From Desulfosarcina ovata subsp. ovata (GTDB taxonomy: Bacteria; Desulfobacterota; Desulfobacteria; Desulfobacterales; Desulfosarcinaceae): a stretch of DNA of 64,000 nt. Below the pieces are notes generated by a model. That model was not told the origin of the DNA. It did not search any database and was given only the letters and a program-made list of their open reading frames with translations. This document shows positions 1-64,000 of the stretch, piece after piece; the first letter of the stretch is position 1, and every line of letters starts with the position of its first letter. Where the stretch lies: the NCBI RefSeq assembly GCF_009689005.1, contig NZ_AP021879.1:124001-188000 (forward strand). Reading direction: 5' to 3'. The position numbers and the translations under genes were made by a program.

Positions 1-659
1 TTGTCAGGCTTCACACTCCCGCCGTAAAGAATCCGGACGGCGCTGGCAAAAGGTTTTCCAAAAAGCGAGTCGAGAAGATTTCTGATGAAGCGGTGCGCTT
101 CCTGGGCCTGTTCGCGAGTGGCCGTCTTTCCGGTTCCGATCGCCCAGACCGGCTCGTAGGCGACGACGATGTCCGCCTGCCCATCAAAAGCAAAACCATT
201 TAGACCATCTCGTACCTGTTTGTCAAGCACAGAAAATGTATTCCCGGCTTCACGTTCGGTTTCCGATTCGCCAATACACAGCACTGGCGTCAGATTGGCG
301 GATAACGCCGCTTTGATCTTCATATTGACGGTTTCATCCGTTTCGCCAAAAAACTGACGCCGTTCGGAGTGGCCGACAATGACCTGGCTGCAGCCGGCGT
401 CAGCCAGCATCTGGGCGGATATTTCACCGGTAAAGGCGCCCTGGGATTCCCAGTGCAGATTCTGCCCGGCCAACGCGATCGGGCTGCCTTTCAAAACCTG
501 GCCCACCTGGTAGAGCGCGGTAAACGTCGGTGCGATCATCACCTCAACACCCGTTGCCGAAGTGACCAGTGTCTTTATTCGACTGGCCGCTTCCACCGCC
601 TGGGCACCGGTTTTATGCATTTTCCAGTTTCCGGCAATCAGTGGCGTTCGATTGTTCAT
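1..659 (-). CDS. tpiA: Triosephosphate isomerase, C-terminus cut by window edge
   Basis: Interconverts dihydroxyacetone phosphate and glyceraldehyde 3-phosphate in cytoplasmic glycolysis and gluconeogenesis. About 219 residues are visible. The N-terminal substrate-binding pair N11 and K13 (AGNWKMHK), the electrophile H97 in VGHSER and the catalytic base E169 in [11 protein letters not shown] are all present. The phosphate-loop region GGSVKP is the last part seen; the remaining residues lie before base 1. The ATG at 659 lies 11 bases after the gap stop codon, so the two are almost certainly co-transcribed. Identification is secure; only the C-terminus is unseen. Confidence 0.97.
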
Positions 660-670
660 CAGCTTCCCTC

Positions 671-1675
671 CTACAGGTGTTTGCCGATCATTGCCGCCAG
701 ATCAACCATGCGGTTGGAATAACCGGTTTCATTGTCGTACCAGGAGAGTACCTTGACCATGTTGCCGACCACATAGGTGGTTTGGGCATCAACGATCGAG
801 GAGAGGGGACAACCGTTAAAGTCCGAGGAGACCAAAGGCAGGTCGCAATAGCCCAGGATTCCCTTAAGAGCCCCTTCGGAGGCTTCTTTCAGTGCTTCGT
901 TGACGTCGGTTTTGTTGACACCGGATTTCTCCAGGTTAACCACCACATCGACGATGGAGACGTTGGGGGTGGGTACGCGAATAGCCAGCCCGTTCAGTTT
1001 GCCCTCCAACTCGGGCAGCACCAGGGCGACCGCTTTTGCGGCACCCGTGGTCGTCGGAATCATTGACAGCGCGGCCGCCCTGGCGCGTCGCAGGTCTTTG
1101 TGGGGGAAATCAAGCAGACGCTGATCTCCGGTATACGAATGGATGGTGGTCATCAGTCCGTTTTGAATGCCAAAATTTTCCAGCATCACTTTTGCCACCG
1201 GCGCCAGGCAGTTTGTCGTACAGGAGGCATTGGAGATGATATGGTGCTGTTTGGGGTCATACTTATTGGCGTTGACGCCCATGACGATGGTCGCATCCGG
1301 GTTTTGTGCCGGGGCGGAGATGATGACCTTACGAGCACCGGCGGTAAGGTGTTTGGCGGCGTTGTCACGGTCACGGAAAAGGCCGGTGCACTCGCAGGCA
1401 ATGTCAACGCCATGGTCTTTCCAGGCCAGCTTTTCAGGATCCTTGATCGCCGTATAAGCGATGGTTTGGCCATCGACTTCGATGGCTCCCTCCTTGGCCC
1501 TGATCTCCATGTCCAACTTGTCATGCACAGAATCATACTTCAGCAGGTGCGCCATGGTTGCCGCATCGGTCAGATCGTTGATCGCAACGACCTCCACATC
1601 CGGATGATTCAGGGCCGCACGAAATACCACACGGCCAATTCTGCCAAATCCGTTGATCCCTATTTTTATTGCCAT
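671..1675 (-). CDS. gap: Glyceraldehyde-3-phosphate dehydrogenase, type I
   Basis: Oxidises and phosphorylates glyceraldehyde 3-phosphate to 1,3-bisphosphoglycerate with NAD(P). The 334-residue protein has the Rossmann start (INGFGRIGR, residues 7-15) and the catalytic cysteine C152 in SNASCTTN, followed by the usual C-terminal catalytic fold ending WYDNETGYSNR. The reading frame is open to an ATG at 1702, but the start at 1675 is preferred: it has AAGGAGG a few bases upstream and gives the family-standard N-terminus. It heads gap-tpiA; a 138-base gap separates it from the EIIA gene upstream. No other glycolytic genes are seen nearby. Confidence 0.97.
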   Translation of the reverse strand: MAIKIGINGFGRIGRVVFRAALNHPDVEVVAINDLTDAATMAHLLKYDSVHDKLDMEIRAKEGAIEVDGQTIAYTAIKDPEKLAWKDHGVDIACECTGLFRDRDNAAKHLTAGARKVIISAPAQNPDATIVMGVNANKYDPKQHHIISNASCTTNCLAPVAKVMLENFGIQNGLMTTIHSYTGDQRLLDFPHKDLRRARAAALSMIPTTTGAAKAVALVLPELEGKLNGLAIRVPTPNVSIVDVVVNLEKSGVNKTDVNEALKEASEGALKGILGYCDLPLVSSDFNGCPLSSIVDAQTTYVVGNMVKVLSWYDNETGYSNRMVDLAAMIGKHL

Positions 1676-1727
1676 CCCGTCCTCCTTTGTGGTTAATGCC
1701 ACAAGCCGATGATCGATGATCTGAATT

Positions 1728-1752
1728 AAATAATAAAAGGGGCGGCCCCCGA
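1728..1752 (-). terminator. Possible weak terminator upstream of gap
   Basis: On the minus strand a short G4/C4 stem with a GCCG loop is followed by a T-rich run (TTTTATTATTT). It lies between the EIIA gene and gap and could separate the regulatory PTS operon from gap-tpiA. The stem is only four to five pairs, so this is a weak call. Confidence 0.3.
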
Positions 1753-1813
1753 ACTGAATCGACTTTTTCGTCGTTCCCGATTTACAGGATGGGAAAGAGC
1801 CCCGGCAGGCGTT

Positions 1814-2227
1814 TCATTCCCGTTTATTTCCCTTTAATATGCTGCTGGCCAATGAGATACTTTTTTTCCCGAAAGACTCAAGGTTGACTGCCAGTTCTGA
1901 GAGGGACTGGTTTTTTCGGGCACTGGCCGCGCGTATCAGAATTGGCAGGTTGACCCCGGAAATGACCTCGACCCGTCCTTCCTCCAGAAATGCGTAACTG
2001 AGATTGGACGGCGTTCCGCCAAACATATCCGTCAAAATCAGAATGCCTTCATCACTTTTCAGTTTTTTTATACTATCGGCAATTTTGTTGCGCAGTTTAT
2101 CCGCGTTTTCGTTAAGGTCAATGGAGACGGCGGCCATCGCCTCCGGCCGTTCACCGAGAATGAAGTCCGCTGCTTCCAGCAATGCATCTCCGAGTCGGCA
2201 ATGAGTCACTACTAAAACGCCAATCAT
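1814..2227 (-). CDS. Mannose-type PTS EIIA component
   Basis: A 137-residue single-domain EIIA-Man fold protein. In this family a histidine accepts phosphate from HPr; here it is H9 in VVTHCRLG. The conserved LTDMFGGTPSN segment (around residues 66-76) is intact. No IIB, IIC or IID permease partner is present in the window. The gene follows ptsN and rapZ by 51 bases, so a regulatory rather than transport role is the likely reading. Homologous lone EIIA-Man proteins occur with PtsN and RapZ in other Proteobacteria. Its regulatory target cannot be told from sequence. Confidence 0.88.
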   Translation of the reverse strand: MIGVLVVTHCRLGDALLEAADFILGERPEAMAAVSIDLNENADKLRNKIADSIKKLKSDEGILILTDMFGGTPSNLSYAFLEEGRVEVISGVNLPILIRAASARKNQSLSELAVNLESFGKKSISLASSILKGNKRE

Positions 2228-2278
2228 ATCAATCCGTCTTTCATGGTATTGGGGAAATAACGGAACCGAAAAATACTT

Positions 2279-3154
2279 TTATGGTGAAATTGATTTATCA
2301 ATATCGCGATGGGCCAGTTCCGCTTTACGACCCGACGCCACAATATGATCATAAATTTGTTTTGCAATCACCACAGAACGATGACGACCTCCTGTACAGC
2401 CGATGGCAATGGTGAGATAGGCTTTCCCCTCGGCTTCATATTGGGGAATCAAAATGTCCAGCAGGTCGGTGTATCTCCGTAAAAATAAACAGGTTTGCTC
2501 ATTATTCAAGACGAACGTGCGAATTTTTTCAGTTTTCCCGTTCAGTGGCCGCAACGTTTCAACGAAGTAGGGGTTTTTCAGAAAACGGACATCCATGACC
2601 AGGTCTGCCTGCGCGGGGAGACCGTATTTATAACCAAATGAAAGGATTTCCGTTTGCATTGCGCCATTTTTTGTGATGTCCGTGGCCATTTTCCGAACGA
2701 TGGTTTTGAGTTCGTGAACATTGAGTGTGGAGGTGTCAATGATCCGATCGGCCTTATCGCGCAGTGGGGTCAGAAGAATTTGCTCTTCACGGATTGCATC
2801 GTGAAGATTTTTGTCGATGGACAGAGGATGCTTACGGCGCGTCTGGCTATATCGGCGAACCAGGGTTGCTTCATCGGCTTCGAGAAAGATCAGCCGAAAG
2901 CGAAATTGTTTTTGCCGCAGGTGATTAACAACGGTTTCATAATTCAGGAGAAACCCGCTGTCCCGAACGTCCATGCCAAACACCAAACCGCTAAATGCAC
3001 CGGCATTGCCGGCTGGCAAGGATAAAAACTGTGATAGCAGTGCCACGGGCATGTTGTCCACACAGTAGCAGCCCGAATCCTCAAATGCAGCCAAGGCCGT
3101 ACTTTTCCCAGAACCCGCCTGTCCGGTGACGATGGTAATGGGATTCTTTTTCAC
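2279..3154 (-). CDS. rapZ: RNase adapter / nucleotide-binding protein RapZ (YvcJ family)
   Basis: P-loop protein which in E. coli binds small RNAs and GlcN6P and directs RNase E; in Gram-positives the homologue is YvcJ. The Walker A motif GQAGSGKS is at residues 11-18. The C-terminal half has the conserved TIAIGCTGGRHRSV segment. I chose the GTG start at 3154 (291 residues, near the ~284 usual in the family), with AGGGG upstream. The in-frame ATG at 3259 would add 35 atypical residues and run into ptsN. The order ptsN-rapZ matches the rpoN operon of many Proteobacteria. Whether it regulates glmS here is not shown. Confidence 0.93.
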   Translation of the reverse strand: MKKNPITIVTGQAGSGKSTALAAFEDSGCYCVDNMPVALLSQFLSLPAGNAGAFSGLVFGMDVRDSGFLLNYETVVNHLRQKQFRFRLIFLEADEATLVRRYSQTRRKHPLSIDKNLHDAIREEQILLTPLRDKADRIIDTSTLNVHELKTIVRKMATDITKNGAMQTEILSFGYKYGLPAQADLVMDVRFLKNPYFVETLRPLNGKTEKIRTFVLNNEQTCLFLRRYTDLLDILIPQYEAEGKAYLTIAIGCTGGRHRSVVIAKQIYDHIVASGRKAELAHRDIDKSISP

Positions 3155-3224
3155 GGTGTCTTTTTCCCCTGATGCGTTAAGCCTATCAGGCTGTTCGGGG
3201 CGTTGCCGTAATGATCCCGGACCA

Positions 3225-3716
3225 TTAGAAATCGTCATCCTCCCCGCCGATGACGGCAATGACCTCCTCGGCGCTGCCCGCTTTCATCAGCATCTCCTTG
3301 AGGGAGTCTTTCTTCAGCATCCGGGATATACGCGCCAGCAATTTCAGGTGAAGATCCGTCGCATGCTCGGGGGTAATCAGCAAAAAGAAGAGGTGGGTCG
3401 GGCGGCCGTCAATGGATTCGAAATCAACTCCCTTGCGGCTCAGCCCAAATCCGAGTACCAAACGTTCCAGGTTTTTCAGTTTGCCATGGGGAATGCCGAT
3501 TCCGTCGCCAATGCCGGTGCTGCCCAGGCGTTCACGTTCCATCAGCACGCGGACCATGTCATTGGGGTCAATGCCGGTAATCCGGGCCGTCGGCGCTACC
3601 AGCTCATTTAGAATACCGATCTTGTCTTTGGCTTTTAAATCTACAAGAATCGCTTCTTTGTCGAGAACATCCAATATTTTCATTACAGTATCATCCGATC
3701 GGGCATCTGTCGCCAT
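3225..3716 (-). CDS. ptsN: Nitrogen-regulatory PTS EIIA (EIIA-Ntr)
   Basis: A 163-residue PTS EIIA type-2 domain protein with the phosphorylated histidine H77 in GIGIPHGKL. The family does not transport sugar; it regulates potassium, nitrogen and stress responses according to its phosphorylation state. The position downstream of rpoN and hpf and upstream of rapZ is the classic arrangement. An internal ATG at 3683 (MKILDVLDK) gives a protein closer to the ~150-residue norm and is a real alternative start, since neither site has a strong ribosome-binding sequence. Confidence 0.94.
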   Translation of the reverse strand: MATDARSDDTVMKILDVLDKEAILVDLKAKDKIGILNELVAPTARITGIDPNDMVRVLMERERLGSTGIGDGIGIPHGKLKNLERLVLGFGLSRKGVDFESIDGRPTHLFFLLITPEHATDLHLKLLARISRMLKKDSLKEMLMKAGSAEEVIAVIGGEDDDF

Positions 3717-3769
3717 GTGGATCGTTTGCTGCCTGCCGGGTATGGTTTTGACCGGCTTTTGTTTCGAGG

Positions 3770-4294
3770 CTACGGTCGGGGTTGGATCAGCCCGAAATGG
3801 CCATCTTTTTGCCGATACAGCACATTCACCATGTTCGTACGGGCATCTGTGAATACCAGGAAACTGTCCGTCGTCAGATCCATTTGCATGACCGCCTCAT
3901 CCACATCCATGGGTTTGTACTCAATATGGTGGATCCGTACCCGTGGCTGACCGGCGGAATCGTCTGTCCCTTTGGCAGCATCGGTGGCGAAGTTTTTTCC
4001 CTTGCTGCGATGAGTCCGGCTTTTCTGCTTGCTCCTTTTTATCTGAACCTCCATCTTGTCAAGCACCATATCAATGGCGGCATACATCTCCTCAGTCTCT
4101 TCCTTACCGTTGATGGAGAGCCGGTCACCGGTAAGATTAATCTCGGCACTGTGGCGGAATTTTTCAATGGACAAAACGACATTGGCCTCTGCCGGTCCGT
4201 TGAAATATTTTTCCAGGCGGTTCAGTTTTTCGCTCACATAGGTTCTCAAGGCCTCGGAAGACTCGAGATTTTTAAATCGAACGGATGTGTTCAT
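3770..4294 (-). CDS. hpf: Ribosome hibernation promoting factor, long form
   Basis: Dimerises 70S ribosomes into inactive 100S particles in slow growth. The 174-residue length is that of the long form. The N-terminal S30AE/YfiA domain covers about residues 1-100. A basic linker follows, then the C-terminal dimerisation domain (about residues 118-174) with the conserved KPMDVDEAVMQMDL and YRQKDGHFGLI segments. The ATG at 4294 was chosen over 4315 because AAGGAG lies eight bases upstream and the N-terminus matches the family. It sits between rpoN (119-base gap) and ptsN (53-base gap). Confidence 0.95.
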   Translation of the reverse strand: MNTSVRFKNLESSEALRTYVSEKLNRLEKYFNGPAEANVVLSIEKFRHSAEINLTGDRLSINGKEETEEMYAAIDMVLDKMEVQIKRSKQKSRTHRSKGKNFATDAAKGTDDSAGQPRVRIHHIEYKPMDVDEAVMQMDLTTDSFLVFTDARTNMVNVLYRQKDGHFGLIQPRP

Positions 4295-4413
4295 TAGGCA
4301 GGCTCCTTTTTGCAAATCCAGGTCGACGAGCGAGGGGGTTCAGCATTGATGGCATGGCCTGACGGATCGTGTTGCAGATAGGGCGATTTCGATGACCGGT
4401 GGTTGGGAAACCA

Positions 4414-5847
4414 TTAAAACTGCTTTCTTTTGCTGGAGGATAAAATGCCCATCATTTCACGGTATTTGGCAACGGTTCGGCGTGCAATGTCAATGTTGTC
4501 GGCCTTGAGCATTTCGGCCATCTTGCTGTCACTGTATGGTTTTTTGGGGTTTTCACCTTCAATCAGTTTTTTTATTTTGGCCTGTACACTGGCAGACGCG
4601 ATATCCTCGCCATGCACCCGCCGGATGGAACTGTTGAAAAAATACTTGAGTTCGTAGATACCCTGGGGCGTATGGGCATACTTGTTGGTGGTGACCCGGC
4701 TGATGGTGGATTCATGCATACCGATATCTTCGGCCACGTCCCTCAGGACCATGGGCTTGAGGTGAATGACACCTTTTTCGAAGAAGTCGCGCTGGAATTT
4801 AAGAATACTTTCCATCACCTTGTAGATGGTTTTCTGGCGCTGGTGAATACTGCGAATCAGCCAGGCGGCGGAACGCATTTTATCGCGAATGTAGTCTTTG
4901 GCATTGGTGCTGACTTCGTTTTTGTGCGTGATGGCGCGCTTGTAGAAGGGATTGACGCGCAATTTGGGCATGCCGTCATCGTTGAGTACGATGACGAAAT
5001 CACCCTCACTTTTATAAACGTAGATGTCCGGGATGATATAGTGGGGAGTCTCCTCATTGAACTGCCGCCCCGGCTTGGGTTCCAGCGCCCGAATCACATT
5101 GACGGCGGCAACCACGTCTTTCATTTTAACTTTCAAGGCCTTGCAGATAGCCTTGAAATTTTTATTTTCTAGATTTTTAAGATGATCGGAGATAATGTCT
5201 GTCACCAGCGAATCCTCGAGGTTCAACAGGCGGGCCTGCAGCAGCAGGCATTCCCGCAAGTCCCGGGCACAAATACCCACCGGATCGAAAGACTGCATGG
5301 TTTCAAGGACATCCTCGACCATTTCAATGGATATACCGGATTGTTGCGAGAGTTCTTCGACGGAGAGCTGCAAGTATCCGTCACGATTGAGATTGCCGAT
5401 GATAAGGCTGCCCACCTGTTTCTCGATATCCGTGGGGGAGAGCATCAACAGCTGCCACAGCAAATGGTCGCTGAGCGACTCCTTGGATGAGACAAAGGCT
5501 TCGTATTGGGGCGTTTCCCGGTTTTCCGATTCGAAATTGACTTTCCCGGGCGCATTGTACTCGTCGATGTAGTTACTCCAGTCGATCTCATCATTGATTT
5601 TTTCTTCAATGGTGACTTCGCGTGCATCTTCAACAGCAGCTGCCGGCGCCTCTTCGGGTTCTCCCTCCTTGGTTCGATCGGCGGTTTCCTGGACTTCCTC
5701 CAGTGTGGGATTTTCTTCCAGTTCCTGCCGAATGGTGTCCACCAGCTCAAGTCTGGACAGCTGCAACAGTTTGATCGCCATCTGGAGCTGAGGCGTCATG
5801 ATGAGCTGCTGGGTCAGTTTAAGTTGTTGTCTGAGTTCAATTGCCAT
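4414..5847 (-). CDS. rpoN: RNA polymerase sigma-54 factor
   Basis: Directs RNA polymerase to -24/-12 promoters that need AAA+ activators. The 477-residue protein has the Gln/Leu-rich activator-contact region I at residues 1-48, an acidic region II (about 50-105), the core-binding region, and the RpoN box ARRTVAKYRE at residues 455-464. The ATG lies one base after the lptB stop codon, so translation is probably coupled. The lptB-rpoN-hpf-ptsN-rapZ order is conserved across Proteobacteria. I did not find a convincing -24/-12 promoter in the intergenic stretches I read. Confidence 0.98.
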   Translation of the reverse strand: MAIELRQQLKLTQQLIMTPQLQMAIKLLQLSRLELVDTIRQELEENPTLEEVQETADRTKEGEPEEAPAAAVEDAREVTIEEKINDEIDWSNYIDEYNAPGKVNFESENRETPQYEAFVSSKESLSDHLLWQLLMLSPTDIEKQVGSLIIGNLNRDGYLQLSVEELSQQSGISIEMVEDVLETMQSFDPVGICARDLRECLLLQARLLNLEDSLVTDIISDHLKNLENKNFKAICKALKVKMKDVVAAVNVIRALEPKPGRQFNEETPHYIIPDIYVYKSEGDFVIVLNDDGMPKLRVNPFYKRAITHKNEVSTNAKDYIRDKMRSAAWLIRSIHQRQKTIYKVMESILKFQRDFFEKGVIHLKPMVLRDVAEDIGMHESTISRVTTNKYAHTPQGIYELKYFFNSSIRRVHGEDIASASVQAKIKKLIEGENPKKPYSDSKMAEMLKADNIDIARRTVAKYREMMGILSSSKRKQF

Positions 5848-5848
5848 C

Positions 5849-6571
5849 TTAAAGTTTGAATTCGTCTCCTAAATAAATTCGTCTGGCGATGGTGCTTGAA
5901 GCGATCTGTTCCGGTGTTCCGTTTTCAATCACTTTGCCGTCACTGAGAATGTATGCCGAGTCACATGCGCCCAAGGTTTCGCGGACATTGTGATCGGAAA
6001 TCAAAATACCAATGTTTCGGTTTTTCAAATGGGCGATGATATTCTTGATGTCAATCACCGCCAATGGGTCGATGCCGGCAAAGGGCTCGTCCAGGAGCAT
6101 GAAGGCCGGATCGGTGGCCAATGCCCGGGAGATCTCCAGCCGACGCCGCTCTCCACCGGACAGGACTGCAGCCCTGGAATGGGCCACATGGCTGATTCCA
6201 AGTTCTTCGAGCAGACTGTCGGTCCGCTGGTTGCGTTGTTGCCGGGAGAGGGGCAGGGTCTCCAAGATGGCCATAATGTTCTGCCGTACCGTCAATTTCC
6301 TGAAAATGGATGCTTCCTGGGGAAGATAACCCACCCCTTGCCGGGCCCGGATGTACATGGGGGCGTCCGTGATATCCATTTCATCGAGAAACACCCTGCC
6401 TGCATCCGGCCGTACCAGCCCTACGGTCATGTAAAATGTCGTGGTCTTGCCGGCACCGTTGGGGCCTAACAGACCGATCACCTGGCCACTTTCCACCCCC
6501 AGGCTGACGTGGTCGACCACTTTGCGACCGCGATACACTTTTACCAGATCACGAACCGATAACGAGGCCAT
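5849..6571 (-). CDS. lptB: LPS export ABC transporter ATP-binding protein
   Basis: Cytoplasmic ATPase that powers LPS extraction by LptFG and transfer along the LptA bridge. The 240-residue protein has Walker A (GPNGAGKTT, about residues 36-44), the signature LSGGERRR, Walker B (FMLLDEPFAGID) and the switch histidine in ISDHNVRET. The start at 6571 is taken as the second of two adjacent ATG codons. It is tightly packed with lptA (32-base gap) and rpoN (one-base gap). lptF and lptG are not in the window. Confidence 0.97.
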   Translation of the reverse strand: MASLSVRDLVKVYRGRKVVDHVSLGVESGQVIGLLGPNGAGKTTTFYMTVGLVRPDAGRVFLDEMDITDAPMYIRARQGVGYLPQEASIFRKLTVRQNIMAILETLPLSRQQRNQRTDSLLEELGISHVAHSRAAVLSGGERRRLEISRALATDPAFMLLDEPFAGIDPLAVIDIKNIIAHLKNRNIGILISDHNVRETLGACDSAYILSDGKVIENGTPEQIASSTIARRIYLGDEFKL

Positions 6572-6603
6572 CACCGGATATCCACATTGCGCATATTCAA
6601 TGG

Positions 6604-7170
6604 CTACTCCAACCCCGCCTCTTCAGGGAGGATGGTCGCCTTCACCTGACCATTTCTTCCACCTTCGACGGTAAAGCGTCCATCTTCCCGGTAAAAGGTG
6701 ATGGTTTCACCGGTGATGATGTTGTCTCCACTGGTTACCGTAGCGCCGGGACCGGTAAGGATCAGGACACGTTTAGCTGTTATATATACTGCCTGCCTGG
6801 CAACAGCAAGCCTATTGTCGAATTTAATTTCCACGTTTCCGGTGGCCACCAGTTTCTCCATGGATTGGGCCGGCGAGGCATCGGTGGCACCGGATTTTTC
6901 GGAGAAGAAAATCTTAAGGCTGTCGGCCGTGATCTGGGTCTCTCCCTGGGTGGCACGGACATTGCCAATAAATTCCGCCTGATTGTTGGCGGTATCGGAT
7001 GTCAGCCGTTGGGAGGTGATGTGGATTTGTTGAGGGGCAGTTGCGGTTGATGCTACGGGTTGACTTCCGGTATCGGCAACTGCCTGCCCGGAGAGTGAAA
7101 ACAGTGCCCAGCCACAGAAAAAAAGGACCGGCAAAAAGGGGCTGACGGATTTACAATTGAAGATCTTCAC
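6604..7170 (-). CDS. lptA: LPS transport periplasmic protein LptA
   Basis: Periplasmic OstA-fold protein that forms the bridge carrying LPS to the outer membrane. The 188-residue product starts with a signal peptide (KIFNCKS, hydrophobic stretch about residues 11-28, AVADT cleavage region). The OstA/LptA domain covers about residues 45-165. I chose the GTG at 7170, which overlaps the lptC end by 20 bases and has GGAAGG upstream; the ATG at 7197 would put nine extra residues before the signal peptide. The overlap suggests translational coupling with lptC. Confidence 0.92.
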   Translation of the reverse strand: MKIFNCKSVSPFLPVLFFCGWALFSLSGQAVADTGSQPVASTATAPQQIHITSQRLTSDTANNQAEFIGNVRATQGETQITADSLKIFFSEKSGATDASPAQSMEKLVATGNVEIKFDNRLAVARQAVYITAKRVLILTGPGATVTSGDNIITGETITFYREDGRFTVEGGRNGQVKATILPEEAGLE

Positions 7171-7720
7171 TGATGATTCCTTCCACACCGCCTTCAAAAT
7201 GCGTGATTCGGGTATCGAGGTTCATGGCCATGCGGTCTGCCCGCAGAGTGAATGACTCCCCGGACAGGACCACCGGGGTGTCGGCGCGAAGTTCACGGTG
7301 CTCCGGATCGTAGTCCAGGGTTTCCGTTTTAAACCGGTACAGCCGGTTGTTGGCCGAAACCCGTCCCGAAACGGTGATGCGGTTGGAGTTCGTGTGAATG
7401 GCTCCATGATCGGCGGTCAGGAAGACATTATCTCCATCTTCCATAAAGAACTCCACATCGGGCTTGACCAACTGCATAATTTTCTCTTTTTCCAGCAGGG
7501 TTGCCGATTGGGCTTCCATATGCCACTCGCGAATGCCATTTTTGCTGGCGGTCTGGCGCACCTTATCCAGATGCATGTCGGCTTTTTTTTGAATCAGATC
7601 CATGAGCATTTCGGGATCGTGGGTCGCCCGGCGATAACCGATGAAAACGGTGACAATGGCGATCAGCGACACCACCACCACCGCCAGCAGCAAGCGTTGG
7701 ATCAGCCGGCGCGATGTCAT
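7151..7720 (-). CDS. lptC: LPS export system protein LptC
   Basis: Bitopic inner-membrane protein that passes LPS from LptBFG to LptA. The 189-residue protein has one N-terminal transmembrane segment (about residues 8-28, LLLAVVVVSLIAIVTVFI) followed by a periplasmic LptC/YrbK domain. The start at 7720 overlaps the kdsC stop by four bases, which favours it over the ATG at 7750. Its 3' end overlaps lptA. Order and length fit the family well. Confidence 0.93.
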   Translation of the reverse strand: MTSRRLIQRLLLAVVVVSLIAIVTVFIGYRRATHDPEMLMDLIQKKADMHLDKVRQTASKNGIREWHMEAQSATLLEKEKIMQLVKPDVEFFMEDGDNVFLTADHGAIHTNSNRITVSGRVSANNRLYRFKTETLDYDPEHRELRADTPVVLSGESFTLRADRMAMNLDTRITHFEGGVEGIISEDLQL

Positions 7721-8235
7721 GGGAACAGCCTCTCGATCAACGGCTGCCATACGCCCTTGGCCATGAGGATCCGTTCACTGATTTCGCGGATGGCCCCGCA
7801 GCCGCCGGCAGACTGCGTGGTCCAGATCGCCGTCTGTTTGATCAGATCGTGGGCATCGGCCACGGCAATGGGCACCCCGACACGCCGCAGGATCGGCAGA
7901 TCCGGCAGGTCGTCCCCCACAAACGCCGTTTTTTCTGCAGGGACCCCGGTTTCGGCGAGAATTTCCGCCAAGGCGGCGGCTTTATCGTGGATACCGTCCT
8001 TGAGCAGCTGAATGCCAAGGTTCCGGCAGCGATGGACCAGTGCCATGGAACGGCGTCCGGTGACAATGCCCACCGTCAATCCGGCTTCCATGAGCATGCG
8101 GATGCCCAGTCCGTCACGAACATGAAAAACTTTGGTTTCCTGGCCGGCGTCGTCGTAAATCACCTGTCCGGTGGTCAGTACGCCATCGACATCCATCAGG
8201 AGCAGGTCAATCTGGGCAAGGCGGGTGTCAATCAT
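7717..8235 (-). CDS. kdsC: 3-deoxy-D-manno-octulosonate 8-phosphate phosphatase
   Basis: HAD-superfamily phosphatase that releases KDO from KDO-8-phosphate for LPS inner-core synthesis. The 172-residue protein has the catalytic DVDGVLT motif with D15 and D17 and the later VGDDLPDLPIL metal-binding motif. It has the C0-type compact size of KdsC (no cap domain). It follows kdsA by nine bases and precedes lptC with a four-base overlap, so the KDO and transport genes form one transcription unit. Confidence 0.96.
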   Translation of the reverse strand: MIDTRLAQIDLLLMDVDGVLTTGQVIYDDAGQETKVFHVRDGLGIRMLMEAGLTVGIVTGRRSMALVHRCRNLGIQLLKDGIHDKAAALAEILAETGVPAEKTAFVGDDLPDLPILRRVGVPIAVADAHDLIKQTAIWTTQSAGGCGAIREISERILMAKGVWQPLIERLFP

Positions 8236-8244
8236 GGGTTGCTT

Positions 8245-9033
8245 TCAGGCAGTCACTGCGGTTTTGATGGCCATCAGCTGGGTCAACAGGTCGGGCAGTT
8301 GGTCCAGATCAAGGGAATTGGGGCCGTCACAAAGGGCCTTGTCGGGGTTTTCATGAACTTCCAGAAAAATTCCGTCGGCTCCGGCGGCAACGGCGGCGCG
8401 CGCCAGCACCGGAGCGAACTCGCGCTGGCCCCCCGAGCTTTTTCCCGCCCCACCGGGCAGCTGGACGCTGTGGGTGGCGTCGAAAATCACCGGGCAGCCG
8501 GTCTGCTGCATAATCTGAATCCCACGGAAGTCCACCACCAAGTTATTGTATCCGAACATTACCCCACGCTCGGTGATCATCGGTTGGGTACTGGAAACCG
8601 AACGCACCTTTTCAACAATGTTGACCATGTCCCAGGGGGCCAGAAACTGGCCTTTTTTGATATTTACCGGTTTGCCGGTTGTGGCCACGGCCAGAATGAG
8701 ATCCGTCTGCCGGCATAGAAACGCGGGAATCTGGATGACGTCGAGGACTTTTGCCGCCGCTTCGACCTCACTGATCCGATGGACATCCGAAATCACGGCA
8801 ACGCCCAGCGTCTCTTTTATCCGCGACAGGGTTCGTAGACCATCGGTCAGGCCCGGCCCCCGGAATGAGGTAATCGAGGTACGGTTGGCCTTGTCATAGG
8901 AGGCCTTGAAGGTAAACGGGATGCCGAGATCGTCGGTGATCGCTTTGAGCCGGGTGGCAATGCGCAGGGTAACGGCCTCGTCTTCGATAACGCAAGGACC
9001 GCTAACCAAAAAAAAAGGGCGTTGGGATTTCAT
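8245..9033 (-). CDS. kdsA: 2-dehydro-3-deoxyphosphooctonate aldolase (KDO-8-P synthase)
   Basis: Condenses phosphoenolpyruvate with arabinose 5-phosphate to give KDO-8-phosphate. The 262-residue TIM-barrel protein shows the family segments SGPCVIEDE near the start, FKASYDKANRTS, and DATHSVQLPG. It is the first gene of the minus-strand LPS and rpoN run and has a good promoter candidate 40 to 70 bases upstream. The arabinose-5-phosphate isomerase (kdsD) and the cytidylyltransferase (kdsB) are not in this window. Confidence 0.97.
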   Translation of the reverse strand: MKSQRPFFLVSGPCVIEDEAVTLRIATRLKAITDDLGIPFTFKASYDKANRTSITSFRGPGLTDGLRTLSRIKETLGVAVISDVHRISEVEAAAKVLDVIQIPAFLCRQTDLILAVATTGKPVNIKKGQFLAPWDMVNIVEKVRSVSSTQPMITERGVMFGYNNLVVDFRGIQIMQQTGCPVIFDATHSVQLPGGAGKSSGGQREFAPVLARAAVAAGADGIFLEVHENPDKALCDGPNSLDLDQLPDLLTQLMAIKTAVTA

Positions 9034-9074
9034 CGCATTTCATCTTTCATCGATTGTTGAAAACATGTTTTCCT

Positions 9075-9103
9075 ATGTATCCTCGGTAGGTTAAAAAGTC
9101 AAG
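9075..9103 (-). promoter_or_regulatory. Promoter candidate for the kdsA-lpt-rpoN run
   Basis: Read on the minus strand, TTGACT (9098-9103) is followed by a 17-base spacer and TACATA (9075-9080). The -35 box matches five of six sigma-70 consensus bases, the -10 box only three. It lies about 40 bases from the kdsA start and is the only good candidate in the divergent gap 9034-9202. Confidence 0.45.
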
Positions 9104-9202
9104 TGGTCAGAAAATGGCCCTTGATTACAGATGGCTTAACTGGTAATGTCCACAATTTAAGGGCATGGCCGGTTTCGCAGACCAAAACCATCGAAAGGAA
9201 AA

Positions 9203-10579
9203 TTGCTGTTGAACAGAAAAGGTCGTTCGATCAAACCGATCCTGGTGGTCATCCTGGTGCTGCTTGTCAGCATCCCTGCCGTATGGCTGACCATTATTCG
9301 TATGGAAGGCACCGCTCCGGCGCTGGAACTCGGACTCGAATCATCCTTTATTGGCGCATCGCGTACGCTTACCGTGACCGTTGACGATACGGGCAGCGGT
9401 ATCCGCAAGGTCTGGATGGGGCTTCTGGTGGACGAAAACGAAAAGGAAATTCTGCAACGCAGTTTTCCCTCGGGTGGTTTCTTCGCCGGCGGCAAGGAAA
9501 AATCGGTGCAGATCAAAGCGACGATTTCGCCCAAGGAGCTGGGGTTGGAAGACGGCAACGCGGTGATCCGCATCGTGGCCTGGGATTTTTCCTTGCGACA
9601 GTGGACCAAGGGCAACCGGGGAGTTCTTGAAAAAGAGATTCAGATCGACACCCGTCCCCCGTCCATTGAAATGATCAGCCGTTCCCACAATCTCAATCAG
9701 GGCGGCTCGGGCATGGCCCTTTACCGGATTTCGGAGGATTGCCCGAAAAGTGGCGTTACTGTCGGTGAGCGATTTTACCCGGGGTATGGCGGGTACTTTT
9801 CCGACCCCACGATCCATATGGCCTTTTTCGCCCTTGATTATACCCAGGGCAAAGAGACGCGTTTGGCGGTAACGGCTGAGGATTTTGCCGGCAACCAGGC
9901 CTCAGCCGGCATGGTGTATCACATCAACAACCGGACGTTCAGAAAAGATGCGATCAACCTCTCGGACAATTTTTTTAACACCAAGATGCCTGATTTCGAG
10001 CGCTATTTTCCCGAGATGGCCGGGGGCAACCGACTCGATCTCTTTCTCAAGGTCAACCGCGAACTGCGCCGGCGGGACAATCAGGCGTTCACTCAAATCA
10101 CGGCCCAATCGGAAAAAAAGATTTTGTGGGACGGCCCCTTTATCCGGCTGCCGGCATCGGCCAACCGGGCGCGTTTTGCCGACCATCGGACCTATTTCTA
10201 TGGCGGAAAGGTCATTGACCGGCAGGTCCACATGGGAATTGACCTGGCGTCAACGGCCCACTCGCCGATCCCGGCGGCCAATGGCGGCAAGGTGGCCTTT
10301 ACCGGCGACCAGGGAATTTATGGTAATACGGTGGTGCTCGACCACGGATTCGGCCTGTTCAGCCTTTACGCCCACCTGAGTCGAATCGATGTGGCCGAGG
10401 GGCAGATGGTCGAAAAAGGTCAGACTGTCGGCAAAACCGGTATGACCGGCATGGCCGGCGGCGATCACCTGCATTACGGCATTTTGGTTCACCAGACTTT
10501 CGTCAACCCGGTGGAGTGGTGGGACGAGTCTTGGATAAAGAACAACATCAGCGCCAAAATGAATGACGCGGAACATTGA
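9203..10579 (+). CDS. Membrane-anchored M23 (LytM-type) peptidase
   Basis: Probable peptidoglycan endopeptidase or amidase activator, 458 residues. An N-terminal transmembrane anchor lies at about residues 11-32. A long β-rich periplasmic part (residues 35-300) precedes the C-terminal M23 domain. Zinc ligands H343 and D347 (HMGID) and the HLH motif (H422, H424) are present, so the domain looks catalytically competent. The start is TTG at 9203 with GAAAGGA upstream; no ATG fits. The DUF39 gene downstream starts 19 bases after the stop, which suggests co-transcription without obvious functional logic. Confidence 0.88.
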   Translation: MLLNRKGRSIKPILVVILVLLVSIPAVWLTIIRMEGTAPALELGLESSFIGASRTLTVTVDDTGSGIRKVWMGLLVDENEKEILQRSFPSGGFFAGGKEKSVQIKATISPKELGLEDGNAVIRIVAWDFSLRQWTKGNRGVLEKEIQIDTRPPSIEMISRSHNLNQGGSGMALYRISEDCPKSGVTVGERFYPGYGGYFSDPTIHMAFFALDYTQGKETRLAVTAEDFAGNQASAGMVYHINNRTFRKDAINLSDNFFNTKMPDFERYFPEMAGGNRLDLFLKVNRELRRRDNQAFTQITAQSEKKILWDGPFIRLPASANRARFADHRTYFYGGKVIDRQVHMGIDLASTAHSPIPAANGGKVAFTGDQGIYGNTVVLDHGFGLFSLYAHLSRIDVAEGQMVEKGQTVGKTGMTGMAGGDHLHYGILVHQTFVNPVEWWDESWIKNNISAKMNDAEH

Positions 10580-10598
10580 TACAGGAGTGCATAGCGGC

Positions 10599-11768
10599 AT
10601 GGGAAATTTCAAAGTTGAGAAAACCTACCAACAGATCAACGATAAAATCAGGTCCGGCGACGTGGTTGTCGTCACGGCCGAAGAGATGATCGACATCGTC
10701 AACGACAATGGACCCGAAGCGGCCGCCAGGCAGGTGGATGTGGTTACTACCGGGACTTTTGCCCCCATGTGCTCATCGGGCGCATTTATCAATTTCGGTC
10801 ATTCCGTGCCGGGAATTAAGGCGTCCAAGGTATGGATGAACAATGTGCCTGCCTACGGCGGGGTGGCTGCGGTGGACTGCTATATCGGCGCGACCGAACC
10901 GTGTGAGGATGACCCTCTCAACAGGGTCTATCCCGGTGAATTTCGCTATGGCGGCGGGCATGTGATCCAGGATCTGGTGGCAGGTCAGAAAATTTACCTC
11001 AAAGCCGCCGCCTATGGCACGGACTGCTATCCCAGACGGGAATACCAAACCACCCTGACCATTGAGTCGGTGCCCCAGGCGACCTTGTGCAATCCGCGCA
11101 ACGGATACCAGAATTACAACTGCGCCGTCAATCTGACCAACAAAACGATATACACCTATATGGGCGCCTTGAAACCCAAGGCAGGCAACGCCAATTACTG
11201 CTCGGCCGGCCAGTTGAGCCCGCTGTTCAATGATCCGCTTTACCGCACCATTGGCCTGGGAACGCGGATTTTTCTTGGCGGTGGCGTCGGGTATGTGACC
11301 TGGCATGGCACCCAGCACCGTCCCGACGTGAAACGTGCCGCCAACGGTACCCCGCTGACACCTGCCGGCACCTTGTGGGTGATGGGCGATATGAAGCAGA
11401 TGAGTCCGGACTGGCTGGTGGGGGTGGGCATTCAGGGGTATGGTTGCTCGCTGGCCGTCGGACTGGGGGTGCCGATTCCGATCCTCAACGAAGAGATGGC
11501 CCGTTTCACGGCGGTTTCCGACGATCAGATTTTCACCCAGATCGTGGATTACGGCAACGATTACCCCAAGGGAAAATCCAGCGATCTGGGGCAGGTCAGT
11601 TATGCCCAGTTGAAAAGCGGGGCCATTACCCTCAACGGGAAGGACGTTCCCACTGTTCCGCTCTCCAGCATGGTCAAGGCACGGGAGATTGCCGAAACTC
11701 TGAAAACGTGGATTACGGGTGGTACATTCGAATTGGGTGAACCGCAATTTACCTTGCCGGCACCGTGA
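10599..11768 (+). CDS. DUF39 protein, probable homocysteine biosynthesis sulfurtransferase
   Basis: The 389-residue protein belongs to the DUF39 family. In methanogens and sulfate reducers this family makes homocysteine from aspartate semialdehyde and sulfide, working with an NIL/ferredoxin partner. Conserved cysteines are seen in APMCSSGAFINFGH and CNPRNGYQNYNC. The start at 10599 follows AGGAG at 10583. In other members two CBS domains follow; here the chain ends after the DUF39 part. No NIL-ferredoxin gene is nearby. Family assignment is firm; the reaction is inferred from characterised relatives. Confidence 0.85.
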   Translation: MGNFKVEKTYQQINDKIRSGDVVVVTAEEMIDIVNDNGPEAAARQVDVVTTGTFAPMCSSGAFINFGHSVPGIKASKVWMNNVPAYGGVAAVDCYIGATEPCEDDPLNRVYPGEFRYGGGHVIQDLVAGQKIYLKAAAYGTDCYPRREYQTTLTIESVPQATLCNPRNGYQNYNCAVNLTNKTIYTYMGALKPKAGNANYCSAGQLSPLFNDPLYRTIGLGTRIFLGGGVGYVTWHGTQHRPDVKRAANGTPLTPAGTLWVMGDMKQMSPDWLVGVGIQGYGCSLAVGLGVPIPILNEEMARFTAVSDDQIFTQIVDYGNDYPKGKSSDLGQVSYAQLKSGAITLNGKDVPTVPLSSMVKAREIAETLKTWITGGTFELGEPQFTLPAP

Positions 11769-11820
11769 TGCGCGGGTTTGGGGGATATGGCGCTGAACAT
11801 CGGTGGAACAGGAAAAGACG

Positions 11821-12393
11821 ATGCCCAAACCCCTGCGTGCCTTTGTTGCCGTACCGCTGCCCGCGCCGGTGATCGATTTCCTGCAGCAGATTCAGCAGCA
11901 GCTGCATTCGCCGATGATCAATGTCCGCTGGGTGCGTCCCGAAAACATCCACTTGACACTTAAATTTTTAGGTGACATTGAGCCGTCGCAGGTTCCTGTG
12001 ATCGGCGCACAACTGGATGCTGCTGCCGTTTCCATGCCCGCTTTTACATTGAACGCCAGGGGGGTCGGCGTTTTTCCCAACCGACGGAAGCCCCGGGTGC
12101 TGTGGGTGGGGCTGGACGGGGAAACCGGGATGCTGAAAATGTTGCAGACAACCGTTGAAACGGCCCTGGCCGCGGTCGGATTCAAAAAGGAAAAACGCGC
12201 CTTTCGTGCTCACCTGACCATCGGCCGGCCCCGCAAACGCATGGATCCCGACGACCTTGGCGGATCTTTGGATCGGCTGCAGACAGCGGCCTTGGCGCCT
12301 TTCCGGGTCGGCCGGGTTTGCCTGTACCAAAGCGTGTTAAAGCCGTCCGGAGCGGAATATACCGTGTTGTACAGCGCCCCCCTATCGGATTAA
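11821..12393 (+). CDS. thpR: RNA 2',3'-cyclic phosphodiesterase
   Basis: 2H-phosphoesterase fold protein (older name 2'-5' RNA ligase, LigT) that opens 2',3'-cyclic phosphates on RNA ends. The 190-residue protein shows both catalytic HxTx motifs: HLTL near residue 44 and HLTI near residue 132. The ATG at 11821 was chosen over 11803 because MPKPLRAFVAV is the usual family start. It lies directly upstream of recA (42-base gap), an arrangement seen in many bacteria near cinA and recA; cinA is absent here. Confidence 0.93.
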   Translation: MPKPLRAFVAVPLPAPVIDFLQQIQQQLHSPMINVRWVRPENIHLTLKFLGDIEPSQVPVIGAQLDAAAVSMPAFTLNARGVGVFPNRRKPRVLWVGLDGETGMLKMLQTTVETALAAVGFKKEKRAFRAHLTIGRPRKRMDPDDLGGSLDRLQTAALAPFRVGRVCLYQSVLKPSGAEYTVLYSAPLSD

Positions 12394-12435
12394 TAATACT
12401 CGGGCAGAATTTGCATCGATTTATGGGAGGAGAAT

Positions 12436-13473
12436 ATGACCACTTCACCGGATAAAGCCAAGGCGGTCGAAGCCGCCATGGGGCAGATCGAACGCCAGTT
12501 TGGAAAAGGCGCCGTCATGAAGCTTGGCTCGCGGCCCGTTGAGAATATTCCCGTTATTTCCAGCGGCGCCATCGAACTGGACCGGGCGTTGGGGATTGGC
12601 GGGTTGCCCCGTGGGCGGGTGATCGAGATATTCGGACCGGAAAGTTCGGGGAAAACGACCCTGGCCCTTCACGCGGTGGCCAATGCACAGAAACAGGGCG
12701 GCATTGCCGCCTTTATCGATGCCGAGCATGCCCTGGACACCAGCTACGCCCGCAAGCTGGGGGTCAACTGCGATGAACTGCTGGTCTCCCAGCCCGATAC
12801 CGGGGAACAGGCCTTGGAGATCGCCGATATGCTGGTGCGCAGCGGCGCCATTGATGTGATGGTGATCGACAGTGTTGCCGCCCTGGTTCCGCGGGCCGAG
12901 ATTGAGGGCGAAATGGGCGATGCCCACATGGGACTGCAGGCGCGGCTCATGTCCCAGGCCCTGCGCAAACTGACCGCCAACATCGGAAAAACCATGACAT
13001 CGGTGATTTTCATCAACCAGATCCGCATGAAGATCGGGGTCATGTTCGGCAACCCGGAAACCACCACCGGTGGCAATGCCCTGAAATTTTACGCATCCGT
13101 GCGCCTGGATATCCGGCGCATCGGCGCCATCAAGGACGGCCAGGATGTGGTCGGCAACCGGACCCGGGTCAAAGTGGTCAAGAACAAGATGGCGCCGCCG
13201 TTCAAAGAGGCCGAGTTCGATATTATGTATGGGGAAGGCATCTCGCGCAGTGGCGATCTGCTCGATGTGGGGGTCAACGCCGGCATCATCGAGAAGAGCG
13301 GTTCCTGGTACAGTTACAACGGGGAGCGCATCGGCCAGGGGCGTGAAAATGTGAAAAAGTTTTTCGTGGAGAATCCCGACCTGTTCGCCACCGTGGATGT
13401 GAAGGTCCGCGAAGCGGTGGGTCTTTTGGCACCCTCGACGGAGAAAAAGAAGGAAAAAAGCGATAAGAAATAG
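12436..13473 (+). CDS. recA: Recombinase RecA
   Basis: ATP-dependent strand-exchange protein and SOS co-protease. The 345-residue protein has Walker A at residues 67-74 (GPESSGKT), Walker B ([10 protein letters not shown]), the L1 and L2 loop regions and a lysine-rich tail. GGGAGGAG stands seven bases before the ATG. I looked for a LexA-type dyad in the 42-base gap with thpR and saw none resembling CTGTN8ACAG. alaS follows directly; recX, common at this spot, is absent. Confidence 0.99.
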
Positions 13474-13538
13474 CACCACCCGAAAAAGGACCGGATGGAC
13501 CGGCCCGGGTATGTGATCCAGCTTTTCAGGAGATGGTT

Positions 13539-16166
13539 ATGACCGGCAATGAGATTCGACAACGCTACCTCGATTTTTTTCAGAAACACAACCACCGGGT
13601 GGTGCGCAGTTCGTCCCTGATTCCCCAGGACGATCCCACACTGCTTTTTACCAATGCCGGTATGGTGCAATTCAAACGGACCTTTCTTGGAGAGGAAAAA
13701 CGCGGTTACCGCAGGGCCACCACGTCACAGAAATGCGTGCGGGCCGGCGGAAAACACAACGACCTGGAAAATGTCGGGTACACGGCCCGGCATCACACCT
13801 TTTTCGAAATGCTGGGCAACTTCTCTTTCGGCGATTACTTCAAGGAAAAAGCGGTGGAGTTCGCCTGGGACCTTTTGGTCAACGGATACGGGCTGCCGGC
13901 CGACAAACTCTGGGCCTCGGTCTACCTGGATGATGACGAGGCCTGGGATCTTTGGACCCAGCGGATCGGCATCCCCGAATCACGCATGATCCGGCTCGGT
14001 GAGGCGGACAACTTTTGGGCCATGGGTGACACGGGGCCTTGCGGTCCCTGCAGCGAAATTCACCTGGACCGGGGCGCGGAGCACGGCTGCGGCCGTCCCG
14101 ACTGCGATGTGGCCTGCGACTGCGACCGCTTTCTGGAAATCTGGAATCTGGTGTTCATGCAGTTCAACCGCGATGCGGCCGGTGTCATGACCCCCCTTCC
14201 CAAACCCAGCATCGATACCGGTCTCGGCCTGGAGCGCATGGCGTCGATCATCCAGAACGTCGACACCAATTTTGAAACCGACCTGATCTTTCCGATCATC
14301 CAGCGCACGGAGGCACTGGCCGAGCGGCCCTATGGAAATAACGATAGCGACGACGTGGCCATGAAGGTGATTGCCGACCACAGCCGGGCGGCCGCTTTCC
14401 TGATCGGCGACGGGGTCCTGCCGTCCAACGAAGGCCGGGGCTATGTGTTGCGTCGCATCATGCGCCGGGCGATCCGCTACGGTCGCAACATCGGTCTGGC
14501 CAAGCCGTTTTTGCATGATACCGCCAGGGTGGTTTTTGATATCATGGAACCGGCCTATCCGGATCTCAAGGCGGCCGCCGCATTTATCACCAACGTGATC
14601 GAGAACGAGGAAATCCGATTTTCCGAAACCCTGGACAACGGGCTGCGGGTGCTCAATGACACACTGGGGGAGATCCGGGCCAAGGGCAGCAAGCAGGTTC
14701 CCGGTGATTTGATTTTCAAGTTGTACGATACCTTTGGCTTTCCCGTGGATATCGTGCGCGACGTGGTTCGAGACGAGGGATTGACCCTGGATACGGACGG
14801 GTTCGAGCAACGTATGGATGAGCAGCGCAGAAAGTCGCGTTCGAAGATTGCCTTCAGTGGGGTTTCGGATGCCTATCGTCAGCTCAGCGCATCCGGCGAA
14901 AAGCCCGAATTTGTCGGTTATGGAACCCTGAGCTGTGAAGCCCAGGTGGTGCTCGTGGTCAAAGACGGCCAGGGCGTGGACGCTGCCGATGCGGGCACAC
15001 GGGTGGAAGTGGTCACCACGGCGACACCGTTTTACGGTGAGGCCGGTGGTCAGGTGGGCGATCATGGCACCATCACGGCTCCCGGCATGGAAATCGGGGT
15101 CGACGACACGGTCAAGGACCCCACGGGGATCATTATCCACAAGGGTGAAATCAAGAGCGGCCGCCTGGAAAACGGTCAAACGGTCATGCTTCGCGTGGAT
15201 GGCCAGCGGCGCGGCGATATCGCGCTCAACCACACGGCCACTCATATTCTGCATGCGGCGTTGCGTCATGAACTGGGGGATCATGTCAAACAGGCCGGAT
15301 CACTGGTGTCACCGGACCGATTGCGATTCGATTTTACTCACTTCTCACAGATCGATCCCGAAAGCCTGGAGCGTATCGAAGCCTTTGTCAACGGCCGAAT
15401 CCGGATGAATGTTCCCGTTGCGGTTGACGAAATGGGCATGGAGGACGCGGTGGCATCAGGAGCCACGGCTCTGTTCGAGGAAAAATATGGGGATCGGGTG
15501 CGCGTGATCAGCCTGGAACCCTTCAGTCGCGAGCTTTGCGGTGGCACCCATGCCGGCCGGACCGGTGACATCGGCCTGTTTACAATCATTTCCGAGGCCA
15601 GCGTGGCCTCCGGTGTTCGCCGCATCGAGGCCCTGACAGGCAGGGCGGCCCTGGATCATGTCCAGAAAACCGGTCGTATCCTCCAGGCGGTGAGCCACCT
15701 GGTCAAAGACAAACCCGACGCGGTTGCCAAACGGGTTGAAGCGATGCTTGGCAATCTGAAAAGTCTGGAAAAGGAGACCCAGCAGCTCAAGACCCAGTTG
15801 GCCGAAATCCAGGCCAAGGACAGCGGCGGCCAGGCCCTTGAAATCAACGGGGTCAGCACCATCGTTCAGGCGGTGAGCGTGGATCAGCCGGCGGCCCTTC
15901 GGGAACTGGCCGACCGCTTCAAGGATCAGATCGGATCGGGCATTGTTGTCCTGGGGGCAGAGGCCGGCGGGAAGGCGCTGCTGATTGTGGTTGTGACCAA
16001 GGACCTGACCGACCGATTTCATGCCGGCAAGATGATTAAAGCCATTGCCAGCGAAGTGGGCGGCGGTGGTGGCGGGCGACCGGATATGGCCCAGGCCGGC
16101 GGCACCCGGCCTCAGAATCTGGACCAGGCACTGGCAAAGGCCCGCGAACTGATTGAGCAGGGATAA
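13539..16166 (+). CDS. alaS: Alanyl-tRNA synthetase
   Basis: Charges tRNA-Ala and edits mischarged seryl-tRNA. The 875-residue chain has the class II catalytic core at the N-terminus (from IRQRYLDFF through the GDTGPCGPCSEI motif), the tRNA-recognition region, the editing domain with HTATHILH and CGGTHAGRTGDIG zinc ligands, and the C-Ala domain ending with the GGGGRPDMAQAGG segment. The ATG at 13539 is preferred over 13533 because GGAG lies better placed and the start is MTGNEIR. recA is 65 bases upstream. A terminator follows. Confidence 0.99.
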   Translation: MTGNEIRQRYLDFFQKHNHRVVRSSSLIPQDDPTLLFTNAGMVQFKRTFLGEEKRGYRRATTSQKCVRAGGKHNDLENVGYTARHHTFFEMLGNFSFGDYFKEKAVEFAWDLLVNGYGLPADKLWASVYLDDDEAWDLWTQRIGIPESRMIRLGEADNFWAMGDTGPCGPCSEIHLDRGAEHGCGRPDCDVACDCDRFLEIWNLVFMQFNRDAAGVMTPLPKPSIDTGLGLERMASIIQNVDTNFETDLIFPIIQRTEALAERPYGNNDSDDVAMKVIADHSRAAAFLIGDGVLPSNEGRGYVLRRIMRRAIRYGRNIGLAKPFLHDTARVVFDIMEPAYPDLKAAAAFITNVIENEEIRFSETLDNGLRVLNDTLGEIRAKGSKQVPGDLIFKLYDTFGFPVDIVRDVVRDEGLTLDTDGFEQRMDEQRRKSRSKIAFSGVSDAYRQLSASGEKPEFVGYGTLSCEAQVVLVVKDGQGVDAADAGTRVEVVTTATPFYGEAGGQVGDHGTITAPGMEIGVDDTVKDPTGIIIHKGEIKSGRLENGQTVMLRVDGQRRGDIALNHTATHILHAALRHELGDHVKQAGSLVSPDRLRFDFTHFSQIDPESLERIEAFVNGRIRMNVPVAVDEMGMEDAVASGATALFEEKYGDRVRVISLEPFSRELCGGTHAGRTGDIGLFTIISEASVASGVRRIEALTGRAALDHVQKTGRILQAVSHLVKDKPDAVAKRVEAMLGNLKSLEKETQQLKTQLAEIQAKDSGGQALEINGVSTIVQAVSVDQPAALRELADRFKDQIGSGIVVLGAEAGGKALLIVVVTKDLTDRFHAGKMIKAIASEVGGGGGGRPDMAQAGGTRPQNLDQALAKARELIEQG

Positions 16167-16200
16167 GCGGGAACACTTCGGCAATCATTCCAAAAAATGT

Positions 16201-16251
16201 AAAAAACCACCCGCGACGACCATTTGGCCGTGTGGGTGGTTTTTGTTTTTT
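16201..16251. terminator. Bidirectional terminator between alaS and cheX
   Basis: An ACCACCC/GGGTGGT stem (16206-16212 with 16234-16240) is flanked by A6 on the left and T5-G-T6 on the right, so it can end transcription from both convergent genes. It lies 35 bases past alaS and 35 bases past the cheX stop codon. Confidence 0.85.
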
Positions 16252-16285
16252 GCCGATACGGACAGCGGCTGCCGGCAAACGTTTT

Positions 16286-16747
16286 TTATTCGCCGTTTTT
16301 TTTCAGTGCCACCTCGATGACCAACTCGCCTTTATCGGTGATGCAGGGAATCGAAATGATGGGCAGGCCGGACGGGTAGGAGACCTTATGCTTGCCGACC
16401 ACCACGCTGGGAACGCTGATCGACGTTCCGGAAGAGGGAAAATCAGTTTTGGCGTTACCGGCGATCATGTTGGCGATTTCACCAATGGCGTCGGTGCAGT
16501 CGTCATCCAATTCGGTGACCTCATCGCCGATCAGTGCCGATACCAGTTGAAGGGCGATTGCTTTGGAGAGGTTGATCACCACGCAGCCGGAAACGGTTCC
16601 GGAAAGGCCGATGATTCCACTGATTTCATGTTCTGGAACATTTCCTTTTTTCAGGCTGGGTTTTCCCAGCTTGAAAGGGACGTTGATCATCGTATTGAAC
16701 AGATTTTTTACCGCATTGATAAACGGGTTGATGTATTTGACGTCCAT
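16286..16747 (-). CDS. cheX: CheX-type chemotaxis phosphatase
   Basis: A 153-residue CheC/CheX/FliY-superfamily protein. The active helix with the conserved E-x-x-N pair is seen in GEIANMIAGNAK. Characterised CheX proteins dephosphorylate CheY-P. The length and single active-site helix fit CheX rather than CheC, which has two. No chemotaxis operon is next to it; such orphan CheX proteins are frequent in Desulfobacterota and may act on other receivers, for example the lone receiver at 54160. It lies 188 bases after dapB on the same strand. Confidence 0.85.
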   Translation of the reverse strand: MDVKYINPFINAVKNLFNTMINVPFKLGKPSLKKGNVPEHEISGIIGLSGTVSGCVVINLSKAIALQLVSALIGDEVTELDDDCTDAIGEIANMIAGNAKTDFPSSGTSISVPSVVVGKHKVSYPSGLPIISIPCITDKGELVIEVALKKNGE

Positions 16748-16935
16748 GTTTCCCCCATCGAGTGGTTTTTGCCGTTGCAGATAATCGACCTGTTGGACCC
16801 GCCACGGTCCGAATTGCGCTTGGACGGCTTGGGATTCACCTGGGCTGCACGATGTTATGCGGGTATCATCGGCCGCTTTTTCATCAACTTAACCGTTGAT
16901 TTGTAAAAAAGACGGATTTCATGCCGACCGTGAAC

Positions 16936-17763
16936 CTATCCTTTCAGCACATCGATCATGCTGAATACTTTGGCGCGGCAGCCTGATTTCAGCTTGCCTG
17001 CCAGAAAACAGATGGCATCAATGGTTCCTCCGGCATAGACGTCGCGGCCGTTGATGTTATGCTGAAATTCAAAGATCACGGTGCCGTCCGGCGATGTCAA
17101 TCGATAGGTGTGCCATCCATGACCGGAGAGGTAGGCTTCCGGGATGCCCCAGTCTTGCTGTTGGATTTTGGGGTCACGCTCTTTTTCAATCTCTTCCGTT
17201 GAGAATTCCACGCCCATGCGGTTGAAGCTGGACACCACCGCCTTGGCCGTACCACTGGTGTCGGCCTTGCCGGCCTGATGACTTTCCCGAACCGAAAGCG
17301 AATACCCCCTGAATATATCGGGAAAAGTGGTGGCCCCATATTCCAGCATGGCCTGAAAACCAACGATCTGCTTGGCCATGTTGGGGGCGATGACGGCGCA
17401 GATGTCGGAATCGGTGACCCGTTGAACCAGTTTCTCCCGATCCCCGCCGGTGGTGCCCATGACAAACGGCAGATGGCACCGGCAGTACAGATCGGCATTG
17501 GCGTTAACCGCCGAGGGGTGGGTAAAATCGACACTGATAAAATCGCCGACCGCTTTGGCAACGGCATTCAGCCGCGTTTCGCACCGGTCCGGCCGGATCA
17601 GCTCGACCATCATCGTGTCGATGGGAACCTGGTCGGTTTCGATTTCCGGACCGGTCAGGGAGTGGGGCAGCAGGATCACCCGGGGATCTTTGGCGGCATG
17701 GACGGCAATGGTCGAAGCGACATTTCCAGGCAGTCCGTTGATCATTATCTTAATGGGTTCCAT
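16936..17763 (-). CDS. dapB: 4-hydroxy-tetrahydrodipicolinate reductase, plant type
   Basis: Reduces the dihydrodipicolinate intermediate in lysine and diaminopimelate synthesis. The 275-residue protein shows the DapB core motif ESHQAGKADTSGTAKA (residues 160-175, catalytic K166) and GTTGGDRE (103-110). The N-terminal nucleotide loop reads NGLPGNVAST rather than the usual bacterial GAxGRMG, and the whole resembles the plant-chloroplast branch of DapB. dapA and the other lysine genes are not nearby; cheX follows and the MurU-AmgK gene precedes it by 47 bases. Confidence 0.88.
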   Translation of the reverse strand: MEPIKIMINGLPGNVASTIAVHAAKDPRVILLPHSLTGPEIETDQVPIDTMMVELIRPDRCETRLNAVAKAVGDFISVDFTHPSAVNANADLYCRCHLPFVMGTTGGDREKLVQRVTDSDICAVIAPNMAKQIVGFQAMLEYGATTFPDIFRGYSLSVRESHQAGKADTSGTAKAVVSSFNRMGVEFSTEEIEKERDPKIQQQDWGIPEAYLSGHGWHTYRLTSPDGTVIFEFQHNINGRDVYAGGTIDAICFLAGKLKSGCRAKVFSMIDVLKG

Positions 17764-17810
17764 GGGGATGTCTCCTTTTTTTTATGAGTCGGGTATTTTG
17801 CGTTTGCCGG

Positions 17811-19520
17811 TTACAACGCCACGCGCGAGGTCAGGCGGGCTATTTTTCCAGCGATTGCCTGCAATTGGGGAAGATGCAGGCCCTCGAGAAGCTGAATGTG
17901 GTTTTCCAGCATGCCGGCGGCTGCCGGAATCCATTTCTCAAATTCGGGTTTGTTTTTGACGCGCGACAGAAATCCGAATGCACCCAACATTTGCAGGTTG
18001 CGGGTCACCGTACAGCAGTGATACCCGCGCATGAATTGATCCGGATCGCACCTTCGTCGATGTGAAACCGGTTCAACCGCCGTTTGCAGCAGACGTTGCC
18101 GCAGGCCAGTGTCGAGATTGACGTAGGGATCGATGAGCAGGGAGGCCAGGTCGTACTGGATCGGCCCCTTGCGGGCTCCCTGGAAATCGATCAGGTACGG
18201 GCGGCCGCCCCGGATCATGATGTTGCGCGATTGAAAATCGCGGTGGATCAATCCTTCGATCGCGTTTGCCATGGTTGCCTGGGCCAGTTGAGTGAACTCC
18301 TTGTGTAGATCCGCATAATCGACCGCCAGATTCAGGCAGCCGTTTAGAAACGCATCCACGAAATACCGGCACTCTTTTTCCAGAATCAGGGCCACATCGT
18401 AGGCCGGGCTCTGGCAGGTCCAGGAGGGATCAAAGGTGTCCGCGGCCTTGGCGGTCAGGTTTATCCAGACATCGATGACTTGACGGTAATGCCGTTCGAC
18501 AACATCGGGGGTACGCGCTTGGTTGACGGCCTGCTGCAGATGGCAATCGCCCAGGTCCTCCAGAAAAACCAGACCGCTGAATGGATCACGGGCATGGATG
18601 CGCGGGACCGGGAGGCCGGATCGGTACAGATGGTCGCCGATATTGACAAAGGCGTTGAATTCACTGCCCGTGGGGTCCGGGGTAATGCCGTGGTCGGCCA
18701 GGATCAGTTGCTGCGTGCCGCTTTTCAGACGAAACCAGCCGCGATCGGAACCGTCACCGCTCAGCGGCCGACAATCGATGGCCGCTGGGGGCGTGCCGCC
18801 GAATACCGACTGAAAGACATCCGGTGCCATGGCATCCACAACGGCGTCACGATAGCGCTGCGGATCGCCCATGTCCTGCCAGTAATGACCGTCGGTCACA
18901 TGGGCGTGGATGGGCATGCCGTCATCGATCATCTGCTGGTAGACGGAAATGATGTCGCAGAAACCGTGATCGGGAATTCGTTCGACGATCCGCCTGTCCA
19001 TCACATGAATGCCGGTAAAGGCCAGCTTCCGTTGGCCCGGAGGGGTAGCGCGGCCGGAGAACCGGGAAAACCCGCGGATGCAATTATTCGTGTCGATCCC
19101 CACCTGGTTGAACGGCGGGCGATCGTGCATGACCAGGGTCACCGTCCTGCGAGCCCGGCGATGCGTTTCATAGACCCTGGCGATATCGATATCGGTCACA
19201 ATATCCGCGTTGACCACCACGAACGGCTCAGCATCCCAAAACGCGGCCAACTGGCGGATGGCCCCACCGGTGCCGAGAATGGCGGTCTCCCGGCTCAGAT
19301 GTACGGGCAGCCCGAAGTCGCTTGCCGACAAATAGGCATGGATCTGATCGGCCAGGTGGTGGGTGTTGACGGCAACTTCCGTACACCCGGCACGTTTCAG
19401 GTGCACGATCATCCTGCCCAGGACCGGTGTGCCGCCAACCGGAAACAGGGCCTTGGGGATGGTGTCGGTGTAAGGGGCCAGGCGGGTTCCGAACCCGGCA
19501 GCCAAGATTAGCGCCTTCAT
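17811..19520 (-). CDS. Fused MurU-type nucleotidyltransferase and AmgK-type sugar kinase
   Basis: A 569-residue two-domain protein. Residues 1-230 form a nucleotidyltransferase with the LAAGFGTRLAPY loop (6-17) and PKAL (K24). Residues 240-569 form an aminoglycoside-phosphotransferase-like kinase with HRD (426-428) and the IDFQ metal-binding aspartate D445. In Pseudomonas, MurU (about 223 residues) and AmgK (about 340) are separate proteins that turn recycled MurNAc into UDP-MurNAc; the lengths here add up to the fusion. The substrate is inferred from domain similarity. The ATG overlaps the plsB stop by three bases. A related sugar-1-phosphate role is the main alternative. Confidence 0.8.
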   Translation of the reverse strand: MKALILAAGFGTRLAPYTDTIPKALFPVGGTPVLGRMIVHLKRAGCTEVAVNTHHLADQIHAYLSASDFGLPVHLSRETAILGTGGAIRQLAAFWDAEPFVVVNADIVTDIDIARVYETHRRARRTVTLVMHDRPPFNQVGIDTNNCIRGFSRFSGRATPPGQRKLAFTGIHVMDRRIVERIPDHGFCDIISVYQQMIDDGMPIHAHVTDGHYWQDMGDPQRYRDAVVDAMAPDVFQSVFGGTPPAAIDCRPLSGDGSDRGWFRLKSGTQQLILADHGITPDPTGSEFNAFVNIGDHLYRSGLPVPRIHARDPFSGLVFLEDLGDCHLQQAVNQARTPDVVERHYRQVIDVWINLTAKAADTFDPSWTCQSPAYDVALILEKECRYFVDAFLNGCLNLAVDYADLHKEFTQLAQATMANAIEGLIHRDFQSRNIMIRGGRPYLIDFQGARKGPIQYDLASLLIDPYVNLDTGLRQRLLQTAVEPVSHRRRCDPDQFMRGYHCCTVTRNLQMLGAFGFLSRVKNKPEFEKWIPAAAGMLENHIQLLEGLHLPQLQAIAGKIARLTSRVAL

Positions 19521-22156
19521 GGGTTGATCAATGCCAGGTAAGTGTTGATGAGCGTTTCAAAATGGGCGATCCGGGGCTCATCGGCATGGTTTTTAATGCC
19601 GCTTGCGGAGAAATAGGTCAGCCCATTGCTGTAGTTGATCCGGGACACTGATTCAATCAGGTTGATCTCTTTGTTCTTGACCATCTGGAGGCCGATGCCC
19701 TGGATCTTTTTCAACCGATCCTTGGTCTCCAGCTTCTCTTTGCGATTGGTTCTGAGAAAATGGAGCACCACTTTATAGGATTCAAAATAGGGCTTCATGA
19801 ACGCGGCGAACAATCGCAACTTGCGATACCCGGCGGACGTGATCTGATATCTGTCAGGTATGGTTGGGTGGGGCATGAGAATGGCGTCATCAATGAACGC
19901 TTTGATGGTTTTCCTCACATAGTGGACCGCCGGCCGATCCAGATCGAAGGCAAATTCATATTTGAAAAAATCCTGGAAAAAACTGTATTCGTTATGCAGA
20001 TCCACGGCGCTGAACTGGAAGGCGTCTTTTTTCAGAATGGCCAGCGCGGTGAACGCAGCCGGAACAAAATAGGAGACACTGTTGTTTTTGTAAAATTCCA
20101 GGAGGCTGCGCTTGCCGGAATTGACCCGGTAGCCGGACGGTGCCTCGTTCAAATCCTTGTCTCCGAGGGCCTTTTCAATAATTTTGCGTGACAGATAGTG
20201 CTCGATGGCATTTTCCATGGCGCCGGTGGTGTTGAGAATGATGGTGTCGGCCAGCTTGGCTTTCTGCATGGTGGCCCAGCGCAGGTATAGTTTGGCGATG
20301 TCGATCAGCTCTTCCTGGGTGAAACGCGGTCTGGGGAAATTCAGAATGGCGGCCGCTACCAGTCCATGGGGGGTGACCACGGTCTGTTTGTCAATGGCGT
20401 TGATGATCCGCCATCCCAGGTTGCGGCACAGGGCGTTGATCTCTTTCTGGGGCATCCGGTCCAGTGCGGCGGGACCGTCGGCAACCAGCTCCCGGGTGGA
20501 TATGGGATCATGAAAATTGATATAAATTTTGCCATACCGTTTTTTCAGAAAACGACGCGCCCGGAGCACCTGGCTGAGGTTCTCATCCTCTTTTTTGCCT
20601 CCCTCCACCTCGTGGATGTAGGCATGCTCTTCGATGATCCGGTCGTAGCCGATGTAAACGGGAACAAAGATCATGTCCTCGCAGGCACCATTGCGGTAAG
20701 CCTCCAGGAGCATGGAGATCATTCCCAGCTTGGGCATGAGCAGCTTGCCGCTGCGACTCCGACCGCCTTCAATGAACAGTTCGAGATTGAACCCTTCTTC
20801 GAGCAGTTTGTGGATGTAGGCGGAAAAAACACGTGAATAGAGTACCGCGCCCCTGAATGTCCGGCGCAGAAAAAACGCTCCGCCGGACCGAAAGATCGGG
20901 CCCAGAGGCCAGAAGGAGAGGTTTTTGCCTGCGGCGATATGAGGGCAGGGCATGTTGTGGTTATACAACACGTAGGAAAGAATCAGATAGTCGATATGGC
21001 TTTTATGGCAGGGAATCAGGATCAGGGGGCCTTTGCGGGACATGGCCTTGACCCGGGAGAGACCGGCCTTGTCGATGACGGCCCCGTCAAACATGCAGTT
21101 GATAATCCACCCCACCACCGCAGCCATGATCCGGATCATGGGCGGGCTGTAGCGGGCGGCGATTTCGTCGATATAGCCGTCGGCCTGTTTCCTGATCTTG
21201 TAGATCGGTTCCTGCCTGGATTCGGCGTGTTTTTTTATGAAACCGCGTATGCGGTCGCTGGTCAGGATCGACTCTTTCAGTTCCTCATTGGACTTTAAGA
21301 CCGGTCCGGTGATGCTCTGGCGGTGACGGTTGTGCTGCATCAGCAGTTGCCGCCTGAGTTGAAGGGCCAGGTAATCGGCGCTTTTCTCAGGGTTGACACG
21401 CTGACCGAGCCACTGGCGCAGATTGAGCGGTTGCGAGAGTTCGGTGAAAAACTTTCCGGGAAAGCGAACCAGAGTGGCCAGTTTTCTCAGCGTTCCGGGG
21501 CGTTGGGCCGTCCCGAAAACGGTATCCAGCAAACTGGGCATCGCCGGCTGGGGGTGCTTGCTGAAAAACATCAATTGGGGAACCAGGTAAATGGGACGGG
21601 CGATGGTTTTCTGCAAGTCGATCAGGTATTCCAGTGGATCGTTTTTCTCTTTCACGAAGCGACGGTAAAACTCTTTTTTTTCGACCAGGAAAAGCATGGC
21701 ACAGCCCGATTCGAGCAACGCACGGCGGTAGTAATCGGATCGATAGGGGGATGGGATGCGGCGCAGCCGAACGAGCGTATCCAGATAGGCCAGACAGATG
21801 CGGAAGATGCGCGACAGGGATTGCCAGAAATAGATGTCGAGGTCAAACGACAGTTGCGGAGTGGGCAAACGCAGTTGTCGGTAGCGGGTATGGGCAAAGA
21901 GAAATTCGAACCGGCTTTTGTATTTAATGGTATACACAACGATGGCATCGTCGGGAATATTTTTCAGAATATCGGCCTGTTCAGCACCCATGAAAATTCC
22001 CGAGAACAGGCGGGACAGGAAAAAACCGGAAATTTTTCCCGGAGGGCTGAGCAAAAAACAGAAAAAGTGATCATATGAGTTTTTTAGCAATCGATCGATC
22101 CAATGGCGAAATCGGGAAGCTATCGAAGCGATACGGCGCTTTTTTTGATTATTCAT
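19517..22156 (-). CDS. plsB: Glycerol-3-phosphate 1-O-acyltransferase
   Basis: First acyl transfer in phospholipid synthesis, at the inner membrane. The 879-residue chain has the PlsB size. The catalytic HKSHID motif starts at H384 and ends at D389, and the substrate-binding FIEGGRSRSGKLLMPKLG block follows. N-terminal and C-terminal extensions typical of PlsB (not PlsY or PlsC) are present. No strong Shine-Dalgarno sequence precedes the ATG at 22156. It overlaps the downstream MurU-AmgK gene, so the two are translationally linked. Confidence 0.95.
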   Translation of the reverse strand: MNNQKKRRIASIASRFRHWIDRLLKNSYDHFFCFLLSPPGKISGFFLSRLFSGIFMGAEQADILKNIPDDAIVVYTIKYKSRFEFLFAHTRYRQLRLPTPQLSFDLDIYFWQSLSRIFRICLAYLDTLVRLRRIPSPYRSDYYRRALLESGCAMLFLVEKKEFYRRFVKEKNDPLEYLIDLQKTIARPIYLVPQLMFFSKHPQPAMPSLLDTVFGTAQRPGTLRKLATLVRFPGKFFTELSQPLNLRQWLGQRVNPEKSADYLALQLRRQLLMQHNRHRQSITGPVLKSNEELKESILTSDRIRGFIKKHAESRQEPIYKIRKQADGYIDEIAARYSPPMIRIMAAVVGWIINCMFDGAVIDKAGLSRVKAMSRKGPLILIPCHKSHIDYLILSYVLYNHNMPCPHIAAGKNLSFWPLGPIFRSGGAFFLRRTFRGAVLYSRVFSAYIHKLLEEGFNLELFIEGGRSRSGKLLMPKLGMISMLLEAYRNGACEDMIFVPVYIGYDRIIEEHAYIHEVEGGKKEDENLSQVLRARRFLKKRYGKIYINFHDPISTRELVADGPAALDRMPQKEINALCRNLGWRIINAIDKQTVVTPHGLVAAAILNFPRPRFTQEELIDIAKLYLRWATMQKAKLADTIILNTTGAMENAIEHYLSRKIIEKALGDKDLNEAPSGYRVNSGKRSLLEFYKNNSVSYFVPAAFTALAILKKDAFQFSAVDLHNEYSFFQDFFKYEFAFDLDRPAVHYVRKTIKAFIDDAILMPHPTIPDRYQITSAGYRKLRLFAAFMKPYFESYKVVLHFLRTNRKEKLETKDRLKKIQGIGLQMVKNKEINLIESVSRINYSNGLTYFSASGIKNHADEPRIAHFETLINTYLALINP

Positions 22157-22297
22157 AATTTGAGCGTGTTAGATTCCGGAAAAGATGGTCGTTGGCAATA
22201 ATTTTGAAAAATAACAAAAGCATTACCCCTTTGCAATGCCAGATTCATCGGAGAAAAATATGCTTGCGCTGCCCCTGCTTCTATGTTATTGCCTTAT

Positions 22298-22322
22298 AAC
22301 TTGATGGTATCGTTACCAAGTT
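22298..22322. promoter_or_regulatory. Dyad AACTTG..GGTA / TACC..AAGTT
   Basis: AACTTG (22298-22303) with GGTA pairs with TACC and AAGTT (22318-22322) around a TCGT centre. It could be an operator or a short hairpin. There is no T tail, so a terminator is unlikely. Confidence 0.35.
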
Positions 22323-22452
22323 GCTATCTATTTGAAATCTCATTTAATATCCATGAACAGGCAAATCATCCGGCAATGCTGGAAGGCGGCGGGAAAAGGC
22401 AGGCACGTCGAACCGGCGACTTATTTCCACAGCAGGTCGGCAAATCCGTTTT

Positions 22453-22465
22453 AGTTAGTCTAACT
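22453..22465. promoter_or_regulatory. Operator-like perfect dyad AGTTAG-T-CTAACT
   Basis: A perfect 6-base inverted repeat with a one-base centre, 15 bases upstream of the GAAGGAGG ribosome-binding site of the gene at 22499. Its place in the probable leader or promoter suggests a repressor site. No second copy was noticed in the window. Confidence 0.4.
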
Positions 22466-22498
22466 CAAAATAAGGTTTTAGAAGGAGGATGATTCTCT

Positions 22499-22780
22499 AT
22501 GAAAACGTTAATTGGTGGAGCGGTGGCAGCGGTTCTTGGCCTGATTGGCCTTTCTGTATGGTTTTGCGAATTCCTTCAGCTCCTGGCCGGTGCGATTCCG
22601 GTGATGCTGCTGCTGGGCGGTGGCTTGGCCCTGTATCTGGGTTTTGATGAACTCAAGGATACCTGGAAAAAAGACGATACTGAAGCCGATGCCAGTGATG
22701 CCGATGACGATACCGAAAAATACAAAAAAGAGATCGACGACCTTAAAAAAGAGATCGAAACCCTGAAGTCAGAAAAATAA
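22499..22780 (+). CDS. Small two-helix membrane protein resembling MamI
   Basis: A 93-residue protein. Residues 4-49 are hydrophobic and probably form two transmembrane helices around a short WFCEFLQLLAG turn with GAIPV. Residues 54-70 are strongly acidic and 71-93 form a Lys/Glu-rich coiled coil. The pattern of the membrane part (LGLIGLSVW, LLAGAIPVMLL, LGGGLAL) resembles the magnetosome protein MamI as I remember it; that comparison was not computed. The start has an ideal GAAGGAGG 11 bases upstream, and a terminator follows, so it is a stand-alone gene. Function unknown. Confidence 0.75.
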   Translation: MKTLIGGAVAAVLGLIGLSVWFCEFLQLLAGAIPVMLLLGGGLALYLGFDELKDTWKKDDTEADASDADDDTEKYKKEIDDLKKEIETLKSEK

Positions 22781-22810
22781 GCATAATCCCCTCGCAAATT
22801 TGAAAATGAC

Positions 22811-22843
22811 GCCCCGATCGATTTTCCGGTCGGGGCTTTTGTT
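22811..22843 (+). terminator. Rho-independent terminator of the small membrane gene
   Basis: GCCCCGATCG pairs with CGGTCGGGGC (one G-T pair) around an ATTTTC loop, followed by TTTTGTTT. It lies 30 bases after the stop codon at 22780. Confidence 0.85.
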
Positions 22844-23142
22844 TGCCCACCTTGTCCGTGCTGTCGGCCATTTCTTAGAGAGAACGATATTTCTTCAGTT
22901 TGACATTTCCGGATTTTCTACATAGGCTCATTTGCTTTGGCGACCCATTGCCGGTTCAGCCGGAGGATCGCCAATCGTGGAGGGTGCGGCCGTTACCTTA
23001 GCCATACTGGGAGGCGGCTGCCTGGTGTTAACTCGTGTCTATCCAAAGTCGGTCAGTTGGGCCTTGATGAATGGGCACGAATGGAAAATGCGTTGACCAG
23101 TCCCATATTGTGTTAGGATGAGGTGCACCAAAGGTAGTTTTC
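22844..23142. other. Intergenic region with a nested hairpin
   Basis: About 300 bases without a credible gene. A nested stem-loop occupies 22939-22972: outer GGCGACCC/GGATCGCC with one mismatch and inner CCGG/CCGG. Near the right end TTGACC (23093-23098) precedes TAGGAT (23114-23119) at a 15-base spacing, a weak promoter candidate for the gene at 23143. Confidence 0.4.
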
Positions 23143-23463
23143 ATGTTTCCAAAGCCGATCGACAACGACTTGCCCTTGACTATTGACGACGCCGTTCAAT
23201 TACTCCTGGCCGACCTGCCGCTTCTGGACCGCACGCGGCTGGGCGCAATGGAACCGGAAGAACTGGATTGGATTAACCGCATGGTCGGTCTTCAGATCGC
23301 CAAGGATTTCCGCCTGTGGAGCGGCAATGATATTCTTCTGAGTGCCTGCCTGGAAGCGGCTGGCGATTCAGAAGCGGGCACCGACGGCGACCCGACCATG
23401 GTCATTATTCATGCGATGTGGAAAAAGTTGCAGGAGACCCATGTACTGCGGCCGGTGAAATAA
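23143..23463 (+). CDS. DUF6794-like small protein
   Basis: A 106-residue soluble, acidic protein with no signal peptide. The pattern LTIDDAVQLLLADLPLLDR, a central helix, FRLWSGNDILLSACL, then DPTMVIIHAMWKKLQ resembles the DUF6794 family, in which a Leu-Trp-x-Gly-Asn motif is conserved. No biochemical role is known to me. The ATG at 23143 is preceded only by a weak AAAGGTAG. It stands alone between a terminator and the convergent NamZ-family gene. Confidence 0.65.
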   Translation: MFPKPIDNDLPLTIDDAVQLLLADLPLLDRTRLGAMEPEELDWINRMVGLQIAKDFRLWSGNDILLSACLEAAGDSEAGTDGDPTMVIIHAMWKKLQETHVLRPVK

Positions 23464-23509
23464 CCGTCCACCCTTTCAGTGCCTGATGAGCCAAGGCACC
23501 CATCGACGG
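23464..23509. terminator. Stem structure between convergent genes
   Basis: GTGCCT (23479-23484) pairs with AGGCAC (23494-23499), inside an outer CCGTC (23464-23468)/GACGG (23505-23509) pairing. There is no T run, so termination is only a guess from its place between two converging genes. Confidence 0.3.
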
Positions 23510-23528
23510 AATGTTAAAACGTCATGGG

Positions 23529-24707
23529 TCAGTCGGTTTCGTAAAGGCCGATGCGCTCGGCCTGACGGCGATAGGTCGACAGGGCAGACGACCACGCCTG
23601 GGCAAGTGTACAGAGCGGCACCCCATTTTCGATTGCCCTGCGGATCTCCGGATCGCCGATAATCAGATCCATGGGCAGGCGTTCGTATTCGTATTCATAG
23701 GGCGGCTGTTTATAGCCGAAGCATTTTTCATACATTTGAAAAATGGCCTGATAAATGGCCAGCGACAGGGTGTAGGGACGGTAGGCCTCAGGGTCGGTGA
23801 CATGGATCTGAAACCCCTGGCACAACTGACCGGCCCATTTGTTGGATGTGGGCTCGAAGGCCACCGGTCTGAGTGCCGCGCCGGATCGATACTCCTTATC
23901 GATCTTTTCCAAGAGGGCGTCCGGTTCGATAAAGGGGGCGCCGAAAAGCTCGAACGGCTGGGTCGTGCCCCTGCCTTCGGAGATGTTCGTAGCCTCCCAG
24001 AGCACCTGACCGGGGTAAACCAGGGTCGAGGCCGGGGTGGGCAGATTGGGCGACGGGGCCACCCAGGGCAGACCGGTCTGCTCGTAGGTCATGTTTCTGT
24101 TCCATCCCCGCATGGCCACCACCTCGAGTTCACAGCCGATTTTAAATTGCGTGTTGAACAGGAGGGCCAGCTCACCGATGGTGAGACCATGGCGCATGGG
24201 AATCGGATAGCGTCCCACGAACGAGGCGCATTCCGGTTTGAGCAGGTTGCCCTCCATGCGGCCTCCGATGGGATTGGGGCGGTCCAGGACGACGATTCGC
24301 TTGCCCAGTTGCCTGGCGGCTTCCATGCAGTGGGAGAGGGTGTAGATGAACGTATAGACCCGCGTGCCCACATCCTGCAGATCGACCAGCAGGGTGTCGA
24401 TGGGATCCAGCATGGCCGGCGTCGGAATACGGGTCTCCCCGTAAAGGGAAAATATCGGCAGCCCGGTTGCCGGATCCAGCCGGTCTCCCGATTCGATCAT
24501 GTTGTCCTGCTTCTCGGCAAAAAAACCATGCTGCGGGGAATAGAGCGCCGTAAGCTGACCCGGCACGGCGCTGGCAATGCGATGGCGGGCATGCACCAGC
24601 CGGAAATCCACCGACGCAGGATTGCATAGCAGGCCCAGCCGCTGCCCCTTGACCCATGATTGCGGAGACTCAAGAAATACCTCGAGTCCTGTTTTAACCG
24701 TTACCAT
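23529..24707 (-). CDS. NamZ-family (DUF1343) exo-β-N-acetylmuramidase, leaderless
   Basis: A 392-residue full-length DUF1343 protein. Recognisable segments are GLLCNPASVD near residue 25, LYSPQHGFFAEKQD, LLVDLQDVGTRVYTFIYTL and VLDRPNPIGG. Characterised members (B. subtilis NamZ) remove terminal MurNAc from peptidoglycan fragments. Those are secreted or lipoproteins. Here the N-terminus (MVTVKTGLEVFLESPQ) has neither a signal peptide nor a lipobox, so the enzyme probably acts in the cytoplasm. AAGGAAAA precedes the ATG. The MurU-AmgK fusion is 4 kb away. Whether it acts on MurNAc-GlcNAc here is inference. Confidence 0.85.
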   Translation of the reverse strand: MVTVKTGLEVFLESPQSWVKGQRLGLLCNPASVDFRLVHARHRIASAVPGQLTALYSPQHGFFAEKQDNMIESGDRLDPATGLPIFSLYGETRIPTPAMLDPIDTLLVDLQDVGTRVYTFIYTLSHCMEAARQLGKRIVVLDRPNPIGGRMEGNLLKPECASFVGRYPIPMRHGLTIGELALLFNTQFKIGCELEVVAMRGWNRNMTYEQTGLPWVAPSPNLPTPASTLVYPGQVLWEATNISEGRGTTQPFELFGAPFIEPDALLEKIDKEYRSGAALRPVAFEPTSNKWAGQLCQGFQIHVTDPEAYRPYTLSLAIYQAIFQMYEKCFGYKQPPYEYEYERLPMDLIIGDPEIRRAIENGVPLCTLAQAWSSALSTYRRQAERIGLYETD

Positions 24708-24829
24708 CTATATTTTTCCTTACTTTGACAATTGGGGTTGCTGTCGTGACCGGCCCGTTGAAAATGAGATTCCTTTAGCATAGCTGCCGACGTCACGAAA
24801 GCCGAAACCCCGACCTTCCGGCAAACTCC

Positions 24830-24858
24830 TTGACACGGCCGTTTTTAAAAAATATGTA
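24830..24858 (+). promoter_or_regulatory. Sigma-70-like promoter of the ATPase-kor operon
   Basis: A perfect TTGACA (24830-24835), a 17-base A/T-rich spacer and TATGTA (24853-24858; three of six consensus bases). It lies about 70 bases upstream of the GTG at 24930 in the gap between divergent genes. Confidence 0.55.
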
Positions 24859-24929
24859 TCACACTTCCTTGTCGGGCGCTTCCGACAACTGGCCGTCCTT
24901 CCTGACATCCTCCGGCAGGTATCAGCATC

Positions 24930-25679
24930 GTGAAGACGGCACTGTTCAACGCGAATGCAAAGGACCTGTATCGATTGAAACTGGAACTCAGCGGCATTGT
25001 TATTATCGTTGGTGCGTATGGTAGTGGAAAAACCGAGGTGGCCGTCAATCTCGCCGTTCACATGAATGCCCGGGGAACGCCGGTCCGTCTGGCTGACCTG
25101 GATCTGGTCAATCCCTACTTCAGAACCCGTGAAGCCCGTCATTCCCTGAGTCGCCTGGGCATCGATGTGGTGCTACCGCCGGCGCAGTACATGCAGGCGG
25201 ATCTGCCCATCCTCACCCCGGAGGTTTCCGGCATGCTAAGACGCCCGGCCGGGCTCACGTTGCTTGACGTCGGCGGCGATGACGTGGGTGCAACGGTGCT
25301 GGCGGCCCTGGCCGATGCCATGCAGGGACAGGCGGTTCAGGTGCTTCAGGTGATCAACCCCAACCGCCCGTACACCGAGACCGTTGCCGGATGCCTGACG
25401 ATTCGGGATGCTATCGAGGCAAAGGCCAAAATGAAAATTACCGGTATTGTCGGCAACGCGAATTTGATCGAAGAGACCACCGCAGACGACATTATTGCCG
25501 GATACCGGTTTGCCCGTCAGGTGGCCGAGGCAGCAAGGGTTCCCCTGGTGTTTGTCACGGCGCTGCAGACGCTGTTGGCCGGTCTGGACGAACGGAACAT
25601 CCAATGCCCGATCCTGCCGTTGAGACGACAACTGGTACCGCCCTGGAAACTGGCCGAGGCCTTTGAACCGGCGGTTTAG
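24930..25679 (+). CDS. P-loop ATP/GTP-binding protein upstream of Kor genes
   Basis: A 249-residue SIMIBI-class (MinD/CobQ-like) NTPase. Walker A GAYGSGKT is at about residues 28-35, followed by LADLDLVNPYFRTREAR and a Walker B-like LTLLDVGGDD. The lysine and fold suggest a small chaperone-like or maturation NTPase. It lies 78 bases upstream of the ferredoxin subunit of a 2-oxoacid oxidoreductase and shares its promoter, so a role in assembling or regulating that enzyme is plausible but unproven. The GTG start has only a weak ribosome-binding site; no better start is seen. Confidence 0.75.
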   Translation: MKTALFNANAKDLYRLKLELSGIVIIVGAYGSGKTEVAVNLAVHMNARGTPVRLADLDLVNPYFRTREARHSLSRLGIDVVLPPAQYMQADLPILTPEVSGMLRRPAGLTLLDVGGDDVGATVLAALADAMQGQAVQVLQVINPNRPYTETVAGCLTIRDAIEAKAKMKITGIVGNANLIEETTADDIIAGYRFARQVAEAARVPLVFVTALQTLLAGLDERNIQCPILPLRRQLVPPWKLAEAFEPAV

Positions 25680-25702
25680 GACGGAACGGGCAGCGATTAT
25701 CG

Positions 25703-25739
25703 TTTCAAATTTCAAATTTCAAATTTGAGATTTCAAATC
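25703..25739. repeat. Short TTTCAAA direct repeats
   Basis: The heptamer TTTCAAA recurs four times, three of them in immediate succession with a one-base step, then after TTTGAGA. It fills the gap just before the ribosome-binding site of korD. It looks like slippage-prone simple sequence. Confidence 0.6.
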
Positions 25740-25757
25740 AAAGGAGCGAAGCGACGA

Positions 25758-25982
25758 ATGGCTTATCAACACATCATCGAGAAGGACCGCTGCAAAGGCT
25801 GCGGCCTGTGCATCACGGTCTGTCCCAAGAACGTTTTGGAGATTTCGACCGAGGTGAACGCCAAAGGGTATTTCCCCGCCTATCAGGCGCGCCCGGAGGA
25901 CTGTATCCATTGCACCATGTGCTGCATTATGTGTCCGGATGTGGCCATCACGATCATCGAGACCGAGGAATCTGACGCCTAA
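25758..25982 (+). CDS. korD: 2-oxoacid:ferredoxin oxidoreductase, delta (2[4Fe-4S] ferredoxin) subunit
   Basis: A 74-residue ferredoxin with two CxxCxxCxxxCP clusters (CKGCGLCITVCP and CIHCTMCCIMCP) that carries electrons out of the oxidoreductase. The ATG at 25758 has AAGGAG 11 bases upstream; an earlier in-frame ATG (25725) lies inside the TTTCAAA repeat and is rejected. The next gene starts 23 bases on. The four subunits in delta-alpha-beta-gamma order match KOR/VOR operons. Confidence 0.92.
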   Translation: MAYQHIIEKDRCKGCGLCITVCPKNVLEISTEVNAKGYFPAYQARPEDCIHCTMCCIMCPDVAITIIETEESDA

Positions 25983-26005
25983 GCCGCGCCAGTGAAGGAG
26001 AAAGC

Positions 26006-27085
26006 ATGGCAAAAATACTGATGAAGGGAAACGAGGCCATCGGCGAGGCGGCCATCCGCGCCGGATGCCTGAACTATTTCGCCTATCCGATCACCCCGCA
26101 GTCGGAAGTGGCCGAGTATCTGGTGCGGCGTATGCCCGAGGTGGGCGGGGTTTTCCTGCAGGGCGAGAGCGAGGTGGCCGTGGGCTACATGCTTTTTGGC
26201 GCCGCTGGCGCGGGGGCGCGGGTGTTCACCACCTCATCGAGCCCGGGGATCAGCCTGATGAGCGAGGCGATCAGCTATATCGCCGGGGCCCAGTGCCCGG
26301 CGGTATTTGTTAATATTATGCGCGGGGGCCCGGGCCTGGGCGGTATCCTGCCTTCCCAGGGAGACTACTTCCAGGCCACCAAGGGAATCGGCCACGGGGA
26401 CTGCCGGTTGCTCGTCATGGCGCCGGCATCCGTCCAGGAGGCGGTGGAGATGGTCATGATGGCCTTTCCGCTGGCCGAGAAGTACCGCAACCCGGTAATG
26501 ATTTTGGGCGACGGACTGATTGGGCAGATGATGGAGCCGGTGGAGTTTCCCGACCATCTCAAGACCGAGCCGTCCAACAAGGACGCCTGGGCCTCAAACG
26601 GTATGGACCACCGGGGAAGCAAAACCCGTAACTTGGTGAAATCCCTGTTTCTCGATCCGGTCCAGCTTAACGACAACAACCTGGCCTTGAAGGCCAAGTA
26701 TGAGCGCATGCGTGCCGAGGATGTCCGTTCCGCGGCGTACAACATTGATGGTGACTACCCGGTGCTGCTGGTCAGTTACGGCACCATGAGCCGGGTCTGC
26801 CGCACGGCCATCGACATGCTGAAAGACGAGGGCATCGAGGTGGGCATGATTCGCCCCCAGACCCTGTTCCCGTTCCCGGAAAAGGCCGTGGCCGATGCGG
26901 CGGCCAAACCGTCATGCCGGCATGTGCTGAGTATCGAGATGAGCATGGGACAGATGGTGGAGGATGTGGATCGCTGCATCCGGGGCCGCGTGCCGGTGGA
27001 GTGGTACGGCAAGTGCGGCGGGGATATCCCCACCCCCGAGGAGATCATCAGTGTGGTCAAAGCGCGGATTGCCGGAAAGGAGTAA
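26006..27085 (+). CDS. korA: 2-oxoacid:ferredoxin oxidoreductase, alpha subunit
   Basis: The 359-residue protein contains the pyrimidine-binding (POR N-terminal) domain with GNEAIGEAAIRAGCLNYFAYPITPQSE at the start, and the transketolase-C-like domain with the YPVLLVSYGTMSR segment. With beta, gamma and delta it oxidatively decarboxylates a 2-oxoacid to acyl-CoA and reduces ferredoxin. Family members use 2-oxoglutarate (Kor) or branched-chain 2-oxoacids (Vor); the sequence alone does not decide which. GTGAAGGAG precedes the ATG. korB starts five bases after its stop. Confidence 0.9.
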   Translation: MAKILMKGNEAIGEAAIRAGCLNYFAYPITPQSEVAEYLVRRMPEVGGVFLQGESEVAVGYMLFGAAGAGARVFTTSSSPGISLMSEAISYIAGAQCPAVFVNIMRGGPGLGGILPSQGDYFQATKGIGHGDCRLLVMAPASVQEAVEMVMMAFPLAEKYRNPVMILGDGLIGQMMEPVEFPDHLKTEPSNKDAWASNGMDHRGSKTRNLVKSLFLDPVQLNDNNLALKAKYERMRAEDVRSAAYNIDGDYPVLLVSYGTMSRVCRTAIDMLKDEGIEVGMIRPQTLFPFPEKAVADAAAKPSCRHVLSIEMSMGQMVEDVDRCIRGRVPVEWYGKCGGDIPTPEEIISVVKARIAGKE

Positions 27086-27090
27086 GATCC

Positions 27091-27828
27091 ATGGGAAAGA
27101 CATTCAAGAAACCGGACGTGCTTACCGACGCCTATACGCACTACTGCCCGGGCTGCACCCACGGGGTGATCCACCGTCTGGTGGCCGAGACCATTGACGA
27201 ACTGGGCATCCGCGGACGCACGGTGGGCATCGCGCCGGTGGGCTGCGCGGTAATGGCTTACAACTATTTTGACTGCGATTTTCAGGAGGCGGCCCACGGA
27301 CGGGCCCCGGCCATGGCCACGGGCATCAAGCGCGTGCGGCCCGACCTGATGGTCTTCACCTACCAGGGCGACGGCGATCTGGCCAGTATCGGCATGGGCG
27401 AGATCATCCACGCGGCCAACCGTGGGGAGAAGTTCACCACGATCTTCGTTAACAACGCCATTTACGGCATGACCGGTGGGCAGATGGCGCCTACGACCAT
27501 GCCTGACCAGCGCACCACCACCAGCCCCCTGGGCCGCAACGTGGCGGAGGTGGGTATGCCGATCAAGATGGCCGAACTGCTGGCCGCCCTGCAAACGCCG
27601 GCCTACATTACACGCCAGACGGTGATCAAGCCCAAGTACATCACCAAGGCCAAGAAGGCGATCAAACAGGCCTTCACTTACCAGATGGAAAACCGTTGTT
27701 TCAGTTTGGTGGAGGTGGTCAGCACCTGTCCCACCAACTGGGGTATGACGCCGGTGGAGGCCGTGGAATGGACCGAGAATACCCTGCTGAAGTACTATCA
27801 GCCGGGTGACTACAAAGTTCCGGCATAA
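27091..27828 (+). CDS. korB: 2-oxoacid:ferredoxin oxidoreductase, beta (TPP-binding) subunit
   Basis: The 245-residue protein binds thiamine diphosphate. The N-terminal CPGCTHG motif (C in HYCPGCTHG) and the TPP motif YQGDGDLASIGMGEIIHAANR followed by NNAIYGMTGGQM are intact. The ATG at 27091 follows GGAAAGGAG; the frame is open further upstream but that part overlaps korA and is a shadow. It is separated by ten bases from korC. Confidence 0.92.
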   Translation: MGKTFKKPDVLTDAYTHYCPGCTHGVIHRLVAETIDELGIRGRTVGIAPVGCAVMAYNYFDCDFQEAAHGRAPAMATGIKRVRPDLMVFTYQGDGDLASIGMGEIIHAANRGEKFTTIFVNNAIYGMTGGQMAPTTMPDQRTTTSPLGRNVAEVGMPIKMAELLAALQTPAYITRQTVIKPKYITKAKKAIKQAFTYQMENRCFSLVEVVSTCPTNWGMTPVEAVEWTENTLLKYYQPGDYKVPA

Positions 27829-27838
27829 AGGAGGTACC

Positions 27839-28378
27839 ATGCAGAGCGAAATCATGTTTGCCGGATTCGGTGGACAGGGCATCATGTTGATCGGTAAGAT
27901 TCTGGCCCACGCCGCCATGGAAGAGGGCTTCGAGGTCGCCTGGGTACCGTCCTACGGCCCGGAAATGCGCGGGGGCACGGCCTATTGCACCGTTGTGGTG
28001 GCCGACCGGCCGATCGGCTCGCCGATCATCAAAAACCCTTTGCACCTGGTGGCCATGAACGGCCCCTCGCTGGAGAAGTTCGCCCCCACGGTGAAACCGG
28101 GTGGCATTATTTTTATCAACAGCTCCCTGATCAACTTCGGCAGCGGCCGCGACGACGTGGATGAGTTGCGCGTGCCGGTGATGGAGATCGCCAAAGAGGC
28201 GGGCAACATGCGTGCCGCCAATATCGTGTGCCTGGCCGCCTTCGTGGCCCGCAGCGGGGTTGTTTCCATGGAAACCCTGAAGCACTGCATCTGTGAGGAG
28301 TTCGGAAACAAACCCAAGCTGATTCCCCTCAACATGGATGCCGTGGCCGCCGGAGAAAAAGCGGCGAAGAAAAAGTAG
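27839..28378 (+). CDS. korC: 2-oxoacid:ferredoxin oxidoreductase, gamma subunit
   Basis: A 179-residue POR gamma-domain protein. The start has the typical FAGFGGQGIMLIGKILAHAA segment, followed by the conserved PSYGPEMRGGTA motif. The ATG at 27839 has AAGGAGG five bases upstream. It is the last gene of the operon; a strong terminator follows 50 bases later. Confidence 0.92.
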   Translation: MQSEIMFAGFGGQGIMLIGKILAHAAMEEGFEVAWVPSYGPEMRGGTAYCTVVVADRPIGSPIIKNPLHLVAMNGPSLEKFAPTVKPGGIIFINSSLINFGSGRDDVDELRVPVMEIAKEAGNMRAANIVCLAAFVARSGVVSMETLKHCICEEFGNKPKLIPLNMDAVAAGEKAAKKK

Positions 28379-28427
28379 AATCGCGTCCCTTTACCGCCAT
28401 ACGGTGGCGGGGACGGCTATTGATCAT

Positions 28428-28457
28428 CTGCCGGGATGCGTATCCCGGCAGTTTTGT
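28428..28457 (+). terminator. Strong terminator after korC
   Basis: A perfect ten-base stem CTGCCGGGAT/ATCCCGGCAG (28428-28437, 28442-28451) with a GCGT loop and TTTTGTT after it. It ends 15 bases before the hisC start, so hisC must be transcribed from read-through or from a start overlapping this stem. Confidence 0.85.
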
Positions 28458-28471
28458 TCCGCCGGTGAAAA

Positions 28472-29566
28472 ATGATGAAACTCAATATCCCCGATTATAT
28501 CCAGGCCATCGCCCCCTATGTTCCCGGTAAACCGCTGGAGTCGCTGGAGCGTGAATACGGCATCTGCGATTCGGTCAAGCTGGCCTCCAATGAAAATCCC
28601 CTGGGTCCCAGTCCAAAGGCCCTGGCGGCTATTCAGAACAGTCTTGCCATGCTGCACCGCTACCCGGACGGCGCCGGTCATTGCCTGACCGAGAAAATTG
28701 CTGCAGTGAACGGGATCGCTCCGGAGAATGTGGTGATCGGGAATGGTTCCGACGACATCATTGCGCTTCTGATTCGCGCCCTGGTGCGGCCCGGCGACCG
28801 GGTGGTGGTGCCCAAGCCCTCGTTTCTGATGTACGATATCAGCGCCAATGCCGCCGGTGCGGTAGTGGATTCCATACCGTTAAAGGACCTGAGCATGGAT
28901 CTGGACGGCATGGCCGCCCGGGTGGATGCGGATACTCGGCTGGTTTTTATCTGCAATCCCAACAATCCGACCGGCACCGTCATCAGCCGCGAGGCCTTCG
29001 AGGCCTTCATGGAACGGCTGCCGGAAGGGGTGGTTGTTGTGGTCGACGAAGCCTATATTGAATTTGCCAGGGACCCGGGGTGCCTGAAAACCGGACAGCC
29101 GATGGATCTGAAACGGCCCATCGTCACCCTGCGTACATTTTCAAAGGTTTACGGGCTTGCCGGCCTGCGCGTGGGCTACGGTATCATGCCGGCAGCCCTG
29201 GCCGAGGTGATTCACCGCGTCCGGCAGCCGTTCAACGTCAATTCCATGGCCCAGGCCGCCGCCGTTGCCGCCCTTGACGACACGGATTTTCTCGAAAAAA
29301 GCGTCGATCTGGTTCATCGGGGGCTCGAAACCCTTTACGCCGGCCTGGATGCCCTGGGGCTGGCCTACCATAAGACCGAGACCAACTTTTTTCTCATCGA
29401 TATGGACCGGTCGGCGGCGGAGGTATTTGAAAAAATGCTGCGCAAGGGGGTCATCGTTCGATCCATGCAGTCCTATGGATTCCCCACCTGTATCCGGATC
29501 AACGTGGGGCTTGAACATGAAAACCAGCGATTTATGAAAGCGCTCGAATCGGTTATTCAGGCGTAA
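28472..29566 (+). CDS. hisC: Histidinol-phosphate aminotransferase
   Basis: PLP enzyme that transaminates imidazole acetol phosphate in histidine synthesis; HisC homologues can also act on aromatic amino acids. The 364-residue fold-type I protein has the PLP lysine K225 in TFSKVYGLAGLRVGYG, plus SNENPLGPS at the N-terminus and the NPNNPTG motif. Two adjacent ATG codons (28472, 28475) could serve as the start. The rest of the his operon is elsewhere. cmk follows after 35 bases, an arrangement seen in other Desulfobacterota. Confidence 0.93.
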   Translation: MMKLNIPDYIQAIAPYVPGKPLESLEREYGICDSVKLASNENPLGPSPKALAAIQNSLAMLHRYPDGAGHCLTEKIAAVNGIAPENVVIGNGSDDIIALLIRALVRPGDRVVVPKPSFLMYDISANAAGAVVDSIPLKDLSMDLDGMAARVDADTRLVFICNPNNPTGTVISREAFEAFMERLPEGVVVVVDEAYIEFARDPGCLKTGQPMDLKRPIVTLRTFSKVYGLAGLRVGYGIMPAALAEVIHRVRQPFNVNSMAQAAAVAALDDTDFLEKSVDLVHRGLETLYAGLDALGLAYHKTETNFFLIDMDRSAAEVFEKMLRKGVIVRSMQSYGFPTCIRINVGLEHENQRFMKALESVIQA

Positions 29567-29601
29567 TGCATAAATGAAACGCGATTTCCCGGGAAGTTGT
29601 C

Positions 29602-30261
<660 letters not shown>

Positions 30262-30358
30262 CGCGCATGGCAGCGGGCCATGCCCCTGGTCCGCCACACA
30301 GGGCAATCGCATGTAACTATTTGTTGCTTTTTTACCCGCTATCGACGGGTCACAAATG

Positions 30359-30402
30359 TCAAATATCCAATGAAAAATGCCAACTGGTGGTATTCTGTCC
30401 AT
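30359..30402 (+). repeat. 44-base dispersed repeat, copy 1
   Basis: Runs from TCAAATATCC to TTCTGTCCAT and shares 41 of 44 bases, counted by eye, with 56256-56299. Both copies are intergenic and in the same orientation. Confidence 0.8.
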
Positions 30403-30591
30403 TTATAATCGATAGGATCCTTCAATTGACATTTGGATTTTACCATTTGGCATTGATTGAATCGGGGCGACGGGTTTGCGCTCACGCCACCGATCAGAAT
30501 ACATACAAATATGATCGCCTTGGTCCGCCATAAATAAACCATTGCATTTCGATGAAAATTCTTGTAGAGTCCATAGGCTATACTGCTTGCA

Positions 30592-30606
30592 ACTGCATTT
30601 TGCAGT
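30592..30606 (+). promoter_or_regulatory. Small hairpin in the rpsA leader
   Basis: ACTGCA-TTT-TGCAGT, a perfect six-base stem, 15 bases upstream of the AAGGGGGT ribosome-binding site of rpsA. Autogenous control of S1 acts on leader structure in E. coli; a similar role here is only a guess. Confidence 0.3.
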
Positions 30607-30640
30607 AAATAAAAGAGGCTAAGGGGGTAACCATCAGTCC

Positions 30641-32383
30641 ATGGACAACTTTGTAGACAACGAATCAACAGAAGAAGAATTTGAGAAAGACAGTGTGACC
30701 GGCGAAAGCATGGCCGAGCTCATGGATCTCTATGAAGAGAGCTTCAAGCGCTTTGCCGAGGGTGAGGTCGTCAACGGAAAGATCATTTCAGTGGACAAGG
30801 ACCACGTTCTGGTCGACATCGGCTACAAATCCGAAGGCCAGATCCGCATCCGTGAGTTTGAAGAGGATGGGGTGGTCAAGGCCGAGGTGGGTGACACCGT
30901 CGAAGTGATGGTAGAGTGGTGGGATGACGAAAACGAAGTGGTCGTCCTTTCCAAGGAAAAAGCCGAAAAAGTCAAGGTGTGGGACGATATCAAAACTCGT
31001 CACGAAGCCGACGAGACCATCACCGGTACCATTACCAGCCGTGTCAAGGGCGGGTTCTCCGTGGACATCGGTGTTCAGGCTTTTCTGCCCGGATCTCAGG
31101 CCGATCTCCGGCCGATCCGTAACCTGGATGAAATGGTCGGCAAGGAATTTGAGTTCAAGATCCTCAAGTACAACCGCAAGCGCAGCAACATCGTGCTTTC
31201 CCGGCGGGTGTTGCTGGAAGAGGAACGCGAGGAGAAGCGGGCCAAGACCCTGGCTTCCATCCACGAAGGCAAAGTGGTCGGCGGTATTGTCAAGAATCTT
31301 ACCGAATACGGTGTTTTCGTCGATCTGGGCGGGGTAGATGGGCTGCTGCATATCACCGATATCTCCTGGGGGCGGGTCAAGCATCCGTCCGAGCTGTTTA
31401 GCGTGGGCGATGAGATTCAGGTCAAGATCCTCAGCCTGGACCTGGAGCGCGAACGGGTTTCCCTGGGTATGAAACAGCTCACCGAAGATCCCTGGGCCAG
31501 TGCCAGCGAAAAATATCCGGTCGATTCGCGGATCAGCGGCAAGGTGGTCAGCCTGACCGATTACGGTGCCTTTGTCGAACTGGAGGAGGGCATCGAAGGC
31601 TTGATCCATGTCTCTGAAATGTCCTGGACCCGAAAAATTCGGCATCCCTCCAAAGTGGTGTCCGTGGGTGAGATCGTCGATGCCGTGGTTCTGGATATCA
31701 AGCCGGAGAACCGGCGCATCTCTCTGGGGATGAAACAGGCCGCACCGAATCCGTGGGATGTGATCAGCGACAAATACCCGGTCGGGACCACGATTGAGGG
31801 CAAAATCAAGAATATTACCGATTTCGGTTTGTTCATCGGGATCGACGAGGGCATCGACGGATTGGTGCATATTTCCGATATCTCCTGGACCAAACGGATC
31901 AAGCATCCTTCCGAAATTTACAAAAAGGGGGATGTCATCCAGGCCATCGTACTGGAGATCGACAAGGCCCAGGAGCGTTTCTCCCTCGGCGTCAAGCAAC
32001 TGCAGGCCGATCCGTGGGATACGGTGGCCGAACGTTACGAAGTCGGCAAGGAGATTACCGGTACCGTTACCAACGTGACGGATTTCGGTGTCTTTGTCGA
32101 ACTGGAAGAGGGAATCGAGGGGCTGGTGCACGTCTCCGAAATCAGCAAGGAGAAAATTAAGACGCCGGTGGGCCAGTTTGAAGTGGGACAGATGCTGACC
32201 GCCAAAGTCATGAATATCAACAGTGATGAACGCCGTATCGGCCTTTCTATCAAACGGCTCGACATGGAGGATGACCAGGAACTGCTCTCCGAGTATGTCA
32301 GCAACATGGGGCCGGCAACGTCCAGCTTTGGTGAAATCCTTCGTGAAAACCTGCAGGAAAAACTCAACAACGAAGACCAATAA
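30641..32383 (+). CDS. rpsA: 30S ribosomal protein S1
   Basis: Binds mRNA on the small subunit and aids initiation. The 580-residue protein contains six S1 RNA-binding repeats. The first two are divergent (about residues 38-180). Four close repeats follow, each with the pattern TxYGxFVxLxxGxxGLxHxSxxSW and spaced by about 87 residues. The length and six-repeat layout are those of Proteobacterial S1. AAGGGGGT lies 12 bases before the ATG. A strong terminator follows at 32406. Confidence 0.97.
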   Translation: MDNFVDNESTEEEFEKDSVTGESMAELMDLYEESFKRFAEGEVVNGKIISVDKDHVLVDIGYKSEGQIRIREFEEDGVVKAEVGDTVEVMVEWWDDENEVVVLSKEKAEKVKVWDDIKTRHEADETITGTITSRVKGGFSVDIGVQAFLPGSQADLRPIRNLDEMVGKEFEFKILKYNRKRSNIVLSRRVLLEEEREEKRAKTLASIHEGKVVGGIVKNLTEYGVFVDLGGVDGLLHITDISWGRVKHPSELFSVGDEIQVKILSLDLERERVSLGMKQLTEDPWASASEKYPVDSRISGKVVSLTDYGAFVELEEGIEGLIHVSEMSWTRKIRHPSKVVSVGEIVDAVVLDIKPENRRISLGMKQAAPNPWDVISDKYPVGTTIEGKIKNITDFGLFIGIDEGIDGLVHISDISWTKRIKHPSEIYKKGDVIQAIVLEIDKAQERFSLGVKQLQADPWDTVAERYEVGKEITGTVTNVTDFGVFVELEEGIEGLVHVSEISKEKIKTPVGQFEVGQMLTAKVMNINSDERRIGLSIKRLDMEDDQELLSEYVSNMGPATSSFGEILRENLQEKLNNEDQ

Positions 32384-32405
32384 AACCGCTGATGGTTGAT
32401 TTGAT

Positions 32406-32442
32406 GCCGGCGGACCTGCCAGACAGGTCCGCCGGCTTTTTT
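32406..32442 (+). terminator. Strong terminator after rpsA
   Basis: A 13-base perfect stem GCCGGCGGACCTG/CAGGTCCGCCGGC (32406-32418, 32424-32436) with a CCAGA-type loop and six T residues. It ends the cmk-rpsA transcript before sppA. Confidence 0.93.
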
Positions 32443-32630
32443 GTATCGGCCGCCGGGTTGCGATACCTATGGGAGGAACCGACTTTCCGTACTGATGACT
32501 CTTCCTACTTTACCGACACCGAAATTACTCGGAATGCGGCCCCGACGATTCCCCAGCGGCCTTTTTATCGGCCGGACATACGGCCAAATGGCTGTTTTCA
32601 ACCCAATGACGACCCAATGAGGAACGAGTC

Positions 32631-33521
32631 ATGTTTAAAAGACGCCACCCGTATCTTTTTTTTCTGATGATCACCTTATCCCTATTTACCGTACTGATCT
32701 TAGGGACGATGGCCATGACGGTGTGGATTGGCAAAAGCACCGGGGCTGGGGATGGCGAGGCGGTTGGGGTCGTTGAGATCGAAGGTCCCATCGCCGATGC
32801 GCGGGATGCCCTCCAACAGATTCGTCAGTTCCGGGAAGATGAAGATATCAAAGCCATCGTGGTGCGAATCGATTCTCCCGGCGGGGCTGTCGGGCCGTCC
32901 CAGGAAATCTACCGTGAAATTCGAAAGACCGTCGGCACCAAAAAGGTGGTGGCCTCCATGGGGGCCGTTGCCGCCTCCGGTGGCTATTATGTGGCCTGTG
33001 CGGCGGACGGCATCGTGGCCAATCCAGGAACGATTACCGGAAGTATCGGCGTTATCATGGGTTACACCAATTTTCAGCAACTGCTGGATAAGATCGGAAT
33101 GGTCCCTGTGGTGATCAAAAGCGGCCCCTATAAAGACACCGGTTCCCCCACCCGCGAGATGCGCGAGGATGAACGGGAACTGCTTCAGGCGGTGACCCAC
33201 GGTATTCACGAACAGTTTGTCACCGCCATCGCCGAAGGCCGGAAGATGGCGCGCGAGAAGGTGGTTGAAGCTGCGGACGGTCGCATTTTTACCGGTGAAA
33301 CGGCCTTGCAGAAGGGGCTGGTCGACCGCTTGGGCAACTTTGAGGATGCCCTGGCGTGGGCCGGGGAACTGGGCGGTATTGATGGACCGGTGGTTCCGGT
33401 CTATGCGCCGGAAGAGAAACTGTCCCTGATTCGCTATCTGCTTTCCGCGTCAATGGTTCCGGGCTGGCTGTCCAAGCTGTTTCAGCCGGGGGTTTATGCC
33501 GAGTACCGCTATCAACCCTGA
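32631..33521 (+). CDS. sppA: Signal peptide peptidase SppA, short (36K-type) form
   Basis: Degrades leftover signal peptides in the inner membrane. The 296-residue S49 protein has an N-terminal transmembrane anchor (about residues 9-32). The nucleophile serine lies in AVAASGGYYVACAAD and the general-base lysine in VIKSGPYKD. It has a single S49 domain, as in the short SppA forms, not the 67-kDa double-domain form. GAGGAACGAG precedes the ATG. rpsA-sppA is a common order in Desulfobacterota. Confidence 0.94.
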   Translation: MFKRRHPYLFFLMITLSLFTVLILGTMAMTVWIGKSTGAGDGEAVGVVEIEGPIADARDALQQIRQFREDEDIKAIVVRIDSPGGAVGPSQEIYREIRKTVGTKKVVASMGAVAASGGYYVACAADGIVANPGTITGSIGVIMGYTNFQQLLDKIGMVPVVIKSGPYKDTGSPTREMREDERELLQAVTHGIHEQFVTAIAEGRKMAREKVVEAADGRIFTGETALQKGLVDRLGNFEDALAWAGELGGIDGPVVPVYAPEEKLSLIRYLLSASMVPGWLSKLFQPGVYAEYRYQP

Positions 33522-33588
33522 CGGATTCGTAAAAATCCCGATATCGGCGCCTGCGCGTATCCTTCGTCTGAAAGCCGGGGAAAGCGGG

Positions 33589-34197
33589 TTATTCGAAAAG
33601 AGCGATGTCACCCAATCCTTCACGGATGATTTCCGGTACGTCATCTTCCAGGGAGACGACACTGGAGGGCATGCCGGAAACCGGGCCGCCGTCGATCACC
33701 GCATCCAGCCGGGAACCGAAATGGTCATGAATCAGCGATGCATCATGAAAGACGTCACCGTCAGGCAGGGTGGCACTGGTGGAGATGACCGGATTGCCCA
33801 ATGCCTGAACCAGGGCCAGGCAGATGTTGTTGTCGGGAACCCGGATGCCGGCGGTTTTGCGTTTGGTGAGCATGATTTTGGGAACCAGTTTGGAACCGGT
33901 CAAAATAAAGGTGTATGGACCCGGCAAAAGTCGTTTCATGGTCTTGTACGCGTAGTTTGATACTTTGGCATACTGGCTGATGTTTTTCAGATCGGCACAG
34001 ATAAAACTGAATGGCTGGTTTTTGTGGCGCTGTTTGAGCAGATAAATCTTTTCGATGGCGCGTTTGTTCATGATATCGCAGCCGATGCCGTAATAGGTAT
34101 CGGTGGGGTAGGCGATCAGCCCGCCATTTTTCAGAATGTCCGCCACTTTGTCGATCAGCCGCTGCTGAGGGTTATCGGGGTTGATGGTAAACAGCAT
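33589..34197 (-). CDS. yciO: YciO/YrdC/Sua5-family protein (YciO type)
   Basis: A 202-residue YrdC-domain protein. The start INPDNPQQRLID, the YPTDTYYGIGCD block and TFILTGSKLVPK closely follow E. coli YciO as I remember it, rather than TsaC. TsaC makes threonylcarbamoyl-AMP for tRNA t6A; YciO has at most weak activity of this kind. I place the start at 34197: the frame is open to 34722, but that extension is uncharacteristic. CAGGAG lies about 16 bases upstream. It converges on sppA with a 67-base gap. Confidence 0.88.
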   Translation of the reverse strand: MLFTINPDNPQQRLIDKVADILKNGGLIAYPTDTYYGIGCDIMNKRAIEKIYLLKQRHKNQPFSFICADLKNISQYAKVSNYAYKTMKRLLPGPYTFILTGSKLVPKIMLTKRKTAGIRVPDNNICLALVQALGNPVISTSATLPDGDVFHDASLIHDHFGSRLDAVIDGGPVSGMPSSVVSLEDDVPEIIREGLGDIALFE

Positions 34198-34506
34198 GAT
34201 GGCGCCACGGCTCCTGTGGGTCAACCGCGAAATGGCAAGCTTCAGATCGCCTCCGGAAACCCCAACGGCGAGAACTGTGCGTATCGCGAGAAAAGGTACT
34301 CTATTATGGTCGGCCAGGTGTGTCAAGCCGCCAAATAAAGATTGATAAAGCAGCATGCATTTGTTAATTTGCTTGCTTAATCGGTTTTGACCTGACGCGT
34401 ATGCTGCTTCGCCTTCACAAACGCACAGCGGCAACCGGTACACTTTCCGATCATGAATACCACCGCCGACCATCCGGCCCATTTCCATATGAATTTGGAG
34501 GACGCC
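34198..34506. other. Divergent region between yciO and guaB
   Basis: 309 bases. TTGATA (34342-34347) with TTAATT (34364-34369) at a 16-base spacing is a possible guaB promoter. A perfect nine-base inverted repeat AAGCAGCAT (34348-34356)/ATGCTGCTT (34401-34409) overlaps its spacer. No coding sequence is convincing here; the in-frame ATG at 34453 would extend guaB atypically. Confidence 0.45.
34342..34369 (+). promoter_or_regulatory. Possible guaB-dnaE promoter
   Basis: TTGATA, a 16-base spacer and TTAATT; each box matches four to five consensus bases. It lies about 138 bases before the guaB start. Confidence 0.35.
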
Positions 34507-35973
34507 ATGACCCACCTGATCCCAGAGGAAGCGTATTCCTTTGATGATGTACTGCTGCTTCCCAGCTATTCCGATGTGCTTCCCAAAGATGTCGATACCC
34601 GTACCCGCCTGACCCGTGAGCTGACCCTCAACATCCCCATCGTCAGTGCCGCCATGGATACGGTCACCGAAGCACAGACGGCGATCACCATGGCCCGTGA
34701 GGGCGGGATCGGATTTGTTCACCGCAACATGAGCATTAAAAATCAGGCCATGGAAGTGGACCAGGTAAAAAAATCGGAAAGCGGCATGATCGTCGATCCG
34801 TTGACCATCGGCCCGGACCGGCCCATCGAAGAGGTGATGACCCTGATGGCCCGCTATCGCATTTCCGGTGTGCCGGTGACGCGCGGCGATCAGTTAGTGG
34901 GCATCGTTACCAACCGTGACCTGCGCTTCGAAACGGACATGACCAAAAAGGTCAACGACGTGATGACCAGCAAGAAACTGGTGACGGTGAGTGAAGGCAT
35001 CAGTCTGGAAGATTCAAAGAAAATGCTTCACGAGCATCGTATCGAAAAACTGCTGGTGGTGGATAAAGACGGCCGTCTGACGGGCATGATCACCATCAAG
35101 GATATCGAAAAAATCAAAAAATATCCCAATGCCTGCAAGGACAGCATGGGCCGTTTGCGTGTCGGTGCCGCCATCGGAGTGGGCCCGGACATGATGGAAC
35201 GGGCCGAGGCCCTTTTAAAGGCCGGCGCCGACGTGATCGTGATCGACACCTCCCACGGCCATTCGGGCAATGTCATCCGTTCGGTGCAGCGGCTCAAGGC
35301 CGCATTTTCCAACCTGCAGCTGGTGGCCGGCAACGTCGGCACCGGTGAAGGCGCGCAGGCTTTGGTGGATGCCGGGGTGGATGGTATCAAGATTGGCATC
35401 GGACCGGGTTCCATCTGCACCACCCGCATCGTTGCCGGTATCGGAGTGCCCCAAATATCGGCCATCGTCAACTGCCGCACGGTTTCGGAAAAGACCGGCG
35501 TTCCGCTGATCGCCGACGGTGGCATCAAGTTTTCCGGTGACATCACCAAAGCGCTTGGCGCCGGTGCCCACACAATCATGATCGGCGGCCTGTTTGCCGG
35601 TACCGAGGAGAGTCCCGGAGAAACCATTCTCTTCCAGGGCCGCAGCTACAAGGTCTACCGGGGAATGGGCTCTTTGGAGGCCATGAAAAAAGGCAGCAAG
35701 GACCGCTATTACCAGACCGAACAGGAGAGTGACGACAAGCTGGTGCCCGAAGGAATCGTCGGTCGTGTGCCTTACCGAGGAACCCTGTCCGGCAATATCC
35801 ACCAGCTCATCGGCGGCCTCAAAGCCGGTATGGGATACGTGGGCTGTCGCACCATCGAAGAGTTGCGCGAAAAAGCCCGTTTTGTGAAGATCAGCGCCGC
35901 CGGTATGCGCGAAAGCCATGTCCATGACGTTATCATCACCAAGGAAGCGCCCAACTACCGCGTGGACAACTAA
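34507..35973 (+). CDS. guaB: IMP dehydrogenase
   Basis: Oxidises IMP to XMP, the committed step to guanine nucleotides. The 488-residue TIM-barrel enzyme has the catalytic cysteine C304 in GPGSICTTR and two CBS domains inserted at about residues 95-205. The start at 34507 (TTGGAGGA upstream) gives the family-standard [17 protein letters not shown]; the earlier ATG at 34453 does not. The stop codon overlaps the dnaE start (TAATG), so dnaE translation is probably coupled. guaA is not here. Confidence 0.97.
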
Positions 35974-38900
35974 TGAGCCAGCCAGCCACTTCCGATTTTG
36001 TCCATCTGCATGTGCACACCCAGTACAGTTTGCTCGACGGCGCCATCCGGCTCGGCGATCTGTTTAAAAAAGTCAAGGAATTCGGCATGCCGGCCGTGGC
36101 CCTGACCGACCACGGCACCATGTTCGGCGCTCTGGATTTTTACCAGCAGGCCACATCGGCCGAGATCAAACCGATCATCGGTTGTGAGTGCTACGTGGCC
36201 CCCAGGACCCTGGCGGACAAGACCCCTTTGGACAAGCAGGGCACCCGGCATTTGGTATTGCTGGCCGAGAATCAGACCGGCTATCGCAACCTGTGCAAAC
36301 TCGCCTCCGTGGCCCAGATGGAGGGCTACTACTACAAGCCGCGCATTGACAAAACGATCCTGGCCGAGTACGCAAAAGGGCTCATCGCCCTGTCGGCCTG
36401 CCTGAAGGGGGATATCCCCCAGCATATCCTGGCCGGCCACATGGACGAGGCCGAAGCGGCGGCGCTTTACTACCAGAAGATATTCGGCGAGGGCAATTTT
36501 TTCCTGGAGCTGCAGCACAACGGCATCCCGGCCCAGGAAAAAGTCAACCAGGGCCTGGTCGAACTGAGCGGCAGGCTTTCCATTCCGCTGGTGGCCACCA
36601 ATGACTGCCATTACCTCAACCGGCAGGACGCCAAGGCCCACGAGATCCTGCTCTGTGTTCAGACCCAGAAGGTCATCACCGACAGCGACCGTTTCGTCTT
36701 CGACTCCGACCAGCTTTACTTCAAGTCGCCCGAAGAGATGAAGGGCTATTTCAGCGACTATCCCGGGGCCATTGAGAACACCGTGGCCATCGCCGACCGC
36801 TGCCACATCGAGTTCGATTTCAACACCTACCACTTTCCCCAGTTCGATCCCCAATCGGGAAAGACCGCCGACCAGCTGTTTGACGAAATGGTGCGTGAGG
36901 GGTACGAGCGGCGCATGGCCGTCATCCGCGAGAATACCCCTGATCTGGACGAGGCGGTCTATCGCGAGCGGCTGGAATACGAGATCAAGACCATCAAGGA
37001 CATGGGCTTTCCCGGTTATTTTCTCATCGTGGCCGACTTTATCGGTTACGCCAAACAAAACGGTATCCCGGTGGGACCGGGCCGGGGATCGGCCGCCGGC
37101 AGCCTGGTCTCTTTCGCCCTGTTCATCACCGACCTGGATCCCATCGAGCACGGTCTGATCTTCGAACGCTTCCTCAACCCGTCGCGTATCAGCATGCCCG
37201 ACATCGACGTGGATTTCTGCATCCACGGCCGGGAGCGGGTCTACAACTACGTGGTCCAGCGGTACGGCGGCGGGGATTACGTGGCCCAGATCATCACCTT
37301 CGGCAAAATGAAGGCCAAACTGGTGATCCGGGACGTGGGCCGTGCCTTGGGGCTGCCCCTGGCCGAAGTGGATACCATTGCCAAGCTGATTCCCGACAGT
37401 CTCAAGATGACCATCGACAAAGCCCTCAAGGAGGAACCCAAGCTGGCCGAGATGGTCGACGCCGATCCGCGGATCAAGGAATTGATCGACATCAGCCGGT
37501 CCCTTGAGGGGCTCTCCCGTCACGCCTCGACCCACGCGGCCGGCGTGGTGATCGGTGACAAACCCCTGGTGGAGTACCTGCCCCTGTACAAAGGCAAAAA
37601 GGGCGAGGTGGTCACCCAGTTCGATATGAAAAAGGTCGAGGATATCGGCCTGGTGAAATTCGACTTTCTGGGGCTGCGCAACCTGACCGTCATCGACAAT
37701 GCGCTCAAGAGCATTGACGCCCAGGGCAAGGATGTCCCCGATCTGGCCCATCTGCCCTTTGACGATGAGAAGACTTACGACCTGCTGCAGTCCGGCGACA
37801 CCACCGGCGTGTTTCAGCTGGAATCCAGCGGCATGAAGAACCTGCTGGTGCGCCTTCATCCGGAGTCGTTCGGCGATCTTACCGCCCTGGTGGCGCTATA
37901 CCGTCCCGGACCGTTGGACAGCGGTATGGTGGACGATTTTGTGGACCGCAAGCATGGCCGCAAGGAGGTGGTCTACCCGGTCGACAGCCTGGCCCCGATT
38001 CTTGAGGAGACATACGGGGTCATTGTTTACCAGGAGCAGGTCATGCAGGTCGCCGGTGTCCTGGCGGGATACACCATGGCCGATGCGGACAGCCTGCGCA
38101 AGGCTATCGGCAAGAAGATCGAGGCCCTGATGGCCAAGCACCGTGAGAAGTTTGTCGACGGTGCGGTTGAAAACGGCGTGGACCGGAAAGTGGCCACCGA
38201 GTTGTTCGACCTGATCGAGAAGTTCGGCGGCTATGGTTTTAATAAATCCCACAGTGCCGCCTACGCCCTGATCGCCTATCAGACCGCCTATCTCAAAGCC
38301 CATTTTCCCGTTGAGTTCATGGCCGCCCTGCTGACCAGTGAAATTGACACCATTGACGGGGTGGTCAAGTTTATCAACGAATGCCGCAGCCACGGCATCG
38401 AAGTGCTTCCACCGGACATCAACGAGAGTGCCACGGTGTTTACCGCTGTGGAGGGACGCATCCGTTTCGGCCTTGCCGCCGTCAAGAATGTGGGTGAGGC
38501 GGCGGTCGATCTGATCATCAAGGAACGCGAAGAGAACGGACCCTTTGCATCGATTTTCGATTTCTGCCAGCGCGTGGACCTGACCAAGGTGAACAAACGT
38601 GTTCTCGAAAGCCTGATTCGCTGCGGTGCGCTGGACTCCACCGGTGTTTACCGCTCTCGGTTGATGGCCGTTCTGGAAGAGGCCTTGGACTATGGTCAAC
38701 GCATCCAGCGGGAAAAAAACAGTGCCCAGATGAGCCTTTTCGATATGGGGGGCGGGCAGGAGATGACCCTCAACCTGCCGGTGGTTCCCAATATCGACGA
38801 GTGGGACGATCACGAAAAACTGCAGCAGGAGAAGGAGACGCTGGGGTTTTACGTTACCGGTCACCCGCTGGATCGTTATCGGCCGATCATGGAGAAATTC

Positions 38901-39521
38901 ACCAATGTGGATGCCATCAGCATCCGCGAGATTGCCGACAAGAGTGCCGTGCGCATCGGCGGCACCATCAGCAGTGCCAAGGTGATCCGCACGCGCAAGG
39001 AAGAGCTCATGGGATTTGCTACGGTCGAGGATTTGAATGGCGGGGTAGAAGTCGTGGTCTTCCCGTCGCTCTACTCCAGTTGCGCCGATCTGTTGAGTGT
39101 GGATACGGCGGTGCTGGTCCAGGGCGTGGCCCAGGTCGAGGAAAACGGGGTCAAAATTCTTGCCGACGAGATCATTCCCATGGAGGCTGCCGAGGAGACC
39201 TGGACGGTCGAGGTGCGTCTGATGGTCGACCCGGAGAGCACCAGTCGCGAAACCCTGACCCAGGTGCAAAAAGCCCTCAAACGCTATCCGGGGTCCTGCC
39301 GTGGCTACGTGCATATCTGCCTGAAGGATCAGGCCGAAGCCGTGATTTCCATGACCGAGGACCTGCGGATCCGTTATTGCGACGCCATGACCCGCGAAGT
39401 CAACGCCATTTTGGGCTACGATGCCGTCCAGACCCGGTGCAGCGATGCGGCCAGCGCCATGCGCAGCAGTGATGCAAACAACGGCCGCCGGGGCAACGGC
39501 CGCCAGTACGCCCGCAACTGA
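35973..39521 (+). CDS. dnaE: DNA polymerase III alpha subunit
   Basis: Replicative polymerase of 1182 residues. The N-terminal PHP domain begins with HLHVHTQYS (H11, H13, H15). The catalytic aspartates D410 and D412 are in PDIDVDF and the third is in KFDFLGL. The fingers domain, the helix-hairpin-helix region and the C-terminal OB-fold (about residues 985-1060, RIGGTISSAKVIRTRKEELMGFA) are in order. The tail after about residue 1140 is low in conservation and rich in Ser, Asn and Arg. The guaB stop overlaps its ATG. A repeat element follows 15 bases after the stop. Confidence 0.98.
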   Translation: MSQPATSDFVHLHVHTQYSLLDGAIRLGDLFKKVKEFGMPAVALTDHGTMFGALDFYQQATSAEIKPIIGCECYVAPRTLADKTPLDKQGTRHLVLLAENQTGYRNLCKLASVAQMEGYYYKPRIDKTILAEYAKGLIALSACLKGDIPQHILAGHMDEAEAAALYYQKIFGEGNFFLELQHNGIPAQEKVNQGLVELSGRLSIPLVATNDCHYLNRQDAKAHEILLCVQTQKVITDSDRFVFDSDQLYFKSPEEMKGYFSDYPGAIENTVAIADRCHIEFDFNTYHFPQFDPQSGKTADQLFDEMVREGYERRMAVIRENTPDLDEAVYRERLEYEIKTIKDMGFPGYFLIVADFIGYAKQNGIPVGPGRGSAAGSLVSFALFITDLDPIEHGLIFERFLNPSRISMPDIDVDFCIHGRERVYNYVVQRYGGGDYVAQIITFGKMKAKLVIRDVGRALGLPLAEVDTIAKLIPDSLKMTIDKALKEEPKLAEMVDADPRIKELIDISRSLEGLSRHASTHAAGVVIGDKPLVEYLPLYKGKKGEVVTQFDMKKVEDIGLVKFDFLGLRNLTVIDNALKSIDAQGKDVPDLAHLPFDDEKTYDLLQSGDTTGVFQLESSGMKNLLVRLHPESFGDLTALVALYRPGPLDSGMVDDFVDRKHGRKEVVYPVDSLAPILEETYGVIVYQEQVMQVAGVLAGYTMADADSLRKAIGKKIEALMAKHREKFVDGAVENGVDRKVATELFDLIEKFGGYGFNKSHSAAYALIAYQTAYLKAHFPVEFMAALLTSEIDTIDGVVKFINECRSHGIEVLPPDINESATVFTAVEGRIRFGLAAVKNVGEAAVDLIIKEREENGPFASIFDFCQRVDLTKVNKRVLESLIRCGALDSTGVYRSRLMAVLEEALDYGQRIQREKNSAQMSLFDMGGGQEMTLNLPVVPNIDEWDDHEKLQQEKETLGFYVTGHPLDRYRPIMEKFTNVDAISIREIADKSAVRIGGTISSAKVIRTRKEELMGFATVEDLNGGVEVVVFPSLYSSCADLLSVDTAVLVQGVAQVEENGVKILADEIIPMEAAEETWTVEVRLMVDPESTSRETLTQVQKALKRYPGSCRGYVHICLKDQAEAVISMTEDLRIRYCDAMTREVNAILGYDAVQTRCSDAASAMRSSDANNGRRGNGRQYARN

Positions 39522-39536
39522 TCGCCCATTTTATAG

Positions 39537-39634
39537 CATTCAAGATAATGTTTTTGGGCGGCGTTATCGGTCGTCGCGGTATAGGTTATACAGCTTCCTC
39601 CCTCTGGCCTTGCCAAAAACATTATCTTAAACAC
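39537..39634 (+). mobile_element. MITE-like element with 19-base inverted ends, copy 1
   Basis: A 98-base transposase-free element. Its ends are TTCAAGATAATGTTTTTGG (39539-39557) and the inverted form CCAAAAACATTATCTTAAA (39613-39631), one mismatch. It is flanked by TATAG on both sides (39532-39536, 39635-39639), a possible target duplication. A second copy lies inverted at 59534-59633. It fills most of the dnaE to DegT gap. Confidence 0.8.
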
Positions 39635-39660
39635 TATAGCAAGCAAAAAGGACCCCAGCC

Positions 39661-40797
39661 ATGAACGTGCCGCTGCTGGATCTCAAGGCTCAATACCAGA
39701 CCATCAAGGACCAGGTCCTCGAAGTCACCGAAGCGATATACGAAAGCCAGTATTTTATTCTCGGTCCCCATGTGGACGACCTGGAAAAAAAGATCGCCGA
39801 ATACTGCCGGGTGGGCCACGCCGTGGGGGTGTCGTCGGGGACGGACGCCCTGCTTCTCTCCCTGATGGCGGCCGGAATCGGTCCGGGAGACCGGGTGCTC
39901 ACCACTCCCTACACCTTTTTCGCCACTGCCGGTGCCGTCTGGCGTGTGGGGGCCACGCCGGTGTTTGTGGATATCGACGAGACCACCTACAATCTTTCGC
40001 CCGACCGGCTGCAGGAGACGGTGGCGGCCATGGACGAGGCGACCCGTCAGACGGTAAAAGCGATTGTTCCGGTTCACCTTTACGGCCAATGCGCCGACAT
40101 GGATCCGATCCTGAAACTGGCTGCCGAACACGGGTGGGTGGTAATCGAGGATGCGGCCCAGGCGATCGGCGCAGAATACCACGGCCGGCGTGCGGGCAGC
40201 ATGGGTGACTATGGCTGCTTCTCCTTTTTTCCCTCCAAGAACCTGGGGGCTTTCGGCGATGGCGGCATTGTTACTGCCAGAGATCCGGCCGTTTATGAGC
40301 ACTTGAAAATACTGCGTGTCCATGGGGGCCATGCCAAGTACTATCATCATTACGTGGGAGGGAATTTTCGCCTCGACGCCCTGCAGGCAGCCATCGTGGC
40401 CATCAAACTGGCCTACCTGGACGGATGGAGCGCGGCGCGAAAGGCCAATGCCGCCCGCTACCGGGAGTTGTTCGCGGCCGCTGGATTGATGGACAGGATT
40501 CATCTGCCGGTGGAAAAGGAGAGCCGGCACATCTACAATCAGTTTGTCATTCGCGTGGATAAGCGGCGCGACGCGCTGAAGGATCACCTGACCGCGCAGT
40601 CGATCGGCAGCGAAGTCTACTACCCGGTGCCCTTGCATTTGCAGGCCTGCTTCGCGCCGTTGGGGTACGCAGCCGGCGATTTCCCGGTCGCCGAAGCAGC
40701 CGCGCGGAGCACGTTGGCCCTGCCCATCTATCCGGAGCTGACCGAAGCCCAGCAGGCGTATGTGGTCGATACGATCGCGGCCTTTGTCAACGCATAG
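39661..40797 (+). CDS. DegT/DnrJ/EryC1/StrS-family aminotransferase
   Basis: A 378-residue PLP enzyme of the sugar aminotransferase family. The PLP lysine K193 is in FFPSKNLGAFGDGG, and the conserved PVHLYGQCADMD and EDAAQAIGA segments are present. Members transaminate nucleotide-linked keto sugars for surface polysaccharides. The substrate cannot be told; no sugar-nucleotide genes flank it. It starts with AAAAAGGA ribosome-binding sequence. It is the first gene of the run that continues into the menaquinone genes (mqnD starts 11 bases after its stop), although it has no obvious part in that pathway. Confidence 0.9.
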   Translation: MNVPLLDLKAQYQTIKDQVLEVTEAIYESQYFILGPHVDDLEKKIAEYCRVGHAVGVSSGTDALLLSLMAAGIGPGDRVLTTPYTFFATAGAVWRVGATPVFVDIDETTYNLSPDRLQETVAAMDEATRQTVKAIVPVHLYGQCADMDPILKLAAEHGWVVIEDAAQAIGAEYHGRRAGSMGDYGCFSFFPSKNLGAFGDGGIVTARDPAVYEHLKILRVHGGHAKYYHHYVGGNFRLDALQAAIVAIKLAYLDGWSAARKANAARYRELFAAAGLMDRIHLPVEKESRHIYNQFVIRVDKRRDALKDHLTAQSIGSEVYYPVPLHLQACFAPLGYAAGDFPVAEAAARSTLALPIYPELTEAQQAYVVDTIAAFVNA

Positions 40798-40808
40798 GGG
40801 GATAAGGC

Positions 40809-41615
40809 GTGGAACAGGAACTGAGCCTTGGCTATTCTCCCTGCCCGAATGACACCTTCATCTTCAACGCCATTGCCAGCGGAGATGTGGGGGTCGACGG
40901 CTATGCGATCAAGCCGCAGCTTCACGATGTCGAGACCCTCAACACCATGGCCATGCACGCCGAACTGGATGTCAGCAAGCTCTCCTTTTATGCCTGGCTG
41001 CGGGTAAAGGAGAGGTATCGCATGCTTTCCAGTGGTGCGGCCATGGGATTTGGCTGCGGACCGGTGCTGATCTCCCGGCGTCCGTTGACCCGGGCCGATC
41101 TTACCGGCTGCCGGGTGGTCCTGCCCGGCCGTTGGACCACCGCCCACCTCCTGTTCCGCCTGTGGTGTCCGGAGGCCCGGCAGCGGGTGTTCACTACCTA
41201 CGACAAAATATTCGATGCCCTGGCTTCGGGTGACGCCGATTGCGGGGTGATCATTCATGAAAGCCGGTTTACCTTTGAAGCGGCCGGTTTCAGGCCGGTA
41301 GTGGATCTGGGCGCGTGGTGGGAGGAGCGGACGGGGCTGCCGATTCCCCTGGGCTGCATTGCGGCGCGCCATGATCTCGGCGACTCCCTGATCGGGAGAA
41401 TGGATTCGGCGATCCACGCCAGCCTCCGGCAGGCCATGCAAGCGCCTGCGGAAACCTTGCCCTACATCCGCCAGCATGCCCAGGAGATGGATGAGCCGGT
41501 ACTCACGGCCCACATCCGGACCTTTGTCAACGACTTTACCCTGACGCTCCCCGAACAGGGCTTTCAGGCCGTCGACACCCTGGACCGCATGGCCCGGGAT
41601 GCCGGAGCCATCTGA
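40809..41615 (+). CDS. mqnD: 1,4-dihydroxy-6-naphthoate synthase
   Basis: Converts cyclic dehypoxanthine futalosine to 1,4-dihydroxy-6-naphthoate in the futalosine menaquinone route. The 268-residue periplasmic-binding-fold enzyme has the family start SLGYSPCPNDTFIF and the segment DVSKLSFYAW. The GTG at 40809 is 11 bases after the DegT stop. The stop overlaps mqnB by one base (TGATG). With mqnB, mqnE, mqnA and mqnC in the same run, the assignment is secure. Confidence 0.93.
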   Translation: MEQELSLGYSPCPNDTFIFNAIASGDVGVDGYAIKPQLHDVETLNTMAMHAELDVSKLSFYAWLRVKERYRMLSSGAAMGFGCGPVLISRRPLTRADLTGCRVVLPGRWTTAHLLFRLWCPEARQRVFTTYDKIFDALASGDADCGVIIHESRFTFEAAGFRPVVDLGAWWEERTGLPIPLGCIAARHDLGDSLIGRMDSAIHASLRQAMQAPAETLPYIRQHAQEMDEPVLTAHIRTFVNDFTLTLPEQGFQAVDTLDRMARDAGAI

Positions 41616-42235
41616 TGGTCGGTCTCGTTTTTGCTACCCGTCAGGAGGCCGATCCATTTCTCGTGCAAACCGCGGCCGTTGAAGTCGCCGGAAAACCGTT
41701 TCCGTTATTCCGACCGGCAGAAAGGGTCGTGTTGGATACCATCGTGGTGGTCAGCGGCATGGGCAAGGTGGCGGCTGCCATGGCCGCCGTCCACCTGGTG
41801 ATGGCCTGGCGGGTCTCCGTCCTGATCAACGCGGGGCTGTGCGGCTGGCTCGGCACGGCCGATCGCCCCCTATGCGAAGAATTGCTCCGGGTCAGCACGG
41901 CCGTGGAAGGCGACTGTGACCGCTTTGGCCATGCTGAGGCGCCGGTGGCCTGCGACCCCACCTGGTTCGCATCGCTTGGCACCGCCCGACTGGTGACCTG
42001 CGACCGGCCGGTTTTCAACGCTGACTGGCGTGAGCAACTGGCGTCGATTGGCGATCTCGCGGACATGGAAGGGGCGGCCGTGGCGCGGGTGGCCCAGCAC
42101 TATGGGGTACCCTGTGCCATGATCAAGGGGATCAGCGACAACGCCGATGAAAATGGTCGCCAGGATGTGGCCCGCAACATTGACCGCATTGCGACGACAA
42201 TTGCAGAGACCCTGTTATTACACTTGAAGCCATAG
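41615..42235 (+). CDS. mqnB: Futalosine hydrolase
   Basis: Nucleosidase that releases hypoxanthine from futalosine. The 206-residue protein is a purine-nucleoside-phosphorylase/MTAN-fold enzyme; VVSGMGKVAAAMA and the DMEGAAVARVAQHYGVP motif are intact, with the catalytic aspartate in the GISDNADE region. It begins on the last base of the mqnD stop. Its presence indicates the futalosine branch (MqnB acting on futalosine) alongside MqnE. Confidence 0.92.
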   Translation: MVGLVFATRQEADPFLVQTAAVEVAGKPFPLFRPAERVVLDTIVVVSGMGKVAAAMAAVHLVMAWRVSVLINAGLCGWLGTADRPLCEELLRVSTAVEGDCDRFGHAEAPVACDPTWFASLGTARLVTCDRPVFNADWREQLASIGDLADMEGAAVARVAQHYGVPCAMIKGISDNADENGRQDVARNIDRIATTIAETLLLHLKP

Positions 42236-42250
42236 CGAATCCAAAAGACG

Positions 42251-43096
42251 ATGCCATCTGAATCCACGCTGAAAAAAATTCTGAATTTCACCAAAGTTGA
42301 GCACACGGCCTTCAGCCTGCCGCTTATTTTTACCGGTGCCTGGATGGGGGCCGGTGACCGTTTCCCATCCGTCCGGGTGATGCTGCTGATTGTTGTGGCC
42401 GCCGTGGGCGCCCGTGTTTTCGGTATGTCCATGAACCGGGTGCTCGACCGGCATATTGATCTGTTGAATCCGCGCACCGCCGGCCGGGAACTGCCCAGCG
42501 GAAAAATGAGCCTGGCGCTGGCCATTGCCGTGACCCTGAGCGGGGTTCTGGTTTACCTGTTGGCCTGCGCGGCGCTGAATGACTGGTGCCTGATCCTTTC
42601 GCCCATCCCGCTGGTGCCGCTTTTGGGATATTCGCTGCTCAAACGGTTCACCCCCCTGTGTCATTTCGGCATCGGCCTCTGTCTGGCCCTGGCTCCCCTG
42701 GGGGCGTTTGTGGCCGCTGCCGGTCACCCCCGTTTCCCCGTCACGGTGCTTCTTTTTTCAGGCTTTGTCTTTTTCTGGCTCAGCGGGGCGGATATTATCT
42801 ACGCGATGATGGATATCGAAAGCGATCGCCGGAACCACATTCACAGCCTGCCTGCCCGGTTGGGGGCCGGTGGTGCCCAGCGGGTGGCCGGTGCCGTGCA
42901 TCTGTTGTGCTGGATGATTCTGGTCGGTGTGGTGTGGTTGATGGGTGGTGGCGGACCACTGGCATGGACCGCACTTTTCATCACGGCGGTATTCCTATTG
43001 ATGATGTATATCCCCGCCGTTCCGGTTCCCAAACGATTTTTCCCCATTTCTACCCTGGCCGGCATTGCCGGTGCCCTGGTCCCCATGGTCGCTTAA
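42251..43096 (+). CDS. UbiA-family prenyltransferase (MqnP-type)
   Basis: Polytopic membrane enzyme of 281 residues that adds the isoprenoid tail to a quinone head group. The two Asp-rich motifs are present: NRVLDRHIDLLNPRTAGRELP and DIIYAMMDIESDRRNHIHSLP. About eight hydrophobic helices are visible. In the futalosine pathway MqnP prenylates 1,4-dihydroxy-6-naphthoate. The place between mqnB and the UbiD homologue supports this role; 4-hydroxybenzoate prenylation is the main alternative. Confidence 0.9.
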   Translation: MPSESTLKKILNFTKVEHTAFSLPLIFTGAWMGAGDRFPSVRVMLLIVVAAVGARVFGMSMNRVLDRHIDLLNPRTAGRELPSGKMSLALAIAVTLSGVLVYLLACAALNDWCLILSPIPLVPLLGYSLLKRFTPLCHFGIGLCLALAPLGAFVAAAGHPRFPVTVLLFSGFVFFWLSGADIIYAMMDIESDRRNHIHSLPARLGAGGAQRVAGAVHLLCWMILVGVVWLMGGGGPLAWTALFITAVFLLMMYIPAVPVPKRFFPISTLAGIAGALVPMVA

Positions 43097-43219
43097 AGGA
43101 GACCCGCGGAACCGTGCCCGATCATCAGTCGTGGAAAAACAAGGCTGCGAGGCTTGCCGGTTTGGGGGCGCGGAGAAAAATGGTTGGAATGAATCCCAAT
43201 ATTGCAGGAAGGATATGCG

Positions 43220-45001
43220 GTGCGTTTTGTTGACTTGCGATCGTTTTTGACTCATCTGGAGCAACGCGGCGAACTGGCCCGAATTCGCGCAGCGGTGGAT
43301 CCCGATCAGGAGATGACCATTATCCAGCACCGGGTGATCGCCTCCGGCGGACCGGCGCTGCTGTTTGAAAATGTGATCGGCTCACCCTACCGCGTCGTGA
43401 CCAATCTGCTGGGAACCCGCCGCCGCACCGATCTGGTTTTCGGTGGCGATCCGGCCAGGTTGGGCGAGCGCGTCCATCGCCTCTCGCAGACCCTGATGCC
43501 GCCAAGTCTGAAAAGCATATTCAAGTCCCGTCGTGACCTGCTGAGCTTTGGTGCCGCACGCATGCGCAGGGTGAAACGCGGACCGGTGCTGGAAACCGTT
43601 GCCGATCCACCGGATCTGACCCGTCTGCCGGTGCTCACCTGCTGGCCCGAGGACGGCGGACCGTTTTTCACCTTGCCGCTGGTTCACACCACGGATCCGG
43701 AAAATGGCACCGGCAATCTGGGCATGTACCGCCTGCAGCGCTTTGACACCAAGAGTACCGGTATGCACTGGCAGATCGAGCGGGGGGCGGGGTTTCATTT
43801 CCACAAGGCCACGGCCATGGACCGGCCCCTGCCGGTCAGCGTGATCCTGGGCGGTCCGCCCGCGTTGATCGCCGCTGCCGTGGCACCCATGCCCGAAGGC
43901 ATTGACGAGCGCCTGCTGGCCGCCTACATGATGAACCATCCCCTGGATGTGATCTTGCGGCCCGGTACCGGTCACCGGGTTCCGGCGCGGGCTGAGTTTG
44001 TGATCGAAGGGACGGTCACCCCCGGCGATCTTCGCTGGGAGGGACCCTTTGGCGATCATTTCGGACACTACTCCCACGCCGCGGATTATCCGGTCTTCCG
44101 GGTCCGGCGGATCTTGGCCCGGCGCGATGCCATCTATCCGGCGACGGTGGTCGGCAAACCCGTGCAGGAGGACTATTATCTGGGCGAGGCCCTTCAGGCG
44201 ATGACCCTGCCGCTGCTCAGGATGATCCGGCCGGCGGTGGTGGACCTGTGGGCCTACCCGGAAACCGGGTTTCACGCCCTGGCGGTGATGTCGGTGCGCG
44301 AGCGTTACCCCAAAGAGGCCCTCAAACACACCTTGGGGATGCTGGGCGAGGGCCAGGTTTCCCTGACCAAGGTGATGATCACCGTCGACCACCGGGTGAA
44401 TGTGAAAGATTTTACTGCCGTCAGCCGTGCCCTGTGGCAGCGTCTGGATGCCAGCTGCGGAATCCATCTGCTCGCCCCCACGGCCCAGGACACCCTGGAT
44501 TTTACCGGTTCGGCCATGAACACCGGCAGCCGGTTGATTCTCATGGCCATTGATGATGGCGGCCCGCCACTGCGCGGAGCACCTCCTGCTGCGCCGCCGG
44601 CACCGTCGGATCTGGGTTCCGATGCCGTCGAAACCGCTGCCCTGGGCCCGGCTTTTCTGGTGGTTCGCACCCGGTCCGGCCTGGCGGACATCGAACCACT
44701 GCGTCAGGCGCTGATGCGCCATCCAGCCTCGCGGGACTACCTGTTTCATGTCATCGTTTCCGATGATGTGCCCCTGGACGATCCGATGCTGACGCTTTGG
44801 GGGTGGTTTACCCGATTCGACCCGCTGGCCGATATTTATCCGGCCGGACGGACGGTGGCGGGCAACCGGCTGATCTTTGATTTTCCCATTACCATTGACG
44901 CCCGCTGGAAAAGGGGGTATCCCAAACCGGTTGAATTTGATCTGCAGGTGGAGAAAAAAGTCGACCGGATGTGGAACACGCTCGGCCTGCCGAATTTCTG
45001 A
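43220..45001 (+). CDS. UbiD-family decarboxylase (MqnL-type)
   Basis: A 593-residue UbiD-like decarboxylase that uses prenylated FMN. In the futalosine pathway MqnL removes the carboxyl from prenylated dihydroxynaphthoate. The conserved core with LGMYRLQRFDTKSTGMHWQ and the EGPFGDHFGHYSHAADYPVF segment (E..F.D..G.Y) is present. I chose GTG at 43220 (GGAAGGA upstream, reading VRFVDLRSFL); the TTG at 43202 is weaker. The UbiX-like partner that makes the cofactor (MqnM/UbiX) is not in the window. Confidence 0.88.
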   Translation: MRFVDLRSFLTHLEQRGELARIRAAVDPDQEMTIIQHRVIASGGPALLFENVIGSPYRVVTNLLGTRRRTDLVFGGDPARLGERVHRLSQTLMPPSLKSIFKSRRDLLSFGAARMRRVKRGPVLETVADPPDLTRLPVLTCWPEDGGPFFTLPLVHTTDPENGTGNLGMYRLQRFDTKSTGMHWQIERGAGFHFHKATAMDRPLPVSVILGGPPALIAAAVAPMPEGIDERLLAAYMMNHPLDVILRPGTGHRVPARAEFVIEGTVTPGDLRWEGPFGDHFGHYSHAADYPVFRVRRILARRDAIYPATVVGKPVQEDYYLGEALQAMTLPLLRMIRPAVVDLWAYPETGFHALAVMSVRERYPKEALKHTLGMLGEGQVSLTKVMITVDHRVNVKDFTAVSRALWQRLDASCGIHLLAPTAQDTLDFTGSAMNTGSRLILMAIDDGGPPLRGAPPAAPPAPSDLGSDAVETAALGPAFLVVRTRSGLADIEPLRQALMRHPASRDYLFHVIVSDDVPLDDPMLTLWGWFTRFDPLADIYPAGRTVAGNRLIFDFPITIDARWKRGYPKPVEFDLQVEKKVDRMWNTLGLPNF

Positions 45002-45105
45002 AAAATTGCAAACCAACCACCCAATCCGTTTCGACTGGACCCGGCCCGCGCCATTTGGGGTGTCGGCCCAGCACCCATCAACGGGCGGGTAAGGACAGGT
45101 TGTTG

Positions 45106-46188
45106 ATGAGCCATTCGTTATTTACTCAGGCCCTGGAAAAGGGCGCCCGCTGCCAGCGGCTGACCCGGGAAGAAGCCTTTGCGCTGGCCGACGCCATTAC
45201 ACCGGATCGGCTGCACCAACTGGGAACAGCGGCCCTGGCCAATCGCCGGCAGCGTTTTGGCGAGCAGGCCACTTACGTTTTTAACATTCAAATCAACCCT
45301 ACGAATATCTGCGGCAGCGGCTGCACCTTCTGCAATTATGCCGCCTCGAAAAACGCGCCGCATGCCTACGTGCTGGAGGAAGCGGACATTTTGGAGAAAG
45401 TCGCGCGTCTGGGGCCCACCGAGGCCCATATTGTCGGCGGCCTTAATCAGATCTGGCCCTACGCGCGCAATCTTGAACTGGTGCGCAGCCTGCGCCAACG
45501 CTTCCCCGGTTTGCACATCAAGTGCTATACGGCCGTGGAGATCGAATATTTTGCCAAAACCGGCGGGCTGAGCGACTCGGATGTCCTCGACCAGCTCAAG
45601 GCGGCCGGCATGGACGCCATGCCCGGTGGGGGGGCCGAGATTTTCTCCGAACGGCTCTACCGGCAGCACTGGAAAAACAAGACCAGTCCTAAAGATTGGG
45701 TGCGCATCCACCAAATGGCCCATGGCAAGGGGATCCCCACCAACGCCACCATGCTTTTCGGATTCGGTGACACCTGGGTCGAGCGCATCCAGCACCTGTT
45801 GATCTTGCGCGAAGCACAGGAACAGTCGCGCGGCTTTGCCTATTTTATCCCCCTGCCGTTTCAGCCGGGTGCCGGAAATTTTATCGAGAAGGGGCCCACG
45901 CCTCTGGAGACGCTGGCCGTGCTGGCCATTTCCCGTCTGGTACTGGACAATATTCCGCACCTGAAATCCTACTGGCCCATGACCGGGTTGGCCACCGGCG
46001 CGGCCGGCCTCAGCTGGGGGGCGGACGACATGGACGGCACCATCAGCGAAGAACGGATTGCTCACCTGGCCGGAGCGGCAACACCGGTTGGTCTGGCCCG
46101 GGAGAAGATGGAGGAGACCATCCGGACCGCCGGCTTCACACCGATGGAGCGTGACGGCGCCTTCTCTTTCCAGGTGGGCGTGGCATGA
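45106..46188 (+). CDS. mqnE: Aminodeoxyfutalosine synthase
   Basis: Radical SAM enzyme that joins 3-(1-carboxyvinyloxy)benzoate with SAM-derived deoxyadenosine to give aminodeoxyfutalosine. The 360-residue protein has the CxxxCxxC motif (C69, C73, C76 in CGSGCTFC). The ATG at 45106 fits the family; the longer in-frame start at 44971 overlaps the UbiD gene. It overlaps the mqnA ATG by four bases. A 104-base gap separates it from the UbiD gene. Confidence 0.93.
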   Translation: MSHSLFTQALEKGARCQRLTREEAFALADAITPDRLHQLGTAALANRRQRFGEQATYVFNIQINPTNICGSGCTFCNYAASKNAPHAYVLEEADILEKVARLGPTEAHIVGGLNQIWPYARNLELVRSLRQRFPGLHIKCYTAVEIEYFAKTGGLSDSDVLDQLKAAGMDAMPGGGAEIFSERLYRQHWKNKTSPKDWVRIHQMAHGKGIPTNATMLFGFGDTWVERIQHLLILREAQEQSRGFAYFIPLPFQPGAGNFIEKGPTPLETLAVLAISRLVLDNIPHLKSYWPMTGLATGAAGLSWGADDMDGTISEERIAHLAGAATPVGLAREKMEETIRTAGFTPMERDGAFSFQVGVA

Positions 46189-46970
46189 GTGTCCCGATCG
46201 CCATGATTCCATATACCAATATGGCGCCCTATCGGCAGTTGGGGGCGCCCGATGGATGTCATTTCGTTCCCCTGGTGCCGCGTGAGAGTATCTCCGCCCT
46301 CATGGCCGGCAACGTGGCCGCGGCGGCCGTGCCGGTCGGCGGACTCGGGCAACTGGGCCAGCGGGTTGAAATGGTGGGGCGCTTCGGTATTGCCGCCAAG
46401 GGGCCGTGTTTGAGCGTGATGCTTTTCTCGCGGATTCCTTTTGAAGAAATGGATGCTACCAGAACCGTGCGCATCACCCGTGAAACCGCTTCCAGCGTGC
46501 GCTTGCTCTACCTTTTGCTGGGGACCCGGCTGGGGTTCGACCGCCTGCCCCGGCAAGTCCGGGACCGCGGGGAGGCGGATGCCGAACTGCTCATCGGTGA
46601 CCGGGCGCTGGTCAGAAACCAGCGGTTGGCGAAGGATGAGGGGCTGCATGTGACCGACCTTGCCGAGAAGTGGTATGCGTTTGAGCGCCTGCCGTTTGTC
46701 TTCGCCCGCTGGGTGGTGCGCAGGGATGCTGCGGAATCGGTGAAGGCGGCCATCGGCCACTGGCTGGACGTCTTCCAGGTGCAGGAAAAAAAGCTTGTCG
46801 ACCAGGCCGTTGGGCCCTCTGCCGAGGCGCTTGGGGTCACCGACGAGGTGATCCGACGCTATTTCCGGGTGATTCGCCGCTGCCTGGACGACGAGGATCT
46901 CCAGGGGCAGGCCCGGTTTTTCAAAATGCTGGACAAGCATAGCTCCAGGCTGGTTTTTCCTGCCACATGA
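46185..46970 (+). CDS. mqnA: Chorismate dehydratase
   Basis: First enzyme of the futalosine route, turning chorismate into 3-[(1-carboxyvinyl)oxy]benzoate. The 261-residue periplasmic-binding-fold enzyme has the N-terminal MIPYTNMAPYR segment and the LIGDRALVRNQRL segment. It overlaps mqnE by four bases and the mqnC start by four bases, which makes tight coupling of the three synthases likely. Confidence 0.92.
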   Translation: MSVPIAMIPYTNMAPYRQLGAPDGCHFVPLVPRESISALMAGNVAAAAVPVGGLGQLGQRVEMVGRFGIAAKGPCLSVMLFSRIPFEEMDATRTVRITRETASSVRLLYLLLGTRLGFDRLPRQVRDRGEADAELLIGDRALVRNQRLAKDEGLHVTDLAEKWYAFERLPFVFARWVVRRDAAESVKAAIGHWLDVFQVQEKKLVDQAVGPSAEALGVTDEVIRRYFRVIRRCLDDEDLQGQARFFKMLDKHSSRLVFPAT

Positions 46971-48139
46971 CCACCAAACGGATTCTGACGATTTGTAAAA
47001 GAGATGCCGATACCATGCACGAACAGATGATGACTGAAAAATCAGTAGCTGAGACAAACACCCGCTACGACCGCAAGCAGGCCCTCGATCTGCTGACCGA
47101 TCTGCCCATGGGAGAATTGATGCGCCTGGCCCACCAGGAGCGGATGCGGCGCTTCCCCGATTCCCGGGTGAGCTTTGTGGTCGACACCAATCCCAACTAC
47201 ACCAATGTGTGTGTCACCCGATGTCGCTTCTGTGCCTTCTGCCGCAAAGCCGGTGACAATGACGCCTATCTGCTCACCCCCGGGCAGCTGGCCGAAAGCG
47301 TAAGGATGGCCGCCGACAAAGGGGCGACCACGGTCCTGTTGCAAGGCGGGCACAACCCGGTGGTCGACATCGGCCTGTGGCTGGCGTATATCCGCGCCAT
47401 CCGCGATGCTTGCCCCGGCATGCACGTTCACCCGTTTAGCCCGGCCGAGATCGCCTTCATGGCCGACAAGGAGAAGATCAGCGTCGCCGAAGTACTCCGG
47501 ATGCTCTGGGAGGCCGGTATCCGAACCATTCCCGGTGGTGGGGCGGAAATCCTCACCGAACGGGTGCGCCGGATTATCGCGCCCCACAAAGCCGGTGTCG
47601 ATGCGTGGCTGGGGGTGTGTGAAACCGCCCATGGCATCGGCTTTAAGACCACGGCCACGATGATGTTCGGCCACGTGGAAAGCGACGCCGAAATTATCGA
47701 TCACCTGCTGCGGCTGCGCGATCTTCAGGATAGTACGGCGGGGTTCACCAGTTTCATTCCCTGGTCGTTCAAACCCGGGCAGACCGATCTGGCCCGTGAG
47801 GTGAAACAGCCCGCCCATCCGGCCCGTTACGTGCGCATTATCGCCGTGGCCCGGTTGGTGCTGGACAATTTTACGCACATCCAGTCCTCCTGGTTTTCAG
47901 AGAACATCGCTGCCGGTCAATTGGGGTTGCTTGCCGGTGCCGACGATTTTGGCGGCGTGCTGGTAGAGGAACATGTCCACCGGGAAGCCGGCCATGACCG
48001 CAGGGCGACAGTTGACAATGTGGTCACGATTATCCGGCGAGCCGGCTTCACGCCTGCCCGGCGCGATTCAAATTATCAGGTCCGGGATATCTATCCCGCG
48101 CCGTTGCCTGTCGGTACGGGGGGCGCCGCCCCGGCATAA
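46967..48139 (+). CDS. mqnC: Cyclic dehypoxanthine futalosine synthase
   Basis: Radical SAM enzyme that closes the spiro ring of dehypoxanthine futalosine. The 390-residue chain has C82, C86 and C89 in CVTRCRFC. The start at 46967 overlaps mqnA; a start at 47015 (MHEQMM) or 47027 would shorten a non-conserved leader. It is the last gene of the run: only five bases separate its stop from the convergent RNase Z-like gene, and no terminator is evident. Confidence 0.94.
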   Translation: MTTKRILTICKRDADTMHEQMMTEKSVAETNTRYDRKQALDLLTDLPMGELMRLAHQERMRRFPDSRVSFVVDTNPNYTNVCVTRCRFCAFCRKAGDNDAYLLTPGQLAESVRMAADKGATTVLLQGGHNPVVDIGLWLAYIRAIRDACPGMHVHPFSPAEIAFMADKEKISVAEVLRMLWEAGIRTIPGGGAEILTERVRRIIAPHKAGVDAWLGVCETAHGIGFKTTATMMFGHVESDAEIIDHLLRLRDLQDSTAGFTSFIPWSFKPGQTDLAREVKQPAHPARYVRIIAVARLVLDNFTHIQSSWFSENIAAGQLGLLAGADDFGGVLVEEHVHREAGHDRRATVDNVVTIIRRAGFTPARRDSNYQVRDIYPAPLPVGTGGAAPA

Positions 48140-48144
48140 TCAAC

Positions 48145-49167
48145 CTATCCCTGCGTGGATGTGGCATGGTGCCCTTGAAACGCTGCCAACGCCTCGGCTT
48201 CCAGTATCTCCGGACAGTCCGTATAACGTGGCGAGAAGTGAAAGAGATGGTACTGCTTGGCGCCGCAGGACCTGGCCAGGGCGCCGGCCTGGCCTGCGGT
48301 GAGGTGGTGCTTCCGGCGGGCAATTTCGCGGTGCCGGTCGGCAAAGGCGGCTTCCACGAACAGATGGTCAACGCCTTCGGCCAGGGCAATCACTTTCTGC
48401 AGGTTGGCCGGGCTGCCGGCGATGTCGGCTACATAAGCGATATGAACGCCCGGTGAAATGCGCACAATGGAATCGGTCAACTCGCCCAGTTTCAAGTGCC
48501 GTGGTTTTCCACTCGGCGGACCGGGAATCTCAACAACCGTTTGTGGATCGGCGCTTTCGTAGAGCAGCGTTTTGAGGCGGTTCAACCACGGCCCCGGCGC
48601 AATGCCCAGCCGATCCAGGGCGGTTTTGAGAATATGAATGTGAAAGCGTTCATGCAGGGCAAAGGCCAATACCGGCGTTCCATGATCGAGATGAACGGCG
48701 TTTACGGTCAATCCTCCCTCGCTTAGCACCGTGCCATCAAAAGGAGTTTCCCGAATTTCTCCATCCGGACGAAATCCCTTGTGACAGGGGTAGCAGCAGC
48801 ACCGGGCGCGGTCGGGGTGCAGTTCGATGGCATGCAGGATGAACCGGTTGGTATAGTTCTCAACCAGGTTCCAGCAGTAGGCGGACAGTTTTCCCGACAG
48901 GTTCGATAAAAACCCCTGGGGACCGACCAGGACCAGCTCCTTGTCGCGTCCCAGCATCAGTCGCAGGACACGGTCGAACCCCGTAAAGTGGTCCATGTGC
49001 GTATGGGTTACGAAGATATGCGTGATTTTGAGAATGTCACGGGAGGCGAGAGCGGCGACATCACCCAGGTCAAAAAGGATGGCCCGGTTACGGTGGCGGA
49101 ACTGAACGAACAGGGCCGGATCGTCGAAAGGGCCGTTGACCAGCCGCGGAAGAAAGCTCGGGCCCAT
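48145..49167 (-). CDS. MBL-fold hydrolase, RNase Z-like
   Basis: A 340-residue metallo-β-lactamase-fold protein. The metal motif THTHMDH (HxHxDH) is intact, with further histidines in VHLDHGTPVLAFAL and a LFHFSPRY segment near the end. RNase Z (tRNA 3' processing) is the nearest described family. An unusual CCCYPCHKG stretch near the middle is not typical of RNase Z and may bind a metal. I chose 49167 as the start, ten bases after the neighbouring gene's stop codon; no strong ribosome-binding site is visible. Function as true RNase Z is uncertain. Confidence 0.75.
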   Translation of the reverse strand: MGPSFLPRLVNGPFDDPALFVQFRHRNRAILFDLGDVAALASRDILKITHIFVTHTHMDHFTGFDRVLRLMLGRDKELVLVGPQGFLSNLSGKLSAYCWNLVENYTNRFILHAIELHPDRARCCCYPCHKGFRPDGEIRETPFDGTVLSEGGLTVNAVHLDHGTPVLAFALHERFHIHILKTALDRLGIAPGPWLNRLKTLLYESADPQTVVEIPGPPSGKPRHLKLGELTDSIVRISPGVHIAYVADIAGSPANLQKVIALAEGVDHLFVEAAFADRHREIARRKHHLTAGQAGALARSCGAKQYHLFHFSPRYTDCPEILEAEALAAFQGHHATSTQG

Positions 49168-49177
49168 TTTGCAGCGG

Positions 49178-49597
49178 TCAGGCCAGGAGTTTGGCGACCT
49201 GCTTGTGGATACACATGTAAATGTCCGCATCCGACCCAAAGATGTCCACTACCGATTTGTGATTGATCAGTTTCTCGATCACAAAAGCGGTAAGATAGAG
49301 GCTGACCACATTGGGCTGCTGAACCAGGTTCCGAAACGGGGCGATCATGTAATCGACATCGAACTCATCGGCGTGGCTGAGGGTTTCCAGGCAATTCTGG
49401 ATTTGCTCCTCAAGGGTATTCTTATTGGTGGTCTCGACCAGGTGTTCTTCCACGAGCTTCATGGCAATGGGGTTGGCGAATCGAGCCGGATCTTCCCGCA
49501 CGGTATTAATGGCCACCCGACGGGCCTGCTCCTTGCCGGACTCTATTCTGGAAAGAATACTTGATTCGCGGTTACTGGGTCTGAACACTTTTGCCAT
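49178..49597 (-). CDS. Hypothetical protein of unknown function
   Basis: A 139-residue soluble, mainly helical protein (starting MAKVFRPSNRESS; an ATG at 49606 adds three residues). It has no recognised motif, signal peptide or membrane segment. The final part INHKSVVDIFGSDADIYMCIHKQVAKLL is the most structured-looking. It is co-oriented with the RNase Z-like gene ten bases downstream, so the two are likely co-transcribed. I do not recognise the family. Confidence 0.65.
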   Translation of the reverse strand: MAKVFRPSNRESSILSRIESGKEQARRVAINTVREDPARFANPIAMKLVEEHLVETTNKNTLEEQIQNCLETLSHADEFDVDYMIAPFRNLVQQPNVVSLYLTAFVIEKLINHKSVVDIFGSDADIYMCIHKQVAKLLA

Positions 49598-49709
49598 TAT
49601 GGTCACCTGCTGTTAAGGGGATTGGTCATCGGCCGTTGTTGGGGATTTATAAGTTGGGTCCTTTATAAAAAGATGCCTGGGGCAATGCAAGCAAAAAAAG
49701 AGTAAGCTG

Positions 49710-49726
49710 TCGATTTTTAAAATCGA
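49710..49726 (-). terminator. Dyad with a T run, possible terminator after recJ
   Basis: TCGATTTT-T-AAAATCGA is a perfect eight-base dyad. On the minus strand it is followed after about ten bases by a run of seven T residues (49693-49699). The gap between stem and T run is longer than normal, so the call is weak. Confidence 0.35.
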
Positions 49727-49779
49727 TGCAAAGAGTCTGCAATCAAGGTTTCGGGTGCCTGACAACCCTGCGGCAGCCA

Positions 49780-51504
49780 TCATGTGCCCGGATCGGTATC
49801 CTCGATTAGTAGTTGCAGTTGTTTTCTTCCGTTCCAGTAGTTCCATTGGGGGCGGTAGGCAATTTTCTCAAAGTGCGGCACACCGCCTGCCGGGGCGGTG
49901 ACATTGAACTGGATGGCCGGGATGAGCCCGTTTTTCCCCTTTGCGTGGGTGAACGTCATCTGGCGGTGACGATGGCCCACCGTCTTGCAGGCCTGGGTGC
50001 GGATACCGGTGGCCATGAAGACCGGAGAGGGATTGCCTTGCCCAAATGGCTCCAGCTGTTCCAGATGGGCCATCAGGTCCGGAGTAACCTGATGCAGTGG
50101 CAGCTCGGCGTCAATGCGCAGGGGCGGGGCAAGATCGGGATCGATGCCCAGTGTTTCGATGACTGAATTCAGGCGACTGCGCAGCCGGGGAATATCGGCT
50201 GCCTCCAGGGAGAGGCCGGCGGCCTGGGGATGTCCGCCGAACCGGCTCAACAGATCGGCGCAACGACCCAGGCAGGCCGACACGTCGATCCCTTCGACAC
50301 TGCGGGCGGACCCTTTGGCGGTCCCGTTGGCGGTTCCGATGACCACGGCCGGTCGATTGAACTGCCGGGCCAGGCGGGAGGCCACAATCCCCAGGATTCC
50401 TTCGTGCCAGCCGGGCCCGTCAACCACCAGAACCGATCCGGTCAGCTGCTTGGGATCATGCTCAAACGACTCGATGATGGATTCAAAGAGCTCATTTTCC
50501 ATGGATTGGCGGCGGCTGTTGAGGCGACAGAGGGCTCTTGCCAGCCGGTCGGCTCTTTTCCTTTTTTCGGCCAGCAGCAGTTGGCAGGCGATGCGGGCGT
50601 GGGCCAGACGGCCGGCCGCATTGATCCGCGGAGCCAGACGAAACGCGATCGCCTCTGCGTCCACCGGCGCATCCGGGGACCCCGCGAGGGCCATCAGGGC
50701 GGCAATGCCGGGACGGGTGCCATTGTTGATCTGGTCGAGGCCGGCGTTGGTCAGGACCCGGTTTTCACCAATCAGCGGTACCACATCGGCAACCGTGCCC
50801 AGGGCCACCAGATCGCATAGCTTCTTCAGGTTCGGCTCGCGGCGGTGATGCCAAAAACCGATTTTGCGCAAATATGCCCGCAGGGCAATGACCAGGTAAA
50901 AGGCGACACCCACGCCGGCCAGATGCGAAAGGCCCGAGGCGCAGTCGGGCCGTGTGGGGTTTACCACCGCAACCGCCGCTTCGGGCAGGTCGCCGGCGGG
51001 ATGATGATCGGTGACGATGGTGTCGATCCCCAACTGACGGGCAAGGGTCACCGCCTCGGCACTGCTGGTACCGCAGTCCACGGTAATGATCAACCCCACA
51101 CCGGCCGGTTTGGCGCGGTCGGTGACAAAACGGGAACTCATGCTGTACCCGTCAGTGATACGGTGGGGGATATAGTAGCCCACGCGTGCGCCGCAGTGCC
51201 GCAAAAAGCTGACCAGCACGGCGGTGGCGGTGATCCCGTCAGCATCGTAATCCCCGAAGACGAGGATTTTTTCGTTTCCGGCCAGTGCCCGCTGGATCCG
51301 TTGGACAGCCTGATCCATATCGGTCATCTCCAGCGGGGAGGCCAGATGCCCCAGGGCGGGCGCCAGAAAACGGGTGGCCTGGGGCTTGGATTGAATGCCC
51401 CGAATGGCCAAAAGCCTTGCCATCAAGGGGTGGCACGAAAGCTGGCGGGTAAGGCGTTCGACGGTTTGCGGATCTGGATCTATAATTTGCCATTGTTTTT
51501 TCAT
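49780..51504 (-). CDS. recJ: Single-stranded-DNA exonuclease RecJ
   Basis: 5'-3' exonuclease used in recombination and mismatch repair. The 574-residue protein has the DHH-family motif DYDADG with D85, D87 and D89, the DHH motif (TDHHPAGD), a DHHA1 domain and a C-terminal OB-fold. Length and motifs match RecJ. It is transcribed away from the DUF4911 gene, and no partner gene is adjacent. Confidence 0.95.
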   Translation of the reverse strand: MKKQWQIIDPDPQTVERLTRQLSCHPLMARLLAIRGIQSKPQATRFLAPALGHLASPLEMTDMDQAVQRIQRALAGNEKILVFGDYDADGITATAVLVSFLRHCGARVGYYIPHRITDGYSMSSRFVTDRAKPAGVGLIITVDCGTSSAEAVTLARQLGIDTIVTDHHPAGDLPEAAVAVVNPTRPDCASGLSHLAGVGVAFYLVIALRAYLRKIGFWHHRREPNLKKLCDLVALGTVADVVPLIGENRVLTNAGLDQINNGTRPGIAALMALAGSPDAPVDAEAIAFRLAPRINAAGRLAHARIACQLLLAEKRKRADRLARALCRLNSRRQSMENELFESIIESFEHDPKQLTGSVLVVDGPGWHEGILGIVASRLARQFNRPAVVIGTANGTAKGSARSVEGIDVSACLGRCADLLSRFGGHPQAAGLSLEAADIPRLRSRLNSVIETLGIDPDLAPPLRIDAELPLHQVTPDLMAHLEQLEPFGQGNPSPVFMATGIRTQACKTVGHRHRQMTFTHAKGKNGLIPAIQFNVTAPAGGVPHFEKIAYRPQWNYWNGRKQLQLLIEDTDPGT

Positions 51505-51681
51505 GATCGGGGCATATCTTATTCAACGCAAAGGAACAAGACCGAAACCGAGGAGACATGGCCGGCTGCGCAAGCGTTTCCATTGACCTCTGTACCATAA
51601 GGGATCGAAAGGGGTGCTGTTCGGTCAGTGGCGGTGTCCGTTTTCGGGGTTGTCAACCCAAACGGGGATTTGATAGAGGCA

Positions 51682-51960
51682 ATGAAAACCATTGTGCGTT
51701 GCTACCGGGTGGACCGGCGTCAGATCAGTTTCGTGAAATTTATTCTCGAGGCCTATGACAACGTGGCCGTCGTTTCTACGTTGGATCCCACCACAGCCCT
51801 GGTCCAGATTACCATCGCCCCGGGCTGCGAATCCCTGGTGACCCGGATCATGGGCAGCCTTGCCGATGATTTCGCGGTGGCCGCCGTCGATCCGCCGATA
51901 TCAACCGGATTGTGGATGAATCCGCCGGCACTGCCGGAGGAGGGATCAACCGGTCACTAA
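51682..51960 (+). CDS. DUF4911-family protein
   Basis: A small protein of 92 residues from the ATG at 51682. The core VDRRQISFVKFILEAYDNVAVVSTLDP matches what I recall of DUF4911, which is frequent in Desulfobacterota beside miaB. It has no signal peptide and no known function. The GTG at 51628 would give 110 residues but with an unusual leader; AGAGG lies only a few bases before the ATG, so the start is uncertain. miaB follows after 27 bases. Confidence 0.65.
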   Translation: MKTIVRCYRVDRRQISFVKFILEAYDNVAVVSTLDPTTALVQITIAPGCESLVTRIMGSLADDFAVAAVDPPISTGLWMNPPALPEEGSTGH

Positions 51961-51987
51961 AAGGGAAGGGAACGAATCGTTATTTGT

Positions 51988-53409
51988 ATGAATTCAAAAT
52001 TGCTTCATATCAGCACCATCGGCTGCCAGATGAATGTATACGACGCCAATCAGATCGCCGGTGTGCTGGCCCCCATGGGATATTGCGGAACCGATGATAT
52101 CGCCTCGGCCGACATGGTTATTGTCAACACCTGTACGATCCGGGAGAAGGCCGAGCAGAAAGCCTTCAGTTTTCTCGGGCGTCTGGCCAAATTAAAGGCC
52201 GCCAACCCGGCGATGATCGTTGCCGTTGGCGGCTGTGTGGCGCAGCAGGAGGGAAAGGCAATCCTGAAACGGATGCCCCATGTGGATCTGGTCTTCGGTA
52301 CCCACGCCATCTTCCGGTTGCCGGAGATGGTTCGCCGCATCGAAGCGAGTCGTTGCCGTATCGTGGACGTCCGGCTGTCGGATACCATCGAATTCGACGG
52401 CCCGGTGGCCGGGCCCTTGGCCGACGGGCAGGTATCGGCTTTTGTGACCATCATGCGCGGGTGCGATAACTTTTGTACCTATTGTGTGGTTCCCCACGTG
52501 CGCGGACGCGAGGCCAGCCGGCATCCGGACCGGATTCTCGATGAGATCCGCATGCGGGTGGATCAAGGGGTCCGTGAAGTGACCCTGTTGGGCCAGAATG
52601 TCAACAGTTACGGAAACAAGGAGGGGTTGTGCCGTTTTTACGAATTGCTCGAACGGGTGAACGGTATCGACGGCCTTAGCCGGATTCGCTTTACCACCTC
52701 ACATCCCAAGGACCTGTCCCGGGAACTGATCGATGCCTTCGGCCGTCTGGAAAAGCTTTGCCATCATATGCACCTGCCGGTCCAATCCGGTGACGACGGG
52801 ATTCTGAAACGAATGAACCGGCGCTATACCCGCGACAGCTACCTGGATAAGATCGAGCGGCTCAGAACGACCTGTCCGGATATCGCGATCACCTCGGATT
52901 TTATTGTCGGATTTCCCGGTGAGACGGATCGGCAGTTCCAGGCCACCCTCGATTTGATCGAAAAGGTGCGTTACGACGGGCTGTTCGCCTTCATGTATTC
53001 CGATCGGCCCAGCGCCCCGGCCACGGCTTTTTCGGGAAAAATCGACGAATCCGTGAAAAAAGAGCGACTCCAGGCCCTGCTGGCCCTGCAGACAGGGATT
53101 ACCCGCGAAAAGCACCAGACCCTGGTGGGCCAGATCCGGGAAGTGCTGGTGGAAGGAACCAGCCGCAGCCTTGACACCGATGGTTTGGCCTCTGTCGACC
53201 ACACAATCCAGTGGACCGGCCGTACGTCGAGCAATCATATTGTCCATTTTGCGGTTCCGGACGATCAGGCAACGGGTAAAGAACTGTTGACAGGTGCTTT
53301 TGCGAATATCATGATAGAGAGAGCACACGCCCACTCCCTGTGGGGTCGGCTGGTTCAAGGGCCGATGGGTGCCACCCCGGAGAAAGGAGAAAAGCCCATT
53401 GCTGCATAA
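51988..53409 (+). CDS. miaB: tRNA-2-methylthio-N6-dimethylallyladenosine synthase
   Basis: Radical SAM methylthiotransferase that modifies A37 of tRNAs. The 473-residue protein has the N-terminal UPF0004 domain with three cluster cysteines (GCQMN near residue 11, NTCTIRE, and GGCVAQ), the radical SAM cysteines C159, C163 and C166 in GCDNFCTYC, and a C-terminal TRAM domain. AAGGGAAGGGAACG precedes the start. The bifunctional-nuclease gene overlaps its end by 11 bases. Confidence 0.95.
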   Translation: MNSKLLHISTIGCQMNVYDANQIAGVLAPMGYCGTDDIASADMVIVNTCTIREKAEQKAFSFLGRLAKLKAANPAMIVAVGGCVAQQEGKAILKRMPHVDLVFGTHAIFRLPEMVRRIEASRCRIVDVRLSDTIEFDGPVAGPLADGQVSAFVTIMRGCDNFCTYCVVPHVRGREASRHPDRILDEIRMRVDQGVREVTLLGQNVNSYGNKEGLCRFYELLERVNGIDGLSRIRFTTSHPKDLSRELIDAFGRLEKLCHHMHLPVQSGDDGILKRMNRRYTRDSYLDKIERLRTTCPDIAITSDFIVGFPGETDRQFQATLDLIEKVRYDGLFAFMYSDRPSAPATAFSGKIDESVKKERLQALLALQTGITREKHQTLVGQIREVLVEGTSRSLDTDGLASVDHTIQWTGRTSSNHIVHFAVPDDQATGKELLTGAFANIMIERAHAHSLWGRLVQGPMGATPEKGEKPIAA

Positions 53410-53896
53410 AGTAACCATTACGGGACTGGCCATGGATCCGGCATCGAACACGCCCATCATCCTGTTGAAAACAGAGCAGGGGGATCAGACACTGCCGATC
53501 TGGATCGGTCTTCTGGAGGCCACCTCGATTGCGTCCGCGCTGCAGGAAATTCAATTTGACCGTCCCATGACCCATGACCTGTTCAAGAACCTGACCCAGA
53601 TGCTTAGCTTCCAGATCGACCGGATCGATATTTGTGACTTAAAGGAAAATACCTTCTACGCGGAGATCCATTTTGCCTCAAAGGAGCGCTCGTTTACCAT
53701 GGATGCCAGACCCAGCGATGCCATTGCTTTGGCCCTGCGTTTTCAGGCACCCATTTTTGTCGATGATCGGGTCATTGAGAAGTCCCGGTCGGGCCAAGAC
53801 GACGGCGAAGCCATAGACAATAGCGAAGAAGGAAAAAAATGGGCCGAATACCTCGAAAAACTAAACCCTGAGGATTTTGGCAAGTATAAAGTCTGA
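53399..53896 (+). CDS. Bifunctional nuclease family protein (DUF151)
   Basis: A 165-residue protein of the bifunctional nuclease (BFN) family, often linked to RNA or DNA hydrolysis, with DUF151 segments IWIGLLEATSIA and ARPSDAIALALRFQAPIFV. I place the start at TTG 53399: AAGGAG lies nine bases upstream, and the product begins LLHKVTITGLAMDP. The frame is open to 53369, but that part lies deeper inside miaB. The tail ENDs (NSEEGKKWAEYLEKLNPEDFGKYKV) fits the C-terminal of related delta proteins. The overlap with miaB suggests coupled translation. Confidence 0.85.
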   Translation: MLHKVTITGLAMDPASNTPIILLKTEQGDQTLPIWIGLLEATSIASALQEIQFDRPMTHDLFKNLTQMLSFQIDRIDICDLKENTFYAEIHFASKERSFTMDARPSDAIALALRFQAPIFVDDRVIEKSRSGQDDGEAIDNSEEGKKWAEYLEKLNPEDFGKYKV

Positions 53897-53938
53897 CCCG
53901 CCATAGCAAGTCTGAAGCCTGCCCCCATCCCAGATGAG

Positions 53939-53966
53939 CCCGGAGCCGATGCGCCGGGTTTTTTTA
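53939..53966 (+). terminator. Terminator after the BFN gene
   Basis: CCCGG (53939-53943) pairs with CCGGG (53954-53958) around a ten-base loop and is followed by seven T residues. The stem is short, so efficiency may be modest. Confidence 0.6.
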
Positions 53967-54072
53967 TGTTTACCGGATTTGCCTTGTTTCCCATTCCACG
54001 GCTCTGTTTTTCTAAAAAAAATAATATATTACCATATGTGGTGGTGGCGGCTGTTGAAAATACTATATGGTG

Positions 54073-54101
54073 TTGACAAATTTCCAGCCTTGGGGTAGGT
54101 C
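54073..54101 (+). promoter_or_regulatory. Possible promoter of the receiver gene
   Basis: A perfect TTGACA (54073-54078) with TAGGTC 17 bases later. The -10 is poor. It lies about 60 bases before the start at 54160. Confidence 0.3.
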
Positions 54102-54159
54102 TAAGCCGCTTTGTCACATCCCCGAATAATGAACCGTCAAACCAATCCAGGTGTCTCGC

Positions 54160-54504
54160 ATGCGCAGCGTTCTTGTAATTGATGACGAGCAGATGATCTT
54201 GAGCCTTGTTGAACAGGTACTTCAGCGTATGGATTATACAGTAGAGACCGCAGAAAACGGCCGCACGGGAATCGATAAATTTGATACCGGCCATTTTGAC
54301 CTGGTGATCACCGATATCAGCATGCCGGAAACCGACGGGAACCAAGTCGTTGAGCATATCCGCAGATCACCGCGAAACCACACGCCGGTGGTCGGCATGT
54401 CCGGAACCCCCTGGAAGCTGGGGAACCACCGTTTTGACTGCGTGCTGCCAAAACCGTTTCAGATCGATAACCTTCTGAAAACGGCAAAAACCCTGACCGG
54501 CTGA
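54160..54504 (+). CDS. Single-domain response regulator (receiver)
   Basis: A 114-residue CheY-like receiver with no output domain. The acidic pocket D8, D9, the phosphoacceptor D52 in VITDISMP, and the C-terminal lysine in LPKPF are intact; the switch position is S in VGMSG. I chose ATG 54160, with AGGTG upstream; a GTG nine bases earlier is possible. It stands alone with no kinase in the window. It could be the target of the orphan CheX at 16286, but nothing in the sequence proves it. Confidence 0.9.
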   Translation: MRSVLVIDDEQMILSLVEQVLQRMDYTVETAENGRTGIDKFDTGHFDLVITDISMPETDGNQVVEHIRRSPRNHTPVVGMSGTPWKLGNHRFDCVLPKPFQIDNLLKTAKTLTG

Positions 54505-54591
54505 CATTTTTGAACGTGACAGCCCTATTTCCGATTGCAGCGGGTGTGTTCAATCCGGTTTTGCTGATCGGCGAACATGCGATCATGTCCG

Positions 54592-55791
54592 TCAGAAGGC
54601 AAAACAGCCATCCTCATAAATGGTGGTTCTCCGGCCATCAGAAAGGTGTGCGGTGACGCGTTTTTTTTCGGTGTTGACCAAGTCCCAGTGAAGGGCCGAA
54701 TCATTGAAGCCCAAACGGTTTTTTTTCTCTTTGGTCAGTGATTGGATGTCCCCGTCAAAGGTATCGGCATAGCTCGATCCCAGTGCGACATGGCAGTTTC
54801 CCCAGCGCCCCCCGTAATTTTCGTCAAACAGCGTATTGGCCATGAATCGGTCGATCTTGGAAAAGCGTTTGTCGGTTAACGAGAATTCTCCGATGCGGGA
54901 TGCCCCGCGATCCATGGAGAGCTGTTTTTTTACAAAATTACTGCCCGACTCGGCTTCCACGTCGACGGCAACCCCCTTCTTAAAGGTCAAGCGGACCTGG
55001 CGGACCAGGTTCCCGCTGCGATAGGAAGGCTGGTCGGCATAGTAGACTCCGCGGGTGCCTCGCCAGTCAGGCGAGATAAACAATTCAAAGCTGGGGATGT
55101 TGTGCCCGGAAATCCCGATCCATTTTCGTTTTTTACCCGGGGTGATGACAAGGTCCGCATTTTCCGATTCAACATGGTAATGGGTGACGTCCATGCCATT
55201 GAGCCACTTTTTGATCGCTGCCGCGTTTTTAAAAACGGATTTCCATTGGGCCACCGGGTCCTGGCGGTTCAGGAAGCAGGCCTTGATAATCTGTTTGGCA
55301 TAATCCGATTTCTCCATGCGGGCGTGTTTGGCCAGTTCTGCGGTTGGCAGCATGCACAGAGTCCAGCTGAAGTCACCGGTCTGCTCGCGCTCTTCAAGGA
55401 TGTCCCGCAAATATTTTTTGGAAAGGGTGAAACGGCTTATTTTTTTCGGATCGATCTTGGACAGGTGGGTGATGGATGCCGGCGCATGCAGGAAAATGGA
55501 GCCGTTGAGGTGTTGGTACAGCTCGGACTCCCCCGGCGGATCGAAGACCAATTGCCGGCGATTGGCCAGTTGAAAAAAATTACTCTCCATCGCCGGCGTC
55601 GGATTCAGACGGCGCACCGGATTCATTCCCATTTCCAGCAATCTGCGTTCAAGCACCTCTGCCAGGGAAACGGCATCCAGGTTGAATCGCACCAGGATGA
55701 CATCCCCTCTTTTAAAGGGTTTGCGCCGGGCGGTACGCAGCCCCCACAGCAACACTTCGGCATAACGTTCTAATTGGACATTGGTTAGCAT
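54592..55791 (-). CDS. M29-family aminopeptidase-like metalloprotein
   Basis: A 399-residue protein that resembles thermophilic M29 aminopeptidases (AmpS/AmpT). The likely metal ligands are visible: E in GHNIPSFELF, E in RIGEFSL, H in GNCHVALGSSY, and H/D in LHWDLV. The fold starts with LERYAEVLLWGL. It lacks a signal peptide, so it is cytoplasmic. The ATG at 55791 has AGAGA only, a weak ribosome-binding site. A small 81-residue gene lies 25 bases upstream on the same strand. Confidence 0.8.
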   Translation of the reverse strand: MLTNVQLERYAEVLLWGLRTARRKPFKRGDVILVRFNLDAVSLAEVLERRLLEMGMNPVRRLNPTPAMESNFFQLANRRQLVFDPPGESELYQHLNGSIFLHAPASITHLSKIDPKKISRFTLSKKYLRDILEEREQTGDFSWTLCMLPTAELAKHARMEKSDYAKQIIKACFLNRQDPVAQWKSVFKNAAAIKKWLNGMDVTHYHVESENADLVITPGKKRKWIGISGHNIPSFELFISPDWRGTRGVYYADQPSYRSGNLVRQVRLTFKKGVAVDVEAESGSNFVKKQLSMDRGASRIGEFSLTDKRFSKIDRFMANTLFDENYGGRWGNCHVALGSSYADTFDGDIQSLTKEKKNRLGFNDSALHWDLVNTEKKRVTAHLSDGRRTTIYEDGCFAF

Positions 55792-55816
55792 GGTCTCTCC
55801 ACGGATGGTGGGTGTT

Positions 55817-56062
55817 TTATTCTTTCAGGAAATAACGATGATATTCAGGTTCCGAGAGATGCCGGCGGAGCAGGCCGGACAGCAGGTCAAAAATGGCCTC
55901 CCGGTCCTCGTCGGTCAGGCGTTTTCTGAGCAGCGCCATCAACTGGTCGTCGGAAAATTTCTGCAGATAATAGATTACGGTATCCATGTCGGATTCAGCA
56001 CTAAGGCCAAATCCGACAAAACCATCAAATTTTTCTACGAACTGGTGTGAGTGGGTGGTCAT
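55817..56062 (-). CDS. Hypothetical small protein upstream of the aminopeptidase
   Basis: An 81-residue, helical, charged protein (middle ALLRKRLTDEDREAIFDLL, end EPEYHRYFLKE). AGGAAAG sits just before the ATG. No motif recognised. Its start and codon use look real, and it is co-oriented with the M29 gene 25 bases downstream, but the call rests on context and the ribosome-binding site. Confidence 0.55.
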   Translation of the reverse strand: MTTHSHQFVEKFDGFVGFGLSAESDMDTVIYYLQKFSDDQLMALLRKRLTDEDREAIFDLLSGLLRRHLSEPEYHRYFLKE

Positions 56063-56437
56063 CGACTTTCCTGACGATTATCGGGTAATTGGAAACCGGA
56101 AACGGTCGAAATTCAATCCACTGTGTAAATGCCATACAATAGTTCAAAATGGGGCGGCGGGTCAATACGGTTGCATCCGGTCCAACGGGCGTCCTGCGGT
56201 TTGGAAGATATTTCCAGGCCGGCACCGGCTCCTCTGATGCCACCCGATAGAGATATCAAATGTCCAATGAAAAATGACAACTGGTGGTATTCTATCCATA
56301 CATCCAAATGCGGTTACCTGCACGGTGCATTGATTGGGGTTGATGTCGATCGGCCTTTTGGTTTATAGAGGAGTAAATTCATTGGTATTTATTGAAACTT
56401 TTCATTCTTGACCAACGCATGTTGTGGAGGCTGGTAA
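56063..56437. other. 375-base divergent intergenic region
   Basis: Between the 81-residue gene (minus) and the LysM gene (plus). It contains the 44-base dispersed repeat at 56256-56299. A convincing promoter for either gene was not found. TGGAGG serves the LysM gene at its right end. Confidence 0.5.
56256..56299 (+). repeat. 44-base dispersed repeat, copy 2
   Basis: Matches 30359-30402 with three differences by eye (TCAAATGTCC... to ...CTATCCAT). Same orientation. It lies in the gap upstream of the LysM gene. Confidence 0.8.
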
Positions 56438-57124
56438 ATGAAGTGGAAAGATACGGGTGGGGCAGAAAGCCCGGCTCCCGAACCGAAAGATCCCTATTAT
56501 GAGGACGACGGTTACCCATCCTTTAAAGAGAAAGGCTTGAAAACATCGGGTATTTTGTCTGCCAATCCAGTGCATTATCTGTATTGGGGGCTTGGCATTG
56601 CGTTGGTCATCGGTGTTGTATTGCTGGTCATCCTGCTTTTTTCCTATGGCGGGGACCCCGTTGGCGCCGATCGCATTGCCGAACTTGAGCAACGCATTGA
56701 ACAGCTGGAACAGCAACTGCAGAAGGTCGAGGGGGTGGATGAAAAGGTGACCCGCATCTGGGAGCAGGCCAAAGCCTTTGAAACCTTTAAAACCCGTTTT
56801 GACCGGTCGGAAGCGTCCACATCCCTTAGAATGGACCATCTGGCCATGAGCCTGGATGCCCTGCAGAAGAAGACCGATACCGTCGCGCAGAAGGTGAGCC
56901 GGCTGGAAAAAGCCCCGTCGCCGCGGACCAACACGGCCAGTCCACCCGTCGTTAAAAAAACGGCTGCGGTAAAGACGCACATCGTGACCGCCGGGGACAC
57001 CCTTTACAGCGTCAGCCGGAAATATCATCTCAGCGTTGAACAACTCCGGTCGATCAACAACCTCAATAAGGAGGACGTCATCCACGTGGGGCAGACGCTG
57101 ACTGTCAGCGTGCCTGGCGATTGA
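56438..57124 (+). CDS. Membrane-anchored coiled-coil LysM protein
   Basis: A 228-residue type II membrane protein. Residues 1-45 are cytoplasmic and charged. A transmembrane segment lies at about 46-68 (LYWGLGIALVIGVVLLVILL). A coiled coil covers about 75-150 (Glu/Gln-rich), followed by a linker and a C-terminal LysM domain (about 177-224, HIVTAGDTLYSVSRKY to VGQTLTV) that binds peptidoglycan. TGGAGG precedes the ATG. It probably tethers the inner membrane to the cell wall. The palindrome at 57142 follows 17 bases after the stop. Confidence 0.85.
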   Translation: MKWKDTGGAESPAPEPKDPYYEDDGYPSFKEKGLKTSGILSANPVHYLYWGLGIALVIGVVLLVILLFSYGGDPVGADRIAELEQRIEQLEQQLQKVEGVDEKVTRIWEQAKAFETFKTRFDRSEASTSLRMDHLAMSLDALQKKTDTVAQKVSRLEKAPSPRTNTASPPVVKKTAAVKTHIVTAGDTLYSVSRKYHLSVEQLRSINNLNKEDVIHVGQTLTVSVPGD

Positions 57125-57141
57125 TTAGGCGATTGGCGGAT

Positions 57142-57270
57142 AAGAATATACCAGGATGCGCATGATTTTCATTCGTATTCAAGGCGGGCTTTTTTACGCA
57201 TAGTGGGGCTATGTGTGGAAAAGCCCAACGCAGAAGACGGATGAAAAGACAAGCAGGCGGGTATATTCTT
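57142..57270. repeat. 129-base near-symmetric palindromic element
   Basis: Outer arms AAGAATATACC (57142-57152) and GGTATATTCTT (57260-57270) are perfect inverted repeats. Inner pairings include TTTTCATTCGT with ACGGATGAAAA, GGGCTTTTTT with AAAAGCCC, and a CATAG-TGGGG-CTATG tip centred at 57206. The entire element is symmetric about that centre. No gene is inside. Confidence 0.85.
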
Positions 57271-57311
57271 TGACAGAAATCGCCTTAACTGACGGAGAAA
57301 AGAGAGCATCG

Positions 57312-57737
57312 ATGAACGATTACCTTGCCCGTTTTGCTGCAGCACCGAAAAGTTTTAAAAAGAGCTTTGCCATGCTGACGGTGGCCTGGATCTGCCATCC
57401 GATTTTTCTTTACTCCCTTTTTCTCAACGCCCCGGTAGTGGAAGGTGCCGACAAAGCAATTATGAAAATGGCCATCGTCAGCATCAGTCTTCTGGCCCTT
57501 CTTTTTTTAATCAAGAAATGGGCCCGTGCGCTGGTGGTGGTGGGGACACTGTTCGTTGTGATCAACGACCTTTTTTATTTTGCGCTCGCCCCGCACAACA
57601 AAATCGCGACCCTGCTTTGCGTCGTTGTGGTGCTGTTGGCGATTACCGGTACCTACCAGCTTTTCGACAAAGCATCGCGGGACTACTTTACCAAGCTCAA
57701 TCCAAAAACCGAATCCCAGGATCCGCGCGGGGGCTGA
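57312..57737 (+). CDS. Small integral membrane protein, unknown function
   Basis: A 141-residue protein with four predicted transmembrane helices at about residues 17-37, 50-70, 73-93 and 98-118, and a polar C-terminus. The ATG at 57312 was chosen (GGAGAAAAG upstream); the reading frame runs back into the palindrome, from 57213, with an uncharacteristic leader. I do not recognise a family. It lies downstream of the LysM gene and the palindromic element, in the same orientation. Confidence 0.65.
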   Translation: MNDYLARFAAAPKSFKKSFAMLTVAWICHPIFLYSLFLNAPVVEGADKAIMKMAIVSISLLALLFLIKKWARALVVVGTLFVVINDLFYFALAPHNKIATLLCVVVVLLAITGTYQLFDKASRDYFTKLNPKTESQDPRGG

Positions 57738-57884
57738 ATGACGCTTGCGGTGCTTCTGTTTTGGTCGGGTTGATGCCGTCGACCGTTTCCATACGTCTTA
57801 CTTTCACCCTCGAATTGTCGCTGTGAAAGGGTTATCAGATTCCCTGCACGGCAGCTCGAACCCCTTCGGCCGACCACATTTGTC

Positions 57885-57913
57885 TTGACAAGGGCGGGTG
57901 GAAAGAATAACAG
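57885..57913 (+). promoter_or_regulatory. Promoter candidate for the DUF134-Mrp pair
   Basis: A perfect TTGACA (57885-57890) and TAACAG (57908-57913) with a 17-base spacer, 34 bases before the DUF134 ATG. The -10 box matches three of six. Confidence 0.4.
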
Positions 57914-57947
57914 CTCATAATCGAGCATATGCTTTATTGGAGGAGTC

Positions 57948-58364
57948 ATGGGAAGACCCAGAAAAGATCGTCTCGTCGCGTTTAACCCGAAAATCAGTTA
58001 CTTCAAGCCCCGGGGGATCCCCATGGTAGAGCTGTCGGAAGTCTGTCTTACCGTGGATGAACGGGAAGCCCTCAGGCTTGCCGACCTGGACGGGTTATCG
58101 CACGAAGATTCGGGACAATGCATGGGGGTGTCCAGGGCGACGTTCGGCCGTATCCTCCACAAAGCGCGGCAGACGGTTGCGGATGCATTGATTAATGGAA
58201 AAGCCATCAAAGTCGATGGCGGTAATTACAAAATGGTTGATGAAAAACGTCAGTTTTCCTGCCGCAAATGCCAGCACCAGTGGGATGAACCGCTGGGCAC
58301 TGGACGGCCGGAAGCCTGCCCGGAGTGCGGGCAGGATGACTTTCACCGATTCCTAAACGATTAA
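57948..58364 (+). CDS. DUF134 helix-turn-helix protein with zinc ribbon
   Basis: A 138-residue DNA-binding candidate. The first about 95 residues form the DUF134 domain, similar to sigma-70 region 4, with RPRKDRLVAFNP and the VSRATFGRILHKARQTVADAL helix-turn-helix. The last about 35 residues contain four cysteines (SCRKCQ and CPECGQ) typical of a zinc ribbon, which is not present in all DUF134 proteins. GGAGGAGTC precedes the ATG. The Mrp ATPase gene follows after 122 bases; DUF134-Mrp pairs are frequent in anaerobes with Fe-S or FeMo chemistry. It may regulate that operon. Confidence 0.85.
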   Translation: MGRPRKDRLVAFNPKISYFKPRGIPMVELSEVCLTVDEREALRLADLDGLSHEDSGQCMGVSRATFGRILHKARQTVADALINGKAIKVDGGNYKMVDEKRQFSCRKCQHQWDEPLGTGRPEACPECGQDDFHRFLND

Positions 58365-58486
58365 GTGGGCACGCCGGTGACACGCTCGATGATTCCTTTT
58401 TGCCCCACAGACCCGCCCGTAACAGGGCATGGGGTAAGCATGCGAGACCGAACGGTTGAAGGCTCGGCCTGAACGGGAGAGAAGCG

Positions 58487-59329
58487 ATGGTACAGATTCA
58501 AAACAGCATGGACGAAGCGAAGAAACAGGCAGATCCCCAGGCACAAAGAGACGCTGCGGTAAAAGATGTTCTGGGTCGTATCAAACATAAATTTATCATC
58601 ATGAGCGGAAAAGGCGGGGTGGGGAAAACCAGCACCTCGGTCAATCTTTCCCTGGCCCTGTCCAACCTGGGCCACAAGGTCGGGATCATGGATGTGGATT
58701 TGCACGGACCGGACGTGCCCCGCATGCTCGGCCTGTCCGGAATGCTCGAACTGAGCCCTGAACGAAAACTGAAACCCATGCCGTTTTCCGAGAATTTGAG
58801 TGCCGTTTCCATTGAATCCCTGACCCCCACCAAGGATGACGCCATCATCTGGCGGGGACCGGTCAAATATTCGGCGATTCAACAGTTTATCGGCGATGTG
58901 GATTGGGGGGCTCTGGATTTTCTGCTTATCGACGCACCTCCGGGAACCGGTGACGAACCGCTGACCGTGGCCCAGACCATCCCCGATGCCAAGGCCATCA
59001 TTGTGACCACACCCCAGGAAGTTTCGCTGGCCGACGTCAGAAAATCGATCAATTTTTGCAAAGTCGTTAAAATGGAAATTTTCGGTCTTATTGAAAACAT
59101 GAGCGGTTTTGCCTGCCCCCACTGCCAGGCGGTGATCGATCTTTTCGGGTCCGGTGGCGGGGAAAAAACCGCCGTTGCCGCAGGCATTCCGTTTCTCGGA
59201 AAAATTCCATTCGACTCGGAAATGGTCGCTTGCGGCGATGCCGGGGTTTCCTATCAGCAAAAGCACAGTGATTCACCGGTCTCCCAGGCGTTTACGGATG
59301 TAGCACAGAAAATGGCCGGTCTTCTGTAA
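58487..59329 (+). CDS. mrp: Mrp/NBP35-family Fe-S carrier ATPase
   Basis: A 280-residue ParA/MinD-class ATPase that assembles and carries iron-sulfur clusters. The deviant Walker A motif GKGGVGKT covers residues 41-48, the Walker B region with LLIDAPPGTGDEP follows, and the cluster-binding CPHC pair is near residue 206. A 40-residue N-terminal helical extension replaces the MIP18/FeS domain that some Mrp proteins carry. GGGAGAGAAGCG lies before the ATG. Confidence 0.92.
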   Translation: MVQIQNSMDEAKKQADPQAQRDAAVKDVLGRIKHKFIIMSGKGGVGKTSTSVNLSLALSNLGHKVGIMDVDLHGPDVPRMLGLSGMLELSPERKLKPMPFSENLSAVSIESLTPTKDDAIIWRGPVKYSAIQQFIGDVDWGALDFLLIDAPPGTGDEPLTVAQTIPDAKAIIVTTPQEVSLADVRKSINFCKVVKMEIFGLIENMSGFACPHCQAVIDLFGSGGGEKTAVAAGIPFLGKIPFDSEMVACGDAGVSYQQKHSDSPVSQAFTDVAQKMAGLL

Positions 59330-59344
59330 TTGTTGTCGTTGCAT

Positions 59345-59382
59345 GGCACGATGCCCAAAAATGCCTGCTTGGGCATCGTGCC
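59345..59382. terminator. Long hairpin after mrp, no T run
   Basis: GGCACGATGCCCAA (59345-59358) pairs perfectly with TTGGGCATCGTGCC (59369-59382). It follows mrp by 15 bases but is followed by CCCCGTCG instead of a T run. It may protect the mRNA end or act as a factor-dependent terminator. Confidence 0.5.
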
Positions 59383-59477
59383 CCCCGTCGCTGAAAACCA
59401 CTTCCAAATTGCCTCCAGCCTGCTTGTCGATTTTGACTAACCTACTCGAATAAAAATATATCCAGGTGATCCCGACG

Positions 59478-59506
59478 TTGACATTGATCCGGGTTGATGG
59501 TTTAAT
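59478..59506 (+). promoter_or_regulatory. Strong sigma-70 promoter for the gene at 59683
   Basis: TTGACA (59478-59483, six of six), a 17-base spacer, and TTTAAT (59501-59506, five of six). The start would be near 59513, so the leader is about 170 bases long and includes the whole repeat element at 59534-59633. Confidence 0.7.
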
Positions 59507-59533
59507 CATTCCCATCAAGCGATTTCCATATCA

Positions 59534-59633
59534 GTGTTTAAGATAATGTTTTTGGCAAGGCCTTAAGGGAGGAAGCTGTATCATCCATACCGCTTTCGAC
59601 CGATAACGCCGCCCAAAAACATTATCTTGAATG
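59534..59633 (-). mobile_element. MITE-like element with 19-base inverted ends, copy 2
   Basis: Inverted relative to the copy at 39537-39634. Ends TTTAAGATAATGTTTTTGG (59537-59555) and CCAAAAACATTATCTTGAA (59613-59631). The inner parts agree over most of their length except the middle. It lies 50 bases before the cNMP-CBS ATG, between promoter and gene. No exact target duplication. Confidence 0.8.
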
Positions 59634-59682
59634 CTATCGACTGCCTGCTGTGTACTGGTTTCAATACAAACAGGATGCTTCG

Positions 59683-62013
59683 ATGAAGCCAGAAACGCTT
59701 CGCCTTCTTTCATCCATGCCCCACTTCTCTTTTCTCACACAAAAGGAGATGGAGATGGTGGTGGCCCAGGCAACCCCGACCCGTCTGACCAGAGGGACGC
59801 TGGTTTCCACCCAGGGCAAGACCCGGATAGAAAATGTGCTGGTGGTTTTAGACGGCCGATTGTCCCTCTATCAGCAAAAAGCCGAGGGAGAGCTTCTGAC
59901 CGGGTACATAAAAAAAGGGGAGGTTTTTGGCGGCATCTCCGTCATGCTCAACGCAGGCATTTCCCTCCGAACCACAAAAGCCGATACGATAGTCGCCGCC
60001 ATTGCCATCCCCGCGGGCCTGATCAACGATCTGTGTGCCCAAAACAAGGCCTTTCACGAGTACTTTCTGGAAAACTTCAGCCATAATATCTTTGACGAAT
60101 CTTTGGATGCGATCACCCGGGCCGCACAGGCCAGGCTGTTCTTACCCGGTGTGGACCCATTTACGTTCCTGTTGGAAGAAGATCTGGATCGGGTTGCCGC
60201 GTCGCTGTCCCGGGTTTCTTACCCCAAGGGAACGGTTCTCTTTGTTCAGGGCCGAACACGGGTCGGCTATCTGTATATCCTGCAAAAAGGGGCTGCCGAG
60301 CGCTATTACGAAGAAGACGGTGAGAAGAAAATGCAAGAGCTGCTGGCCGAAGGTGACATTTACGGCGGCATCTCGATCCTTCTGAACGAAGGCCTGTCCG
60401 TACGCACCATGGAGGTGGTCGAAGACGCATTGTTCTATGTCCTGCCGGAATCGTTGTTTCAGGCGTTGTGCAATAGGAATAGTGCCTTTTCGGATTTTTT
60501 CTCCGACACGTTTGGCAAGCGGATGCTCAGCCGATCGTATGCATCCATTATCGCCAAGACGCTGCAACCCAAAGCGGATAACCTGCAACTGTTCAATCAG
60601 CCCCTGTCACAAATTTATTCGAAGAACCCGCTTTTCTGTGATGCCTCGATTCCCATCCGCGACGCCGCCGGCCTGATGAACCGTAACAAGTGCAGCTATG
60701 CCTTTGTGAGCGACCCAGTCGCTTCACAGGTGGGGATCGTTACCGAAAAGGATTTTACCCGCAAGGTCATTGCCCGCGGCCTTCCCATCGATCAGCCCGT
60801 CTCCACGATCATGTCTTCGCCCTTGCGCACCATTTCGGAGAACGCCATGATCTTCGAAGCCATGATGACCATGATGGAGGAAGATTTCCAGCATGTCGGT
60901 GTTGTCGATGCCAATCAACACGTTGTCGGAATGCTCTCCAGCAGGGATATCCTGGCTTTCCAGGGGCAGTCACCGCTGTTTTTGCTGCGCGAAATCCAGC
61001 TGGCCGAGGGGATGGATAAGATCATTGAGAAACATGATCGACTGGCCGGTCTGATCCGCAGCCTGATCAACAACGGCGCCAATGCCCGCAATGTGACCCG
61101 TTTTATCACCACCGTGGCCGATACGACGCTGAAAAAGCTGATCCACATGACGATCGACAAGATGGGGCCGCCGCCGCTGCCGTTTGTTTTCATGATTATG
61201 GGCAGTGAAGGACGGCAGGAGCAGACCCTGAAGACCGATCAGGATAACGCCATTGTTTACCAGGATCCTGAACCGGACATGGCCGAAGCGGTGAATGCCT
61301 TCTTCCTCCAATTTGGAGAGATTGCCTGCGGCCTTTTGAATCAGGCGGGCTATGATTTCTGTACGGGCAATGTGATGGCCAAGAATCCCCTGTGGTGCCA
61401 GCCCCTGTCGCAGTGGAAGAACTACTTTCGTGAGTGGATTCACGCTGCGGAAGCCGAAGATCTGCTGCAGGCCAGTATCTTTTTCGACTTCCGTTGCGGT
61501 TACGGGGATGCCTCAATCATTACCGAGTTGCGGCAGCACCTCTTCAGTGCCCTTGACGGGTGGTCCGGTTTCTTCCGGCACCTGACGGAAAATGCACTCA
61601 ATTTCAAACCGCCCCTGGGGTTTTTCCGCAATTTTGTGGTTGAATCCAAAGGGCGGCACCGCAACGCCTTTGATATCAAAAGCGCCATGACCCCGATTGT
61701 CGATTTCGCCCGGGTCTATGCCCTGAAAAATGGTATCGAGGAGACCAACACCCTCGACCGGTTGGCTCAATTGAGAATTCAGAAAGTGATCACCCCTCCT
61801 GAATATGAAGAGTTGGAAAAAGCTTACAGTTTTCTCATGCAGCTTCGGTTTGTGCGCCAGATTACAGCGGTGATGGACGACAAGGTTCGTCCGGACAACT
61901 ACATCAATCCCAAAAAGCTGACCCATATCGAACAGACCATGCTAAAAGAGATCTTCAAACGGGTGGAGAAGTTCCAGGGGAAAATGAACTTTGATTTTAT
62001 CGGTATCGCCTGA
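59683..62013 (+). CDS. Signal-responsive nucleotidyltransferase: two cNMP domains, CBS pair, DUF294
   Basis: A 776-residue cytoplasmic protein. Domains in order: cNMP-binding fold 1 (about 11-120), cNMP-binding fold 2 (about 160-275), CBS 1 (about 307-365) and CBS 2 (about 372-430), a DUF294 nucleotidyltransferase with GSEGRQEQTLKTDQDNA starting at residue 507, and the C-terminal DUF294 helical domain (about 600-750). Bacterial DUF294 proteins usually have one cNMP domain. The substrate of the nucleotidyltransferase is unknown. The ATG at 59683 was chosen; a GTG at 59650 is possible. The PAS-LuxR gene starts 13 bases after its stop. Confidence 0.88.
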   Translation: MKPETLRLLSSMPHFSFLTQKEMEMVVAQATPTRLTRGTLVSTQGKTRIENVLVVLDGRLSLYQQKAEGELLTGYIKKGEVFGGISVMLNAGISLRTTKADTIVAAIAIPAGLINDLCAQNKAFHEYFLENFSHNIFDESLDAITRAAQARLFLPGVDPFTFLLEEDLDRVAASLSRVSYPKGTVLFVQGRTRVGYLYILQKGAAERYYEEDGEKKMQELLAEGDIYGGISILLNEGLSVRTMEVVEDALFYVLPESLFQALCNRNSAFSDFFSDTFGKRMLSRSYASIIAKTLQPKADNLQLFNQPLSQIYSKNPLFCDASIPIRDAAGLMNRNKCSYAFVSDPVASQVGIVTEKDFTRKVIARGLPIDQPVSTIMSSPLRTISENAMIFEAMMTMMEEDFQHVGVVDANQHVVGMLSSRDILAFQGQSPLFLLREIQLAEGMDKIIEKHDRLAGLIRSLINNGANARNVTRFITTVADTTLKKLIHMTIDKMGPPPLPFVFMIMGSEGRQEQTLKTDQDNAIVYQDPEPDMAEAVNAFFLQFGEIACGLLNQAGYDFCTGNVMAKNPLWCQPLSQWKNYFREWIHAAEAEDLLQASIFFDFRCGYGDASIITELRQHLFSALDGWSGFFRHLTENALNFKPPLGFFRNFVVESKGRHRNAFDIKSAMTPIVDFARVYALKNGIEETNTLDRLAQLRIQKVITPPEYEELEKAYSFLMQLRFVRQITAVMDDKVRPDNYINPKKLTHIEQTMLKEIFKRVEKFQGKMNFDFIGIA

Positions 62014-62026
62014 ATTCGGGGGCCCC

Positions 62027-63385
62027 ATGCCATCAGACACGAAAAGTGATCGCCGCGACCTGTTGAAACGGATTCAGACGCTCGAAGCAGAGAATGAAAC
62101 GCTTAAGAGTTTGGCCGACAAGCGCCAAGAGGATTTTGATGCCTTGTTTAAACTGGCCCGGCGGATCGCTGATAATGTGCCGGATCTGATGTGGGCCAAG
62201 GATATGGATAATCGCTACCTGTTCGCCAACCGCGCTCTTTGCGACCGGTTGCTGATGTGCCAGAATCCCGAGGCGGTCGTGGGGAAGAACGACCTCTATT
62301 TTGCCGAACTGGAGCGCAGCAACGGCCAGCGGCACACCTTCGGCGAAATTTGTGAGAATTCGGACGATATCGTAAAAGAGAAGGGCAAAGCCATGCGGTT
62401 TGTGGAGGATGGCCTGGTACGGGGACAGTACCTGGTTCTGGACGTCCACAAGGCGCCGCTTCTGGATGAATCGGGAAACCTGCTCGGTACGGTGGGCTGT
62501 GGTCGTGATATCACCCGTGAACAACAGATCCGCAAAGACCTGGAAAAGAGTCGTGCCAGTCAGCAACTGCTCATTGAGACCGCCCTGGATTTTGCATTTT
62601 TCCGTTTTCAGGTGAAAATGGTTCACCCGCGGGAATTGAAAGTCGTTTTTGTGAGTCCATCGGCCAGGGAGATTGCCGGTATTACGCCGGATCAACCATT
62701 GAAACGGTGGTTTCAGATCCATTCCAATGATCGCAAGACGGTGCGTTACGCTTTCTTGCGCGCCCACAAGCATCTCAAGTTTAATCAACGCTTCCGGATT
62801 TTTCACCCGCGGCTGGCCCAGTGGCGCTGGCTGCATGTGATTGCCACGGGGGTTTCCGGAGGGCGGGATTCGTTTGTCAATGGCATCATGTTTGATATCA
62901 CCGATCAGATGCGCAGCAATGAGGCCCTGGCGGCCAAGGGGCGTGAACTGGAAACCCGTACGGACAACCTGTACGAGGTGAATACCGCACTCAAGGTGCT
63001 GCTCAAAAAGCGTGATGAAGATCGTAAGGCGCTGGAGGACAAGGTCCTGTACAATGTTAAAGCCCTGATTCGCCCGTATGTCCAGAAAATGAAACGCAGT
63101 GGGTTGGACACCCGGCAGAAAGCCTATCTGGAGATCATCGAATCCAACCTGGACGAAATCGTATCTCCGCTGAGCCGTAAACTCTCTTTTGACTATTTGG
63201 GGTTCACCCCTACCGAAATCAAGGTCGCCACCATGGTGAAGCAGGGCAAAAAGGCAAAAGAGATCGCCCGCCTGCTGAACATCTCCATTCGCACGGTCGA
63301 GGGGTATCGTTACGCCATTCGTGAGCGCTTGGGCATAAAGGGCAAAAAAGTCAACCTGCGTACCTACCTGCTTTCCATCAACTAG
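62027..63385 (+). CDS. PAS-PAS-LuxR transcription regulator
   Basis: A 452-residue soluble sensor-regulator. N-terminal coiled coil (about 8-35), PAS 1 (about 35-160, with LMWAKDMDNRYLFANRALCDRLL), PAS 2 (about 175-290), a second coiled coil (about 300-345) and a C-terminal LuxR helix-turn-helix (about 390-452, with FTPTEIKVATMVKQGKKAKEIA). No histidine-kinase or receiver domain is present, so it likely reads its signal directly through PAS. The ATG at 62027 follows GGGGGCC. It is co-oriented with, and 13 bases after, the cNMP-CBS gene. Confidence 0.85.
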   Translation: MPSDTKSDRRDLLKRIQTLEAENETLKSLADKRQEDFDALFKLARRIADNVPDLMWAKDMDNRYLFANRALCDRLLMCQNPEAVVGKNDLYFAELERSNGQRHTFGEICENSDDIVKEKGKAMRFVEDGLVRGQYLVLDVHKAPLLDESGNLLGTVGCGRDITREQQIRKDLEKSRASQQLLIETALDFAFFRFQVKMVHPRELKVVFVSPSAREIAGITPDQPLKRWFQIHSNDRKTVRYAFLRAHKHLKFNQRFRIFHPRLAQWRWLHVIATGVSGGRDSFVNGIMFDITDQMRSNEALAAKGRELETRTDNLYEVNTALKVLLKKRDEDRKALEDKVLYNVKALIRPYVQKMKRSGLDTRQKAYLEIIESNLDEIVSPLSRKLSFDYLGFTPTEIKVATMVKQGKKAKEIARLLNISIRTVEGYRYAIRERLGIKGKKVNLRTYLLSIN

Positions 63386-63398
63386 TGCCCATCCATAC

Positions 63399-64000
63399 TT
63401 ATAAAAAATGGAAGTACCACTCGATCAGGGTATCCCCGAAAAAGATATACAGGGTGGCGCCGGTGGCCAGAAAGGGGCCGAAGGGGATGGCCAGTTTCAT
63501 CCCCTTGCCGGACTTTAGCATTGCCAGAATACCGGCCAGGGTGCCGATGGCCGATGCGGCAAAAAGGGTAAACAAAATTCCCTGCCAGCCGATCATGGCC
63601 CCGATCATGGCCAGCAGCTTGATGTCTCCACCGCCCATGCCTTCTCTTCCGGTAAAAAGATGATAGCCCCAGGCCACGGCCAGAAGACTGCCTCCACCGG
63701 CAAGGATTCCGATAGCCCGCGCCTGCCAGGTGACGGCCGGAACGGCAAAGGCGGCGACAAAGAAAAGCGGAATGCCCGGAAGCGAGATGACGTCAGGAAT
63801 GATCCGATGGTCCAGATCGATGAAACTGATCACGATCAGGATGGCGATGAACGCAAAGACCACCAAACCATGGAGCGTCGGGCCGAACACGCGGACGCAG
63901 GCCAGCGCGAAAAGCCCCCCCAGAAGCTCCACCAAGGGATAACGAACGGCGATGGGCAGTTTGCAGGTCCGACACTTGCGTCCCAGCACCAGATAGCTCA
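63399..64000 (-). CDS. pilD: Type IV prepilin peptidase (A24), N-terminus cut by window edge
   Basis: Inner-membrane protease and methyltransferase that processes type IV pilins and pseudopilins. The visible 200 residues include part of the cytoplasmic zinc-binding cysteines (GRKCRTC), the catalytic aspartates in SFIDLDHRIIPD and GMGGGDIKLL, and several transmembrane helices. The coding frame stays open to base 64000, so the N-terminus lies outside. The stop converges on the PAS-LuxR gene after 13 bases. Other pilus genes are not in the window. Confidence 0.9.
   Translation of the reverse strand, partial: SYLVLGRKCRTCKLPIAVRYPLVELLGGLFALACVRVFGPTLHGLVVFAFIAILIVISFIDLDHRIIPDVISLPGIPLFFVAAFAVPAVTWQARAIGILAGGGSLLAVAWGYHLFTGREGMGGGDIKLLAMIGAMIGWQGILFTLFAASAIGTLAGILAMLKSGKGMKLAIPFGPFLATGATLYIFFGDTLIEWYFHFL

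Follow-up and report, generated by a model that had tools for sequence, protein, structure and literature searches.

The window, by which we mean the whole stretch of 64,000 nucleotides that was analysed (G000:C1:124001-188000, G000 being the genome itself), lies in one 7.63-Mb contig. A LysM gene in this window ends with the stop codon TGA at 57122-57124, and a membrane gene lies downstream of it. Between the two genes is a mobile element of 157 bp (57128-57284, + strand), whose boundary is common to its copies and which is assigned to an end family called F1. The target duplication of the element is TTA, at 57125-57127, directly 3' of the LysM stop codon, and again at 57285-57287. Only one open reading frame of at least 60 amino acids overlaps the element (57213-57737), and it is the frame of the membrane gene extended mechanically upstream.

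The element has a core and two end cassettes. The core module (57155-57256, - strand) has 102 model positions and 27 pairs and is common to other end families; its match to the covariance model R1 (96.4 bits, E 8.2e-26) is expected by construction, since the window sequence is a row of the alignment A1. The left end cassette (GGCGATTGGCGGATAAGAATATACC.., 57128-57154, + strand) reaches 27 bp outside the core, and the right one (inward GGCGATTTCTGTCAAAGAATATACC.., 57257-57284, - strand) reaches 28 bp outside it. A search of the genome with the end patterns found 62 left and 70 right ends, and none with the reversed controls. The two ends of the element are identical to each other at 18 of 25 positions (positions 3-27), a score that none of 2000 shuffles reached. 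An outward TTGACA is present in the right cassette at 57270-57275, and the apex of the hairpin, CATAG..CTATG (57199-57213), is the counterpart of the core motif ACATA..TATGC.

The sequence-only reading had described a palindrome of 129 bp at 57142-57270 with perfect 11-base ends and a CATAG/CTATG tip. The palindrome is real and much more stable than shuffled sequence: positions 57130-57280 fold at -62 kcal/mol, as compared with a mean of -31.95 for 200 shuffles (z -8.64), and no shuffle was as good. Both 11-base ends are there, AAGAATATACC at 57142-57152 (+) and its complement at 57260-57270 (-), as are the two halves of the tip at 57199-57203 and 57209-57213. However, the palindrome is only the inner part of the element, as copies match past the ends that were reported and the true unit is the 157 bp given above. 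The arms had also been said to match over their whole length; in a comparison of one strand with the other, however, they agree at only about 70% of positions (67-70% for the long antisense matches), and the mismatches between the core arms recur across families.

Copies, target sites and neighbouring genes

A DNA search of the own genome found at least 40 copies with 96-100% identity across nearly all of a 146-base query, these being the best 40 of 109 first-look candidates scored. In the own-genome stretches examined there are 52 distinct F1 copies with both ends, counted after elements that appeared on both strands in an earlier list of 67 rows had been merged. Most of them (44) are exactly 157 bp; one is a short form of 58 bp and one has a damaged left end. 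Insertion was mostly at TTA or TAA, with duplication of those 3 bp. An exact 3-bp duplication is present in 42 of the 52 copies (shuffles, mean 19.9 and maximum 32) and absent in 10. The duplicated 3-mers are TAA (21 copies), TTA (19), CAA (one) and TCA (one), and none of the duplications reaches 4 bp.

Five F1 copies (1310175, 2531299, 3217678, 4938810 and 5262490) have paralogous empty sites that match their joined flanks. The empty site for 1310175 is a repeated sequence, that for 4938810 is another palindromic repeat, and those for 2531299 and 5262490 are a third repeat. The copy at 3217678 was inserted within a copy of a second end family, F5, and intact F5 copies match its joined flanks at 50 of 50 bases. 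Matches for 5300403, 6780050, 7222364 and 3912386 were not counted as empty sites, as they are mostly the element's own flank or other ends.

The locus in the window was also compared with that of relatives. The membrane gene was found in 10 of the 12 congeneric genomes searched and is preceded by a LysM gene in all ten, and none of these ten has a core match at the orthologous locus. In one congener (G019, stretch L291), the gap between the two genes contains a different insertion-like sequence, which is about 130 bp long and carries inverted repeats. The element itself was matched in six of 30 genomes of the family, the own genome included (E<=0.001).

The element is short and without a transposase gene, has terminal inverted repeats and a target duplication, and is present in many dispersed copies, all of which are properties of miniature inverted-repeat transposable elements (MITEs). 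We conclude, with a probability of about 0.8, that it is a non-autonomous, MITE-like DNA transposon. The suggestion of a mobile palindromic repeat is thus borne out by the dispersed copies, the 3-bp duplications, the five paralogous empty sites and the empty orthologous site in ten relatives. A unique copy with no conserved pairing, which would have spoken against that suggestion, was looked for and is not the case.

In the own genome, 123 copies have both ends and sufficient flanking sequence, and only one of these is inside a called gene. Of the 104 that could be classified, 26 adjoin the stop codon of a called gene, and insertion into TAA or TTA explains these contacts. The F1 copies are in tandem orientation in 16 cases against 5 (p 0.027), and of the 18 located no more than 100 nt from a gene start, 16 are co-directional with the gene (16 to 2). 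The F5 copies display no orientation rule (12 against 10 in tandem; 11 against 8 near starts). The gene calls came from a crude home-made caller and several orientation tests were made, and the bias in F1 may be due to chance. The outward TTGACA noted above is a property of F1 right ends, and the F1 copies near gene starts face the start with it, 16 to 2. Judging from the sequence, this motif could help to build promoters.

The conserved core and its end families

The pairing of the core was studied in an alignment (A1) of 16 chosen cores from five end families plus one F1/F6 chimera; L155, in which the second arm is divergent, and copy 3912386, a near-duplicate, were left out. In a separate list of matches, a stricter threshold took out antisense and weaker ones. 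Twenty-two columns of the 16-core alignment are invariant. RNAalifold predicts 27 pairs, and 14 of these have compensatory changes on both sides. In the alignment 94.0% of the cells are paired, as compared with 79.6% after shuffling, and there are 55 double-change cells as compared with 13.2, a number reached in none of 500 shuffles. Related sequences can beat shuffles without any structure, and therefore the double changes weigh most. Sliding the partners by 1-3 columns lowers the pairing to 32-53%, although the slid versions are expected to be worse, this alignment having also been the source of the structure. The idea that the repeat is structured is consequently upheld, since its pairing has been kept through compensatory changes.

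The strand with arm B first, which is the plus strand of the window, has the better fold in 40 of 45 cores. Single-side changes within the F1 copies, read on the arm-A-first strand, consist of 16 A-C and 9 G-U distinct events and 21 others, and there is no clear preference for wobble pairs on either strand. A search of Rfam with the window gave no match at the gathering score; at a lax threshold it gave only four miRNA-type matches, far below the gathering score and at chance level.

The model R1 has at least 146 matches in the own genome at E<=0.01, a lower bound that comes from scoring 150 of 2279 candidates. By their ends, 51 of these 146 belong to F1, 49 to F5, 12 to F6 and 9 to F7; three are chimeras and 22 have one or no recognised end. 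Thus, 121 of the 146 have both ends of one family. Exact duplications, mostly of TWA, occur in all four families (F1 41 of 51, F5 45 of 49, F6 11 of 12, F7 7 of 9). The core is a conserved imperfect hairpin of 102 bp and occurs with several kinds of end cassettes, the spacing of which hardly varies: among 269 recognised ends, 265 are situated 27-29 bp outside the core and the other four at 24, 31, 38 and 44 bp. F1 ends have no detectable kinship to F5, F6 or F7 ends, whereas F5, F6 and F7 ends, together with the ends F2 to F4 of other genomes, are partly related to each other. The chimeras are one F1/F5 element with an equal duplication, one F1/F6 element and one F7/F6 element, the two ends of which are similar anyway.

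MITE families are normally defined by the ends, the part that the transposase reads, and usually the ends are common and the interior is variable. Here, the pattern is reversed, with a conserved core and variable ends. If the core is taken as the basis of grouping instead, elements whose ends are unrelated and whose target duplications differ fall together, and this raises the question of what role the core has in mobility or persistence. The covariance model of the core can be used to find members of the superfamily, and the own genome offers four families and a few hybrids that can be compared copy by copy.

The own genome also has elements of 34-48 bp that consist of little but two end cassettes (408410, 2415727, 420500, 4194893, 5453405, 1012468 and 511595). 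Three of them (2415727, 1012468 and 511595) have TAA on both sides. These elements are either internal deletions or minimal mobile forms.

The core also occurs outside the own genome. R1 matches at least 32 of the 395 genomes sampled from the phylum, the own genome included (E<=1e-4, at most 10 candidates scored per genome, strict filters); the weak ones among these matches, such as L253, L258 and L260, may be distant or due to chance. In the matches of relatives the inner part sits behind different ends. A pattern scan of one genome for each of 84,980 species, made with F1-type ends lacking a base of the usual copies so as to avoid ordinary copies, gave 30 stretches, in Desulfobacterota, Methylococcales, a Nitrospinota MAG and others, and TTA or TAA directly precedes the end in 25 of the 30. 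The copies in the Methylococcales genome STB_122 also have the core; it was not seen in the Methylobacter copies of the scan. No matches were found in viral contigs, and two versions of the element had no match in plasmids.

A second class of ends, GTACC or GTGTC, is present in G173, G250, G299, G339 and others. Among 17 copies with such ends, a count that leaves out L352, L356, L364 and L365 with their deviating ends, 11 have TA on both sides, and nine of these are in the form CTA..TAG. One target specificity cannot explain all of the elements, since cores are also found behind the ends of this TA class. A Desulfatitalea MAG (L187 411-563) has yet another end family, GGGCTCGCGCAAAAATAA.., which is flanked by TTA on both sides and encloses a core-like interior; an F1 minimal element of 42 bp follows it directly.

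Transposases and possible ways of moving

No autonomous transposon with the element's ends, the remaining MITE property that was looked for, was found among the transposase loci and stretches examined. The own genome is very rich in insertion sequences and has 108 matches to PF01609, including a group of 23 copies with a 433-aa frame. In the 50 PF01609 loci examined, F1-type ends occur only where a copy of the element is nearby, and none of the ten multi-copy groups that were compared has ends of this type. In eight of the 30 pattern-scan stretches the frames were read (L161, L162, L167, L179, L180, L187, L172 and L174) and no transposase was recognised; frames were also read partly in L176 and L183. 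All of these look like ordinary genes, as judged by reading the frames and not by a family search.

PIF/Harbinger and bacterial IS5 (IS1031) transposons make a 3-bp target duplication of TWA or TNA, a rule that the element follows. However, derivation from IS5/IS1031 was not supported, as its ends are not common to the IS5-type transposons at the loci examined, and PF13359 was matched neither in the own genome nor in G029 or G005. The PF13359 loci of four other genomes are also without the element's ends, except for one small element in L201.

Pairs of GG ends in identical TWA were scanned for in 1.64 Mb, and four pairs were found. Those in L167 and L187 enclose ordinary genes and the one in L183 encloses a methionine-aminopeptidase-like gene (by reading). 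The fourth (L113 611-3213, which is G000:C1 951250-953852) is a transposon with a DDE_3 (IS630-type) transposase (PF13358, 3.8e-29). It was seen once, has GG ends with TTA on both sides, and is broken by a PF01609 insertion sequence. Probably, it makes the 3-bp duplication too. Its ends share GG and the flanking TTA with the element and otherwise differ from F1, F5, F6 and F7; the best likeness to F1 is 9 of 14 positions (shuffle fraction 0.004), one of 32 comparisons and not significant after these. IS630-type transposons duplicate TA in a CTAG target, which fits the TA-class elements of other genomes. This broken transposon moved our guess about the acting transposase from IS5-like to IS630-like, as a lead and not a proof.

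The best reading of these results is a new superfamily of MITEs with a conserved hairpin core. Presumably, a DDE transposase acting in trans, perhaps of the IS630 (DDE_3) type, would bind the paired end cassettes, cut beside GG and insert the element into TWA. The end cassettes may switch with the transposase that is available, partly through recombination of co-resident families within the common core. The core itself would owe its retention to its folded form (RNA, or DNA as a hairpin or cruciform), which may aid transposition or persistence, or help the host to tolerate transposition. A stronger statement, that what is recognised in this superfamily is a folded hairpin core, conserved in sequence motifs and in structure across phyla and across two target-site classes, with exchangeable 28-bp ends for which complementarity and a fixed distance suffice, is made tentatively and is doubtful.

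It is also conceivable, though unlikely, that the elements form an ordinary lineage of MITEs within a single transposon family that is diversifying, with a core conserved by shared descent only and ends that track the transposase. This would agree with the facts that all of the cores can be aligned, that F2 to F7, the ends of the TWA class, show partial kinship, and that MITEs without their parent transposon are common; the DDE_3 transposon, present in the same genome and flanked by a duplication of this kind, slightly raised our estimate of it. However, the core has persisted longer than the ends, both across genera and in a Methylococcales genome, with covariation, and it is carried by two target-site classes.

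An improbable explanation is that a recombinase reads the folded core and cuts at a fixed distance from it, so that the end cassettes need only be complementary to each other. The element would then be a mobile hairpin guided by its structure and not a usual terminal-repeat transposon. The common core behind ends that are not common, the 27-29 bp spacing, the lack of detectable kinship between F1 and the F5, F6 and F7 ends, and the strand preference of the fold all point in this direction. Yet the end cassettes are well conserved within families, and the F2 to F7 ends are partly related. The elements of 34-58 bp are mostly end cassettes, some with equal 3-mers at both sides, and they suggest that the ends alone may suffice. 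In addition, DDE enzymes that work on duplex ends typically produce exact duplications of 2 or 3 bp. Finally, it is quite improbable that the core is an RNA element (a terminator, a processing site or a stabiliser of mRNA) that is under selection because of what it does to nearby genes and that transposons only help to spread, for although the compensatory changes, the stop-codon contacts and the co-directional F1 copies near gene starts would be in keeping with this, F5 has no orientation rule, wobble pairs are not clearly favoured on either strand, Rfam has no match, and TAA insertion by itself accounts for the contacts.

Comparison with known and neighbouring repeats

The element differs from REP/REPIN sequences, which are palindromes of 20-40 bp with GTAG or CGTC tags that are moved by RAYT, in its size and in its target duplication. 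Geobacter was formerly placed in the same delta-proteobacterial group. Multicopy and palindromic intergenic families have been noted in Geobacter; a common core with exchangeable ends is not described in the accessible portions of those papers (PMC2700814, PMC2996986).

The enterobacterial palindromic MITE of 127 bp known as ERIC, IRU or RU-1 is, like the element, an imperfect palindrome of similar size. By eye, CTGCGTT, TTAC..GTAAG and CGCCTT in a real ERIC copy resemble the element. ERIC termini carry TA, according to the accessible part of the source (PMC2229807), and in this they differ from the element. Kinship was not supported: with filters off and at E<=10, neither of the models R1 and R2 matched the ERIC copies of L300 and L301. 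The Correia/NEMIS and RUP elements, which could be compared by description only, are small terminal-repeat elements with long hairpins and a target duplication, as in the element, and differ in having TA termini, as far as the same portion of that source describes them (PMC2229807). In the literature that was searched, which left most subscription papers outside its scope and gives no proof of novelty, five motif strings from the element occurred in 13 papers, the titles of which concern other subjects.

The window has two more dispersed repeats. One is palindromic (TAGCATTCAAGATAATGTTTTTGG.., at 39532-39638 on the + strand and 59533-59637 on the - strand) and is matched at more than 10 other loci; the F1 copy 4938810 sits in one copy of it. 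The order GCGTTAT..GCCTTG in this repeat resembles that of the core, and the copy at 39532-39638 scores 8 bits against R2 (E 0.098 in 361 bases). By sequence likeness it is a possible relative of the core, which is suggestive only. The other (ATCAAATGTCCAATGAAAAATGACAACTGGTGG..) is present at 30356-30402 and 56253-56299, and the stretch beside it at 30415-30470 is the empty site for the F1 copies 2531299 and 5262490.
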